Shown here: piece by piece, positions 1 through 57,167 of the stretch
Numbering within the stretch: position 1 is the first letter of the stretch
How the letters are laid out: every line of letters starts with the position of its first letter
Assembly: GCF_014323665.1 (NCBI RefSeq)
Contig: NZ_JABVEB010000024.1
Span: 1 to 57,167 of the forward strand
Source of the DNA: Actinomadura sp. HBU206391
GTDB taxonomy: Bacteria; Actinomycetota; Actinomycetes; Streptosporangiales; Streptosporangiaceae
Length of the DNA stretch: 57,167 nt
Direction of reading: 5' to 3'
Program-made: the position numbers and the translations under genes
Notes under the pieces: model-generated
Databases searched by the model: none
The model's input: the letters and a program-made list of their open reading frames with translations, nothing else
What the model was told of the DNA's origin: nothing

Positions 1-305
1 AGCCGGAGGCGAGGCCATGTACACGCCCCTCTAAACTATGGGTTTCCTCACTGCTGGTCAGAGCTCGAAAAACCCATGTCTGCTCTTGACTCAGAGCCGA
101 TGAGGAGCGATGCTGCGAGGCAACTGTGATGCATACTGCGGCGGTAGAGTTGCTAGCAGTGTGGCAATCGGCTACACTGCCCCTTTGCGCTGCCCTCTGA
201 CTATCCACGTTTGAGATCCGCTGGGATCACTCTCTGCGTCTCACTCATGGACCGTCTGGCGTGCGCGCCGTTCAGTACCGCCGCGAGCCCTCGGAAGGAC
301 CACTC
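1..305 (+). other. upstream region and leader of rpoBC
   Basis: I see no gene in this stretch. It holds an 8-bp inverted repeat (38-45 with 70-77, 24-nt loop), two candidate promoters (86-114 and 150-178) and the rpoB leader. The last bases carry a GGAAGGA ribosome-binding site at 293-299. The rplJ/rplL genes that normally precede rpoB must lie outside the window. Confidence 0.6.
150..178 (+). promoter_or_regulatory. probable main promoter of rpoBC
   Basis: TTGCTA at 150-155 and TACACT at 173-178 are separated by 17 nt, which fits a primary sigma factor promoter (four of six matches in each box). Transcription would start near 185 and give a leader of about 120 nt before the rpoB start. A weaker pair, TTGACT at 86-91 and GATGCT at 109-114 with 17-nt spacing, lies upstream and could be a second promoter. 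Confidence 0.6.
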
Positions 306-3773
<3,468 letters not shown>

Positions 3774-3805
3774 TTCTCAAACGACAACAGGGGACTGAAC
3801 ACAAC

Positions 3806-7678
<3,873 letters not shown>

Positions 7679-7704
7679 CAGGACAAGAGGAAAAAGCGCA
7701 CCAG

Positions 7705-7740
7705 GGATGGGGCCGCTTCCCGTCGGAAGCGGCCCCATCC
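7705..7740 (+). terminator. terminator of rpoBC
   Basis: A perfect 16-bp stem (7705-7720 with 7725-7740) closes a 4-nt CGTC loop 27 nt after the rpoC stop. The following bases (TCATAT) are only weakly T-rich, as is common for actinobacterial terminators. Confidence 0.85.
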
Positions 7741-7955
7741 TCATATCACGGCCGTCCGCCACATAGCGTGGTGATTTGCGGTGGCACCGGCGATCGCGGG
7801 AAGGTGGTCGCGATGGAGCTCAGCCGGGGACGGCCCGACATGGTGAGCAGAGACAGAGTTCGGGGGGCCGCGTTACGCGCCGTGCGCCTTCGGATGGAAC
7901 TGCATGCCCGGGCGTCGCACGCGCTCGGGGGGTACGGCGCTGAAGGAGCCCGACG

Positions 7956-9950
7956 ATGAGCGAGCAGGACGGCACGCAAGGACCGCAGTGGCCGCTGCCC
8001 GACGACCAGGGGCCGCCGCAGGGCGGGCGAACCGACGAGACCAAGGAGACCACCGAGGTCTCACAGGAGACCCAGGACACCGGGCCCGCGTCGACGATCC
8101 GCCCGATAGGCGACCGGACCGTCGTGTTCGGCGCCCCCGCGCCCTCCCGCGGAGGCCCGCAGCCGAGTCCCGAGTGGCCCCAAGGCAGCGGGTCGACACA
8201 GGGCAGTGAGTCGACACAGGGCAGCGGGTCGACGCAGGGCGGTGGGCCCGCCCAGGGCGTGCCGCCGCACGATCCGGCGCCGCCCGCACCGGGCTACGGC
8301 TCGCCGGCCTACGGCCAGCCCTCCTACGGGCAGCCGGCGGAACAGGAACGGTCTCCCTACGGAGCCCTGCCGCAGGCCGACCCCTACGCACCTCCGTCGT
8401 ACGGCCAGACGCCGGCCGCACCGGCCGCCCAGGATCCCTATGGCCAGGCGCCGACCCCCACCTACGGGCAACCGGCCGACCAGCCGCCGTACGCGCAGCC
8501 GTCCTACGGCCAGCCGTCGTACGGGCAGCCCGAGCAGCAGGCGCCGGGCCAGCAGGCGCCGGGCCAGCAGCCCTATGGGCAGCCCGAACAGCAGGCACAG
8601 GGGCAGCAGACACCGGGGCAGCAGGCGCCGGGCCAGCAGCCGTACGGTCAGCAGCCCCTCGGCCAGCCGGAGCAGCAGCCCTACGGCGGGCAGCCGGAGC
8701 AGCAGTCGTACGGTCAGCAGCCCTACGGCCAGCAGCCGTACGCCCAGCCGGAGCAGCAGCCCTACGGCGGACAGCCGTACGGGCAGGCACCCGGCCAGGA
8801 GAGCGGCTACCCGCAGCAGCCGGCCTACGGTACGCCGGGCGGCGGGCAGCAGGACGAGCCGTCCGGGTACCCGCGGCAGCCCGGCTCGTTCGGCCAGCCG
8901 GATCAGCCCCAGCAGCCCTACGAGGCACCGGGACGGCCGGAGCAGCCCTACGGGCAGCAGGCGACCTATGGCCAGTACGGCCAGGCGGCCTACGGGCAGC
9001 CCCAGCAGGGGCAGCAGCCGTACGGTGAGCAGGAGGCGCCGTACACGCCGCCGGCCTCGCCGGAGAGCTCCGGCTCTGACGCGCTCGGCGAACGCACGAT
9101 GATCGTGCCGGCTCCCGGGACCGGCACCGAGCCTCCGGTGGATCAGTCGTCCACCGACGAGCAGCCGGCCTACCGGTTGCCGACCGACGTTCCGCTGGTC
9201 TCGGGTCCGGGCGGTGGCGACACCGAAGAGCGGACCGTGACGGTGCAACCGCTGGACCAGGGCTTCGGCTCGGGCGGAGCGTCGGAGGAGCCCCGGTCCT
9301 ACGGTGCACCGGGTTCGGGTTTCGGGTCGCCCGGCGACCGGGACGAGGACGCCCAGCCGACCCAGGCCTTCCGTCCGTCCGAGGAGTCACCGGGCTTCTC
9401 CGACAGCGGGCAGGGGCGCTCGGAACCGGGCGGGCAGCAGCCGTGGTCGGCGCCCTCCGCCGACCAGGCGCAGCAGCCGTACGGCGGGCAGCAGCCCTAC
9501 GGGCAGCAGCAGGCCCAGCAGCCCTACGGCCAGCAGTCCTACGGTCAGCAGCCGTACGGCGGGCAGCAGGCTCAGCAGCCCTACGGCCAGCAGGCCCAGC
9601 AGCCCTACGGGCAGCAGCAGGCCCAGCAGCCCTACGGGCAGCCTGAGGGCCAGGCGGGTCAGCAGGGCTACGGCCAGCACGCGGCGTACGGTCAGCAGCC
9701 CGGGCAGCAGCACGGCCAGCCGGGCCAGCAAGGGCAGCAGCAGGCCCAGGGCCAGCAGGGCTACGGCCAGCACGCGGCCTATGGCCAGCAGCAGGGCCAG
9801 CACGGCGGCGAGACCGCCTACCCCGGCTACGGCAACGTCTCCGGATATCCGGACGAGGGCGGGAAATCGCGGGCCAAGCTGCTGATCGGGATCGGCGCGG
9901 CCCTGGTGGTCATCATCGCGGTGGTAGTGATCGTCGCCTACGTGCTCTGA
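7956..9950 (+). CDS. Gln/Gly/Tyr/Pro-repeat tail-anchored protein
   Basis: I do not recognise a family. The 664-residue protein is almost entirely low complexity: it has about 17 PYG tripeptides, mostly as QQPYGQ units, in two blocks (roughly residues 110-370 and 490-630). It has no cysteine and only three lysines. The sole hydrophobic segment is the last 24 residues, preceded by Lys-Ser-Arg-Ala-Lys, so the protein looks tail-anchored with the repeats in the cytoplasm. Three short non-repeat patches carry Asp/Glu-Arg-Thr followed by beta-branched residues (Thr55, Thr381, Thr427). The ATG at 7956 has GAAGGAG 7 nt upstream. It is a separate unit between two terminators. The composition resembles prion-like domains; any scaffold or condensate role is inference. 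Confidence 0.85.
8281..9840 (+). repeat. degenerate repeats coding QQPYGQ units
   Basis: Short imperfect direct repeats of the type CAGCAGCCCTACGGCCAG recur across this interval in frame. They form two blocks separated by non-repetitive sequence at about 9060-9420. Length changes by slippage or unequal recombination would stay in frame when whole units are gained or lost. Confidence 0.8.
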
Positions 9951-9991
9951 TCCGGCCGGCCCGGGCTCTTCTCAGAGCGACAGGTCTCAGG

Positions 9992-10030
9992 CAGAATGCC
10001 GACGGGAACAACCGTCGGCATTCTGTCGTT
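9992..10030 (+). terminator. terminator after the repeat-protein gene
   Basis: A perfect 14-bp stem (9992-10005 with 10012-10025) has a 6-nt loop and is followed by TCGTTCTGT, a moderately T-rich tail. It lies 42 nt after the stop codon. Confidence 0.85.
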
Positions 10031-10089
10031 CTGTACCGTTGACGACATGGGTGGCTTCCGGCCGCCCCCGGCGGGATCGACCGCTCGCT

Positions 10090-10118
10090 TTGACCTTTGG
10101 TGCGAGGGTGGGTAGTCT
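10090..10118 (+). promoter_or_regulatory. promoter of rpsL-rpsG-fusA-tuf
   Basis: TTGACC at 10090-10095 and TAGTCT at 10113-10118 are separated by 17 nt. This is a good match to the vegetative sigma consensus of actinomycetes and sits where the str operon promoter is expected. It implies a leader of about 250 nt. Confidence 0.75.
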
Positions 10119-10378
10119 TTCCCTTCGTGCCCGCGGTATGCGGGCCATCATGCGTGTGTGCTGGCTTTGCCGTGCGCCGCATTCAACTCCCCGGCTCGGT
10201 TCGGCCCTTACGGGCCGGATGGATTGCGGCGGGCGCGACACGCCCGACCGCGGGGGTCGGAGAGGTCGGGAAACCGGCAGGTCACAGCCTCGGAAGGGGC
10301 TGTGAATCACGGTTGCACGCAAGTGCGATCGTCCAGAGGAAGACTTACCGGCTCGGTACGAGGGAAGACGGAGACGCG

Positions 10379-10753
10379 GTGCCCACGATCCAGCAGCTGG
10401 TCCGAAAGGGCCGCCAGGACAAGGTGACCAAGAACAAGACGCCCGCGCTTAAGGGGAGCCCCCAGCGCCGGGGTGTCTGCACGCGCGTCTACACGACGAC
10501 GCCGAAGAAGCCGAACTCCGCGCTGCGCAAGGTCGCCCGTGTTCGGTTGTCCAGCGGAATAGAGGTCACGGCCTACATTCCGGGCGTCGGCCACAACCTG
10601 CAGGAGCACTCGATCGTGCTCGTGCGCGGTGGTCGTGTGAAGGACCTCCCGGGTGTCAGGTACAAGATCATCCGCGGCACTCTGGACACCCAGGGTGTGC
10701 GCAACCGCAAGCAGGCGCGCAGCCGCTACGGCGCGAAGAAGGAGAAGAGCTGA
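10379..10753 (+). CDS. rpsL: 30S ribosomal protein S12
   Basis: S12 lies at the decoding centre of the 30S subunit and monitors codon-anticodon pairing. The 124-residue product contains the [11 protein letters not shown] segment and the later [12 protein letters not shown] segment, where streptomycin-resistance changes normally arise. Both look wild type, with lysine at each classical site. Translation starts at GTG 10379, with GGAG 5 nt upstream; the open frame extends further upstream but nothing there resembles S12. It is the first gene of the str operon and overlaps rpsG by one base (TGATG). Confidence 0.98.
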
Positions 10754-11223
10754 TGCCCCGCAAGGGACCTGCCGCCAAGCGTCAGCTGATCGCTGACCCG
10801 GTGTACAACTCGCCGCTGGTCACCGCACTGATCAACAAGGTGCTGCTGGACGGCAAGCGCTCGATCGCGCAGAGCATCGTGTACGACGCTCTCGAGGGCG
10901 CCCGCGAGAAGACCGGCAACGACCCGGTCGTCACGCTGAAGCGCGCGCTCGACAACGTGAAGCCGACCCTCGAGGTCCGCAGCCGGCGAGTCGGCGGCGC
11001 GACCTACCAGGTGCCGGTGGAGGTGCGCCCGGCGCGCAGCACCACTCTCGCCCTGCGGTGGCTCATCGTCTACTCCCGGCAGCGCCGCGAGAAGACGATG
11101 ACCGAGCGGCTGATGAACGAGCTGCTCGACGCGAGCAACGGCCTCGGCGCGAGTGTGAAGAAGCGCGAGGACACCCACAAGATGGCGGAGTCGAACAAGG
11201 CCTTCGCCCACTACCGCTGGTAA
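10753..11223 (+). CDS. rpsG: 30S ribosomal protein S7
   Basis: S7 nucleates assembly of the 30S head and contacts the E-site tRNA and mRNA. The 156-residue protein has the standard bacterial length, beginning [11 protein letters not shown] and ending in the KAFAHYRW tail typical of the family. The ATG overlaps the rpsL stop codon by one base, so translation is probably coupled. In E. coli S7 represses its own operon; whether that happens here is not visible. Confidence 0.98.
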
Positions 11224-11266
11224 TCCAGCTCACAGACGTACGAGAAGACGCGAGGACGCGAGCACA

Positions 11267-13378
11267 GTGGCTACTCAGACCGGTGTAGACCTGGCCAAGG
11301 TCCGCAACATCGGGATCATGGCCCACATCGACGCGGGCAAGACGACGACGACTGAGCGCATCCTGTTCTACACAGGCATGAGCTACAAGATCGGCGAGGT
11401 CCACGACGGCGCGGCCACCACCGACTGGATGGAGCAGGAACAGGAGCGGGGAATCACCATCACCTCCGCTGCCGTCACCTGCAAGTGGGAGGTCGACAAG
11501 ACCGACCACACCATCAACATCATCGACACCCCCGGGCACGTCGACTTCACCGTCGAGGTGGAGCGGTCGCTGCGGGTGCTCGACGGTGCCGTCGCCGTGT
11601 TCGACGGCGTGGCCGGAGTCGAGCCGCAGTCCGAGACGGTGTGGCGTCAGGCCGACCGCTACGGCGTCCCGCGGATCTGCTTCGTCAACAAGCTCGACCG
11701 GGTCGGCGCGGAGTTCCACCGCTGCGTCGACATGATCGTGTCGCGGCTCAACGCGACGCCCCTGGTGCTGCAGCTGCCGATCGGCGCCGAGGCGGACTTC
11801 AAGGGCGTCATCGACCTCGTGTCGATGAAGGCGCTCGTGTGGAGCCCCGAGGCCAAGATGGGCGAGATGTACGACACCGTCGACATCCCGGACACCCACG
11901 TCGAGGCGGCCCGCGAGTGGCACGACCGGCTGGTCGAGACGCTGGCCGAGGGCGACGACGAGATCATGGAGCTGTACCTCGAGGGCAACGAGCCCACGGC
12001 GGACCAGCTGATCGCCGGGATCCGTCGCGCGACCATCGCCGGCAACCTCACTCCGGTGCTGTGCGGCACGGCGTTCAAGAACAAGGGCGTGCAGCCGCTG
12101 CTGGACGCGATCGTCCGCTACCTGCCCTCGCCGATCGACGTTCCCTCTGTCGAGGGTCACGACGTGAAGAACGAGGAGAAGGTCATCGCTCGCAAGCCGA
12201 GCGAGGACGAGCCGTTCTCCGCGCTCGCCTTCAAGATCATGAGCGACCCGCACCTGGGCAAGCTGACCTACATCCGGGTCTACTCCGGTGTTCTCGAGGC
12301 CGGCACGCAGGTCCTGAACAGCGTGAAGGACCGCAAGGAGCGGATCGGCAAGATCTACCGGATGCACGCGAACAAGCGTGAGGAGATCGGCCATGTGGGC
12401 GCCGGCGACATCGTCGCGGTGATGGGCCTGAAGTCCACCACCACGGGCGAGACGCTGAGCGACCCGGCCAACCCGGTGATCCTCGAATCCATGACCTTCC
12501 CGGCCCCGGTCATCAACGTGGCGATCGAGCCGAAGACCAAGGTCGACCAGCAGAAGCTGGGCACCGCGATCCAGCGGCTGGCCGAGGAGGACCCCTCCTT
12601 CCAGGTCCGTACGGACGAGGAGACCGGTCAGACCATCATCTCGGGCATGGGCGAGCTCCACCTGGAGATCCTCGTCGACCGGATGAAGCGGGAGTTCAAG
12701 GTCGAGGCCAACGTCGGCCGCCCGCAGGTCGCCTACCGCGAGACCATCCGCCGCAAGGTCGAGAAGGTCGAGTACACCCACAAGAAGCAGACCGGTGGTG
12801 CGGGCCAGTTCGGCCGGGTCATCATCGACCTGGAGCCGCTGGGTGGCGGTAGCGACGGCTATGAGTTCGAGAACAAGGTGACCGGTGGCCGTATCCCGCG
12901 GGAGTACATCCCGTCCGTGGACGCGGGCTGCCAGGAGGCCGCCGAGTTCGGTGTGCTCGCGGGGTACCCGCTGGTGGGCATCAAGGTCACCTTGCGTGAC
13001 GGTGCCTACCACGACGTGGACTCCTCGGAGATGGCGTTCAAGGTCGCCGGTTCCATGGCGTTCAAGGAGGCGGCCCGCAAGGCCGACCCCGCGCTGCTGG
13101 AGCCGATGATGGCGGTCGAGGTCACCACTCCCGAGGACAACATGGGTGACGTGATCGGCGACCTGAACAGCCGGCGTGGTCAGATCCAGGCGATGGACGA
13201 GTCACACGGCGCCCGGGTCGTCAAGGCCATCGTTCCCCTCTCTGAGATGTTCGGCTACGTGGGCGACCTGCGCAGCAAGACCCAAGGCCGAGCGGTATTC
13301 ACCATGCAGTTCGACTCCTACGCGGAGGTTCCCACGAACGTCGCGCAGGAGATCATCGCGAAGGCGCGGGGCGAATAA
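11267..13378 (+). CDS. fusA: elongation factor G
   Basis: EF-G is the GTPase that drives tRNA-mRNA translocation and, with RRF, ribosome recycling. The 703-residue protein has the P-loop AHIDAGKT at residues 19-26, the DTPGH switch-II motif from Asp87 and the NKLD guanine-specificity motif at 141-144. Domains II to V follow, including the RETI and GQFGRV segments. The GTG at 11267 starts 44 nt after rpsG; the only Shine-Dalgarno-like match is GAGG 11 nt upstream. It is a typical str operon fusA, with no sign of the antibiotic-related paralogues. Confidence 0.98.
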
Positions 13379-13458
13379 GCGCTGCCGCCGGTATTGCCAG
13401 CCATTTTCAGCAAACGTAGACGGACGTCGAAAGGCGTCAGATTCACAAGGAGACACCA

Positions 13459-14652
13459 GTGGCCAAGGCCAAGTTCGAGCGGACGAAGCCGCACGTAAAC
13501 ATCGGCACCATTGGGCACATCGACCATGGTAAAACCACTCTTACCGCGGCGATTACCAAGGTGCTCCACGACAAGTACCCGGACCTGAACCCCTTCACGC
13601 CGTTCGACGAGATCGACAAGGCGCCGGAGGAGCGGGAGCGGGGCATCACGATCTCCATCGCGCACGTCGAGTACCAGACCGAGGCGCGGCACTACGCGCA
13701 CGTCGACTGCCCGGGTCACGCGGACTACATCAAGAACATGATCACCGGCGCCGCCCAGATGGACGGTGCGATCCTGGTCGTGGCCGCCACCGACGGCCCG
13801 ATGCCGCAGACCAAGGAGCACGTGCTGCTCGCCCGCCAGGTCGGCGTGCCCTACATTGTCGTGGCCCTCAACAAGGCCGACATGGTCGATGACGAGGAGA
13901 TCCTGGAGCTCGTCGAGCTCGAGGTCCGTGAGCTTCTCACCGAGTACGAGTTCCCGGGCGATGACGTCCCGGTCGTGCGCGTCTCCGCGCTCAAGGCGCT
14001 CGAGGGCGACGCCGAGTGGGGCGAGAAGATCGTCGAACTCATGACCGCCGTGGACGAGAGCGTCCCGCAGCCGGTGCGTGAGACCGAGAAGCCCTTCCTC
14101 ATGCCGATCGAGGACGTCTTCTCGATCACCGGTCGAGGCACGGTCGTCACCGGCCGGATCGAGCGTGGTGTCGTCAACGTCAACGAGACCGTCGACATCA
14201 TCGGCATCCAGGAGAAGGCCACCACGACCACCGTCACCGGTGTCGAGATGTTCCGCAAGCTGCTCGACCAGGGCCAGGCCGGCGACAACGTCGGTCTGCT
14301 CCTGCGAGGCATCAAGCGCGAGGACGTCGAGCGCGGCCAGTGTGTGATCAAGCCGGGCACGAACACCCCGCACACCGAGTTCGAGGCGCAGGTCTACATC
14401 CTGTCCAAGGACGAGGGCGGCCGGCACACGCCGTTCTTCAACAACTACCGTCCGCAGTTCTACTTCCGGACCACGGACGTGACCGGCGTCGTCAACCTGC
14501 CCGAGGGCACGGAGATGGTCATGCCGGGCGACAACACCGAGATGAAGGTCGACCTGATCCAGCCGATCGCGATGGAGGAAGGTCTCCGTTTCGCGATCCG
14601 TGAGGGCGGCCGCACCGTCGGTGCCGGTCGCGTGGTCAAGATTCTCAAGTAA
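13459..14652 (+). CDS. tuf: elongation factor Tu
   Basis: EF-Tu carries aminoacyl-tRNA to the ribosomal A site. The 397-residue protein has GHIDHGKT at residues 19-26, DCPGH from Asp83 with the catalytic His87, and NKAD at 138-141. The beta-barrel domains II and III follow, ending in the usual GRVVKILK. The GTG at 13459 has AAGGAGA 5 nt upstream, a stronger site than that of fusA, in keeping with high EF-Tu demand. The 80-nt spacer after fusA shows no obvious promoter. Confidence 0.98.
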
Positions 14653-14666
14653 AGACACCCCGCGGA

Positions 14667-14702
14667 GCGGCGGTCCGGTCCTCCAGAGCACCGGACCGCC
14701 GC
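14667..14702 (+). terminator. hairpin between tuf and rpsJ
   Basis: A perfect 13-bp GC-rich stem (14667-14679 with 14690-14702) has a 10-nt loop and starts 14 nt after the tuf stop. No T-tract follows. It probably ends or attenuates str operon transcription. I see no convincing separate promoter between it and rpsJ, so some read-through into the S10 operon is likely. Confidence 0.7.
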
Positions 14703-14756
14703 GCCACGACACCGAAGTAACCAGCGGCACTACCAGCAAAGGACACCGAGGCCACA

Positions 14757-15065
14757 ATGGCGGGACAGAAGATCCGCATCCGGCTCAAGGCCTACGACCA
14801 CGAGGTCATCGACACCTCGGCGCGAAAGATCGTCGAGACGGTGACGCGCACGGGCGCCAAGGTCGCGGGCCCGGTGCCGCTGCCGACCGAGAAGAACGTG
14901 TACTGCGTCATCCGCTCGCCGCACAAGTACAAGGACTCGCGCGAGCACTTCGAGATGCGCACACACAAGCGGCTGATCGACATCATCGATCCGACGCCCA
15001 AGACGGTCGACTCGCTCATGCGGCTCGACCTTCCGGCCGGCGTCGACATCGAGATCAAGCTCTAA
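14757..15065 (+). CDS. rpsJ: 30S ribosomal protein S10
   Basis: S10 is a head protein of the 30S subunit and, as NusE, also joins the antitermination complex. The 102-residue product has the standard length and the typical segments [11 protein letters not shown] and THKRLIDI, followed by the [12 protein letters not shown] end. The ATG at 14757 follows AAAGGA and GAGG elements. It opens the S10 gene cluster that runs without large gaps to rpsQ. Confidence 0.98.
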
Positions 15066-15078
15066 AGGACGCACCCAG

Positions 15079-15729
15079 ATGAGTAAGCAGAGAAAGGGCG
15101 TCCTGGGCGAGAAGCTCGGCATGACCCAGGTCTTCGACGATGAGGGCCGGATGGTGCCGGTAACCGTCGTCCAGGCCGGGCCGTGCGTTGTCACCCGGGT
15201 ACGTACGCCCGAAGTAGACGGCTACACCGCCGTCCAGCTCGGCTACGGCCAGATCGACCCGCGCAAGGTGAACAAGCCGCGCACGGGTCACTTCGACAAG
15301 GCCGGCGTCACGCCGCGCCGTTACGTCGTCGAGCTCCGGACCGACAACGCCACCGAGTACGAACTCGGCCAGGAGATCACCGTTGACGTCTTCGAGGCCG
15401 GCCAGAAGATCGACGTCACAGGCACGAGCAAGGGCAAGGGCACTGCCGGTGTCATGAAGCGCCACGGGTTCAAGGGACTCGGCGCCTCTCACGGCACGCA
15501 GCGCAAGCACCGCTCGCCCGGCTCGATCGGCGGCTGCGCGACCCCTGGTCGCGTGTTCAAGGGCCTGCGCATGGCGGGGCGGCACGGTAACGCCCGCACC
15601 ACCGTGCAGAACCTGACCGTGCACGCCGTGGACGCGGACAAGGGTCTGCTGCTCATCAAGGGCGCGGTCCCCGGCCCGAACGGCGGCCTGCTGCTGGTCC
15701 GCAACGCAGTGAAGGGAGCGGGCGCATGA
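15079..15729 (+). CDS. rplC: 50S ribosomal protein L3
   Basis: L3 is an early 50S assembly protein whose long loop reaches toward the peptidyl-transferase centre. The 216-residue product starts with the common [15 protein letters not shown] segment and contains the conserved loop [21 protein letters not shown] ribosome-binding site AAAGGA lies between the rpsJ stop and the ATG at 15079. The 3' end overlaps rplD by 4 bases (ATGA), consistent with translational coupling. Confidence 0.98.
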
Positions 15730-16370
15730 GTGCACAGATCACCAAGGCCACACGGGCCGACATAAAGCTGGCGCCCGAGATCTTCGACGCGAAGGTCAAC
15801 GTGCCGCTGATCCACCAGGTGGTCGTGGCGCAGCTCGCCGCGGCCCGGCAGGGCACGGCCTCGACCAAGACCCGGGGCGAAGTCTCCGGCGGTGGCCGCA
15901 AACCGTACCGGCAGAAGGGCACCGGCCGGGCCCGTCAGGGCTCGACCCGCGCGCCGCAGTTCGCCGGCGGTGGCGTCGTGCACGGCCCGCAGCCGCGCTC
16001 GTACGCGCAGAAGACGCCCAAGAAGATGAAGGCCGCCGCGCTCCGCGGCGCCCTGTCCGACCGGGCCCGGCACGGCCGGGTGCACGTGGTCGGCCCGCTG
16101 GTCGACGGCGACACGCCGAAGACCAAGGCCGCTCTGACCGCGCTGCGCGAGATCACCGAGGCGCGCAACATCCTGCTGGTGCTCGACGGCACGGACGAGG
16201 TGACCTGGGCGAGCCTGCGCAACGAGCAGAGCGTCCACCTCCTCGTGGCCGGTCAGCTCAACACCTACGACGTGCTCTGCAGCGACGACGTGGTGTTCAC
16301 CGAGAAGGGTTACGACGAGTTCGTGACCCGGGCGCTCAAGACGATGAAGAAAGAGGGGGCGGACAAGTGA
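15726..16370 (+). CDS. rplD: 50S ribosomal protein L4
   Basis: L4 binds domain I of 23S rRNA and lines the exit tunnel. The 214-residue protein carries the conserved loop [24 protein letters not shown] split around residues 55-80, where macrolide-resistance changes occur in other bacteria; nothing unusual is seen there. In E. coli L4 represses the S10 operon. The gene overlaps rplC and rplW by 4 bases each, so the three are tightly coupled. Confidence 0.97.
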
Positions 16371-16669
16371 GCAAGATCGCTGACCCCCGCGACATCCTGA
16401 TCGCGCCCGTCGTCTCGGAGAAGAGCTACGGGCTGCTGGACGAGAACAAGTACACGTTCCTCGTACAGCCGGACGCCAACAAGACCCAGATCAAGCAGGC
16501 GGTCGAGGCGGTGTTCCAGGTCAAGGTCGCGAGCGTGAACACGATCAACCGGCAGGGTAAGCGCAAGCGCACCCGCCACGGCTTCGGTAAGCGCAAGGAC
16601 ACCAAGCGCGCGATCGTCAGCCTGGCCGAGGGCGAGCGGATCGATATCTTCGGCGGCCCCGCCGCCTAG
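16367..16669 (+). CDS. rplW: 50S ribosomal protein L23
   Basis: L23 sits at the mouth of the exit tunnel and is the docking site for trigger factor and signal recognition particle. The 100-residue product begins [20 protein letters not shown], with the family's conserved PVVSEKS, and has the basic [18 protein letters not shown] segment. The GTG at 16367 overlaps the rplD stop by 4 bases (GTGA). A spacer of 37 nt follows before rplB. Confidence 0.97.
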
Positions 16670-16706
16670 GGCGGGCCTCGAAGTAGACAAGGGATGAACG
16701 AAAAAG

Positions 16707-17540
16707 ATGGGCATCCGTAAGTACAAGCCGACGACACCGGGTCGTCGCGGGTCCAGCGTGGCCGACTTCGTGGAGGTCACGCGCCGCGAGCCCGAGAAGT
16801 CGCTGCTGCGTCCGCTCCCCAAGAAGGGCGGCCGCAACAACCACGGCCGCATCACCACGCGGCACCAGGGCGGCGGTCACAAGCGCGCCTACCGCGTCAT
16901 CGACTTCCGGCGCGCGGACAAGGACGGCGTGCCGGCCAAGGTCGCGCACATCGAGTACGACCCCAACCGCACCGCGCGGATCGCGCTGCTGCACTACGCC
17001 GACGGGGAGAAGCGCTACATCCTCGCCCCGACCGGCCTGAAGCAGGGCGACCGGGTGGAGAACGGCGCGGGCTCGGACATCAAGCCGGGCAACTGCCTGC
17101 CGCTGCGCAACATCCCGACCGGTACGGTCGTGCACGCCATCGAGCTGCGGCCGGGCGGCGGCGCCAAGATCGCCCGTTCCGCGGGCGCCGGGGTGCAGCT
17201 GCTGGCCAAGGAGGGCACCTACGCCACGCTGCGGATGCCCTCGGGCGAGATGCGGTTGGTGGACGTACGCTGCCGCGCCACGGTCGGCGAGGTCGGTAAC
17301 GCCGAGCAGTCGAACATCAACTGGGGCAAGGCCGGGCGTTCCCGCTGGAAGGGCAAGCGCCCGACCGTCCGCGGTGTGGCCATGAACCCGATCGACCACC
17401 CGCACGGTGGTGGTGAGGGCAAGACCTCTGGTGGTCGGCACCCGTCGAGCCCGTGGGGCCAGCCGGAGGGGCGTACGCGTAAGGCGCAGAAGCCCAGCGA
17501 CCGGCTCATCGTCCGTCGTCGCAGCAAGAAGAAGCGGTAG
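16707..17540 (+). CDS. rplB: 50S ribosomal protein L2
   Basis: L2 is needed for subunit association and peptidyl-transferase assembly. The 277-residue product has the usual bacterial length. The hallmark C-terminal segment [18 protein letters not shown], which contains the conserved histidine next to the catalytic centre, is followed by RHPSSPWG. The ATG at 16707 lies 37 nt after rplW. Confidence 0.98.
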
Positions 17541-17551
17541 GAGTCGCTGTC

Positions 17552-17830
17552 ATGCCACGTAGCCTCAAGAAGGGCCCGTTCGTGGACGACCACCTGATGA
17601 AGAAGGTGGACGTGCAGAACGAGAAGGGCACCAAGAACGTCATCAAGACGTGGTCGCGGCGCTCCATGATCGTGCCGGAGATGATCGGTCACACGATCGC
17701 CGTGCACGACGGCCGCAAGCACGTCCCGGTGTTCATCACCGATGCCATGGTCGGTCACAAGCTCGGCGAGTTCTCGCCGACGCGGACCTACCGCGGCCAT
17801 GTCCGCGACGACCGCCGCAGCCGGCGTTGA
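17552..17830 (+). CDS. rpsS: 30S ribosomal protein S19
   Basis: S19 forms part of the 30S head, contacts the A-site finger bridge and pairs with S13. The 92-residue product begins [15 protein letters not shown], the standard S19 start, and includes the [21 protein letters not shown] core and the basic RDDRRSRR end. It follows rplB after 11 nt and precedes rplV by 26 nt. Confidence 0.98.
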
Positions 17831-17856
17831 GTCTGAGCTAGAGAGAGGGAACAGCG

Positions 17857-18248
17857 ATGGAAGCCAGGGCCCAGGCGCGGTTCATCCGCGTCACGCCCAG
17901 GAAGGCCCGCCGCGTGGTGGACCTCATCCGCGGCCTGCCGGCCGCGGAGGCTCAGGCGGTGCTGCGGTTCGCCCCCCAGGCTGCTAGTGAGCCGGTGGGC
18001 AAGGTGCTGGCGAGCGCCATCGCCAACGCCGAGCACAACAACAAACTCGACGCCGACACGCTCGTCGTCAGCCGGGCCTGGGTCGACGAGGGTCCCACCC
18101 TCAAGCGATTCCGGCCGCGTGCACAGGGCCGGGCGTACCGGGTGAACAAGCGCACCAGCCATATCACCGTGATCGTCGAGTCGCGGCCCGAGAGTGCCGG
18201 CGCCGCGCCCCGTAGGGGCACCGCCAATAAGACGAGGAGGACCCGCTA

Positions 18249-18249
<1 letters not shown>
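17857..18249 (+). CDS. rplV: 50S ribosomal protein L22
   Basis: L22 spans the exit tunnel with a long beta-hairpin. The 130-residue protein has the family start [21 protein letters not shown] and the hairpin segment [33 protein letters not shown] ribosome-binding region precedes the ATG at 17857. The stop codon overlaps the rpsC GTG by one base. Confidence 0.97.
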
Positions 18250-19121
<872 letters not shown>

Positions 19122-19128
19122 TTGACCA

Positions 19129-19548
19129 ATGCTGATCCCTCGCAAGGTCAAGCACCGTAAGCAGCACCACCCCAGGCGTCGCGGTATGGCCAAGGGCGGT
19201 ACGAAGGTGACCTTCGGCGAGTTCGGCATCCAGGCTGTCGAAGGGTCCTACGTGACCAACCGGCAGATCGAGGCCGCACGTATCGCGATGACGCGGCACA
19301 TTCGCCGTGGCGGAAAGGTCTGGATCAACATCTTCCCGGACCGTCCGCTGACCAAGAAGCCGGCCGAGACCCGCATGGGTTCCGGTAAGGGCTCGCCCGA
19401 GTGGTGGGTCGCCAACGTGAAGCCCGGCCGGGTGATGTTCGAGCTGGCCGGAGTTCCCGAGCCGCTGGCCCGAGAGGCCCTGCGTCGCGCGATGCACAAA
19501 CTGCCCATGAAATGCAAATTCGTCAAGCGAGAGGTGGGTGAGTCCTGA
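19129..19548 (+). CDS. rplP: 50S ribosomal protein L16
   Basis: L16 organises the A-site side of the 50S subunit near the CCA end of tRNA. The 139-residue product begins [17 protein letters not shown] and contains the conserved [20 protein letters not shown] segment. It starts 7 nt after rpsC, with GAGGGGAG as ribosome-binding site. Its stop overlaps the rpmC start by one base (TGATG). Confidence 0.98.
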
Positions 19549-19796
19549 TGGCCAAGGGTCTTACCGCCGAAGAGCTGCGGATCGAGCCCGGCGACGAGCT
19601 GGTCACCAAGCTGAAGGAAGCCAAGGAGGAGCTGTTCAACCTCCGCTTCCAGGCGGCCACCGGTCAGCTGGAGAGCCATGGGCGGCTCCGTGCCGTGAAG
19701 CGCGAGATCGCCCGCATCTACACCGTGATGCGGGAGCGGGAGCTCGGGATCGTCACGGTCGCCGAAGAGCCCGTGGAGGACGAGAAGGATGACTGA
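19548..19796 (+). CDS. rpmC: 50S ribosomal protein L29
   Basis: L29 is a small helical protein next to L23 at the tunnel exit. The 82-residue product has the helical hairpin [20 protein letters not shown] followed by the [16 protein letters not shown] helix. An acidic C-terminal stretch ([11 protein letters not shown]) makes it longer than the E. coli protein (63 residues). It overlaps rplP by one base and rpsQ by 8 bases. Confidence 0.97.
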
Positions 19797-20061
19797 GCAG
19801 ACGACCGAGGTCCGTGGTAACCGCAAGGTCCGCGAGGGCATCGTGGTCGGCGACAAGATGGACAAGACCGTCGTCGTCGCCGTCGAGGACCGGGTGAAGC
19901 ACGCGCTGTACGGCAAGATCATTCGCCGTACTACGAGGTACAAGGCGCACGATGAGGCCAACGCATGTGGCGTCGGCGACCGGGTCCGCCTCATGGAGAC
20001 CCGTCCGCTGTCGGCCACCAAGCGCTGGCGCGTCGTGGAGATCCTCGAGAAGGCCAAGTAA
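19789..20061 (+). CDS. rpsQ: 30S ribosomal protein S17
   Basis: S17 is a primary 16S rRNA-binding protein with an OB fold. The 90-residue product includes [22 protein letters not shown] and the [13 protein letters not shown] end, both typical of the family. The ATG lies inside rpmC (8-base overlap). It is the last gene of the S10 cluster; a 136-nt spacer separates it from rplN. Confidence 0.98.
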
Positions 20062-20197
20062 CTGGACCTGCGGGAGGGACGGTCGCATCAGCGGCCACGC
20101 CGTCCCGCACTCCCCCCTCCACGGGGGCCCAGGTCTCCGTACAGGGGTAGAACCGCCAGGCTCGCAAGAGAACCGGCGTGACACACAGGAGTTAGAC

Positions 20198-20566
20198 GTG
20201 ATCCAGCAGGAGTCGCGACTCAAGGTCGCCGACAACACGGGTGCGAAGGAGATTCTTTGCATCCGCGTTCTCGGCGGGTCGGGTCGGCGCTACGCGGGAA
20301 TCGGCGACATCATCGTCGCGACCGTGAAGGACGCCCTTCCCGGCGCCGGCGTGAAGAAGGGTGACGTCGTCAAGGCCGTCATCGTGCGCACCCGCAAGGA
20401 ACGCCGCCGTGCCGATGGCTCCTACATCCGCTTCGACGAGAACGCGGCTGTGCTCATCAGGGACGGCGGGGACCCACGCGGTACGCGCATCTTCGGCCCG
20501 GTGGGCCGGGAGCTTCGGGAGAAGAAGTTCATGCGCATCATCTCGCTCGCGCCGGAGGTGCTGTGA
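20198..20566 (+). CDS. rplN: 50S ribosomal protein L14
   Basis: L14 is a very conserved 50S protein at the subunit interface and binds the silencing factor RsfS. The 122-residue length is exactly that of most bacteria, beginning [21 protein letters not shown] chose GTG 20198 because CAGGAG lies 5 nt upstream and the longer open frame upstream has no L14 similarity. It starts the spc group of genes. The preceding 136-nt spacer has a CCCCC-GGGGG hairpin but no clear promoter. Confidence 0.98.
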
Positions 20567-20886
20567 TGAAGATGAAGATCAAGAAGGGCGACGAGGTCGT
20601 CGTCATCGCCGGTAAGGACAAGGGCGCGACGGGGAAGGTCATTTCGGTCAACCCCGACACGCAGCGCGTCATCGTCGAGGGCGTCAACCTCATGAAGAAG
20701 AACACCAAGGTGGACCACCAGGGTGCGCGCGGCGCCAAGCAGGGCGGCATCATCACCAAGGAGGCGCCGCTCCACATCAGCAATGTGATGCTGGTCGAGG
20801 GTGGTAAGCGCACCCGGGTCGGCTACCAGGTGAACGAGGACGGCACGAAGGTTCGCGTCTCGCGCCGTAGCGGCAAGGAAATCTGA
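20566..20886 (+). CDS. rplX: 50S ribosomal protein L24
   Basis: L24 is one of the two proteins that initiate 50S assembly. The 106-residue product has the KOW motif [20 protein letters not shown] near the N-terminus and the HISNVMLV segment later. The ATG at 20566 overlaps the rplN stop by one base; a GTG one codon earlier is possible but less likely. The stop overlaps the rplE ATG. Confidence 0.97.
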
Positions 20887-21470
20887 TGACCGATACCAGT
20901 GTTGAGACCGTCGAGCAGAGCAGGGCGGTGCCCAGGCTCAAGCAGCGCTACCGCGACGAGGTCGCGAAGGCGATGCAGGAGCAGTTCGGCTACGCCAACG
21001 TCATGCAGATCCCCGGGCTGACCAAGATCGTGGTCAACATGGGGGTCGGCGAGGCGGCTCGCGACGCCAAGCTCATCGAGGGTGCCGTCCGCGACCTGAC
21101 CGTGATCACCGGCCAGAAGCCGGCCGTGAACCGGGCGAAGAAGTCGATCGCCCAGTTCAAGCTGCGCGAGGGCATGCCGATCGGCGCCCACGTGACGCTG
21201 CGCGGTGACCGGATGTGGGAGTTCCTCGACCGGCTGCTGTCGCTCGCGCTGCCGCGGATCCGTGACTTCCGCGGTCTGTCGCCGAAGCAGTTCGACGGCC
21301 GTGGCAACTACACGTTCGGGCTGACCGAGCAGGTGATGTTCCACGAGGTCGATCCCGACAAGACGGATCGGCAGCGCGGCATGGACATCACGGTGGTCAA
21401 CACCGCGACGACCGATGATGAGGGCCGGGCGCTCCTGAAGCTCCTGGGCTTTCCCTTCAAGGAGAACTGA
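20886..21470 (+). CDS. rplE: 50S ribosomal protein L5
   Basis: L5 binds 5S rRNA and contacts P-site tRNA. The 194-residue product includes the conserved [39 protein letters not shown] and [10 protein letters not shown] segments. It overlaps rplX and the following S14 gene by one base each. A short polar extension of about 15 residues precedes the conserved core, as in other actinobacteria. Confidence 0.98.
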
Positions 21471-21655
21471 TGGCGAAGAAGTCGCTGATCGCCAAGGCGG
21501 GGCGCAAGCCCAAGTTCGGCGTGCGCACCTACACTCGGTGCTCGCGCTGCGGTCGCCCGCGCGCCGTCTTCCGCAAGTTCGGCCTGTGCCGGATCTGCTT
21601 CCGGGAGATGGCGCACCGCGGCGAACTGCCCGGCATCACGAAGTCGAGCTGGTGA
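21470..21655 (+). CDS. rpsZ: 30S ribosomal protein S14, zinc-binding type
   Basis: S14 is a late-assembling 30S head protein. This 61-residue product is the short, zinc-binding (C+) type, with two CxxC pairs (TRCSRCG and GLCRICF). Actinomycetes often carry a second, cysteine-free S14 elsewhere, derepressed under zinc limitation; that copy is not in the window. The gene overlaps rplE by one base and is followed by a strong hairpin. Confidence 0.98.
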
Positions 21656-21658
21656 CCG

Positions 21659-21678
21659 GCGGGGGGAGTTCCCCCCGC
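21659..21678 (+). other. GC hairpin after the S14 gene
   Basis: GCGGGGGGA and TCCCCCCGC form a near-perfect inverted repeat only 3 nt after the rpsZ stop. There is no T-tract, and the operon continues with rpsH 125 nt later. It may stabilise or attenuate the upstream transcript. Confidence 0.55.
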
Positions 21679-21803
21679 ACGGCCTCGGATCACGGGGCCG
21701 GGTCGACGGCCAGGGTAAGAAATGACCAACGCGCCGCCACGGCGGCGCCGGCCACGTCGAAGGTCCGCCATGTGCGGAAACCGCGGCGAGGGAGCAGTAG
21801 ACC

Positions 21804-22202
21804 ATGACGATGACCGACCCGATCGCGGACATGCTGACCCGTCTGCGTAACGCGAACTCGGCCTACCACGACATCGTGGGAATGCCGTATTCGAAGATCA
21901 AGGCGCACATCGCCGAGATCCTTCAGCAGGAGGGTTACATCTCCGGCTGGCATGTTGAGGATGCAGAGGTCGGCAAGAAGCTCGTGATCGACCTGAAGTT
22001 CGGCCCGACCCGGGAGCGTTCGATCGCCGGGATCAAGCGGGTGTCGAAGCCTGGTCTGCGGGTTTATGCAAAGAAGGACAACCTGCCGAAGGTCCTGGGC
22101 GGTCTCGGCGTCGCGATCATCTCGACGTCGTCCGGCCTGATGACCGACAAGCAGGCCGGCAAGCGCGGCGTGGGCGGGGAAGTCCTCGCCTACGTCTGGT
22201 GA
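21804..22202 (+). CDS. rpsH: 30S ribosomal protein S8
   Basis: S8 binds the central domain of 16S rRNA and in E. coli represses the spc operon. The 132-residue product begins [20 protein letters not shown] and ends with [11 protein letters not shown], both diagnostic. GAGGGAG lies upstream of the ATG at 21804. The 148-nt spacer before it is the largest within the spc group and is a plausible place for control. Confidence 0.98.
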
Positions 22203-22218
22203 GGGGAGGGTCCAGAAC

Positions 22219-22755
22219 ATGTCACGAATCGGACGTCTGCCCATCTCCGTTCCCGGTGGTGTCGAGGTCAAGATCGACGGGCGAGCGGTCACGGTGAAGG
22301 GGCCGAAGGGCGAGCTCTCGCACACGGTCGCCGAGCCGATCGAGGTGAAGCTCGAAGACGGCACCGTAACGGTGGCCCGGCCGAACGACGAGAACACCAT
22401 CCGAGCGCTGCACGGCCTCACCCGGTCGTTGATCTACAACATGATCGTCGGGGTGACCCAGGGCTACACGAAGACCCTGGAGATCGTCGGAGTCGGTTAC
22501 CGGGTCCAGGCCAAGGGAAACAACCTGGAGTTCTCTCTCGGTTACAGCCACCCGGTCACGGTCGAGGCCCCCGAGGGCATCAACTTCAAGGTCGAAAGGC
22601 CGACGGTCTTCTCGGTCGAGGGCATCGACAAGCAGAAGGTCGGCGAGGTCGCGGCCAACATTCGCAAGCTGCGCAAGCCGGACCCGTACAAGGGCAAGGG
22701 CGTGCGTTACCAAGGTGAGCAGATCCGCCGCAAGGTCGGAAAGGCTGGTAAGTAG
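22219..22755 (+). CDS. rplF: 50S ribosomal protein L6
   Basis: L6 lies near the factor-binding site and the sarcin-ricin loop. The 178-residue product begins [17 protein letters not shown] and ends with the conserved [20 protein letters not shown] region before GKAGK. It follows rpsH after 16 nt and precedes rplR by 2 nt. Confidence 0.98.
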
Positions 22756-22757
22756 TC

Positions 22758-23144
22758 ATGGCTGGCAGCAAGACCCTGGTCCGGAAGGGCACGAGCGCAC
22801 GCGCTGCTTCTCGTACGCGCCGGCACCTGCGGGTCCGCAAGAAGGTCGTCGGCACCGCCGCGCGGCCGCGGCTGGTCGTGACCCGATCGAGCCGTCACGT
22901 GTTCGCGCAGGTCATCGACGACGTCGCGGGCCGCACTCTGGCGTCCGCGTCGACGATGGAGGCCGGGCTGCGCTCCGGCGACGGCGACAAGACCGCCAAG
23001 TCGCGCAAGGTCGGCGAGCTCCTGGCGCAGCGCGCCAAGGACGCCGGCGTGAGCGCGGTGGTCTTCGACCGCGCGGGCAACAAGTACCACGGCCGCATCG
23101 CCGCCCTCGCGGACGGCGCGCGGGAGACCGGGCTGGAGTTCTGA
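22758..23144 (+). CDS. rplR: 50S ribosomal protein L18
   Basis: L18 binds 5S rRNA with L5. The 128-residue product has a basic N-terminal arm ([22 protein letters not shown]), the [18 protein letters not shown] core and the family's C-terminal [20 protein letters not shown] segment. It lies 2 nt after rplF. Confidence 0.98.
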
Positions 23145-23202
23145 TGGCTCTGGTCCGAGGATCGCGAACAATGGTCCGGAAAACGAACGAGAGGAGCCAC
23201 TG

Positions 23203-23820
23203 ATGGCAGCTCCCAGGCGTGGAGGCGGCCAGGGCGGCGACCGTCGCGACCGTCGCGACGACCGCCGCGGTGGCGCCGACAAGGGAACGTCGTACACCGA
23301 GCGCGTCGTAGCGATCAACCGTGTCGCCAAGGTCGTCAAGGGTGGTCGGCGCTTCAGCTTCACCGCCCTCGTCGTCGTCGGTGACGGCAACGGCACCGTC
23401 GGCGTCGGATACGGCAAGGCCAAGGAGGTGCCCGCGGCGATCGCCAAGGGCGTCGAAGAGGCCAAGAAGCACTTCTTCAAGGTGCCGCGCATCCAGGGCA
23501 CCATCCCGCACACCAGCCAGGGTGAGGAGGCGGCGGGCGTGGTCCTGCTCAAGCCGGCCAGCCCCGGTACCGGTGTCATCGCGGGTGGCCCGGTGCGCGC
23601 CGTCCTGGAGTGCGCGGGCATTCACGATGTCCTGTCGAAGTCGCTGGGCTCGTCGAACGCGATCAACATCGTCCACGCGACGGTGGCGGCGCTGAAGCAG
23701 CTCAACCGGCCCGAGGAGATCGCGGCCAAGCGCGGCCTGCCGATCGAGGACGTCGCGCCCGCGGCCATGCTGCGCGCACGCGCGGCCGGCTCCGAGCCGC
23801 GGTCGGAGGTCGCGACATGA
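23203..23820 (+). CDS. rpsE: 30S ribosomal protein S5 with basic N-terminal arm
   Basis: S5 helps form the mRNA entry site and affects decoding accuracy. The first 28 residues are rich in Arg, Gly and Asp ([20 protein letters not shown]). The conserved S5 core follows, from [20 protein letters not shown] to [16 protein letters not shown]. At 205 residues it is longer than the E. coli protein (167). GAGGAG precedes the ATG at 23203. The 3' end overlaps rpmD by 4 bases. Confidence 0.98.
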
Positions 23821-23999
23821 CCCAGCTGAAGATCACGCAGGTCAAGTCGGACATCGGTGGTAAGCAGAACCAGCGCGAGACGCTGCGCACCCTCGGCCTC
23901 AAGCGGATCGGCCAGAGTGTCGTCCGCGAGGACCGGCCAGAGGTGCTCGGCATGATCCGGACGGTCGACCACCTGGTCACCGTCGAGGAGGTCGACTGA
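23817..23999 (+). CDS. rpmD: 50S ribosomal protein L30
   Basis: L30 is a small 50S protein. The 60-residue product begins [20 protein letters not shown] and contains [18 protein letters not shown], as expected. I set the start at ATG 23817, inside the rpsE stop (ATGA), because the longer frame upstream is only the shifted reading of rpsE. rplO follows after one base. Confidence 0.97.
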
Positions 24000-24000
24000 G

Positions 24001-24453
24001 ATGAGCGACAGCTCGCCTCTCAAGGTGCATCACCTCCGCCCGGCGCCCGGGGCCAACAGGTCCAAGACGCGCAAGGGCCGTGGTGAGGCGTCGAAGGGCA
24101 AGACGGCGGGACGCGGTACCAAGGGCACGAAGGCCCGTGGCACCGTACCGGCCGGTTTCGAAGGCGGCCAGATGCCGCTGATCCGGCGGATTCCGAAGCT
24201 CAAGGGCTTCAAGAACCCGTTCCGGGTCGAGTATCAGGTCGTCAACCTCAGCAGGTTGGCCGAGCTCTACCCCGAGGGTGGAGAGGCCACAGCCGAGGAC
24301 CTGGCGGACAAGGGTGCGGTGCGCCGCGGCCGTCCGGTCAAGATTCTCGGTTCGGGCGACATCTCCGTGGCGGTGCAGGTGAAGGTGCATGCCTTCTCCG
24401 CGTCCGCCAAGGAGAAGATCGTCGCCGCCGGTGGTTCCGCAGACGAACTGTGA
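24001..24453 (+). CDS. rplO: 50S ribosomal protein L15
   Basis: L15 is a late 50S assembly protein. The 150-residue product has the glycine- and lysine-rich N-terminal region ([20 protein letters not shown]) and [18 protein letters not shown], followed by the C-terminal [12 protein letters not shown] domain. It starts one base after the rpmD stop. A long hairpin directly downstream separates it from secY. Confidence 0.98.
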
Positions 24454-24462
24454 ACCGCGGTG

Positions 24463-24500
24463 GCGCCCACGGGGGGACCCTTCCCCCCGTGGGTGCTGTT
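24463..24500 (+). terminator. hairpin terminator after rplO
   Basis: A 15-bp stem with one G-T wobble (24463-24477 with 24482-24496) closes a CCCT loop, followed by TGTTAG. It lies 9 nt after the rplO stop. It would end much of the spc transcript, so secY-adk-map may also be served by a promoter in 24501-24580 (a weak TACCCT box lies near 24547). Confidence 0.75.
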
Positions 24501-24595
24501 AGAGTTCGACGGGCGGCGACCATCTCGGCCACCGCCTCAAATCGTCTACCCTGGCCCCTCAGAAGTCCCAGGTCGGGATTCGCGCAGGAGGAATG

Positions 24596-25894
24596 GTGCT
24601 GACCGCGTTCACTCGGGCATTCCGTACGCCTGACCTGCGCAAGAAGATACTGTTCACGTTGTTCATCATCGTGGTGTTCCGGCTGGGTTCACAGCTGCCG
24701 ACACCCGGTGTGAACACCAGTGCAGTAAAGGCTCTGACAGATCAGGCCAAACAAGGCGGTTCGGGGCAGGTCTTCCAACTGGTCGACCTCTTCAGCGGCG
24801 GTGCGCTGCTGAAGCTCTCGGTCTTCGCGCTCGGCATCATGCCGTACATCACCGCCAGCATCATCCTTCAGCTGCTCGTCGTGGTCATCCCGCGGCTCGA
24901 GACGCTGAAGAAGGAAGGTCAGGCGGGCACCACCAAGATCACGCAGTACACCCGGTACCTGACGATCGGGCTGGCCATCCTGCAGGCGACGGGCATCGTG
25001 GCGATGGCCCGCACCGGGCAGCTGTACCAGACGTCCGGCCAGGATGTGCTGTACAACAATGACCTTTTCACCATTATCACCATGGTGGTCGTGATGACCG
25101 CCGGCACTTCGGTGATCATGTGGCTGGGTGAGCTCATCACCGACCGCGGGATCGGCAATGGAATGTCGATCCTCATTTTCACGCAGGTCGTCGCCGTCTT
25201 CCCCGCCCAATTCTGGGGCATCTTCAAGTCCAAGGGCGGCTTCATCTTCACGCTCGTGTTGGTCGTCGGCCTCGCGATCATGGCGGCCGTGGTCTTCGTC
25301 GAGCAGGCTCAGCGCCGGATTCCGGTGCAGTACGCCAAGCGGATGGTCGGCCGCCGGATGTACGGCGGGACCTCGACCTACATCCCGCTCAAGGTCAACC
25401 AGGCCGGCATCATCCCGGTGATCTTCGCTTCGTCGCTCACCTACCTGCCGCAGCTCGCGTCGACGCTCTGGCGGGACAACAAGTTCCTCAACCAGACGCT
25501 GGCGCCCTACCTGGCGCAGAGCAACCCGTGGCACATGGCGGCGTTCTTCGGTCTGATCGTGTTCTTCACGTACTTTTACGTGGCGATCACCTTCAACCCC
25601 ACCGAGATCGCCGACAACATGAAGAAGTATGGTGGGTTCATCCCGGGCATCCGTCCGGGCCGGCCGACCGCCGAGTACCTCGACTACGTGCTGACGCGGA
25701 TCACGACGCCCGGTGCGCTGTACCTGGGGCTGGTCGCGCTTATCCCGATGATCGCCTTCTCGCTGCTGAAGACGACGCAGGACTTCGCGTTCGGCGGGAC
25801 GAGCATCCTCATCATCGTCGGCGTCGGGCTGGATACCGTGAAGCAGATCGAGAGCCAACTTCAGCAGCGCAATTACGAGGGCTTCCTTCGGTAG
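24596..25894 (+). CDS. secY: preprotein translocase subunit SecY
   Basis: SecY is the channel of the Sec translocon in the cytoplasmic membrane. The 432-residue protein shows ten hydrophobic segments and typical motifs such as PTPGVN early, the cytoplasmic loop [11 protein letters not shown], and [22 protein letters not shown] prefer GTG 24596: AGGAGG at 24586-24591 leaves 4 nt to it, homologues start with Met-Leu-Thr-Ala-Phe, and the ATG at 24593 would sit only one base after the Shine-Dalgarno. The stop overlaps the adk start by one base. Confidence 0.97.
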
Positions 25895-26544
25895 TGCGAA
25901 TCGTGCTCGTGGGTCCCCCCGGAGCGGGCAAGGGGACGCAGGCCCAGTTCATCGCATCTCACCTGTCCATCCCGAAGATCTCGACAGGTGACATCTTCCG
26001 TGCCAACGTGAGCGGCGGCACGGAGCTCGGACAGCAGGCCAAGGCGTACATGGACCGCGGTGATCTCGTGCCCGACGAGGTCACGATCGCGATGGTGCGC
26101 GACCGGCTGGCCGAGGATGACGCCAGAGAGGGCTTCCTCCTGGACGGGTTCCCGCGCAACGTCCCGCAGGCCGAGACGCTCAAGAAGATCCTCAGCGAGT
26201 GGGACGCCCGGCTCGATCTCGTGCTCGAACTCGTCGTCGACGAGGACGAGGTCGTCCGGCGGCTCTCCGGCCGTCGGACCTGCAGCCAGTGCGGGCACAT
26301 CTGGCACGTGATGTTCGACGACAAGCGCGACGACATCTGCGACGACTGCGGCGGTCAGCTGTTCCAGCGCGACGACGACAAGGAAGAGACCATCCGGCAC
26401 CGGCTGGAGGTCTACCAGGAACAGACCGCGCCGCTCGTGGCGTTCTACGCAGATGAGGGCATGCTGGTCGGCATCGATGCCACCGGCCCGGTCGAGGAGG
26501 TCACCGAGCGCGCACTCGCTGCGCTCCGTCCCTTCGCCGGGTGA
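25894..26544 (+). CDS. adk: adenylate kinase
   Basis: Adenylate kinase converts ATP and AMP to two ADP in the cytoplasm. The 216-residue protein opens with the P-loop [10 protein letters not shown] (residues 7-16), has the DGFPRN motif, and carries a LID with four cysteines (CSQC and CDDC) that should bind zinc, as in many Gram-positive enzymes. GTG 25894 overlaps the secY stop. Coupling with secY and map is a common bacterial arrangement. Confidence 0.97.
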
Positions 26545-26571
26545 GCCCCCCAGGTGACCCGGGAGCGGAGT

Positions 26572-27402
26572 GTGTGGAAGAGGCGTAGGCCGGCCATTCA
26601 GATCAAGAGCGCGGACCAGATCGAGCTCATGCGAGCCGCCGGCCTGGTCGTGGGGCGGACTCTGGAGCGGCTGAGAGAGGCCGTGAAGCCCGGACTGACC
26701 ACGGCCGACCTCGACGACATCGCCGAGGATTCGATCCGCTCAGAGGGCGCCACACCGTCCTTCAAGGGTTACCACGGCTTTCCCGCCACGATCTGCACCT
26801 CGGTGAACGAGGAGATCGTGCACGGCATCCCCAGCACCGCCAAGGTGCTGCGCGACGGCGACCTCATCTCGATCGACTGCGGCGCCATCGTCGAGGGCTG
26901 GCACGGCGACGCCGCGGTCACCGTGGCGGTCGGCGAGATCACCGCCGAGCAGCAGCGGCTGATGGACGTCTGCGAGGAGTCGCTGTGGCACGGCCTGGCG
27001 GCCGGGCGGGCCGGCGCCAGGCTCAGCGACATCAGCCATGCGATCGAGACCTACATCCGTTCTCAGGGCTCGTACGGGGTCGTCGAGGGCTACACCGGGC
27101 ACGGCATCGGCACCGAGATGCACATGGATCCGGCGGTCCCCAACCACGGGCCCCCCGGCCAGGGGCCGGAACTGGTGCCCGGGATGTGCTTCGCCGTGGA
27201 GCCGATGGTCAATCTCGGCACCCGCAGCACCTGGGAGCTCGAGGACGGCTGGACGGTGGTGACCGAGGACGGGCGGCATTCCGCCCACTTCGAGCACACC
27301 TTCGCCGTGACCGACGACGGCCCGTGGGTGCTGACGGCGCTGGACGGCGGGCGTGGCCGCATCGCGGAACTCCTCGACGGCGGCGTGCGTCCTACCGGAT
27401 GA
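26572..27402 (+). CDS. map: type I methionine aminopeptidase
   Basis: This enzyme removes the N-terminal methionine from nascent proteins. The two-metal site residues are visible: Asp in SIDCGA, Asp in GWHGDAA, His in GHGIGTEMH, Glu in VEPM and Glu in HFEHTF. The start is uncertain. GTG 26572 (276 residues) has GGGAG 6 nt upstream and gives an N-terminus like those of homologues; GTG 26554 would add 6 residues and lacks a good ribosome-binding site. It is the third gene of secY-adk-map. Confidence 0.95.
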   Translation: MWKRRRPAIQIKSADQIELMRAAGLVVGRTLERLREAVKPGLTTADLDDIAEDSIRSEGATPSFKGYHGFPATICTSVNEEIVHGIPSTAKVLRDGDLISIDCGAIVEGWHGDAAVTVAVGEITAEQQRLMDVCEESLWHGLAAGRAGARLSDISHAIETYIRSQGSYGVVEGYTGHGIGTEMHMDPAVPNHGPPGQGPELVPGMCFAVEPMVNLGTRSTWELEDGWTVVTEDGRHSAHFEHTFAVTDDGPWVLTALDGGRGRIAELLDGGVRPTG

Positions 27403-27463
27403 GGAGTTCGAGGGCCCGAGGTGTCTGTGCCGTGAGAATGTGAACCGCGTGGAGGGATGACGG

Positions 27464-27910
27464 ATGCCGCCCAATCCGGAGATGCGGGCGTCCGATGCCG
27501 ACCGCGACAAGGTCGCCGAGGCGCTGCGCGAGCACTGTGCCCAGGGCCGGATCAGCATGGGCGAGCTGCACGAGCGACTCGAGGCCGTCTATGCCGCCAA
27601 GACCGTGGGGGCGCTGCAGGACGTCACCGCCGACCTGCCCGAAACCGACCTCTACGAGCTCCCGGTGCCGGCCACGCGCAAGGCCAGCATGGCGCCCGCC
27701 CGTCGCAGTCCGGGCGCGCTGGATCGCCCCGGGCCGCGTGGCCCCCTGGCCGTCTACGCCACGGTCAACCTGATCACCTTCACGGTCTGGCTGATCAGCT
27801 GCATCGCCACCGGCAGCCTGCTGTTCCCCTGGTGGATCTGGGTCGCCGGTCCCTGGGGAGCGGTCATCCTCGCCGGGGCCGTCTTCGGCTCCAGGCACCC
27901 CAGAGGCTGA
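27464..27910 (+). CDS. DUF1707 membrane protein
   Basis: The N-terminal 65 residues match the DUF1707 pattern of actinobacteria: RASDADRDKVAEALREH, then GRISMGELHERLEAVYAAKT and DLP near the end of the domain. A Pro/Arg linker follows, then two membrane helices (roughly residues 90-115 and 120-142). The function of DUF1707 is not established; in other proteins it is fused to diverse membrane or sensor modules. The ATG at 27464 follows GGAGGG. It lies 61 nt after map and converges with the next gene. Confidence 0.85.
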   Translation: MPPNPEMRASDADRDKVAEALREHCAQGRISMGELHERLEAVYAAKTVGALQDVTADLPETDLYELPVPATRKASMAPARRSPGALDRPGPRGPLAVYATVNLITFTVWLISCIATGSLLFPWWIWVAGPWGAVILAGAVFGSRHPRG

Positions 27911-27930
27911 CCGCGCGGTAGCGCCTCGGG

Positions 27931-28488
27931 TCACGCGCTGGCGCGCACCGCCGTCGCCAGCGCGGACACCACCGTGCGGGGCTCCGGCGCCACCTGCGGG
28001 ACGATCTCGCGAAGCGCGAGCCAGCCGTTGATGGCCCGCGAGGTCGGGCCGGCCTCACGGATCTGCGGGTCGTCGATCCCGTACCACGCGGCGACCTGGG
28101 ACCACCGCCACAGGCGGTGCCGCGGCGTCGTGGTCTCGGACGCCGGGAACTTGCCGGGGCCGCGCGCCCCCTTGATCGACAGCCGGACCGACTCGATCGT
28201 GCGGCCGACGCGCTCGGCGATCTCGCGCATCGACAGCAGCGGATCGGCCTCGACCCGCAGCGCGCGAAGACCTGGGGCGCTGGCCTCGATATGGCCGATG
28301 ACCTCCATGACCGCCGCGGCCAGCGAACCGGCCTCCCACGAGCATCCGGCCTGGCCGGTGTGCTCGGCCTGGTCGGGGTCACGGACGAAGCCGACGGTGA
28401 CATAGCCTTGGGTTCGCTGGAAGAGCGGATCCAGCTCCGGCTCGAACAGCGGCCGGCTGAGGATCAGCTCGAAGTCGTAACCCGGCAT
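27931..28488 (-). CDS. helix-turn-helix DNA-binding protein
   Basis: The 185-residue protein has a helix-turn-helix at about residues 95-118 (SMREIAERVGRTIESVRLSI), then GPGKFP and an LWRWSQVAAWYG segment, as in a small actinobacterial family of putative DNA-binding proteins. The N-terminal half begins PGYDFELILSRPL and resembles a small ligand or dimerisation module, without a name I can give. ATG 28488 has a perfect AGGAGG 6 nt upstream, which excludes the longer frame. It is divergent from infA and convergent with the DUF1707 gene. Its target is unknown. Confidence 0.8.
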   Translation of the reverse strand: MPGYDFELILSRPLFEPELDPLFQRTQGYVTVGFVRDPDQAEHTGQAGCSWEAGSLAAAVMEVIGHIEASAPGLRALRVEADPLLSMREIAERVGRTIESVRLSIKGARGPGKFPASETTTPRHRLWRWSQVAAWYGIDDPQIREAGPTSRAINGWLALREIVPQVAPEPRTVVSALATAVRASA

Positions 28489-28800
28489 GCCGATCCTCCT
28501 CGTGTGGACACCCTGTTGGAAACCTGCAACCAGCGTACGACCTGGGGAACCGGTGACGCGCCCACGACAGGCCGGGTGGTGATCACCGCCCGGATGTGCG
28601 ACAATTTCGCATTCACCGACCGGGTGACGTACACTCTTTTGTCGGTCCACTTTCGATGCCCATGCTTGCGTGTTCGCGCGTGCCCAGGGGCCTCGTCAGA
28701 CGCGAGTGATCGCGTGTGCCCCTTGTTCGAGGGGCGTGGCGGAGGGCTTGCCTTCCGCGGACCGATCCCCAGATGAGCCGACCAGCGAAACGCGGAGGAC
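28489..28800. other. divergent intergenic region before infA
   Basis: This 312-nt stretch has no gene. It holds the Shine-Dalgarno of the leftward HTH gene (28495-28500), a candidate infA promoter at 28606-28635 and the infA leader of about 160 nt. The leader contains GC-rich segments near 28715-28765 but no riboswitch that I can identify. Any promoter of the HTH gene must also lie here; I could not assign it. Confidence 0.6.
28606..28635 (+). promoter_or_regulatory. candidate promoter of the infA operon
   Basis: TTCGCA at 28606-28611 and TACACT at 28630-28635 with an 18-nt spacer. The -10 box is the same hexamer as in the rpoBC promoter. It would drive infA-rpmJ-rpsM-rpsK-rpsD-rpoA-rplQ. 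Confidence 0.5.
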
Positions 28801-29022
28801 ATGGCCAAGAAAGAAGGGGCCATTGAGATCGAAGGCGTCGTCGTCGAGTCGCTCCCGAACGCGATGTTCCGGGTGCAACTGGACAACGGGCACAAGGTCC
28901 TCGCCCACATCAGCGGCAAGATGCGGATGCACTACATCCGGATCCTGCCGGACGACCGTGTCGTCGTGGAGCTGAGCCCCTACGACCTTACGCGTGGCCG
29001 GATCGTCTACCGCTACAAGTAA
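28801..29022 (+). CDS. infA: translation initiation factor IF-1
   Basis: IF-1 binds the 30S A site during initiation. The 73-residue OB-fold protein has the typical sequence [20 protein letters not shown], with the [21 protein letters not shown] segment. A GCGGAGGAC element precedes the ATG. It is the first gene of the alpha operon and is followed by a spacer with a UUCG-loop hairpin (29074-29089). Confidence 0.98.
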
Positions 29023-29073
29023 ACCTACTGGGGTTGCCTTCTCCGACTCCCGGCGAGCCGGAGACGACCCTGG

Positions 29074-29089
29074 CCCCCGTTCGCGGGGG
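29074..29089 (+). other. UUCG-loop hairpin between infA and rpmJ
   Basis: CCCCCG and CGGGGG pair across a TTCG loop, followed by TGTTTG. It may be a stability element or a weak terminator that sets the infA/rpmJ ratio. Confidence 0.5.
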
Positions 29090-29127
29090 TGTTTGCGGGG
29101 GTTTCCCCTGCACGTGAGGAGACTCCA

Positions 29128-29241
29128 GTGAAGGTCAAGCCGAGTGTCAAGAAGATCTGCCAGAAGTGCCGGGTGATCCGTCGCCACGGCCGAGTCATGG
29201 TCATCTGCTCGGACCCGCGGCACAAGCAGCGTCAGGGCTAG
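29128..29241 (+). CDS. rpmJ: 50S ribosomal protein L36, zinc type
   Basis: L36 is the smallest bacterial ribosomal protein. The 37-residue product starts at GTG 29128 ([20 protein letters not shown]) and keeps the zinc ligands CxxC, a third Cys in VICSDP and the following His. A GAGGAG element precedes the start. It is too short for most gene finders but certain from sequence and position between infA and rpsM. Confidence 0.97.
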
Positions 29242-29482
29242 CGCCCCGCCGGGCCGACGGTCCGGCACGACGCGAAAGGTCCGTCATCGGACCGCCGTAC
29301 AAGTGAAGACACGCTTCGCAGCTCTCGCGCGGCCGCGCCGTACGTTCCAGCCGGGCATCCGGTAGGAGCCGTACGGCACAGTTGTGAGAGAGGGACCCCC
29401 GGTCGGAGGCCGGGGCCACGCCCGGGCAGGGGCGGGGTGGCGAAGCGTCAGACCTCCGCGACATGAAGGGAACTGCCCGACG

Positions 29483-29863
29483 ATGGCACGCCTCGTTGGC
29501 GTCGACCTCCCGCGCGACAAGCGCCTTGAGGTCGCTCTCACCTACATCTACGGCGTCGGCCGCACGCGCGCGCTGGAGACCCTGAAGGAAACCGGCATCA
29601 GCGGTGACCTGCGGGTGCACCAGCTCGGCGATGACGAGCTGGTGCAGCTGCGCGACTGGATCGAGACGAACTACAAGGTCGAGGGTGACCTCCGCCGAGA
29701 GATCCAGGCCGATATCCGACGCAAGATCGAGATCGGTTGCTACCAGGGCATCCGGCACCGTCGTGGTCTTCCCGTGCACGGTCAGCGCACGCAGACCAAC
29801 GCTCGTACCCGCAAGGGCAAGAAGAAGACCGTGGCCGGCAAGAAGAAGGTCGGCAAGAAGTAG
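29483..29863 (+). CDS. rpsM: 30S ribosomal protein S13
   Basis: S13 contacts S19 and the P-site tRNA in the 30S head. The 126-residue protein begins [20 protein letters not shown] and contains [13 protein letters not shown] and [19 protein letters not shown], all diagnostic. ATG 29483 is chosen over an upstream in-frame start because S13 similarity begins there; GAAGGG lies 12 nt upstream. The 241-nt spacer after rpmJ contains a GC hairpin but no clear promoter. Confidence 0.98.
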
Positions 29864-29927
29864 CCCTCCGGGGCCCGCACGTCGCGGCCCTCGCAGGGAC
29901 CGATGACCTCAGGAGTAAAGAGAGCAG

Positions 29928-30329
29928 ATGCCTCCGAAGAGCCGAGTCGGCGCCAAAAAGGTGCGCCGCAAGGAAAAGAAGAACGTCGCTCACGGGCACG
30001 CCCACATCAAGAGCACGTTCAACAACACGATCGTCACGATCACCGACCCCATGGGAAACGTGATCTCTTGGGCCTCCTCCGGCCACGTGGGCTTCAAGGG
30101 CTCGCGTAAGTCGACGCCGTTCGCCGCGCAGCAGGCGGCGGAGTCCTGTGCCCGCCGCGCCATGGAGCACGGCATGCGCAAGGTGGACGTCTTCGTGAAG
30201 GGCCCGGGTTCGGGCCGCGAGACCGCCATCCGGTCGCTCCAGGCGACCGGCCTCGAGGTGGGCTCGATCCAGGACGTCACGCCTGTGCCGCACAACGGTT
30301 GCCGGCCGCCGAAGCGCCGCCGGGTCTGA
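29928..30329 (+). CDS. rpsK: 30S ribosomal protein S11
   Basis: S11 lies on the 30S platform near the E site. The 133-residue product contains the conserved [19 protein letters not shown] and [20 protein letters not shown] segments and ends with the CRPPKRRRV motif. An AGGAG element lies upstream of ATG 29928. rpsD follows after 14 nt. Confidence 0.98.
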
Positions 30330-30343
30330 GAGGTAACGGAGAA

Positions 30344-30970
30344 ATGGCTCGATACACCGGCGCCGACTGCAAGCTGTGCCGTCGCGAGAAGATGAAGCTG
30401 TTCCTCAAGGGCAGCAAGTGCGAAGGGCCCAAGTGCCCGATCGAGATCCGGCCCTACCCGCCGGGTGAGCACGGCCGCGGTCGTCCCAAGGAGACCGAGT
30501 ACCTCGTCCAGCTGCGGGAGAAGCAGAAGGCCCGCCGCATCTACGGGGTGCTGGAGAAGCAGTTCAGCAACTACTACAAAGAGGCCAACCGCCGACAGGG
30601 CCGGACGGGCGAGAACCTGCTCAGCCTGCTCGAGCGGCGCCTCGACAACGTGGTCTACCGCGCGGGCTTCGCCAAGAGCCGTGACATGGCCCGGCAGCTG
30701 ATCCGCCACGGCCACTTCCTGGTGAACGGCAAGAAGGTCGACATCCCCTCGTTCCTGGTGAGCGAGCGGGACATCGTCGAGGTGCGGCAGAAGTCGCTCG
30801 AGGACACCCCGTTCGCGGTGGCCCGTGCCGAGGTCGGCGAGCGTCCGGTCCCGGCCTGGCTCGAGGTCATCGCCGACAAGATGCACATCCTCGTGCACGC
30901 GCTTCCGGTCCGGCAGCAGATCGACTCGCCGGTCCAGGAGCAGCTCATCGTCGAGTACTACTCGAAGTAA
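30344..30970 (+). CDS. rpsD: 30S ribosomal protein S4, cysteine-rich type
   Basis: S4 initiates 30S assembly and forms part of the mRNA entry channel. The 208-residue product carries an N-terminal zinc motif (Cys9, Cys12, Cys26, Cys31), so it is a C+ S4. The RPYPPGEHGRGRPKE segment and the S4 RNA-binding domain (RLDNVVYRAGFAKSRDMARQ) follow. ATG 30344 has GGAG 2 nt upstream. Presence of rpsD within the alpha operon is widespread but, as I recall, not seen in Streptomyces. Two hairpins follow before rpoA. Confidence 0.98.
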   Translation: MARYTGADCKLCRREKMKLFLKGSKCEGPKCPIEIRPYPPGEHGRGRPKETEYLVQLREKQKARRIYGVLEKQFSNYYKEANRRQGRTGENLLSLLERRLDNVVYRAGFAKSRDMARQLIRHGHFLVNGKKVDIPSFLVSERDIVEVRQKSLEDTPFAVARAEVGERPVPAWLEVIADKMHILVHALPVRQQIDSPVQEQLIVEYYSK

Positions 30971-30978
30971 TGGCTCTC

Positions 30979-31007
30979 CCCGGGCGGTGGCCCTGCCACC
31001 GCCCGGG
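30979..31007 (+). terminator. hairpin after rpsD
   Basis: A perfect 13-bp stem (30979-30991 with 30995-31007) with a 3-nt loop lies 8 nt after the rpsD stop. No T-tract follows. It is followed by a second stem of 8 bp (31019-31026 with 31039-31046). Together they may attenuate transcription before rpoA. Confidence 0.6.
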
Positions 31008-31094
31008 CCCAGCGGGAATCCCTCCGGCAGCGTAACGTCGGAGGGAAGAAGACACGCGGCAGTCAAATAGCGGGCGCCGCGGGAAGGATCAGCC

Positions 31095-32108
31095 ATGCTC
31101 ATCGCTCAGCGTCCCACTCTCACTGAAGAGCAGGTCGACGAGTTCCGGTCGCGGTTCACCATCGAGCCGCTGGAGCCGGGCTTCGGCTACACGATCGGCA
31201 ACTCGCTGCGTCGTACCCTGCTCTCCTCGATCCCCGGTGCGGCCGTCACCAGCATCCGGATCGAAGGTGTCCTGCACGAGTTCTCCACCGTCCCGGGGGT
31301 CAAGGAGGACGTCACCGACGTCATCTTGAACCTCAAGGAACTCGTCGTCTCCTCCGAGCACGACGAGCCGGTCGTGATGTACCTGCGCAAGCAGGGCCCC
31401 GGTGTGGTCACCGCGGCCGACATCGCGCCGCCGGCGGGCGTCGAGGTGCACAACCCCGACCTCCACATCGCCACGCTGAACAACAAGGCGAAGCTGGAGA
31501 TGGAGCTCACCGTCGAGCGTGGCCGCGGCTACGTCTCCGCCGCGCAGAACAAGCAGCCGGGCCAGGAGATCGGCCGGGTGCCGATCGACTCGATCTACTC
31601 GCCCGTGCTGAAGGTCACCTACAAGGTCGAGGCGACCCGAGTCGAGCAGCGCACCGACTTCGACCGTCTGATCCTGGACGTCGAGACCAAGGCGTCGATG
31701 CTGCCGCGCGACGCGGTGGCCAGCGCCGGCAAGACGCTGGTCGAGCTCTTCGGCCTGGCCCGTGAGCTCAACGTCGAGGCCGAGGGCATCGACATGGGCC
31801 CGTCGCCGACGGACGCCGCGCTCGCGGCGGACCTGGCGCTGCCCATCGAGGAGCTCAACCTCACGGTCCGGTCGTACAACTGCCTCAAGCGTGAGGGCAT
31901 CCACTCCGTCGGTGAGCTGGTCGCCCGCAGCGAGCAGGATCTGCTCGACATCAGGAACTTCGGGGCCAAGTCCATCGAAGAGGTCAAGCAGAAGCTGATC
32001 GAGATGGGGCTGTCGCTCAAGGACTCCCCGCCCGGGTTCGACCCGAGCGCGGCGGCGGACAACTACGGCGACGACGACCAGAGCTACGCCGAGACCGAGC
32101 AGTACTAA
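31095..32108 (+). CDS. rpoA: RNA polymerase alpha subunit
   Basis: Alpha dimerises to nucleate RNA polymerase assembly and binds UP elements and activators through its C-terminal domain. The 337-residue protein has the N-terminal domain ([20 protein letters not shown]) and a linker near 230-245. The helix-hairpin-helix C-terminal domain contains [17 protein letters not shown] and the [14 protein letters not shown] helix. GGAAGGA precedes the ATG at 31095. Confidence 0.98.
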
Positions 32109-32120
32109 GCAATCAGCCAT

Positions 32121-32146
32121 CGGCGGCGCCACTCCCGGCGCCGCCG
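32121..32146 (+). other. hairpin between rpoA and rplQ
   Basis: A perfect 10-bp stem (32121-32130 with 32137-32146) with a 6-nt loop, 12 nt after the rpoA stop and without a T-tract. It is probably a partial terminator or stability element, since rplQ follows at 32202. Confidence 0.55.
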
Positions 32147-32201
32147 GACTGACATCGGTACCTGATACGGCCGGTGCAGGTGGAACAGGAGAAACCAAGC
32201 C

Positions 32202-32762
32202 ATGCCGAAGCCCACCAAGGGTGCACGTCTCGGTGGAAGCCCGTCGCACGAGCGGCTCATTCTGGCGAACCTCGCCACGTCGCTGTTCGAGCACGGTCGC
32301 ATCAAGACCACCGAGGCCAAGGCCCGGCGGCTGCGCCCGCTGGCGGAGAAGTTGATCACTAAGGCGCGGCGCGGCGACATCGCCGCCCGGCGTCAGGTGC
32401 TGACGGTGATCCGTGACAAGGACGTCGTCCACACCCTCTTCGCCGAGATCGGCCCGCGGTTCGAGAACCGGAACGGTGGCTACACCCGGATCACGAAGGT
32501 CGGTCCGCGCAAGGGCGACAACGCCCCGATGGCCGTGATCGAGCTCGTCGAGGAGTCACTGCCCGGCGCTTCGGCGGCGCCGACCGCCAAGACGTCTCCG
32601 GTGCCGACCGCCAAGGCCGCGCCCGCGGCCGAGGACGAGACCGAGGCCAAGGACGAGGCCGACGTGAAGACGGCGCCGGCCGACGAGGCCGCGATCGAAG
32701 AGGCCGCGACCGAGGAGACCGAAGGCGGCAAGTCCGAGGGCAAGTCAGAGGGCGACAAGTAA
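32202..32762 (+). CDS. rplQ: 50S ribosomal protein L17 with acidic tail
   Basis: L17 is located near the tunnel exit. The first 115 or so residues match the family ([19 protein letters not shown], then [26 protein letters not shown]). The remaining 70 residues are a disordered Ala/Glu/Asp/Lys-rich tail. Total length is 186 compared with 127 in E. coli. Tails of this kind are common in actinobacterial L17. It ends the alpha operon at a clear terminator. Confidence 0.97.
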
Positions 32763-32782
32763 CGCTCTTTGCCCGACGCGAC

Positions 32783-32825
32783 CGAGCCCGCCGCCCCTGA
32801 AACGGGACGGCGGGCTCGATCTTTG
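32783..32825 (+). terminator. terminator of the alpha operon
   Basis: An 11-bp stem (32783-32793 with 32808-32818) is extended by CCC/GGG beyond a single mismatch and is followed by ATCTTTGAAAG. It lies 20 nt after the rplQ stop. Confidence 0.8.
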
Positions 32826-32930
32826 AAAGACTTATCCCATGGTCAGGACTCGGGGAGCAGAAAGTTTCAGGGGAGCGGTGCCGCGGCACGATCCCGGCGA
32901 TCACAGGCGACCATCGGTTGAGAGGCACCG

Positions 32931-33827
32931 GTGTCGGATAAGCGAGCCCCGACTGATATGACCGCTCTTGTACGACTCCGACTCGATATCGGGTACGACG
33001 GGTCGGAATTCGCAGGTTGGGCTCGTCAGCCCGGGCAGAGGACCGTTCAGGGCGTCATCGAGGACGCCCTCGCCAGGCTGCTCCGGCTGGATCCGCCGCC
33101 GGTGCTCACCGTGGCGGGCCGGACCGACGCCGGAGTGCACGCGCGCGGTCAGGTCGCGCACGTCGTCGTTCCCGCAGCCCCGTACGCCCAGATCAACGGC
33201 ACCATGCCGCGCCGGCTGGCGGGCCTTCTCCCGCCCGATGTCCGGGTCTGGCGGGTGGCCGTGGCCCCCGAGGGGTTCGACGCGCGGTTCTCCGCGCTGG
33301 CCCGCCGGTACGTCTACCGGGTCTGTGACGACCCCGTCGGTGTCGAACCCCTGCGCCGTCATGACATGGTGTGGCACCCGCGCCCGCTGAACGTGGATCG
33401 GATGAACGCAGCGACGGCGCTGTTGCTCGGTGAACACGATTTCGCGGCCTTCTGCCGTCGCCGCGAGGGCGCGACCACGATCCGGCGACTCCTGCGGTAC
33501 GAGTGGGCGCGCGAGCGCGAGCGCGTCGCGGTCGCCACCGTCGAGGCCGACGCCTTCTGCCATTCGATGGTGCGGGCCCTCGTGGGAGCCCTGCTGGCGG
33601 TCGGAGACGGCCGCCGGGAGGTGGGGTGGCCGGCCGAGGTGCTGGCCGCGCGCGTCCGCGATTCCGCCGTCAACGTGGCCCCGGCGCATGGGCTCTCGCT
33701 CGAGGAGATCCGCTATCCGGGCGATGAGGCACTGGGTCTGCGGGCCCAGGAGACCCGGCGGGTACGGACCCTCAACGCCTCCGCGCCGGCCCCGCCGCCC
33801 GGCGAGGCCTCGGCGGCCGCGCCCTAG
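32931..33827 (+). CDS. truA: tRNA pseudouridine synthase A
   Basis: TruA makes pseudouridine at positions 38-40 in the anticodon stem of tRNA. The catalytic Asp lies in [12 protein letters not shown] (about residue 65); other family segments are [32 protein letters not shown] and HDFAAFC. GTG 32931 has GAGAGG 5 nt upstream; ATG 32958 is an alternative that would remove 9 residues. The C-terminal 25 residues are Ala/Pro-rich. It follows the rplQ terminator and converges with the next gene after 12 nt. Confidence 0.95.
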
Positions 33828-33839
33828 GACGCGGCCCGG

Positions 33840-35453
33840 CTATCGGGCGCGCCGGTCGATGGGGCGCACGGCGTAGGCGATGAACTGGCGGGTCAGGGCC
33901 CTCAGCACCTGATCCGCGGCCTGGGGCCGGGTGCCGTCCACGTACTGCGCGTAGGAGTAGATGATGTAGCGGCCTCGTACGGTGCTCGACGCGTAGCCAC
34001 CGGCCTGATCGATCTTCGTCGCGACCTTACCGCGCATGCCGCGGAACCATTCGTACCGGCTGGGATCGCCGGCCCTGTTCGCGGTCAGTGCCGCGGCGCG
34101 GGTGGGCATGACCGCGACGCCTGTCGTGACGGCGTACTTCCTGCCGTTGACATACGTCGCGCGCACCACACTGCGGCACCGGCCGCGTTCCAGCGCCGTG
34201 ACCATCGCGCCGCGCGCGGCCAGCCCGCACTGGTGGTTGACCGAGGTCTTGTCCTGCTTGTACGCACGGGAGCCCAGCATGATCGTGCTGGTCGGGAACA
34301 CCTCGGTGAGCGACAGCGGACGCCGGTCGGTCCGTTCGCTGTCGATGCTGGACGCGGGCCCGGTCCTGCTCGGTCTCGGGGTGGCCTGGGCCGACGGCGC
34401 CTGCGACGGTGCGGACGACCGGACGAGAGGAGTGGAGGGGGCCGCGGCGCGCTCGGCCGGGCCGCTCGTCATCTTGATCCCGATGACGGCGGCGGAGAAC
34501 ACGATGACGGTGGCCACCCCGCCTCCGATGACCAGCAATCTGCGGCGGACGCCCGCGTCCGGCGCGGGCGGGGCCGGTGGCGAGCCCATCGGGTGCGGCC
34601 CCAGGCCCTCGGTCTGGTAGGCGGGCGCCGTCACGACGCCGGGAGGCGGTGAGAGCGCGCCCTGCGGTGCCATGGTCGGCATGGTGCTGACCGTGGCGGC
34701 TCCATTGCGGGCGGGGCGTGATCCGGCGTCCCGGAGACGGGCGGCGAAGTCGTCCGGCGGTCGGGCCGCCGCTCCGGCCGTCGCTTGGTGCGGGGGTTCG
34801 GCTGTCTCTTCGGCGGGGGGCTCGACGGGCTCGACCAGGTCGAAGACGGGTGACGCCTCAGGCGGTGGGGCCATGCCCGCGGACGTGGCGACGCCCGACG
34901 GGGGCCCTCCGAACAACTCGCCCGGCCCGGCGGCCGGCTCGGCCTGCTCCATGATCGGGATGCCATCGGGTTCGGTGTCGTAGAAATCCGGAGAACCGGT
35001 GTCCGGCCGGTACATCGGTCCGGCGGGCAGTGCGCCCCTGGTGTCGAAGGCGGGCACCCCGGGCCCGGCCACCAGCGTGCCCGGTGAGGGCGGCATGATC
35101 GGCGCGGGCCGCGGCTCGGTCATGCCCCGCGGGTCTTCGGAACCTTCGACCGCTGCGTCCTCGGCGTCGTCGGCCACGGGCTCATCGGCCACGGCCTCGT
35201 CGACCACGGTCTCGTCGACCACGGCCTCGTCGACCACGGGGGCCGACTCCCACCACGGCGCCTTCGGCCCGTCCAGATGGGCCGTGGCGGAGGCCTGTGG
35301 TGACCCGGAGTCCTCGGGGGCCCCCGACGGGGGCTGCGGGATACCGGCGTTACCGAAGCTCGGCGGGGCGGCGGGGATCTGAGACGGCGATGCCGCCTCA
35401 CTCTCTGCTTCCGGCACCGCGACGGGCTCGGACGGCTCTTCACGACCAGACAT
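33840..35453 (-). CDS. single-pass membrane protein, envelope paralogue A
   Basis: I do not recognise a named family. The 537-residue protein has an acidic, Pro/Ala-rich cytoplasmic arm (about residues 1-300), one membrane helix (about 303-327, RRRLLVIGGGVATVIVFSA), a Ser/Pro linker and an extracytoplasmic domain of about 160 residues. That domain contains RPLSLTEVF, two cysteines 17 residues apart and ERGRCRSVVRATYVNGRKYAVTTGVAV. It is paralogous to the protein of the preceding gene (35478-36623). ATG 35453 is chosen over a TTG two codons earlier; no strong ribosome-binding site is seen. It lies 24 nt behind its paralogue, probably in one transcript. Confidence 0.85.
   Translation of the reverse strand: MSGREEPSEPVAVPEAESEAASPSQIPAAPPSFGNAGIPQPPSGAPEDSGSPQASATAHLDGPKAPWWESAPVVDEAVVDETVVDEAVADEPVADDAEDAAVEGSEDPRGMTEPRPAPIMPPSPGTLVAGPGVPAFDTRGALPAGPMYRPDTGSPDFYDTEPDGIPIMEQAEPAAGPGELFGGPPSGVATSAGMAPPPEASPVFDLVEPVEPPAEETAEPPHQATAGAAARPPDDFAARLRDAGSRPARNGAATVSTMPTMAPQGALSPPPGVVTAPAYQTEGLGPHPMGSPPAPPAPDAGVRRRLLVIGGGVATVIVFSAAVIGIKMTSGPAERAAAPSTPLVRSSAPSQAPSAQATPRPSRTGPASSIDSERTDRRPLSLTEVFPTSTIMLGSRAYKQDKTSVNHQCGLAARGAMVTALERGRCRSVVRATYVNGRKYAVTTGVAVMPTRAAALTANRAGDPSRYEWFRGMRGKVATKIDQAGGYASSTVRGRYIIYSYAQYVDGTRPQAADQVLRALTRQFIAYAVRPIDRRAR
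35163..35237 (-). repeat. five 15-nt tandem repeats in paralogue A
   Basis: Five consecutive 15-nt units (on the plus strand of the type GGCCTCGTCGACCAC) encode an acidic VDEAV-type pentapeptide repeat in the cytoplasmic arm. The two outer units are more divergent than the inner three. Confidence 0.85.
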
Positions 35454-35477
35454 AGGCAATCAGCGTATTCGTAGTGG

Positions 35478-36623
35478 TTACTTTTGGAGGGGCTTGCCCA
35501 CGTTTCCGCGGTAGTTAAGTGCTTCGAACAGGCCGCTGCCCAGCATCACGTCCTGGCCGAACTTGGAGATCACCCGGTGCCGGCTCGAGGGGATGTCCTT
35601 GCCGCTGGGCTGCTGAACCCAGGTCATCAGCAGATAGTGACCCTTGAACTGGAAGGTTCCGAGCGCGGTGCCCTTCCCGATCGTCCTGGTGATCCCAGGA
35701 CCGGGGACCGGTTGCACCCAGGCGTCCTTGGCGCTCCAGACGCGGCTGGCGGCCCTGGCGGCGGTCGCGGTGCGCAGGTTGGCCACGCCGACCGTGCCGA
35801 TCAACTTGCCGTCCGACGAGGCGAACGTGGCCCGCATCACCTGGTTGCAGTATCCGCGCCGCAATGCCGTCACGAGCCTGGCACCGTTCACGGTCCTGGC
35901 GCAATTGCGGTCGGCACGCCGGGCCGTCATCGTGTACCGGTTCGCGCCGACCTTGAACGTGCGGCGCTGGAAGATCTCGTTCAGGGTCAGCGGTCTGGGA
36001 TCAGTGGTCCGGCTGTTGCCGAGCCCCCCGATGCGGGGCGTGGGCGAGGCGGCCTTCGGACTGGTGGACGATCGCGGGGAGGCCTGCGACTTGGCCGACG
36101 TGGGCGCCGGATCGTCCTCGAGCACGTTCGAGATGCCGATGCCGCCGCCGATGAGCACGATGCCGGCCACGACGGCGCCGCCGGCGATCAGCGGCAGGTT
36201 GCCGCGGCGGCCAGGCGGCGTGGGCCCGCGACGGCCGGGCTCGCCCGGATGCGCGTGCGCACCGCGGCCGGGCCCGGGCCGGCCGCCCGGACGGCCCGGT
36301 TCGTAAGGGCCTGCCTCGTGGGGGCCCGGCTCGTGGGGGCCCGGCTCGTGTGGGCCTGCCTCGTTGGGACCAGGGCCGGGCCCGTAGGGACCCGGCCCGT
36401 ACTGACGGGGGTCGGACTCACCCTGGTGTTCGGGACGGTCGGTGCCGCCGTGGGAGTCGCCGGGCCTGGGGGTGAACGGCCCCTCATCGTCGGGCGGGGG
36501 GTTGAATGGACTCCGGCCGTAGGGAGACGTGCCGGATCGCGGTTGTCCGGGGCTGTACGGCGCCCGCGGCGGCTGCTCAGGTGGCCAGCTGCCGGATTGG
36601 CCTTGATTACCCGGGTAATTCAT
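35478..36623 (-). CDS. single-pass membrane protein, envelope paralogue B
   Basis: This 381-residue protein has the same plan as paralogue A: a Pro/Gly-rich cytoplasmic arm (1-140), a membrane helix (about 141-166, NLPLIAGGAVVAGIVLIGG), a Ser/Pro linker and an extracytoplasmic domain. The domain shares RPLTLNEIF, two cysteines 18 residues apart and LVTALRRGYCNQVMRATF followed by GKLIGTVGVANL with paralogue A. The C-terminal 60 residues differ more. I do not know the family. ATG 36623 is clear. It lies 121 nt behind the CAP-domain gene and 24 nt ahead of paralogue A. Confidence 0.85.
   Translation of the reverse strand: MNYPGNQGQSGSWPPEQPPRAPYSPGQPRSGTSPYGRSPFNPPPDDEGPFTPRPGDSHGGTDRPEHQGESDPRQYGPGPYGPGPGPNEAGPHEPGPHEPGPHEAGPYEPGRPGGRPGPGRGAHAHPGEPGRRGPTPPGRRGNLPLIAGGAVVAGIVLIGGGIGISNVLEDDPAPTSAKSQASPRSSTSPKAASPTPRIGGLGNSRTTDPRPLTLNEIFQRRTFKVGANRYTMTARRADRNCARTVNGARLVTALRRGYCNQVMRATFASSDGKLIGTVGVANLRTATAARAASRVWSAKDAWVQPVPGPGITRTIGKGTALGTFQFKGHYLLMTWVQQPSGKDIPSSRHRVISKFGQDVMLGSGLFEALNYRGNVGKPLQK
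36301..36375 (-). repeat. five 15-nt tandem repeats in paralogue B
   Basis: Five consecutive 15-nt units (plus strand type TCGTGGGGGCCCGGC) encode GPHEP-type pentapeptides in the cytoplasmic arm. The two central units are identical. Confidence 0.85.
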
Positions 36624-36744
36624 GGATACGGACCCTATCGGTCGATTTGAGGGGGTCTGGACGTCGTCTACGGCACCGTCCGCACAGGCTCAGGGCCACG
36701 ATGACATGGCCGGGGACCGGCGCGCCGGGCGTCCGGGACGGGCG

Positions 36745-37470
36745 TCACTCCCAGCCGAAGTCCTGCGTCCACCATGGGCCCCCGGCGGCGAAATGCGCCC
36801 CGACGCCGATCGCGCGCAGATCGCAGTTGAGGATGTTGGCCCGGTGCCCCGGGCTCTTCATCCAGCCGGCGACGACCGCGGCGGCGGTCGGATGGCCCTT
36901 CGCGATGTTCTCCGCTCCCGGGCTCAGATAACCGGCCGCCTTGATGCGGTCCACGAAGGTGGAGCCGGACGGCGAGTCATGTGAGAAGTAGTCGCGCGCC
37001 GCCATGTCCGCCGAGTGCCGCCGGGCGGCCGTACGGAGACGGGCGTCGACCCGCAGCGGGCCACATCCGGCCTTGGACCGCTCTCGATTGGTCAACTGCG
37101 CCACGGTCGCCTCGGCGCCGCCGCCGGAGTTGGACGCGGTGCCCTGGGACGGCGCCTTCGAGGGAGTGGCAGAGCGCCGGGACTGCGCGGCGGGCCGTTG
37201 GATCCGCTTGAGCGGCGGCGTGGGTTCGGCGGTGGCCTGGGGCGAGGCCGGGGCGGATCGGTCGGCGGACGCCTGATCGTCGATGGGCTGTGACGACGCC
37301 GTGCCGGTGGAGTGCTCCTCGAAGACGAGCTTCGTATCGGGTTCGGTGAGAAACAGTCGGTCCGCGGCGAAACCGGCACTCATCGCCAGGGCGGCTAGGG
37401 CCAGTGCGGACACTGCCGTGCGGTTCCTGGACAGGGGGCCCTCCCGGGGGTGAAGCTGACCGCACCGCAC
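36745..37470 (-). CDS. secreted CAP/SCP-domain protein
   Basis: After an N-terminal signal sequence (SRNRTAVSALALAALAMSAG) and a low-complexity Ser/Pro/Thr linker comes a C-terminal CAP (SCP/PR-1, YkwD-like) domain of about 125 residues. Typical residues are the His in DYFSHDSP, the Glu in GAENIAKG, and SPGHRANILN near the end. Bacterial YkwD-type CAP proteins are extracellular, but their activity is largely unknown. The start is uncertain. GTG 37470 gives 241 residues, but a -10-like TATAGA lies at 37471-37476, and CTG 37434 has GGGAGGG 4 nt upstream. It is probably the first gene of a leftward cassette with the two paralogues. Confidence 0.85.
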   Translation of the reverse strand: MRCGQLHPREGPLSRNRTAVSALALAALAMSAGFAADRLFLTEPDTKLVFEEHSTGTASSQPIDDQASADRSAPASPQATAEPTPPLKRIQRPAAQSRRSATPSKAPSQGTASNSGGGAEATVAQLTNRERSKAGCGPLRVDARLRTAARRHSADMAARDYFSHDSPSGSTFVDRIKAAGYLSPGAENIAKGHPTAAAVVAGWMKSPGHRANILNCDLRAIGVGAHFAAGGPWWTQDFGWE

Positions 37471-37605
37471 TCTATACCTGCATATCGCCCAAAGTACGGC
37501 TATCCGTATTGATTCGGCAGCCTCGATCGGCCGGGGATGGTCGATTCACCGCTTCGCGTAGGGCATACTTGAGGGTGGCTGGAAGCCCGTCACCAACGAC
37601 TTGCT

Positions 37606-37635
37606 TTGACCCATGCCCGTCCGGCTGGGTATCCT
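37606..37635 (+). promoter_or_regulatory. promoter of rplM-rpsI
   Basis: TTGACC at 37606-37611 and TATCCT at 37630-37635 with an 18-nt spacer give a strong vegetative promoter. The leader to the rplM start would be about 125 nt. Confidence 0.75.
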
Positions 37636-37764
37636 GCCTGTTCGTTGTATGTGTCGGTGTGCCCACAGGGCCCCGGCTACCCCAGGCCGTCAGGTCGGAC
37701 ATGTTCCGAGCCGGCGTGACCAGGATCCCGCTGAGAAGTCGACAAGAAACGAAGGCTTACGACC

Positions 37765-38208
37765 GTGCGCACGTACACCCCTAAGCCCGCTGATGTGCAG
37801 CGTCAGTGGCACGTCATCGACGCGACCGATGTCGTGCTGGGTCGCCTCGCCAGTCAGGTCGCGATCCTGCTTCGGGGAAAGCACAAGCCGATCTACGCAC
37901 CGCATCTCGACACGGGTGACTTCGTCATCATCGTGAACGCGGGCAAGGTGGCGCTCTCCGGCAACAAGCGGGAGCAGAAGCGCGCCTACCGCCACTCGGG
38001 CTACCCCGGCGGTCTCCGCTCGATCGCTTACGGGGACCTGCTGGACAAGCACCCGGAGCGCGCGGTGGAGAAGGCCATCAAGGGCATGCTCCCCAAGAAC
38101 TCGCTCGGCCGGAAGATGTTCGGCAAGGTCAAGGTCTATGCCGGCCCCGAGCACCCGCACAAGGCGCAGCAGCCGGTGCCCTTCGAGATCACCCAGATCG
38201 ACCAGTAG
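37765..38208 (+). CDS. rplM: 50S ribosomal protein L13
   Basis: L13 is an early 50S assembly protein. The 147-residue product has the standard start [20 protein letters not shown], the [19 protein letters not shown] segment and [23 protein letters not shown] 37765 follows a GAAGG element. It forms an operon with rpsI, 77 nt downstream. Confidence 0.98.
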
Positions 38209-38285
38209 TCGTCCGAGGATCGGTGACGGCCGCCAGGGGCGGCCCAGGATCGCAGCGGGCCAACCCAAAGGAACTTAGGAGAATC

Positions 38286-38804
38286 GTGGCCGAGTCCACC
38301 GGTATCGAGACGCCTGTCGACGGCGCCGAAGCAGAAGCGCTCGCCGAGGAGACACCCTCGGAGTACACCAGCGAGACCCCGCAGAGCCAGGCCGAGGAGC
38401 CGGCGCCCGTCCTGGCCGTCGGTCCGGCCGGCGCGACCGGCCGCCGCAAGCAGGCCATCGCGCGCGTCCGGATCGTCCCGGGCTCCGGCAACTGGACGAT
38501 CAACGGTCGCACGCTCGACCAGTACTTCCCGAACAAGGTGCACCAGCAGATCGTCAACGAGCCGTTCGTGACGCTGGGCGCCGAGGGACAGTTCGACGTC
38601 ATCGCCCGCGTCCACGGTGGCGGGGTGACCGGTCAGGCCGGCGCGCTGCGGCTGGGCATCGCCCGGTCGCTGCAGCTCGCCGAGCCCGACCACCGGCCCG
38701 CGCTCAAGAAGGCCGGGTTCCTCACCCGTGACCCGCGGGCCAAGGAACGTAAGAAGGCCGGCCTCAAGAAGGCCCGTAAGGCTCCGCAGTACAGCAAGCG
38801 CTAA
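38286..38804 (+). CDS. rpsI: 30S ribosomal protein S9 with acidic N-terminal arm
   Basis: S9 reaches the P-site tRNA with its basic C-terminal tail. The 172-residue product has about 45 acidic, disordered residues before the conserved [18 protein letters not shown], and ends with the expected [15 protein letters not shown] 38286 has TTAGGAG 4 nt upstream. The extension is longer than in E. coli (130 residues) but is seen in other actinobacteria. Confidence 0.97.
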
Positions 38805-38813
38805 CTCGTCTGT

Positions 38814-38854
38814 GTCGGGCCGCCCGCGAACGCGTGGCGGCCCGACGCTTTTTT
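38814..38854 (+). terminator. intrinsic terminator of rplM-rpsI
   Basis: A perfect 11-bp stem (38814-38824 with 38836-38846), an 11-nt loop and a run of six T at 38849-38854 form the clearest intrinsic terminator in the window. It ends only 16 nt before the glmM start codon. Confidence 0.95.
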
Positions 38855-38870
38855 GCGCCTGGAGTTGATG

Positions 38871-40211
38871 GTGGGTCGTCTCTTCGGAACCGACGGTGTC
38901 CGCGGTGTCGCCAACCGGGATCTCACGGGACGGCTGGCGATGGACCTGTCCGTCGCCGCGGCCCGAGTTCTCGGCGAGGCCGGTGTCTTCAAGGGCCACC
39001 GGCCCGTGGCGGTCGTGGGCCGCGACCCGCGCGCCTCGGGGGAGTTCCTCGAAGCCGCCGTCGTCGCGGGCCTGGCCGGTGCCGGCGTCGACGTGCTGAG
39101 GCTCGGTGTGCTGCCGACGCCCGCCGTGGCCTATCTGACGCACCAGCTCAACGCCGATCTCGGCGTCATGCTGTCGGCCTCGCACAACCCGGCCCCGGAC
39201 AACGGCATCAAGTTCTTCGACCGCAGCGGCTACAAGCTCGCCGACGAGATCGAGAGCGCCATCGAGGCCCATCTGGACGAGCCGTGGGACCCGCCGACCG
39301 GGGCCGATGTGGGCCGGGTCCGCGACGCGGAGGGCGCCGCCGAGCAGTACATCGCGCACCTGCTCTCCACGCTGACCGGTTCGCTGGAGGGGCTTCGCGT
39401 CGTGGTCGACTGCGCGAACGGCGCCGCGTCCACGGTGGCGCCGGAGGTGCTGCGCCGCGCCGGCGCGGAGGTCGTGACGATCGGCGCTGCCCCGGACGGG
39501 CTCAACATCAACTCCGGCTGCGGCTCGACCCATCTCGACGCGCTGCGGGCGGCCGTCATCGAGCACGGCGCGGACGCCGGAATCGCCCATGACGGCGACG
39601 CCGACCGCTGCCTGGCCGTGACCGCCTCGGGCGAGACGGTGGACGGCGATCAGATCATGGCGATCCTCGGGCTGGAGCTGCGCGAGGCCGGACAACTGCC
39701 GGGCGACACCATCGTCGCGACGGTCATGTCCAACCTCGGCTTCAAGCTGGCCATGCGAGATGCCGGGGTGAAGGTCGTGGAGACGGCGGTCGGAGACCGC
39801 TATGTCCTCGAAGCGATGAAGGACGGCGGCTACGTGTTCGGCGGCGAGCAGTCCGGCCATGTGATCATGCTGCGGCACGGCACGACCGGCGACGGTGTGC
39901 TGACCGGCATGCACCTGCTGTCGGCGATGGCCCGCAGGAACCGGCCGCTGGACGAGCTGGCCAAGATCATGACTCGGCTGCCGCAGGTGCTCGTCAACGT
40001 GCGCGGCGTGGACAAGGCCCGGCTCCAGAGCGCGACCGAACTCACCGAAGCGGTCTCGGCGGCCCAGGCCGAGCTCGGCGACGGCGGCCGGGTCCTGATC
40101 CGGCCGAGCGGCACCGAGCCCATGGTGCGGGTCATGGTCGAGGCGGCGAGTGAGGACCAGGCACAGGCTCTCGCCGAGCGGCTCGCCGACACGGTGCGCC
40201 GCGTCCTCTGA
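38871..40211 (+). CDS. glmM: phosphoglucosamine mutase
   Basis: GlmM converts glucosamine-6-phosphate to glucosamine-1-phosphate on the way to UDP-GlcNAc for peptidoglycan. The 446-residue enzyme has the phosphoserine loop SASHNP with Ser104, the metal loop DGDADR at 241-246 and the phosphate-binding RPSGTEP at 411-417. I chose GTG 38871: GGAG lies 6 nt upstream and homologues start Met-Gly-Arg-Leu-Phe-Gly-Thr. ATG 38868 is possible. The gene lies directly behind the rpsI terminator; glmS, its upstream pathway partner, is 6 kb downstream. Confidence 0.96.
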
Positions 40212-40251
40212 CCCCGCGCGGCGTGCTCGCCGACCGCGCCGCGTCCTCTGA
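40196..40251 (+). repeat. duplicated end of glmM
   Basis: A 16-nt sequence containing the last glmM codons and the TGA (40196-40211) recurs exactly at 40236-40251. The similarity continues for about 12 nt more with one substitution and an indel. Confidence 0.85.
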
Positions 40252-40284
40252 TCCGCGCGGCGCGTCCTGGCGGCCCATCGGCGA

Positions 40285-40602
40285 TCAGTCGGAGTCGACC
40301 TCGAACCGACCGACCTTCAGGTGCTTGATCTCGACCGTACCGGCCTGAAGGTGGCCGATGACCGCCCGCTTGATGGCGAGCCGGCCGATGGCCACCGCGC
40401 CGATCGCGAGCGCACCGAGGGCCATGGAGCCAAGGGCGAGCGAGCCCAGACCGGTCATGCCGGTGGCCTTGGCGCCGGTGGCGGCTGCTCCGGTGGCGCG
40501 CGCGACCGTCGCCCGCTTCGTCCGTACCCGGGGCGGCTTCGCGTCCGGCGTCTCGTCGATCCCGGCTGCTTCGTCAGGGGTCTGCTCAGGCTCGGCGCTC
40601 AT
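40285..40602 (-). CDS. small period-5 repeat protein
   Basis: The 105-residue protein has an acidic then basic N-terminus (1-45) and a C-terminal part of about ten pentads with a hydrophobic residue at fixed positions and Gly or Lys at the end (LALGS, MALGA, LAIGA, VAIGR and so on to the RFEVDSD end). This regularity suggests a solenoid or beta-helical fold rather than a membrane helix, although the first pentads are hydrophobic enough to insert. I know of no assigned function. ATG 40602 is preceded 8 nt upstream by TACAAT (minus strand, 40611-40616), so the mRNA is probably leaderless. Confidence 0.75.
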   Translation of the reverse strand: MSAEPEQTPDEAAGIDETPDAKPPRVRTKRATVARATGAAATGAKATGMTGLGSLALGSMALGALAIGAVAIGRLAIKRAVIGHLQAGTVEIKHLKVGRFEVDSD

Positions 40603-40642
40603 GGCCGACGATTGTAGCCATGGGGTGCATCACCGGGTCACC

Positions 40643-41329
40643 TCAGCAGCGGGTGAGGAAGTCCTCCAATGCGGTGTGGTCGGCCCGGGTCACCGGCAGG
40701 TCGTACTCCGCGGCCACCGCGACGAACTTGATCGCGTACGTGCACTGGTAGGACTTCTGCGGCTTCCACTCGCCCGGCCCGGAGTCGCTCTTCTGCTGGT
40801 TCGGCCGGCCCCACACCGCGAGCAGGTTCCCGGTGTCGTTGGCGAACTTCTCCCGCTTGTCGGCGGCCCAGCCGTCGGCGCCCATCCGCCAGGCGAGTCC
40901 GAGGGGGTAGATGTGGTCGATCTGCACCTCGGTGGCCCGCGACTTGCTGAAGGTGATGTTCTTGCCGGTGTAGGGGTCGTCGAGCCGTCCGGCGACCACC
41001 ACGCACCGGCCGCGCCTCTCGATCCCGTCGAGATCGCGGGCGAGCACGTCGTTGCGCTGGTCGCATCCGTTGTGGTCGGTGTCCTTCCACCGCTGGCCGA
41101 ACCGCTCGCGTTCGTACCCGCTCATGCTGCCCGGCCCGGCCACGCGCAGATCGTCGAGCCGCTTCTGTGCCTGTCCGGCACTGCGTCCGCTTGGGGCCTT
41201 GGGGGCCTTGGAGCTCTGCTGTGGGCTCGTCGCCTCGACGCTGCAGCCCACCGACAGGGCGACGACGGCCGCCACCGCCACGCCGGCTCGGCCACGACGC
41301 CTCCAATTACCGCCGCTTTGTAGTTTCAT
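40643..41329 (-). CDS. secreted HNH-family nuclease
   Basis: The 228-residue protein has a signal sequence with an alanine/valine-rich core ending near a cysteine (ALSVGCS), so it may be a lipoprotein, though the lipobox is imperfect. The mature part matches the HNH (DUF1524/GmrSD C-terminal) pattern: EVQIDHIYPLGLAW, then FANDTGNLLAVWGRPNQQKSD, then an EWKPQ segment and a late Cys pair. It would cut nucleic acid outside the cell; substrate and role are unknown. ATG 41329 is the best start. The small repeat protein follows on the same strand. Confidence 0.8.
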   Translation of the reverse strand: MKLQSGGNWRRRGRAGVAVAAVVALSVGCSVEATSPQQSSKAPKAPSGRSAGQAQKRLDDLRVAGPGSMSGYERERFGQRWKDTDHNGCDQRNDVLARDLDGIERRGRCVVVAGRLDDPYTGKNITFSKSRATEVQIDHIYPLGLAWRMGADGWAADKREKFANDTGNLLAVWGRPNQQKSDSGPGEWKPQKSYQCTYAIKFVAVAAEYDLPVTRADHTALEDFLTRC

Positions 41330-41407
41330 GCCCGCAATGTCGCACACAACTGGATCATTCGCCCGATGCGCCGGGGTCAGGGTTCCCGCGTACGGCACGA
41401 TGGCACC

Positions 41408-42355
41408 GTGCTTCATCTGCGTGTGATCGTGCCCGGCGGCCGGACCGACCTGGTCTGTGAGCTGCTGGCAGGCCATCACGGGGTCACCAACATGGTCGTC
41501 CTGCCGGGTGCCGCCCGGCAGCCGGAAGGCGACGTGGTGATGGCCGACGTCGCCCGCGAGGCGGCGAACGAGATCATCGAAGAGCTCCAGCGCCTCGGCA
41601 TCGACCGCGACGGTTCGATCGCGATGGAACGCGTGGACCTCTCCCTGTCCGATGCGGCCGAGACCGCGGAGCGCGAGGCGCCCGGGCACGGAACCGACGC
41701 GGTGGTCTGGGAGGAGCTCGACCGGCGCACGGCGGAGGACGCCCGGCTGACCTGGTCGTTCGTGGCGTTCCTCGCGTTGTCCATGCAACTCGCGGCCATC
41801 GCGGCGCTCATCGACTCGCCCATCCTGATCGTCGGCGCGATGGTGCTCGGGCCGGAGTTCGGCACCGTGGCCGCCATCTCGTACGGCATCCTCGTCGCCG
41901 ACGCACGGCGCATCGGCGCCGCCGCGCGCACGCTCGCCGTCGGGTTCCTCATCGCGATGGTGATCACGTTCGTGTGCGCGCTCGTGAGCAAATGGATCGG
42001 CGTGATCCAACTCGACGAACTGCCCAGTAGCCGGCCGCTGACCGGCTTCGTCTACAAACCCGATCGCTGGTCGTTCATCGTCGCGATCCTCGCGGGCGCG
42101 GCCGGAGTGCTGTCCCTCACCGCGGACAAGTCCTCGGCGCTGGTGGGAGCCTTCATCTCCGTCACGACGGTGCCCGCCGCCGGGAACATCGCCGTGGCGG
42201 TGGCCCTGCGGCATTGGCACGAGGTGAGCGGCTCGTTCCTGCAACTCGGGGTCAATCTGGCCGGCATGGTCATCGCGGGGGTCGTCACTCTCCTGGTGCA
42301 GAAGGCGTTGTGGGGATTCGTCCGCAAGAGGGGCACACGTACATCCACAGGATGA
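41408..42355 (+). CDS. DUF389 family membrane protein
   Basis: The N-terminal 100 residues form a soluble ACT-like part (LRVIVPGGRTDLVCELLAGHHGVTNMVV). The DUF389 membrane region follows, with six hydrophobic segments and the typical ILIVGAMVLGPEFGTVAAISYG motif and a later GAFISVTTVPAAGNIAVA. The family is of unknown function. GTG 41408 (315 residues) is chosen because family similarity starts there; a CACGAT -10-like box lies 6 nt upstream and no ribosome-binding site is seen, so it may be leaderless. It is divergent from the HNH gene. Confidence 0.85.
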   Translation: MLHLRVIVPGGRTDLVCELLAGHHGVTNMVVLPGAARQPEGDVVMADVAREAANEIIEELQRLGIDRDGSIAMERVDLSLSDAAETAEREAPGHGTDAVVWEELDRRTAEDARLTWSFVAFLALSMQLAAIAALIDSPILIVGAMVLGPEFGTVAAISYGILVADARRIGAAARTLAVGFLIAMVITFVCALVSKWIGVIQLDELPSSRPLTGFVYKPDRWSFIVAILAGAAGVLSLTADKSSALVGAFISVTTVPAAGNIAVAVALRHWHEVSGSFLQLGVNLAGMVIAGVVTLLVQKALWGFVRKRGTRTSTG

Positions 42356-42390
42356 GGACCGGGGCACGTCCGCTCCACTAGGTTCTATGC

Positions 42391-43311
42391 ATGCCGATCA
42401 TCGCTACCCAGGGCCTGACGATGAGGTTCCCGAGGGTCACGGCCCTCGACGACCTCAGCGTCGCGGTCGACTCCGGGGTCGTGGGACTCGTCGGCGCGAA
42501 CGGCGCGGGAAAGTCGACACTGATCAAGATCCTTCTGGGGCTGATGCCGCCGACCAGCGGGCAGGGGTCGGTCCTCGGCCTCGATATCCGCCGTCAGGGA
42601 CAGCAGATCCGTGAGCGGGTCGGCTTCATGCCCGAGTACGAGTGCCTCCCGCCCGATGTCTCCGCCACCGAGTTCGTCGTCCACATGGCCCGGATGTGCG
42701 GGCTGCCCCCCACCGCCGCACGAGAGCGGGCGGCCGACACGCTGCGCCACGTCGGGCTGTACGAGGAGCGTTACCGCCCCATCGGCGGTTACTCCACCGG
42801 GATGCGGCAGCGCGTCAAGCTGGCCCAGGCGCTCGTACACGACCCGCAACTGGTCTTCCTGGACGAGCCGACCAACGGCCTCGACCCGGCCGGGCGTGAC
42901 GACATGCTCGGGCTCATCCGGCGCATCGGCACCGAGTTCGGCATCAGCGTCCTCGTCACCTCGCACCTGCTCGGCGAGCTCGAACGGGTCTGCGATCACG
43001 TGGTGATCATCGACGGCGGGAAGCTGCTCCGCTCCCAGGCCGTCGCGGCGTTCACCGAGGTCAGCGGAACCCTGGTGGTCGAGGTCGAAGAGGGGCACGA
43101 CAAGCTGGGCGGCACGCTGACCGAGGCCGGGCTCTCCGTGCGGCCCGACGGCCGGTTCCTGCTGATCGAGATCGTCGACGAGTCGACCTTCGACCTCGTA
43201 CGCGACAGCGTCGCCGAACTCGGGCTCTGCCTCATCCGGATGGAACAGAGCCGCCACCACATCGAAGAGGTCTTCACCGCCGCGGCCGTGCCGACCGGAG
43301 TCAAGCCATGA
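42391..43311 (+). CDS. ABC transporter ATPase, first pair
   Basis: The 306-residue protein has the ABC motifs Walker A GANGAGKST (residues 34-42), the signature STGMRQ and Walker B LVFLDEPTNGLD. A C-terminal domain of about 85 residues follows, as in ABC-2/NatA-like exporters. The start at ATG 42391 lies exactly 7 nt after a TAGGTT box, which makes a leaderless transcript likely. Its stop overlaps the permease gene by 4 bases. The substrate is unknown. Confidence 0.92.
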   Translation: MPIIATQGLTMRFPRVTALDDLSVAVDSGVVGLVGANGAGKSTLIKILLGLMPPTSGQGSVLGLDIRRQGQQIRERVGFMPEYECLPPDVSATEFVVHMARMCGLPPTAARERAADTLRHVGLYEERYRPIGGYSTGMRQRVKLAQALVHDPQLVFLDEPTNGLDPAGRDDMLGLIRRIGTEFGISVLVTSHLLGELERVCDHVVIIDGGKLLRSQAVAAFTEVSGTLVVEVEEGHDKLGGTLTEAGLSVRPDGRFLLIEIVDESTFDLVRDSVAELGLCLIRMEQSRHHIEEVFTAAAVPTGVKP

Positions 43312-44246
43312 CGACCCCCCCGATCTCCTCCGCACCCTCCGCTCCCGCTTCGGCGATCCACGACATCGGCTACCGCCACTACGAGGGCCGGCGACTCGGC
43401 CGGGCGTACGTGCTCCGGTCGCTGTACGTGCACAATCTGCGGGCGGTCTTCGGCCTGGGCCGGCCGGCCAGGGCCAAGGTCATGCCGTTCATGCTGGCGG
43501 CGATCATGATGCTGCCGGCCGCGGGCAGCGTGGCGGTGCTGGCCATCACCAAGGAACCGGAAACGCTGATCCCCTACGCGAACTACGCGATCATCATGCA
43601 GCCCGTCGTCGCCATCTTCCTGGCCACCCAGGCGCCGGTCGTCGCCTCCCGCGAGCTGCGATTCCACGTGGTGCCGCTGTACTTCTCCCGGCCGGTCGGC
43701 TCCTTCGACTTCGTGCTGGCGAAGTTCGCGGCGTTCGTGACGGCGCTGTTCGCGCTGCTGGCGACGCCGGTGACGCTGCTGTACATCGGCGCGCTGGTGA
43801 CCCGGCCGTCGAAGGAGGCGGACGCGCCACAGTTGCCGAGCATCGGTTCGCAGACGCTGGACTTCCTGCCCGGGCTGGCCGGCTGTGCGTTGTTCGCGCT
43901 CGTTCTCGCCGCCTTCGCGCTCGTGGTGGCGGCGTTCACGCCGCGCCGGGGGTTCGGCGTGGCCGCGGTCATCGCGGTTTACCTGCTGAGCACCGCCACG
44001 GTCGGCATCGTGCAGGCGATCGCGGAGGAGACGTCCAACTACGGCGTGGCCGGGTGGGCCGGGTTGTTCGCCCCGTTCACCCTGGTCGACGGCGTGCAGG
44101 TGAGCCTGCTCGGCACCGAGTCGCCGACGATCGGGGGGCCGCCGGCCGGCGCCGGCGGACCGGTGTTCTGCTTGGTCTGCGCCGCCGTCATCGCCGGCTC
44201 GCTGGCGGTCCTGTACGGCCGGTTCCGGAAGGGCGGTCTCTCATGA
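43308..44246 (+). CDS. ABC-2 type permease, first pair
   Basis: The 312-residue membrane protein shows about six hydrophobic segments after a 50-residue cytoplasmic start with IHDIGYRHYEGRRLGRAYV. It is typical of ABC-2 permeases that pair with the adjacent ATPase. It overlaps the first ATPase gene and the second ATPase gene by 4 bases each, so all four transporter genes appear co-transcribed. Confidence 0.88.
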   Translation: MTTPPISSAPSAPASAIHDIGYRHYEGRRLGRAYVLRSLYVHNLRAVFGLGRPARAKVMPFMLAAIMMLPAAGSVAVLAITKEPETLIPYANYAIIMQPVVAIFLATQAPVVASRELRFHVVPLYFSRPVGSFDFVLAKFAAFVTALFALLATPVTLLYIGALVTRPSKEADAPQLPSIGSQTLDFLPGLAGCALFALVLAAFALVVAAFTPRRGFGVAAVIAVYLLSTATVGIVQAIAEETSNYGVAGWAGLFAPFTLVDGVQVSLLGTESPTIGGPPAGAGGPVFCLVCAAVIAGSLAVLYGRFRKGGLS

Positions 44247-45154
44247 GCGTGCTGGAGCTCCGCCAGGTCTCCCGGTGGTACGGGAACGTCGTGGCGGTCA
44301 ATGGGATCTCCATGTCGATCGGCCCGGGGGTGACCGGCCTGCTCGGGCCCAACGGCGCCGGGAAGTCCACCGTGATCCACATGTTGGGCGGCTTTCTCGC
44401 GCCCTCGTCCGGTGGCGTCACGCTGGACGGGTCGCGGATCTGGAAGAACCCGGACGTCTACCGGCACATCGGCCTGGTGCCGGAGCGCGAGGCGGCCTAC
44501 GACTTCCTGACCGGCTGGCAGTTCGTGCTCTCCATGGCCAAGCTGCACAAACTGCCGCAGCCCGGTGCCGCGGCGCAGCGGGCGCTCGCCATGGTCGAGA
44601 TGGAACCGGCCAAGGACCGGGTGATCGGCACCTACTCCAAGGGCATGAAGCAGCGGGTCAAGATGGCCTCGGCGCTCGTGCACGACCCGCCGGTACTGCT
44701 GCTCGACGAACCGTTCAACGGCATGGATCCGCGCCAGCGGCTGCAGTTGATGGACCTCATCCGCAGGATGGCGGCGGAGGGCCGCACGATCCTGTTCAGC
44801 TCGCACATCCTCGAAGAGGTGGAGCGGCTGGCCAGCCACATCGAGGTCGTCGTCGCCGGCCGGCACGCCGCCTCAGGCGACTTCCGGGCGATCCGGCGGC
44901 TCATGACCGACCGCCCCCATGTGTTCGTCGTACGCTCCGCGGACGACCGCCGGCTGGCATCGGCGATCATCGCCGACGGGTCCGCGCGGAGCGTCCAGCT
45001 CGGTGAGGGCGTTCTGCGGGTGGAGGCCGTCGACTTCCGCCGGTTCACGTGGCTGCTGCCGCAGCTGGCCCGCAAGGAGGGCGTGCGGCTCTGGGAGGTC
45101 TCTCCGGCCGACGAGTCCCTGGAGAGCGTCTTCTCCTACCTGGTGGCGACATGA
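44243..45154 (+). CDS. ABC transporter ATPase, second pair
   Basis: The 303-residue protein has Walker A GPNGAGKST, the signature SKGMKQ and Walker B LLLDEPFNGMDP, followed by a C-terminal domain of about 80 residues. It is related to the first ATPase but clearly diverged (FNGMDP in place of TNGLDP). ATG 44243 is inside the stop of the first permease; a longer frame upstream is only a shifted reading. It is followed after 34 nt by the second permease. Confidence 0.92.
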   Translation: MSVLELRQVSRWYGNVVAVNGISMSIGPGVTGLLGPNGAGKSTVIHMLGGFLAPSSGGVTLDGSRIWKNPDVYRHIGLVPEREAAYDFLTGWQFVLSMAKLHKLPQPGAAAQRALAMVEMEPAKDRVIGTYSKGMKQRVKMASALVHDPPVLLLDEPFNGMDPRQRLQLMDLIRRMAAEGRTILFSSHILEEVERLASHIEVVVAGRHAASGDFRAIRRLMTDRPHVFVVRSADDRRLASAIIADGSARSVQLGEGVLRVEAVDFRRFTWLLPQLARKEGVRLWEVSPADESLESVFSYLVAT

Positions 45155-45188
45155 TCCGGACCGGCTCCGGGAGAGGGTTGACCGACCG

Positions 45189-45905
45189 ATGAACGCGACC
45201 ATCGCCTACATCACGTTCCGCGCGATGCTCGGCCGCAAGCGGGCGCTGCTGCTGTTCGCGCTGCCGGCCGTCCTGCTCCTGCTGGCTTTCGGCCTGCGGC
45301 TCACCGGCAACAACGACCTGGACATCTCGACCATCGTGCTGCAGCGGTTCGCGCTCGCCACCCTGCTGCCGCTGCTCGCGATGATCGCCGGTACGGGCGT
45401 CGTCGGCCCGGAGATCGATGACGGCCAGATCATGTACATCCTGACCAAGCCGATCCCGCGGCCGGTCATCGTCATGACCAAGTTCGCGGTGGCGATCGCC
45501 CTCGTCGTCACCTTCGCGGTCGTGCCGACCCTGGTCGCCGGGCTGATCCTGACGGGCAACACCGCAGAGGTCACCGCGGCGTTCACGGTGGGGACGCTGG
45601 TCGGCGGGATCGCCTACGCCGCCGTGTTCGTGGTGCTCGCGGTGGTCAGCCGCAACGCCGTCACGATCGGCCTCCTGTACGCCCTCGTCTGGGAGACGCT
45701 GATCGGCAACTTCGCACCCGGCGCCCGGTCACTGTCGATCCAGCAGTGGTCGTTGACGGTCATCGATGCCGTGACCCCGGCCACCACGGTCACCTCCGAG
45801 GTGGGCCTCGGCCTCTCCGTCGCGTTCCTGGTGATCGTGACGGTGCTCGGCGCCACGCTGGCCGCCGTACGTCTGCGCAGTCTGTCGGTCGCCAGCGCCG
45901 AGTGA
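45189..45905 (+). CDS. ABC-2 type permease, second pair
   Basis: The 238-residue protein has six membrane segments and the ABC-2 family features GPEIDDGQIMYILTKPIPR between the second and third helices. It is shorter than the first permease. ATG 45189 follows GGGAGAGGG. It closes the four-gene transporter group; glmS begins 100 nt later with its own start signal. Confidence 0.88.
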   Translation: MNATIAYITFRAMLGRKRALLLFALPAVLLLLAFGLRLTGNNDLDISTIVLQRFALATLLPLLAMIAGTGVVGPEIDDGQIMYILTKPIPRPVIVMTKFAVAIALVVTFAVVPTLVAGLILTGNTAEVTAAFTVGTLVGGIAYAAVFVVLAVVSRNAVTIGLLYALVWETLIGNFAPGARSLSIQQWSLTVIDAVTPATTVTSEVGLGLSVAFLVIVTVLGATLAAVRLRSLSVASAE

Positions 45906-45992
45906 CGCGGCGCACCTGCGCTCGACACCTGCGCTCAACGGCTCACCGCCGGTGTCGACGGTCGTTGTGCGTCCGCACCGGGACACAGCGGC

Positions 45993-46008
45993 TAGGGTGG
46001 CCGCCATG
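45993..46008 (+). promoter_or_regulatory. -10 box of leaderless glmS
   Basis: TAGGGT at 45993-45998 lies 7 nt upstream of the glmS ATG at 46006, with no ribosome-binding site between. The start codon itself is the expected +1. Confidence 0.6.
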
Positions 46009-47868
46009 TGCGGAATCGTTGGGTACGTGGGGGCGAAGCCCGCGATCGAGGTCGTCGTCGACGGGCTGGCCAGGCTGGAGTACCGGGGGTACGACTCCGC
46101 CGGTGTGGCCGTGCTGACCGGCGGCGGACTGAGGAGCGTCAAGCGGGCGGGCAAGCTGGCCAATCTGCGAGAGGCCCTGGCCGCCGAGGCCGGCTCCGCG
46201 CCGCCGTCCGAGGGCGAGGGCACGCTGGGCCTCGGGCACACCCGCTGGGCCACGCACGGACAGCCGAACGACCGCAACGCGCATCCGCACACCGACTGCG
46301 CGGGCACCATCGCGGTCGTGCACAACGGGATCATCGAGAACTTCGCCTCGCTGCGCGCCGAGCTGGAGGGGCGCGGCCACGAGCTGGCCTCCGACACCGA
46401 CACCGAGGCGGTCGCGCATCTCCTGGAGGAGCAGATCGCCGACTCCGGCGGGCTGGCCGAGGCGATGCGCCGTGTCTGCCGCCGGCTCGAGGGCGCCTTC
46501 ACCCTGGTCGCGGTGCACGCCGGCGACCCGGACATGGTCGTGGGCGCCCGCCGCAACTCGCCGCTGGTCGTGGGCCGCGGCGACGGCGAGAACTTCCTCG
46601 CCAGCGACGTCTCCGCCTTCATCGAGCACACGCGCGAAGCGATCGAGCTGGGTCAGGACCAGGTCGTCGAGCTGCGCCGTGACATGGTCACCGTCACCGA
46701 CTTCGACGGCAAGCCGGCCGCGGTGAAGGAGTACCACGTCGACTGGGACGTGTCCGCCGCCGAGAAGGGCGGCTACGACTACTTCATGCTCAAGGAGATC
46801 GCCGAGCAGCCGCGCGCGGTGGCCGACACCCTGCTCGGCCGCATCGGCGTGGACGGCCGGCTCACCCTCGACGAGATGCGCCTGTCCGACGACGAGCTCC
46901 GCGACGTCGACAAGATCATCATTGTCGCCTGCGGCACGGCGCACCATGCCGGGATGATCGCCAAGTACGCCATCGAGCACTGGGCGCAGCTGCCCTGCGA
47001 GGTCGAGCTGGCGAGCGAGTTCCGCTACCGGGACTCGATCCTGACCCGCAGCACGCTGGTCATCGCGATCTCGCAGTCCGGCGAGACGATGGACACGCTG
47101 ATGGCTCTGCGGCACGCACGGGAGCAGCGGGTCAGGGTGCTCGGCATCTGCAACGTCAACGGCTCGACGATTCCGCGCGAGTGCGACGGCGTGCTCTACA
47201 CCCATGCCGGCCCCGAGATCGCGGTCGCGTCGACCAAGGCGTTCCTGACCCAGCTGGTCGCCGTCTACCTGGTCGCGCTCTACCTCGCGCAGGTGCGCGG
47301 CACCAAGTGGGGCGACGAGGTCTTCGCCATGGTGCAGATGCTCTCGGGCATGCCGGCGAAGGTGGAGAAGGTCCTCGAGACCATGGAGCCGGTCCGGGCC
47401 CTGGCCCGGTCGCTCGCCGACGAGCGGTGCGTCCTGTTCCTCGGCCGCCACGTCGGGTACCCGGTGGCGATGGAAGGGGCACTGAAGCTCAAGGAACTGG
47501 CGTACATGCACGCCGAGGGGTTCGCGGCGGGTGAGCTCAAGCACGGGCCGATCGCGCTGATCGAGCAGGGTCTGCCCGTGGTCGTCGTGGTGCCGCCGCG
47601 CGCCCGCCGGGTACTGCACGACAAGATCGTCTCGAATATCCAGGAGATCCGGGCCAGAGGCGCTCGCACGATCGTGATCGCCGAGGAGGGCGACGAGTCG
47701 GTCGCACCGTACGCCGACACGCTGCTCAGGGTGCCCGCCGTGCCGACGTTGCTGCAGCCGCTGGTGGCCACCGTGCCGTTGCAGGTCTTCGCCTGTGAGC
47801 TGGCCACCGCCAAGGGTCACGACGTCGACCAGCCCCGCAACCTCGCGAAGTCGGTCACGGTCGAGTAG
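46006..47868 (+). CDS. glmS: glutamine-fructose-6-phosphate aminotransferase
   Basis: GlmS makes glucosamine-6-phosphate from fructose-6-phosphate and glutamine, the first step to UDP-GlcNAc. The start must be ATG 46006, since the second residue, Cys, becomes the N-terminal nucleophile (MCGIVGYVG). An N-terminal glutaminase domain (1-240, HTRWATHGQPNDRNAHPH) is followed by two SIS domains (ISQSGETMDTL) and the conserved end DVDQPRNLAKSVTVE. The length of 620 residues is normal. There is no glmS ribozyme upstream, only a -10 box; the transcript is probably leaderless. Confidence 0.97.
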   Translation: MCGIVGYVGAKPAIEVVVDGLARLEYRGYDSAGVAVLTGGGLRSVKRAGKLANLREALAAEAGSAPPSEGEGTLGLGHTRWATHGQPNDRNAHPHTDCAGTIAVVHNGIIENFASLRAELEGRGHELASDTDTEAVAHLLEEQIADSGGLAEAMRRVCRRLEGAFTLVAVHAGDPDMVVGARRNSPLVVGRGDGENFLASDVSAFIEHTREAIELGQDQVVELRRDMVTVTDFDGKPAAVKEYHVDWDVSAAEKGGYDYFMLKEIAEQPRAVADTLLGRIGVDGRLTLDEMRLSDDELRDVDKIIIVACGTAHHAGMIAKYAIEHWAQLPCEVELASEFRYRDSILTRSTLVIAISQSGETMDTLMALRHAREQRVRVLGICNVNGSTIPRECDGVLYTHAGPEIAVASTKAFLTQLVAVYLVALYLAQVRGTKWGDEVFAMVQMLSGMPAKVEKVLETMEPVRALARSLADERCVLFLGRHVGYPVAMEGALKLKELAYMHAEGFAAGELKHGPIALIEQGLPVVVVVPPRARRVLHDKIVSNIQEIRARGARTIVIAEEGDESVAPYADTLLRVPAVPTLLQPLVATVPLQVFACELATAKGHDVDQPRNLAKSVTVE

Positions 47869-48232
47869 CGGCCGGTGAGCCGTGTGACCGGTAAGCCGTG
47901 ACCGCTGAGCCCGTGATCCGGGCGGGCATGAAAGTGGCCCCTCCCGAACATCGGGCGGGGCCACCGCGGCCGGCGCGAATATATAGAACCGGCGCTCTGC
48001 CGGTGAACATAGACCCGGTGTGCGCCCCGGTAAGCGGTCGGATCCCATGCGGGCAGAGCCCGGTCAGACCTGACGTCCCCCGGCCCGAGCGGGCTGGTCG
48101 AGACCGGCCAACTGTAGCCCGTGAGGGCGGCGACCGAGGTGTCTTGGCCTGATTGAGATGTCTTTCCACGCAGTCCCGCCGGTCGGCCGGTTCCGCGCCG
48201 CCGCCGGGACGCCGGCATGGCACCCTGGACGG
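47869..48232. other. structured spacer between glmS and acpS
   Basis: This 364-nt gap has no supported gene. It holds the glmS terminator (47934-47964), an AT-rich island at 47978-47987, and an inverted repeat in which 8 bp (47994-48001 with 48052-48059) enclose 50 nt. A minus-strand promoter-like pair, TTCACC and TATATT with an 18-nt spacer, lies at 47978-48007. The remainder up to the acpS start shows nothing I can name. Confidence 0.5.
47934..47964 (+). terminator. terminator after glmS
   Basis: An 8-bp stem (47934-47941 with 47957-47964) continues beyond one mismatch with 4 more pairs and a 5-nt loop. It starts 66 nt after the glmS stop. On the minus strand the same hairpin is followed by TTTCAT, so it may work in both directions. 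Confidence 0.65.
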
Positions 48233-48616
48233 GTGATCGTGGGTGTGGGGATCGACGTGGTCGATCTGGTCAGGTTCGAGCAGTCCCTGGAGCGCACGCC
48301 GGGGCTGAGGGCCCGGCTGTTCACCGAGGCCGAGCGGGCACTGCCGGTCAGGTCGCTGGCGGCGCGGTTCGCCGCCAAGGAAGCCCTGGCGAAGGCCCTG
48401 GGCGCGCCGCGCGGGCTGCTCTGGACCGATGCCGAGATCCGCCGGGAGCCCGACGGCCGGCCGAGCCTGCGTGTCGACGGCACGGTGGCCGCGGCGGCGC
48501 GGGATCGTGGCGTGACCCACTGGCATGTCTCCCTCAGCCACGATGGCGGTGTCGCCACTGCCGTCGTCGTCGCGGAGGCCAGAGCGGACGAGAGCCCCGA
48601 GCGGAGCGAGCGATGA
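48233..48616 (+). CDS. acpS: holo-[acyl-carrier-protein] synthase
   Basis: AcpS transfers phosphopantetheine from CoA to acyl carrier protein. The 127-residue product has the two metal-binding motifs of the family: GIDVVDL with Asp8 and [12 protein letters not shown] with Glu50. A C-terminal [16 protein letters not shown] strand follows. GTG 48233 is fixed by this homology. A CACCCT box 6 nt upstream and no ribosome-binding site suggest a leaderless start. The stop overlaps the nnr start by 4 bases. Confidence 0.95.
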
Positions 48617-50082
48617 GATACGCGCATGAGGTCGGCAAGGTACGGGCGTCCGAACAGGCCCTGATGGCCACCCTGCCCGAGGGCGCGCTCATGCAGCGCG
48701 CGGCCGCGGGGCTCGCGGCGGTCTGCGCCCGGGTGCTGCCCGTCGTGTACGGCTCGCGGGTCGCCCTGCTCGTCGGCAGCGGAGACAACGGCGGCGACGC
48801 CCTGTTCGCCGGGGCCCGGCTGGCGCGGCGCGGCGCGGGCGTCGAGGCGATCCTCGCGGGCTCGAAGACGCACGAGGAGGGACTGCGGGCGCTACGGGCG
48901 GCCGGCGGCCGGGTTACCACCGACGAGTCCGTGATCGACGAGGCCGATCTGGTGATCGACGGCCTGGTCGGCATCGGCGGGCACGGCAGGCTGCGGGAGC
49001 CGTACTCGAGACTGGCCGAACGCGCGGGACGGACCGCCGCCGTCGTGGTGGCCTGCGACGTGCCGAGCGGCGTCGACGCCGGCACGGGCGAGGTCGAGGG
49101 CAGCGCGGTGCACGCCGAGGTGACCGTGACGTTCGGCACCTACAAGCCCGGCCTGCTCATCGACCCCGGGGCCTGGCACGCCGGGGTGGTGGAGCTGATC
49201 GACATCGGGCTCGGCCCCCATCTGCCGGATCCCGACGTGGTGGTGCCGACCTCCGAGGACATCCGGCCGCCGCGGCCGTCCCCCGAGTCGGACAAGTACC
49301 GCCGTGGCGTGGTCGGCCTGATCGCCGGAAGCGAGCAGTTCACGGGCGCCGCCGTGCTCGCCACCGGCGGGGCAGTCCACGGCGGGGCCGGGATGGTGCG
49401 CTTCGCCTCCGTGCGCCCGGCCGTGGACCTTGTCCGGCAGCGGTGGCCCGAGGCGGTCACCACGGTGATCGAGCCGAGTGGGGAACTCGATCTGGAGTCG
49501 GTCGGACGGGTGCAGGCGTGGGTCGTCGGCCCGGGGATCGGCACGGACGAGCGGGCCGAGGCACTGGTCGCCGCGGCCCTCGGCACCGAGGTGCCGGTGC
49601 TGGTGGACGCCGACGGCCTCACGGTGCTGGCCCGCCGCCGTGACCTGCTGGGCCGTACGGCCCCGACGGTGCTCACCCCGCACGCCGGTGAACTGGCCCG
49701 CCTCATCGGGGCCGACCGCGAGGCGATCGAGGCCCGGCGGCTGGAACACGTGCGCAGGGCAGTGGCCGAGGTGCCCGCCATCGTCTTGCTCAAGGGGTCG
49801 ACGACCCTGATCGCCGAGGCCGAGCGGCCGGTACGGGTCAATCCGACCGGCACGCCGTGGCTGGCCACCGCCGGCACCGGCGACGTACTGTCCGGGCTGA
49901 TCGGCGCGTTCCTCGCGGGCGGCCTGCCCCCGCTGTACGCGGCGACCGCGGGCGCCTATCTGCACGGCCTCGCCGCACGCCTCGCCGCCTCGCCGCATGA
50001 CACCGCCGAACGGGGCCAGGCGCCGATCAGCGCGTATGACGTCATCACCACACTGCCCAGGGCATTTCGTACCCTGTCTTGA
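48613..50082 (+). CDS. nnr: bifunctional NAD(P)HX epimerase/dehydratase
   Basis: This enzyme repairs hydrated NADH and NADPH. The N-terminal half (about 1-215) is the epimerase (NnrE/YjeF_N), with [17 protein letters not shown] and a [13 protein letters not shown] segment. The C-terminal half is the ADP-dependent dehydratase (NnrD, ribokinase-like), with [10 protein letters not shown] and the [19 protein letters not shown] loop. The fused length of 489 residues is standard. It overlaps acpS by 4 bases, and alr follows after 57 nt; acpS-nnr-alr is a common actinobacterial order. Confidence 0.95.
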
Positions 50083-50139
50083 GAACACGGCGTGGTCAGG
50101 CGCGGATGAGCGGCGATCACGGGAGGGGAATCGGCAGAC

Positions 50140-51279
50140 TTGGCAGACGTGACGACTCCGGCGCAGGCAAATATCGATCTTGGTGCCATCCGCGACAACA
50201 TCGCGCTGCTGCGCGACCGCGCGGGCGGTGCGGACGTGATGGCCATGGTCAAGGCGGAGGCCTACGGCCACGGCATGGAGGACGCCGCGCTCGCCGCGCT
50301 GGCCGGCGGCGCGACCTGGCTGGGCGTCGCCAAGCTCGCCGAGGGCCTGCGGTTGCGTGCCGCTGTGCCGGACGCGCCGATCATGGTCTGTCTCGGCGTG
50401 CCCGGCGAGCCGTACGACCAGGCGATCAGCGCCGGTCTGGACCTGACGGCGGGCACGGTCTGGCTGGTCGAGGAGATCGCCGCGGCCGCCCGTACGGCCG
50501 GTCTCACGGCGCGGGTGCATCTGAAGGCCGACACCGGGATGACCCGGGGCGGGGCGGGCCCGGCCGACTGGCCGGCCGTCGTCGCGGCCGCGCTGGCCGC
50601 CGAGGCCGACGGCCTCATCCGCGTCGTCGGGCTCTACTCCCACTTCGCCTGCGCCGACGAGCCGGGCGACCCGTCGATCCCGTTGCAGCTGGGGGCGTTC
50701 AAGGAGGCCGTCGAGCTGGCCGAGGACGCGGGGCTGCGGCCGGACGTGCGGCATCTGGCCAACTCGGCCGCGATCCTGACCCTGCCCGAGGCCCGATACG
50801 ACCTCGTACGGCCCGGCATCGCGATGTACGGCCTGAGCCCGGCCCCGCGGCTCGGCGCCTTCGGGCTGCGGCCGGCCATGACGCTCACCGCCGCCGTCGC
50901 CGCCGTCAAGCGGGTTCCTGCGGGCAGCGGCGTCTCGTACGGCCACACGTACGTCACCGAGCGGCGGACCACCCTCGCGCTGGTGCCCGCCGGCTACGGC
51001 GACGGGGTGCCGAGGCACGGATCCAACCTGCTCGAGGTGCTGGCGGGCGGCCGGCGGCGGCGTATCGCCGGGCGGGTCTGCATGGACCAGTTCGTGATCG
51101 ACATGGCCGATGACCAGGTATCACCCGGCGACGAGGTGATCCTTTTCGGGCCCGGCGACCATGGCGAGCCGACGGCACAGGACTGGGCCGAGGTGCTCGG
51201 CACGATCTCGTATGAGATCGTCACCCGGATCGGGTCCCGCGTGCCGCGGCGGTACGTGCCGCTGGAGCCGGGGCGGTAG
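50140..51279 (+). CDS. alr: alanine racemase
   Basis: Alr makes D-alanine for peptidoglycan using pyridoxal phosphate. The cofactor lysine is Lys38 in MVKAEAYGHG. The second catalytic residue is Tyr267 in GSGVSYGHTY. The C-terminal beta domain contains GRVCMDQFVIDM. The length of 379 residues is normal. TTG 50140 has GGGAGGGG about 11 nt upstream; GTG 50149 would remove 3 residues and is less well placed. It is probably co-transcribed with the following hydrolase gene. Confidence 0.95.
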   Translation: MADVTTPAQANIDLGAIRDNIALLRDRAGGADVMAMVKAEAYGHGMEDAALAALAGGATWLGVAKLAEGLRLRAAVPDAPIMVCLGVPGEPYDQAISAGLDLTAGTVWLVEEIAAAARTAGLTARVHLKADTGMTRGGAGPADWPAVVAAALAAEADGLIRVVGLYSHFACADEPGDPSIPLQLGAFKEAVELAEDAGLRPDVRHLANSAAILTLPEARYDLVRPGIAMYGLSPAPRLGAFGLRPAMTLTAAVAAVKRVPAGSGVSYGHTYVTERRTTLALVPAGYGDGVPRHGSNLLEVLAGGRRRRIAGRVCMDQFVIDMADDQVSPGDEVILFGPGDHGEPTAQDWAEVLGTISYEIVTRIGSRVPRRYVPLEPGR

Positions 51280-51289
51280 AGGGGAGCGC

Positions 51290-52384
51290 ATGGACGGCCA
51301 GGACAGGCGGCGGATGAGCGGGCGCATGGGCCGCCGGATGGGCATCGTCGGGGTCGTGGCGGGCCTCGGAGCGGCCGGCGTCGGCGTCGCCGTGGGGGCC
51401 CGGAAGATCGCCGTCGGCCGGGTGCGGCTGCGTCCGGACCCCGACGCGGGCGAGCCGTTCGGGCGGTTGCGCGGGCAGCCGGTCAAGGTGCTGGCCGACG
51501 ACGGTGTACCACTGCACGTGGAGATCGACGGCTCCGGCGACGCGCGGCTCACCGTGGTCTTCTGCCACGGCTACGCGCTCAATCAGGACGCCTGGCACTA
51601 CCAGCGCCGGGACCTGCCGGGCATCCGGATGGTCTTCTGGGACCAGCGCAGTCACGGACGCTCGGGCCGCAGCAAGCCCACGCACGCGACCATCGACCAG
51701 ACCGGCGAGGACCTCTACGCGGTGCTGCGGGCCACGGTGCGTCCGGGCGATCCCGTGATGCTCGTCGGGCACTCGATGGGCGGCATGTCGATCATGGCGC
51801 TGGCCGACCGGCACCCCGAGCTGTTCGGCGACCAGATCGTGGGCGTGGCGTTGATCAACACCTCGTGCGGCGGCCTGGCCGAGATGACGTTCGGCCTGCC
51901 GCTCATGCTGGCCAAGGTGGTGCGGCCGCTCGCGCCCGGGGTCGTGCGCAACCTGGGCCGGCGGGCCGAGTTCGTGGACCGGACCCGGCACATCGGCGCC
52001 GACCTCGCCTTCATGCTGATCCGTCGCATGGGCTTCGCCGACAAGTACGTGAGCCCCACCGTCGTCGACTTCGTCGAGGAGATGATCCGTGCCACCCCGA
52101 TCGACGTGATCGCGGAGTTCTACCCCGGCCTGATGACCCACGACCGGCTCGGATCCCTGGCCATGGTCGGCCGGGTGCCGGCGCTGGTGCTGGCGGGCGG
52201 CGAGGACCGGCTCACCACGGCCGCGCAGGGCCGCGCCCTCGCCGAGGCGATGGAGGGCGCCGAGCTGATCGAGGTGCCGGACGCCGGTCACCTGCTGCCG
52301 CTGGAGTACCCCGGCATCGTCACCCGTGCGCTGCGCCAGCTGATCGCGCGGGTCCATCCCCAGCCCGAGGAGCGCTCGGCGTGA
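51290..52384 (+). CDS. membrane-anchored alpha/beta hydrolase
   Basis: The 364-residue protein has a basic N-terminus and a membrane helix (about residues 13-35, GIVGVVAGLGAAGVGVAVGA), then an alpha/beta-hydrolase domain. The nucleophile is Ser162 in GHSMGG; the probable acid is Asp in GGEDRL and the base is His in DAGHLLPLE. The substrate is unknown. GGGGAG precedes ATG 51290, 10 nt after alr. The stop overlaps the tsaE start by 4 bases. The order alr-hydrolase-tsaE is, as I recall, widespread in actinobacteria. Confidence 0.9.
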   Translation: MDGQDRRRMSGRMGRRMGIVGVVAGLGAAGVGVAVGARKIAVGRVRLRPDPDAGEPFGRLRGQPVKVLADDGVPLHVEIDGSGDARLTVVFCHGYALNQDAWHYQRRDLPGIRMVFWDQRSHGRSGRSKPTHATIDQTGEDLYAVLRATVRPGDPVMLVGHSMGGMSIMALADRHPELFGDQIVGVALINTSCGGLAEMTFGLPLMLAKVVRPLAPGVVRNLGRRAEFVDRTRHIGADLAFMLIRRMGFADKYVSPTVVDFVEEMIRATPIDVIAEFYPGLMTHDRLGSLAMVGRVPALVLAGGEDRLTTAAQGRALAEAMEGAELIEVPDAGHLLPLEYPGIVTRALRQLIARVHPQPEERSA

Positions 52385-52839
52385 GTTTCGTCATACCCAC
52401 CGCCGAGGCCATGCGGGACTTCGGCGTGCGTCTCGCGGGTCTGCTGCGGCCCGGAGATCTGCTGGTGCTGTCCGGTGATCTCGGGGCCGGCAAGACCACG
52501 CTGACCCAGGGCATCGGCGATGGCCTGAAGGTGCGCGGCCCGATCACCTCGCCCACGTTCGTCATCGCCCGGGTCCATCCGTCGCTGTGCGGCGGGCCGC
52601 CGCTCGTGCACGCCGACGCCTACCGGCTCGGCGGTTTCGCCGAACTCGACGACCTCGACCTCGATGCCTCCGTGGAGGAGTCGGTCACCGTCGTGGAGTG
52701 GGGCGAAGGTCTGGCGGAGGGGCTCGCCGACGCCCGGTTGGAGATCCACATCTCCCGTGCCGATCTTGAATCGGACGAGCGCCTCGTCCACCTGAGGGGT
52801 AGTGGGGACCGGTGGGCAGATATGGGCGGTTTCCGGTAA
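52381..52839 (+). CDS. tsaE: tRNA t6A ATPase TsaE
   Basis: TsaE is the ATPase that assists TsaB/TsaD in making N6-threonylcarbamoyladenosine on tRNA. The 152-residue product has Walker A GDLGAGKTT at residues 32-40, the TSPTFVIARVH segment and HADAYRLGG, followed by SVTVVEWGE. GTG 52381 overlaps the hydrolase stop. The partner genes tsaB and tsaD follow after one inserted gene. Confidence 0.95.
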   Translation: MSFVIPTAEAMRDFGVRLAGLLRPGDLLVLSGDLGAGKTTLTQGIGDGLKVRGPITSPTFVIARVHPSLCGGPPLVHADAYRLGGFAELDDLDLDASVEESVTVVEWGEGLAEGLADARLEIHISRADLESDERLVHLRGSGDRWADMGGFR

Positions 52840-52945
52840 AGCGGAAGTATGGGTATTTTTTCATTCAACGAGGATGAACTGGTTATCGGAATGTGACGTA
52901 CTGTTCTGCGGACACGTACCTCTCCTTTCGGAGGGAGCGCCCTGG

Positions 52946-53665
52946 ATGAGCGGCAGCCATCGGATCCCGGAGGGCCGGCCCGAACGCCGCGGCATGGCGT
53001 TCGTACTCGCCGGTGCCGCGGTGGGAGTCATCGCGTGTGGGGGCGTGGCGGCGTTCGTGCTGAACCAGGTCGCCTCGCCCGACGAGGGCAAGGGGCTGAC
53101 GTCGAGCGACCTGACCGTGGAGAGCTCACCCGTGCCCACGCGGACCGACCGCGAGGCGGTCCCCGACGCCTGTGTCCTGCTCCCCGAGTCGCTCACCCGC
53201 GAACTCGTCCCCGAGGCCGACCGTACCCAGACCGACACGTTCGCGGCGACCGACGCGCACAACCAGTGCGTGTGGAGCCGTTTCGGAGACCAGCGGCTGC
53301 GCCAGCTGACCGTTGAGCTGAGAGCCGTCCCCGGGGCCGCGGATCGGTCGAGCGCCGACGTGGCGCACGACACACTCGACTCGGAGCGCGAGGCCGACGA
53401 GTCGGGCGAGGGGCTGCCTCCGGGACAGAAGGTGTCGATCAAGCGCGGCGTCGACACGATCGGCGACGAGGGGTACCTGACCTACAGCGTGCAGTCGACC
53501 CAGCGGCGCGGAGAGGCCGTCGTCAACGTCCGCGCGGGGAACGTACTGATCACCGTGCACTACGCGGGAGGCGACAGCGCCAAGACGCCGCTGTCGTCGA
53601 AGAAGGCGATCGACGGCGCGACCCAGGCCGCCGAGATCACCGTCAACGCCCTCGCGACCCGCTGA
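52946..53665 (+). CDS. DUF3558-like membrane-anchored protein
   Basis: The 239-residue protein has an N-terminal hydrophobic helix (about residues 20-42) and an extracytoplasmic part. That part contains ACVLLPESLTRELVP and, about 35 residues later, a second cysteine in NQCVWSRF. This spacing and sequence resemble DUF3558, an actinobacterial cell-surface family of unknown function. GGAGGGAG lies upstream of ATG 52946, which rules out the longer frame. It sits between tsaE and tsaB with a 106-nt AT-richer upstream spacer and a 66-nt downstream spacer, so it probably has its own promoter. Confidence 0.75.
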   Translation: MSGSHRIPEGRPERRGMAFVLAGAAVGVIACGGVAAFVLNQVASPDEGKGLTSSDLTVESSPVPTRTDREAVPDACVLLPESLTRELVPEADRTQTDTFAATDAHNQCVWSRFGDQRLRQLTVELRAVPGAADRSSADVAHDTLDSEREADESGEGLPPGQKVSIKRGVDTIGDEGYLTYSVQSTQRRGEAVVNVRAGNVLITVHYAGGDSAKTPLSSKKAIDGATQAAEITVNALATR

Positions 53666-53717
53666 CGAACCTCGCCGTCTGGGAGGGTGGCCCGCCGCTC
53701 AGGCCGCGCACAGCCAC

Positions 53718-53734
53718 TAAGCTGTGACTCCGTG
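53718..53734 (+). promoter_or_regulatory. -10 box of leaderless tsaB
   Basis: TAAGCT at 53718-53723 lies 8 nt upstream of GTG 53732, and no ribosome-binding site is present. This fits a leaderless start for the tsaB-rimI-tsaD unit. Confidence 0.5.
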
Positions 53735-54421
53735 CTGGTCTTGGCTTTTGACACCGCCACCGCCGCGGTCACCGTCGCCTTGTACGAATGGGCCCCCGGC
53801 GAGGCGATTCGCATGCGCGCCGTCATGGAGACCGTCGACCGGCGCCGGCACGCGGAACTGCTCGCTCCGTCGATCGCCGCCGTGCTGGCCGAGGCCGCGA
53901 CGACGCCGGCCGACCTCAGCGCCGTGGCCGTGGGCGTCGGCCCAGGTCCCTACACCGGGCTGCGGGTCGGGCTCGTGACGGCCTACGCGCTCGGGGACAC
54001 CCTGCGGGTGCCTGTGCACGGGGTGTGCACGCTCGACGCGATCGCCTGGGCCTCCGAGCGTACGGAGCCGTTCGTGGTGGCGACCGACGCCCGCCGGAAA
54101 GAGGTCTACTGGGCGCGGTACGCGTCGGCGCGCGTCCGCGTCACCGAGCCCGCCGTCGGCCCGCCCGCCGATGCGGCCGCGGCCGACCTGCCCGTGATCG
54201 GGGAGGGGGCGGCCCTGTATCCCGAGACGCTGTGTCCCAAGACATCGGGTGCGGCCGGCGATCCGGCGCCGCTGCTGCCCTCGGCGACGGCGATCGCCGA
54301 GCTCGCGGTCACCCGCCTGTCGGGCGGTTCCGGCCTGCCGCTGCTGCCGCCGGAGCCGCTCTATCTCCGCCGCCCCGACGCCCGTGAGCCCGGCCCTCGC
54401 AAGAAGGTCACACCGGCATGA
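53732..54421 (+). CDS. tsaB: tRNA t6A protein TsaB
   Basis: TsaB is the inactive partner that forms the TsaBD heterodimer in t6A synthesis. The 229-residue product starts MLVLAFDTATAAVTVALYE and contains the GVGPGPYTGLRVGLVTAYAL segment diagnostic of the family. The GTG at 53732 is fixed by homology. The stop overlaps the rimI ATG by 4 bases. Confidence 0.95.
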   Translation: MLVLAFDTATAAVTVALYEWAPGEAIRMRAVMETVDRRRHAELLAPSIAAVLAEAATTPADLSAVAVGVGPGPYTGLRVGLVTAYALGDTLRVPVHGVCTLDAIAWASERTEPFVVATDARRKEVYWARYASARVRVTEPAVGPPADAAAADLPVIGEGAALYPETLCPKTSGAAGDPAPLLPSATAIAELAVTRLSGGSGLPLLPPEPLYLRRPDAREPGPRKKVTPA

Positions 54422-55035
54422 TCGGCACTGGGACCGGAGCCCCTTTCATCCGGGTGATGACGTTCGCCGACCTGCCGGTGGTGCAGCGCCTCGAAGCGTC
54501 GCTGTACCCGGATGACGCCTGGTCGGTGGAGATGTTCCGCGGTGAGCTCGATGGCCAGCCCGGAACCCGGCACTACGTCGTCGCGGTGCAGCCGGCCGAC
54601 CCCGCCGATCCGGGCCGACCGGCCACGGAGGTCGCGGACGCCACGGGTGTCCCGGACGCCACGGAGGTCACGGACGGCGCCACGGAGGCCGCCGGGGAGA
54701 TCGTCGGCTATGCCGGGCTGTCCGCCGCGGGCGGCCAGGGCGACGTGCAGACCATCGGGGTCAGGACCGACCGGCAGGGGCGCGGCATCGGGGCCGCGCT
54801 GCTCTCGGCACTGCTGGACGAGGCCGCCCGCCGCGACTGCGAAGTGGTCTTCCTGGAGGTGCGGGCGGATAATGAAGCCGCCCGCAAGCTGTATGAAGGC
54901 TTCGGGTTCACCGAGGTCAGTGTGCGGAAGCGGTACTACCAGCCGTCGGGGGTGGACGCCATCGTGATGTGCCGTCAGGGCGCTCCGAAGAAGCGCACGA
55001 TCGGTTTCGGGCCGGTGGGAGTCCCGGATGCCTGA
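54418..55035 (+). CDS. rimI: ribosomal-protein-S18 alanine N-acetyltransferase
   Basis: RimI acetylates the N-terminal alanine of S18 and belongs to the GNAT fold. The acetyl-CoA loop is visible as [10 protein letters not shown], followed by [13 protein letters not shown] and [20 protein letters not shown]. Residues 59-94 form an Ala/Asp/Thr/Glu/Pro-rich insert between the second and fourth strands, encoded in part by tandem 18-nt repeats. This makes the protein (205 residues) longer than E. coli RimI (148). It overlaps tsaB and tsaD, a common grouping. Confidence 0.92.
54623..54676 (+). repeat. three 18-nt tandem repeats in rimI
   Basis: Three consecutive imperfect 18-nt copies (54623-54640, 54641-54658, 54659-54676) of the type CCACGGAGGTCGCGGACG encode the low-complexity insert of RimI. 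A partial fourth copy follows. Confidence 0.85.
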
Positions 55036-56059
55036 CGAGCCGCTGATCCTGGGGATCGAGACCTCCTGCGACGAGACCGGGGTCGGGATCGTACGCGGGC
55101 ACACGCTCCTGGCCGACGCGATCGCGTCGAGCGTCGACGAGCACGCCCGGTTCGGCGGAGTCGTGCCCGAGGTCGCCTCGCGGGCGCATCTCGAGGCCAT
55201 GACCCCGACCGTGTCGCGGGCGCTGGCCAAGGCCGGGGTGGCGTTCGAGGACGTCGACGCGATCGCGGTGACGGCCGGCCCGGGCCTGGCCGGGGCGCTG
55301 CTCGTCGGGGTGGCCGCCGCGAAGGCCTATGCGCTCGCGCTCGGCAAGCCGCTCTACGGGGTGAACCATCTGGCCGCCCACGTGGCCGTCGACCAGCTCG
55401 AACACGGGCCGCTGCCGAGGCCGGTGGTGGCGCTGCTGGTGTCGGGCGGGCATTCGTCACTGCTGCTGGTGCCGGACGTCGCTTCGGACGTACGAACGCT
55501 CGGTTCGACCGTCGACGACGCGGCGGGGGAGGCATTCGACAAGGTGGCCCGCGTGCTCGGCCTGGGATTCCCGGGCGGTCCGCACATCGACCGGGCCGCG
55601 CGGTCCGGTGCCGAGGACGCCATGGCGTTCCCCCGCGGGAAGTACGACGACGGTACCTACGACTTCTCCTTCTCCGGGCTCAAGACCGCCGTGGCCCGCT
55701 GGGTCGAGGCCCGCGAGCGCGCCGGCGAGCCGGTGCCCGTCGCCGACGTGGCCGCGTCCTTTCAGGAGGCCGTCGTCGACGTGCTCACCAAGAAGGCGCT
55801 GGCGGTCTGCCGCGAGAACGGGGTGGCCGATCTGCTGATCGGCGGTGGGGTCGCGGCGAACTCGCGGCTGCGGGTGCTCGCTCAGGAGCGGTGCGCCGCC
55901 GCCGGAGTCCGGCTGCGGGTGCCACGCCCCGGCCTGTGCACCGACAACGGCGCCATGGTCGCGGCACTCGGCGCGGAACTGGTCGCCGCCGGGGCATGCC
56001 CCTCGGCGCTCGACGTGCCCGCCGACTCGTCCCTGCCGGTCACCGCCGTGACCCTGTGA
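55028..56059 (+). CDS. tsaD: tRNA t6A transferase TsaD
   Basis: TsaD transfers threonylcarbamoyl to A37 of tRNAs that read ANN codons. The 343-residue enzyme has the metal ligands His114 and His118 in GVNHLAAH, the start [16 protein letters not shown], and the family segments [11 protein letters not shown] and [11 protein letters not shown]. The CTDNGAMVA segment with the third metal ligand is near the end. It overlaps rimI by 8 bases and is convergent with the kinase gene after 15 nt. Confidence 0.96.
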
Positions 56060-56074
56060 CCCTGTGAGGCGGCC

Positions 56075-57016
56075 TCAGTGGTGGACGGGGACGCCGAACT
56101 GGGCGAGCAGCGCCTCGAGGTAGCCCTCGAGGAGCGGGACGCCGGTCTCGTCGATCGGTGAGCGGCCGCCCGGCAGCAGGTCGATGACACAACGCAGATC
56201 CCAGTAGGGATCGTGCTCGTACCCGCCGCGCACCTGGTCGACGTCGGCGAGGAAACGGTCGGCGGCGGCGATACCGTAGCGCAGCGCCAGTTTGCACCGC
56301 ATGTGGGCGACGTCGACCGCGATCGGGCCGTACGACGCCCGGTCCCAGTCGACGATGCCGGTGAGCCGGCCCGACGACCAGAGAGTGTTGTCGGGTTCGT
56401 AGTCGCGGTGGATGAAGTGGGGCGCCGCCTCCGGCGGGGAACCGCTCACGATCTCGAAGGCCTGTTCCCACAGCCCCGGGCGGGTCGCGTGCCTGGGCGG
56501 CGACTGGAGGATCAGCCGGTTGTACGGCGTGTAGGGCGGCATCGTCGGGGCGCCCTCGAGGGCGTGCACCGACAGCAGCGCCGCCGCCAGTTGGATCAGA
56601 TACTCCGGCAGGTCGCCGACGGCGGGCCGGGGTGCGTGGCCGGGGAGCCTGCTGATCAGCAGGGTGGGGGCATCGCAGTAGGCCCCGGACGGGTCCGCCG
56701 CGACCAGCGACGGCGTGGCGATCCCGCAGCCCGCCAGCAGCGCGAGTGCGGCGATCTCTCGCTCGGGGGAGAACTCGAGGTCGGTGAGGTTCCACCCGCG
56801 CCGGGCCCAGCGGCGCAGCACCAGCCGGTGGGCGGTGCCGGCCCTGCTCTCCACGAGCAGCGCGTGGTTGACGTGGGCGGCGCCCCCGACCAGCGGCCGG
56901 ACCAGTTTCACTCTGCTGCCCGTGCCCAGGCATTCCTCGATCCAGCGCAGGGTCGCGGCACTGGGGGGACGGCCGTGGGCGGACGGATGCGGAAGCGGAT
57001 GCGGCACGACATCCAT
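56075..57016 (-). CDS. APH-family phosphotransferase
   Basis: The 313-residue protein has the aminoglycoside phosphotransferase/choline kinase fold. The catalytic loop reads HRDYEPDNTLW (Asp as base, Asn as metal ligand), and the DFG-equivalent reads VDWDRASYGP. The N-terminal lobe has LVGGAAHVNHALLV and LVLRRWAR with the expected ATP-lobe pattern. Members act on antibiotics or on small metabolites such as homoserine or choline, so a resistance role is not implied. ATG 57016 is chosen; a TTG one codon earlier is possible, and no clear ribosome-binding site is seen. Confidence 0.85.
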   Translation of the reverse strand: MDVVPHPLPHPSAHGRPPSAATLRWIEECLGTGSRVKLVRPLVGGAAHVNHALLVESRAGTAHRLVLRRWARRGWNLTDLEFSPEREIAALALLAGCGIATPSLVAADPSGAYCDAPTLLISRLPGHAPRPAVGDLPEYLIQLAAALLSVHALEGAPTMPPYTPYNRLILQSPPRHATRPGLWEQAFEIVSGSPPEAAPHFIHRDYEPDNTLWSSGRLTGIVDWDRASYGPIAVDVAHMRCKLALRYGIAAADRFLADVDQVRGGYEHDPYWDLRCVIDLLPGGRSPIDETGVPLLEGYLEALLAQFGVPVHH

Positions 57017-57103
57017 CAAAACGGGTTCCGGCAGGTATCGGGAGTGATTTTATGAAAACCGAACGTAACAAATCGCACGTCAGCGGCACGACATGATCCG
57101 TTG

Positions 57104-57139
57104 GGCCGTGCCCTCGCCGGGGCCGGCGGGGCCACGGCC
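57104..57139 (-). terminator. hairpin at the right end
   Basis: Arms of 15 nt (57104-57118 with 57125-57139) pair with one mismatch and one wobble across a 6-nt loop. It could end a minus-strand gene whose TAG lies just to the right. No T-tract is seen on either strand. Confidence 0.4.
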
Positions 57140-57144
57140 GCGGC

Positions 57145-57167
57145 CTACTCCTTGCCCTCGCGCCGTG
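57145..57167 (-). CDS. possible 3' end of a minus-strand gene
   Basis: On the minus strand, codons ending RREGKE and then TAG run in from the window edge, all with G or C in the third position. A hairpin follows at 57104-57139. Only seven codons are visible, so this is a weak call. A plus-strand frame from TTG 57101 also has high third-position GC and cannot be excluded. Confidence 0.3.

What the first reader, a model, noticed from the sequence alone, without database searches (positions are those of the whole stretch)
33840..37470. Undescribed envelope cassette: a CAP-domain protein plus two paralogous single-pass proteins
Three leftward genes are wedged between truA and rplM. Two of them are diverged tandem paralogues with the same plan: disordered cytoplasmic arm, one helix, and an outer domain with RPL(S/T)L(T/N)E(V/I)F, two cysteines 17-18 residues apart and a GR/GY-C...V-RAT core. 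The first gene encodes a secreted CAP domain. Cytoplasmic arms next to translation genes and a shared outer domain suggest a linked surface function, perhaps sensing or wall interaction. I recognise no described system with this make-up.
Basis: partly seen in the sequence, partly recalled or inferred. Interest (0 to 1): 0.7.

Follow-up and report, generated by a model that had tools for sequence, protein, structure and literature searches.

The report
Kinase-less receptor pair with CAP protein
Between two housekeeping genes, an Actinomadura-like bacterium carries genes for a CAP-domain protein and two sister proteins, each predicted to cross the membrane once; the sisters' outer domain is predicted to fold like the sensor of a known receptor kinase but no kinase is attached, so they likely pass information about the cell envelope inward through long floppy arms that carry conserved short motifs.

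The parts
33840..35453 (-). P1: predicted single-pass protein, 537 aa; long disordered Pro/Ala/Gly-rich arm, one helix, outer domain; groups with the single truA-side gene of Streptomyces- and Frankia-type genomes
33843..34355 (-). P1 outer domain (residues about 367-537), predicted PknH-sensor-like fold; Cys codons at 34227-34229 and 34176-34178
34482..34538 (-). P1 predicted transmembrane helix
   Evidence: hydropathy maximum 2.51
35037..35075 (-). P1 arm motif LVAGPGVPAFDTR, conserved in the alignment; the model shows a low-confidence hairpin near here
35250..35258 (-). P1 arm motif PWW
   Evidence: 55 of 72 P1 arms, shuffle mean 0.35, max 3
35352..35369 (-). P1 arm-tip motif APPSFG
   Evidence: PP[SNGH]FG in the first 80 aa of 52 of 72 P1 arms, shuffle mean 0.125, max 2
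35478..36623 (-). P2: predicted single-pass protein, 381 aa; Gly/Pro-rich arm, one helix, outer domain
35481..36026 (-). P2 outer domain (residues 200-381), predicted PknH-sensor-like fold; Cys codons at 35901-35903 and 35847-35849
36132..36188 (-). P2 predicted transmembrane helix
   Evidence: hydropathy maximum 2.18
36582..36623 (-). P2 arm-tip motif (MNYPGNQ.. here)
   Evidence: ^M.YPG in 26 of 32 P2 arms, shuffle 0; GGW[PS] in the first 30 aa of 17 of 32, shuffle max 1
36745..37470 (-). CAP-domain protein with one N-terminal hydrophobic segment (signal or anchor); start codon uncertain
   Evidence: PF00188 88.5 bits; hydropathy
36757..37095 (-). CAP domain
   Evidence: PF00188 residues 126-238
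32931..33827 (+). truA, convergent with P1 (flanking gene, not part of the cassette)
   Evidence: recurrent neighbour
37765..38208 (+). rplM (flanking gene, not part of the cassette)
   Evidence: recurrent neighbour

Best explanation
P1 and P2 are paralogous, predicted single-pass membrane proteins that likely act as kinase-less receptors or tethers: an outer domain predicted to fold like the PknH sensor would bind an envelope ligand or partner, and the long disordered arm, predicted to lie inside the cell, would carry the state inward through conserved short motifs that would dock a cytoplasmic protein. Shown by sequence: the shared outer domain with its Cys pair, one hydrophobic stretch, the conserved arm motifs, the recurrent place beside truA and rplM, and CAP found in this slot only where P2 is, in the loci examined. 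Predicted: the fold, the orientation and a disulfide. Inferred: that P1 and P2 form a pair outside the membrane with CAP as the wall-facing partner, that the motifs bind a cytoplasmic protein, and that ligand binding changes clustering or localisation, as has been proposed for PknH. P1 would be the core element, since a relative stands alone in Streptomyces- and Frankia-type genomes; P2 and CAP would be an addition in the window's family.
Confidence: 0.45

Rival explanations
1. P1 and P2 are structural anchors, not receptors: the outer domain holds on to the wall or to CAP, and the arm recruits a cytoplasmic growth or division protein to the membrane.
For: Motifs are conserved in arms of very variable length, as expected of a flexible tether. 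The CAP protein weakly matches the divisome-associated lipoprotein model DalA (E 3.4e-16, 59.6 bits, cut-off 200); DalA is reported as needed for normal division in Rhodobacterales (title and start of abstract in the listing, PMC10470522).
Against: No wall-binding domain is recognised in P1 or P2; the DalA match is far under its cut-off and lies in the CAP domain, which many families share.
Confidence: 0.22
2. The genes share no function; each is an old resident of a conserved chromosomal slot held together by selection on truA and rplM.
For: The slot carries other guests elsewhere: ESX-4-type genes in one Mycobacterium-like genome, an ABC-F gene in several Streptomyces-like genomes and in G072, which has no domain hit there. 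CAP can lie elsewhere.
Against: P1 and P2 are paralogues kept side by side on one strand with gaps of 23-24 bp in L037, L038 and L040, though 31-139 bp in most others measured and 439 bp in L046. CAP was found only in slots with P2 (17 of 19 against 0 of 30; related genomes, so not independent counts).
Confidence: 0.2
3. The outer domains assemble into a ring or tube, as TiME does in the mycobacterial outer envelope, and the cassette is an envelope conduit.
Against: TiME has an N-terminal Sec signal and helix, whereas P1 and P2 carry long arms before the helix; these organisms are not mycolate bacteria (recalled); the PknH sensor ranks higher in both models.
Confidence: 0.05
4. The family belongs to type VII secretion: the slot is the ESX-4 slot of mycobacteria, and a paralogue pairs with a mycosin-like protease.
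For: In L154, one of three family-f4 genomes looked at, the truA-rplM interval holds EccB, EccC and EccD above cut-off, a WXG100-like protein just under it (41.7 of 44.85 bits) and a mycosin match. Six of six domain genes in four regions (L059, L135-L137) lie directly before a mycosin-like protease (TIGR03921 262 and 259 bits for two, cut-off 279); two of the four regions were fetched or viewed because the pairing had been seen in them.
Against: No EccB, EccC, EccD or WXG100 match in those four regions; the slot in the window holds only the three genes; the own genome's EccB-EccC-EccD locus is on contig C46, and none of the own genome's six domain matches lies there.
Confidence: 0.06

Closest known systems
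PknH receptor Ser/Thr kinase (sensor domain, PF14032 PknH_C, PDB 4esq)
   Same: Cytoplasmic part, one helix, C-terminal outer domain; best structural match of both models.
   Different: No kinase in P1 or P2 nor annotated in a listed homologue; disordered arm instead; one Cys pair instead of two; no profile-profile match.
TiME (Rv3705c / MSMEG_6251)
   Different: N-terminal signal and helix, ring-forming, outer envelope of mycobacteria (passages of PMC11434571).
DUF7373 (PF24088)
   Same: Part of the domain aligns: 5 of 32 members match at E up to 1 (best 2.9e-5); hhalign 50%, E 1.6e-4 over 70 columns.
   Different: Window P2 domain scores 15.6 bits against a cut-off of 27, over 64 of 190 residues.
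RseB / MucB C-terminal domain
   Different: RseB and MucB are periplasmic two-domain proteins that bind an anti-sigma factor (recalled); no such partner was looked for here.
CAP / YkwD family and DalA
   Same: CAP protein belongs to PF00188.
   Different: Below the cut-offs of TIGR02909 (104.9 of 171) and DalA (59.6 of 200).

Membership tests
PknH_C (PF14032) | Reaches the Pfam gathering score | tested here: not met
   No PF14032 match for P1 or P2; 1 of 32 family members matches, E 6.8e-5; the C478 paralogue has 22 of 27 bits.
PknH_C (PF14032) | PknH sensor fold | tested here: met
PknH_C (PF14032) | Two disulfides (four conserved Cys) | tested here: not met
   Four invariant Cys in 15 PknH_C rows; two Cys in each window domain. 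The nine Streptomyces-like domains have four Cys, positions not compared.
PknH_C (PF14032) | Profile-level similarity | tested here: inconclusive
   hhalign probability 0.9%, E 0.064 with 32 and 15 rows, but single members match weakly.
PknH-type receptor kinase | Cytoplasmic Ser/Thr kinase domain | tested here: not met
   No kinase model in P1 or P2; Pfam column empty for every listed homologue (homologues limited to 0.55-1.75 of query length).
TiME | N-terminal signal/helix followed directly by the soluble domain | tested here: not met
   Hydrophobic helix begins at residue 306 (P1) and 146 (P2) after a long arm.
TiME | Ring or tube assembly | not testable with these tools
   Only monomer models could be made.
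DUF7373 (PF24088) | Reaches the Pfam gathering score | tested here: not met
   13.9 bits (whole P2) and 15.6 bits (domain) against 27.
CAP (PF00188) | Reaches the Pfam gathering score | tested here: met
   88.5 bits against 21.1.
YkwD family (TIGR02909) | Reaches the NCBIfam cut-off | tested here: not met
   104.9 bits against 171.
Type VII secretion (ESX-4 slot) | Ecc core genes in the slot | tested here: not met
   The three window proteins match no T7SS model; Ecc genes do fill the slot in L154.

The most novel reading that the evidence does not exclude
A whole class of kinase-less, PknH-type transmembrane receptors, standing beside truA in Streptomyces, Frankia and Streptosporangiaceae, in which the catalytic kinase is replaced by a disordered arm whose tip motif hands the envelope signal to a cytoplasmic machine; in the window's family it has become a two-receptor and CAP complex.
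Probability: 0.3. Interest if true: 0.75.

Novelty: new variant of a known kind. Interest (0 to 1): 0.5.

Why it matters
A relative of P1 stands in well-studied genera (Streptomyces, Frankia) at a recurrent place beside truA and rplM, and the named homologues are all 'hypothetical protein' (one also carries a UniRef name, Tat pathway signal protein). If it is a receptor without a kinase, it is an unrecognised route by which these bacteria could report envelope state to the inside, and the short tip motif makes the partner findable by a peptide pull-down in a laboratory Streptomyces.

Tried and rejected
Type VII secretion as the home of the cassette: the slot is the ESX-4 slot in one Mycobacterium-like genome (in the two other f4 genomes, L155 and L156, truA was not near rplM), but no Ecc gene lies in the window's slot or beside the mycosin-paired paralogues; kept as a low rival. 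Recent local duplication of P1 and P2: not borne out by the tree (a 95/83 split puts P2 with the lgt-type paralogues and P1 with the slot genes of the other families and the mycosin group; P1 plus single-gene copies 92/96, not starred). The tree tool warned of long branches meeting (Streptomyces-like with mycosin rows; two lgt rows) and of odd letter make-up in three single-gene rows. PknH_C membership by sequence: not met. PDB sequence search with P2 alone (best E 0.31) and with the domain profile (best E 1.9): nothing significant. APPxFG as a motif shared with other proteins of the genome: three genomic matches against five for the reversed control pattern; one is P1, one falls in a 99-aa ORF that partly overlaps a regulator gene on the other strand, one (contig C24) was not examined. 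Promoter and terminator scan: one promoter-like site on the + strand upstream of rplM and one terminator-like site inside the CAP gene against 1.1 expected; it says nothing on co-transcription. Literature: searches (SCO4731-4733, gene numbers recalled; truA, rplM, synteny) listed no paper that appears to treat this gene (listings only); searches gave nothing useful; two gave the three papers cited for PknH and TiME, 26 the DalA listing. One tree label was wrong: L180, labelled 'elsewhere', is a cassette CAP (G020), and that bootstrap had not settled. In one search several spacings printed as None and three loci (L043, L045, L063; L065 in part) gave no value, because my patterns missed them. 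In one search the P2 set left out P0004 and the more distant P0042-P0056, and 1 of 73 P1 and 6 of 38 P2 rows were dropped for want of an arm of 60 residues; both sets include the window's own protein. Contexts of the lgt-type group were viewed for L055, L057, L058 and L060 only; L053, L061 and L062 were put in that group without viewing.
Full report
Observation. From 5' to 3' on the minus strand they are CAP (36745-37470), P2 (35478-36623) and P1 (33840-35453 from its conserved ATG). P1 and P2 share their outer domain at 32% identity over 171 aa (E 7e-15). Each has one hydrophobic helix. CAP belongs to PF00188 (88.5 bits). P1 and P2 match no NCBIfam model at E 1; in Pfam P1 has no match and P2 only a weak one to DUF7373 (E 0.05).

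Where it occurs. With the P2 protein, 56 of 61 genomes of the family have a match of some member; with the domain profile, 82 of 296 genomes of the class at E 1e-5. Of 30 regions fetched span truA to rplM; P1 and P2 are in all 19 (chosen by a P2 match) and CAP in 17. The other 11 are three broken by contig ends (L044, L056, L066) and eight at other places. By hand, CAP lies within 2.5 kb of a P2 match in 26 of 61 genomes. Searches fetched 34 usable stretches around further domain hits: 30 place one domain gene beside truA, rplM or both (Streptomyces-like 9, Frankia-like 9, f37 2, same-family single-gene 10), with no CAP match; three (L135-L137) lie beside mycosin-like genes and one (L126) has no domain hit. 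In 26 of the 30 the gene lies within 3 kb of truA; in L077 and L131 it is 6-8 kb off, and L070 and L129 show no truA; the two f37 stretches show no rplM. One search names the Frankia-like family (13 loci: Frankia and Parafrankia); the named hits are Streptomyces; name Actinomadura, Spirillospora, Thermomonospora, Actinoallomurus and Sphaerisporangium. G072 (L157) has truA, an ABC-F gene and rplM and no domain hit.

History. A tree of 92 domains has a 95/83 split with P2 and the lgt-type paralogues on one side, and P1, the slot genes of the other families and the mycosin-paired genes on the other. P1 and the single-gene same-family copies group at 92/96; P1 needs two changes because those copies lie inside it. 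P1 is therefore read as the old resident of the slot, and P2 as an old paralogue rather than a local copy. The tool's warnings on long branches are given under Tried and rejected. Three genomes without CAP beside P2 (G048, G016, G001) have a CAP of the latter clade elsewhere. Whether CAP joined the cassette once or twice is open.

Arms. P1 arms carry PP[SNGH]FG near the tip in 52 of 72 homologues and PWW in 55 of 72; P2 arms begin M.YPG in 26 of 32. Shuffled arms never exceeded 2, 3 and 0. APPSFG-like and PWW motifs do not occur in the P2 arms of that call (0 of 32 each). In the 19 cassette loci the counts are 16 (PP[SNGH]F), 10 (PWW or W[FY] after D, T or Q) and, for P2, 16 of 19. Of 120 listed homologues of a Streptomyces-like protein (136 found), 111 have MS[FY]GQ within the first 40 residues. 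Frankia-like and single-gene lineages show other tips (DPLFGP; PIAPHPNEP), seen by eye; the second is matched by a loose pattern in 8 of 10 loci. The full-length P1 alignment also shows LVAG.G.P..DTR and DTDPDGIP. P1 arms run from 70 to 644 residues; in the 19 loci the open frame before the domain, helix and linker included, runs from 246 to 1308 codons. Motifs stay while length varies, which I read as docking. The motifs were picked from these sequences, and the sequences are related, so the counts are not independent tests.

Mechanism. The parts are those of a receptor without its enzyme: a sensor-like outer domain, one helix and an arm with short motifs. For PknH, a cleft that binds a small ligand and signals through localisation or oligomerisation has been proposed (passages of PMC4118811 and PMC3601408). 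By analogy, P1 and P2 would sense or hold an envelope component, possibly together with CAP, and bring a cytoplasmic partner to it. The ligand, the partner, the orientation and the complex are all inferred. A purely structural tether is the strongest rival.

Other loci. The same domain occurs as tandem pairs between lgt and gltB in L055 and L060; in the own genome it follows lgt on contig C131 and, as a pair, precedes gltB on C142 (lgt confirmed for L058, other names by eye). In four regions six domain genes each precede a mycosin-like protease. In one Mycobacterium-like genome (my inference from its many PknH_C copies) the truA-rplM slot holds ESX-4-type genes. These leads are recorded, not explained.

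Noticed in passing
L059 9998-12024 (own genome C478); L135, L136, L137: A divergent paralogue of the outer-domain protein sits directly before a mycosin-like subtilase, six of six times in four regions (two looked at because it had been seen there), without EccB, EccC, EccD or WXG100 matches nearby.
   Followed up: partly
L055, L060; own genome L057 (C142) and L058 (C131): Second family locus: paralogues between lgt and gltB, in a row with trp genes, a MauE/DoxX-like protein and a DsbA-like protein (names by eye), which may supply disulfides.
   Followed up: partly
L154 (Mycobacterium-like genome) 98-18469: The truA-rplM interval is occupied by ESX-4-type genes (EccB, EccC, EccD, a WXG100-like protein, a mycosin match), so the slot is a recurrent home for envelope genes.
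   Followed up: partly
L067, L068, L077, L078: In these Streptomyces-like genomes an ABC-F ATPase gene lies between the domain gene and rplM; the Streptomyces-like domains have four Cys instead of two.
   Followed up: no
window 35163-35245 and 36290-36372: Short tandem repeats in the arms: VVDEA-type repeats in P1 and GPHEPGPHEP-type repeats in P2.
   Followed up: no
window 40285-40602 (-): A 105-aa ORF behind glmM with a run of ALGALAIGAVAIGRLAI repeats, possibly a small repeat or beta-solenoid protein.
   Followed up: no
L118-L128 (without L126): Single-gene same-family genomes have a different conserved arm tip (S.PIAPHPNEP), matched in 8 of 10 loci by a loose pattern.
   Followed up: partly
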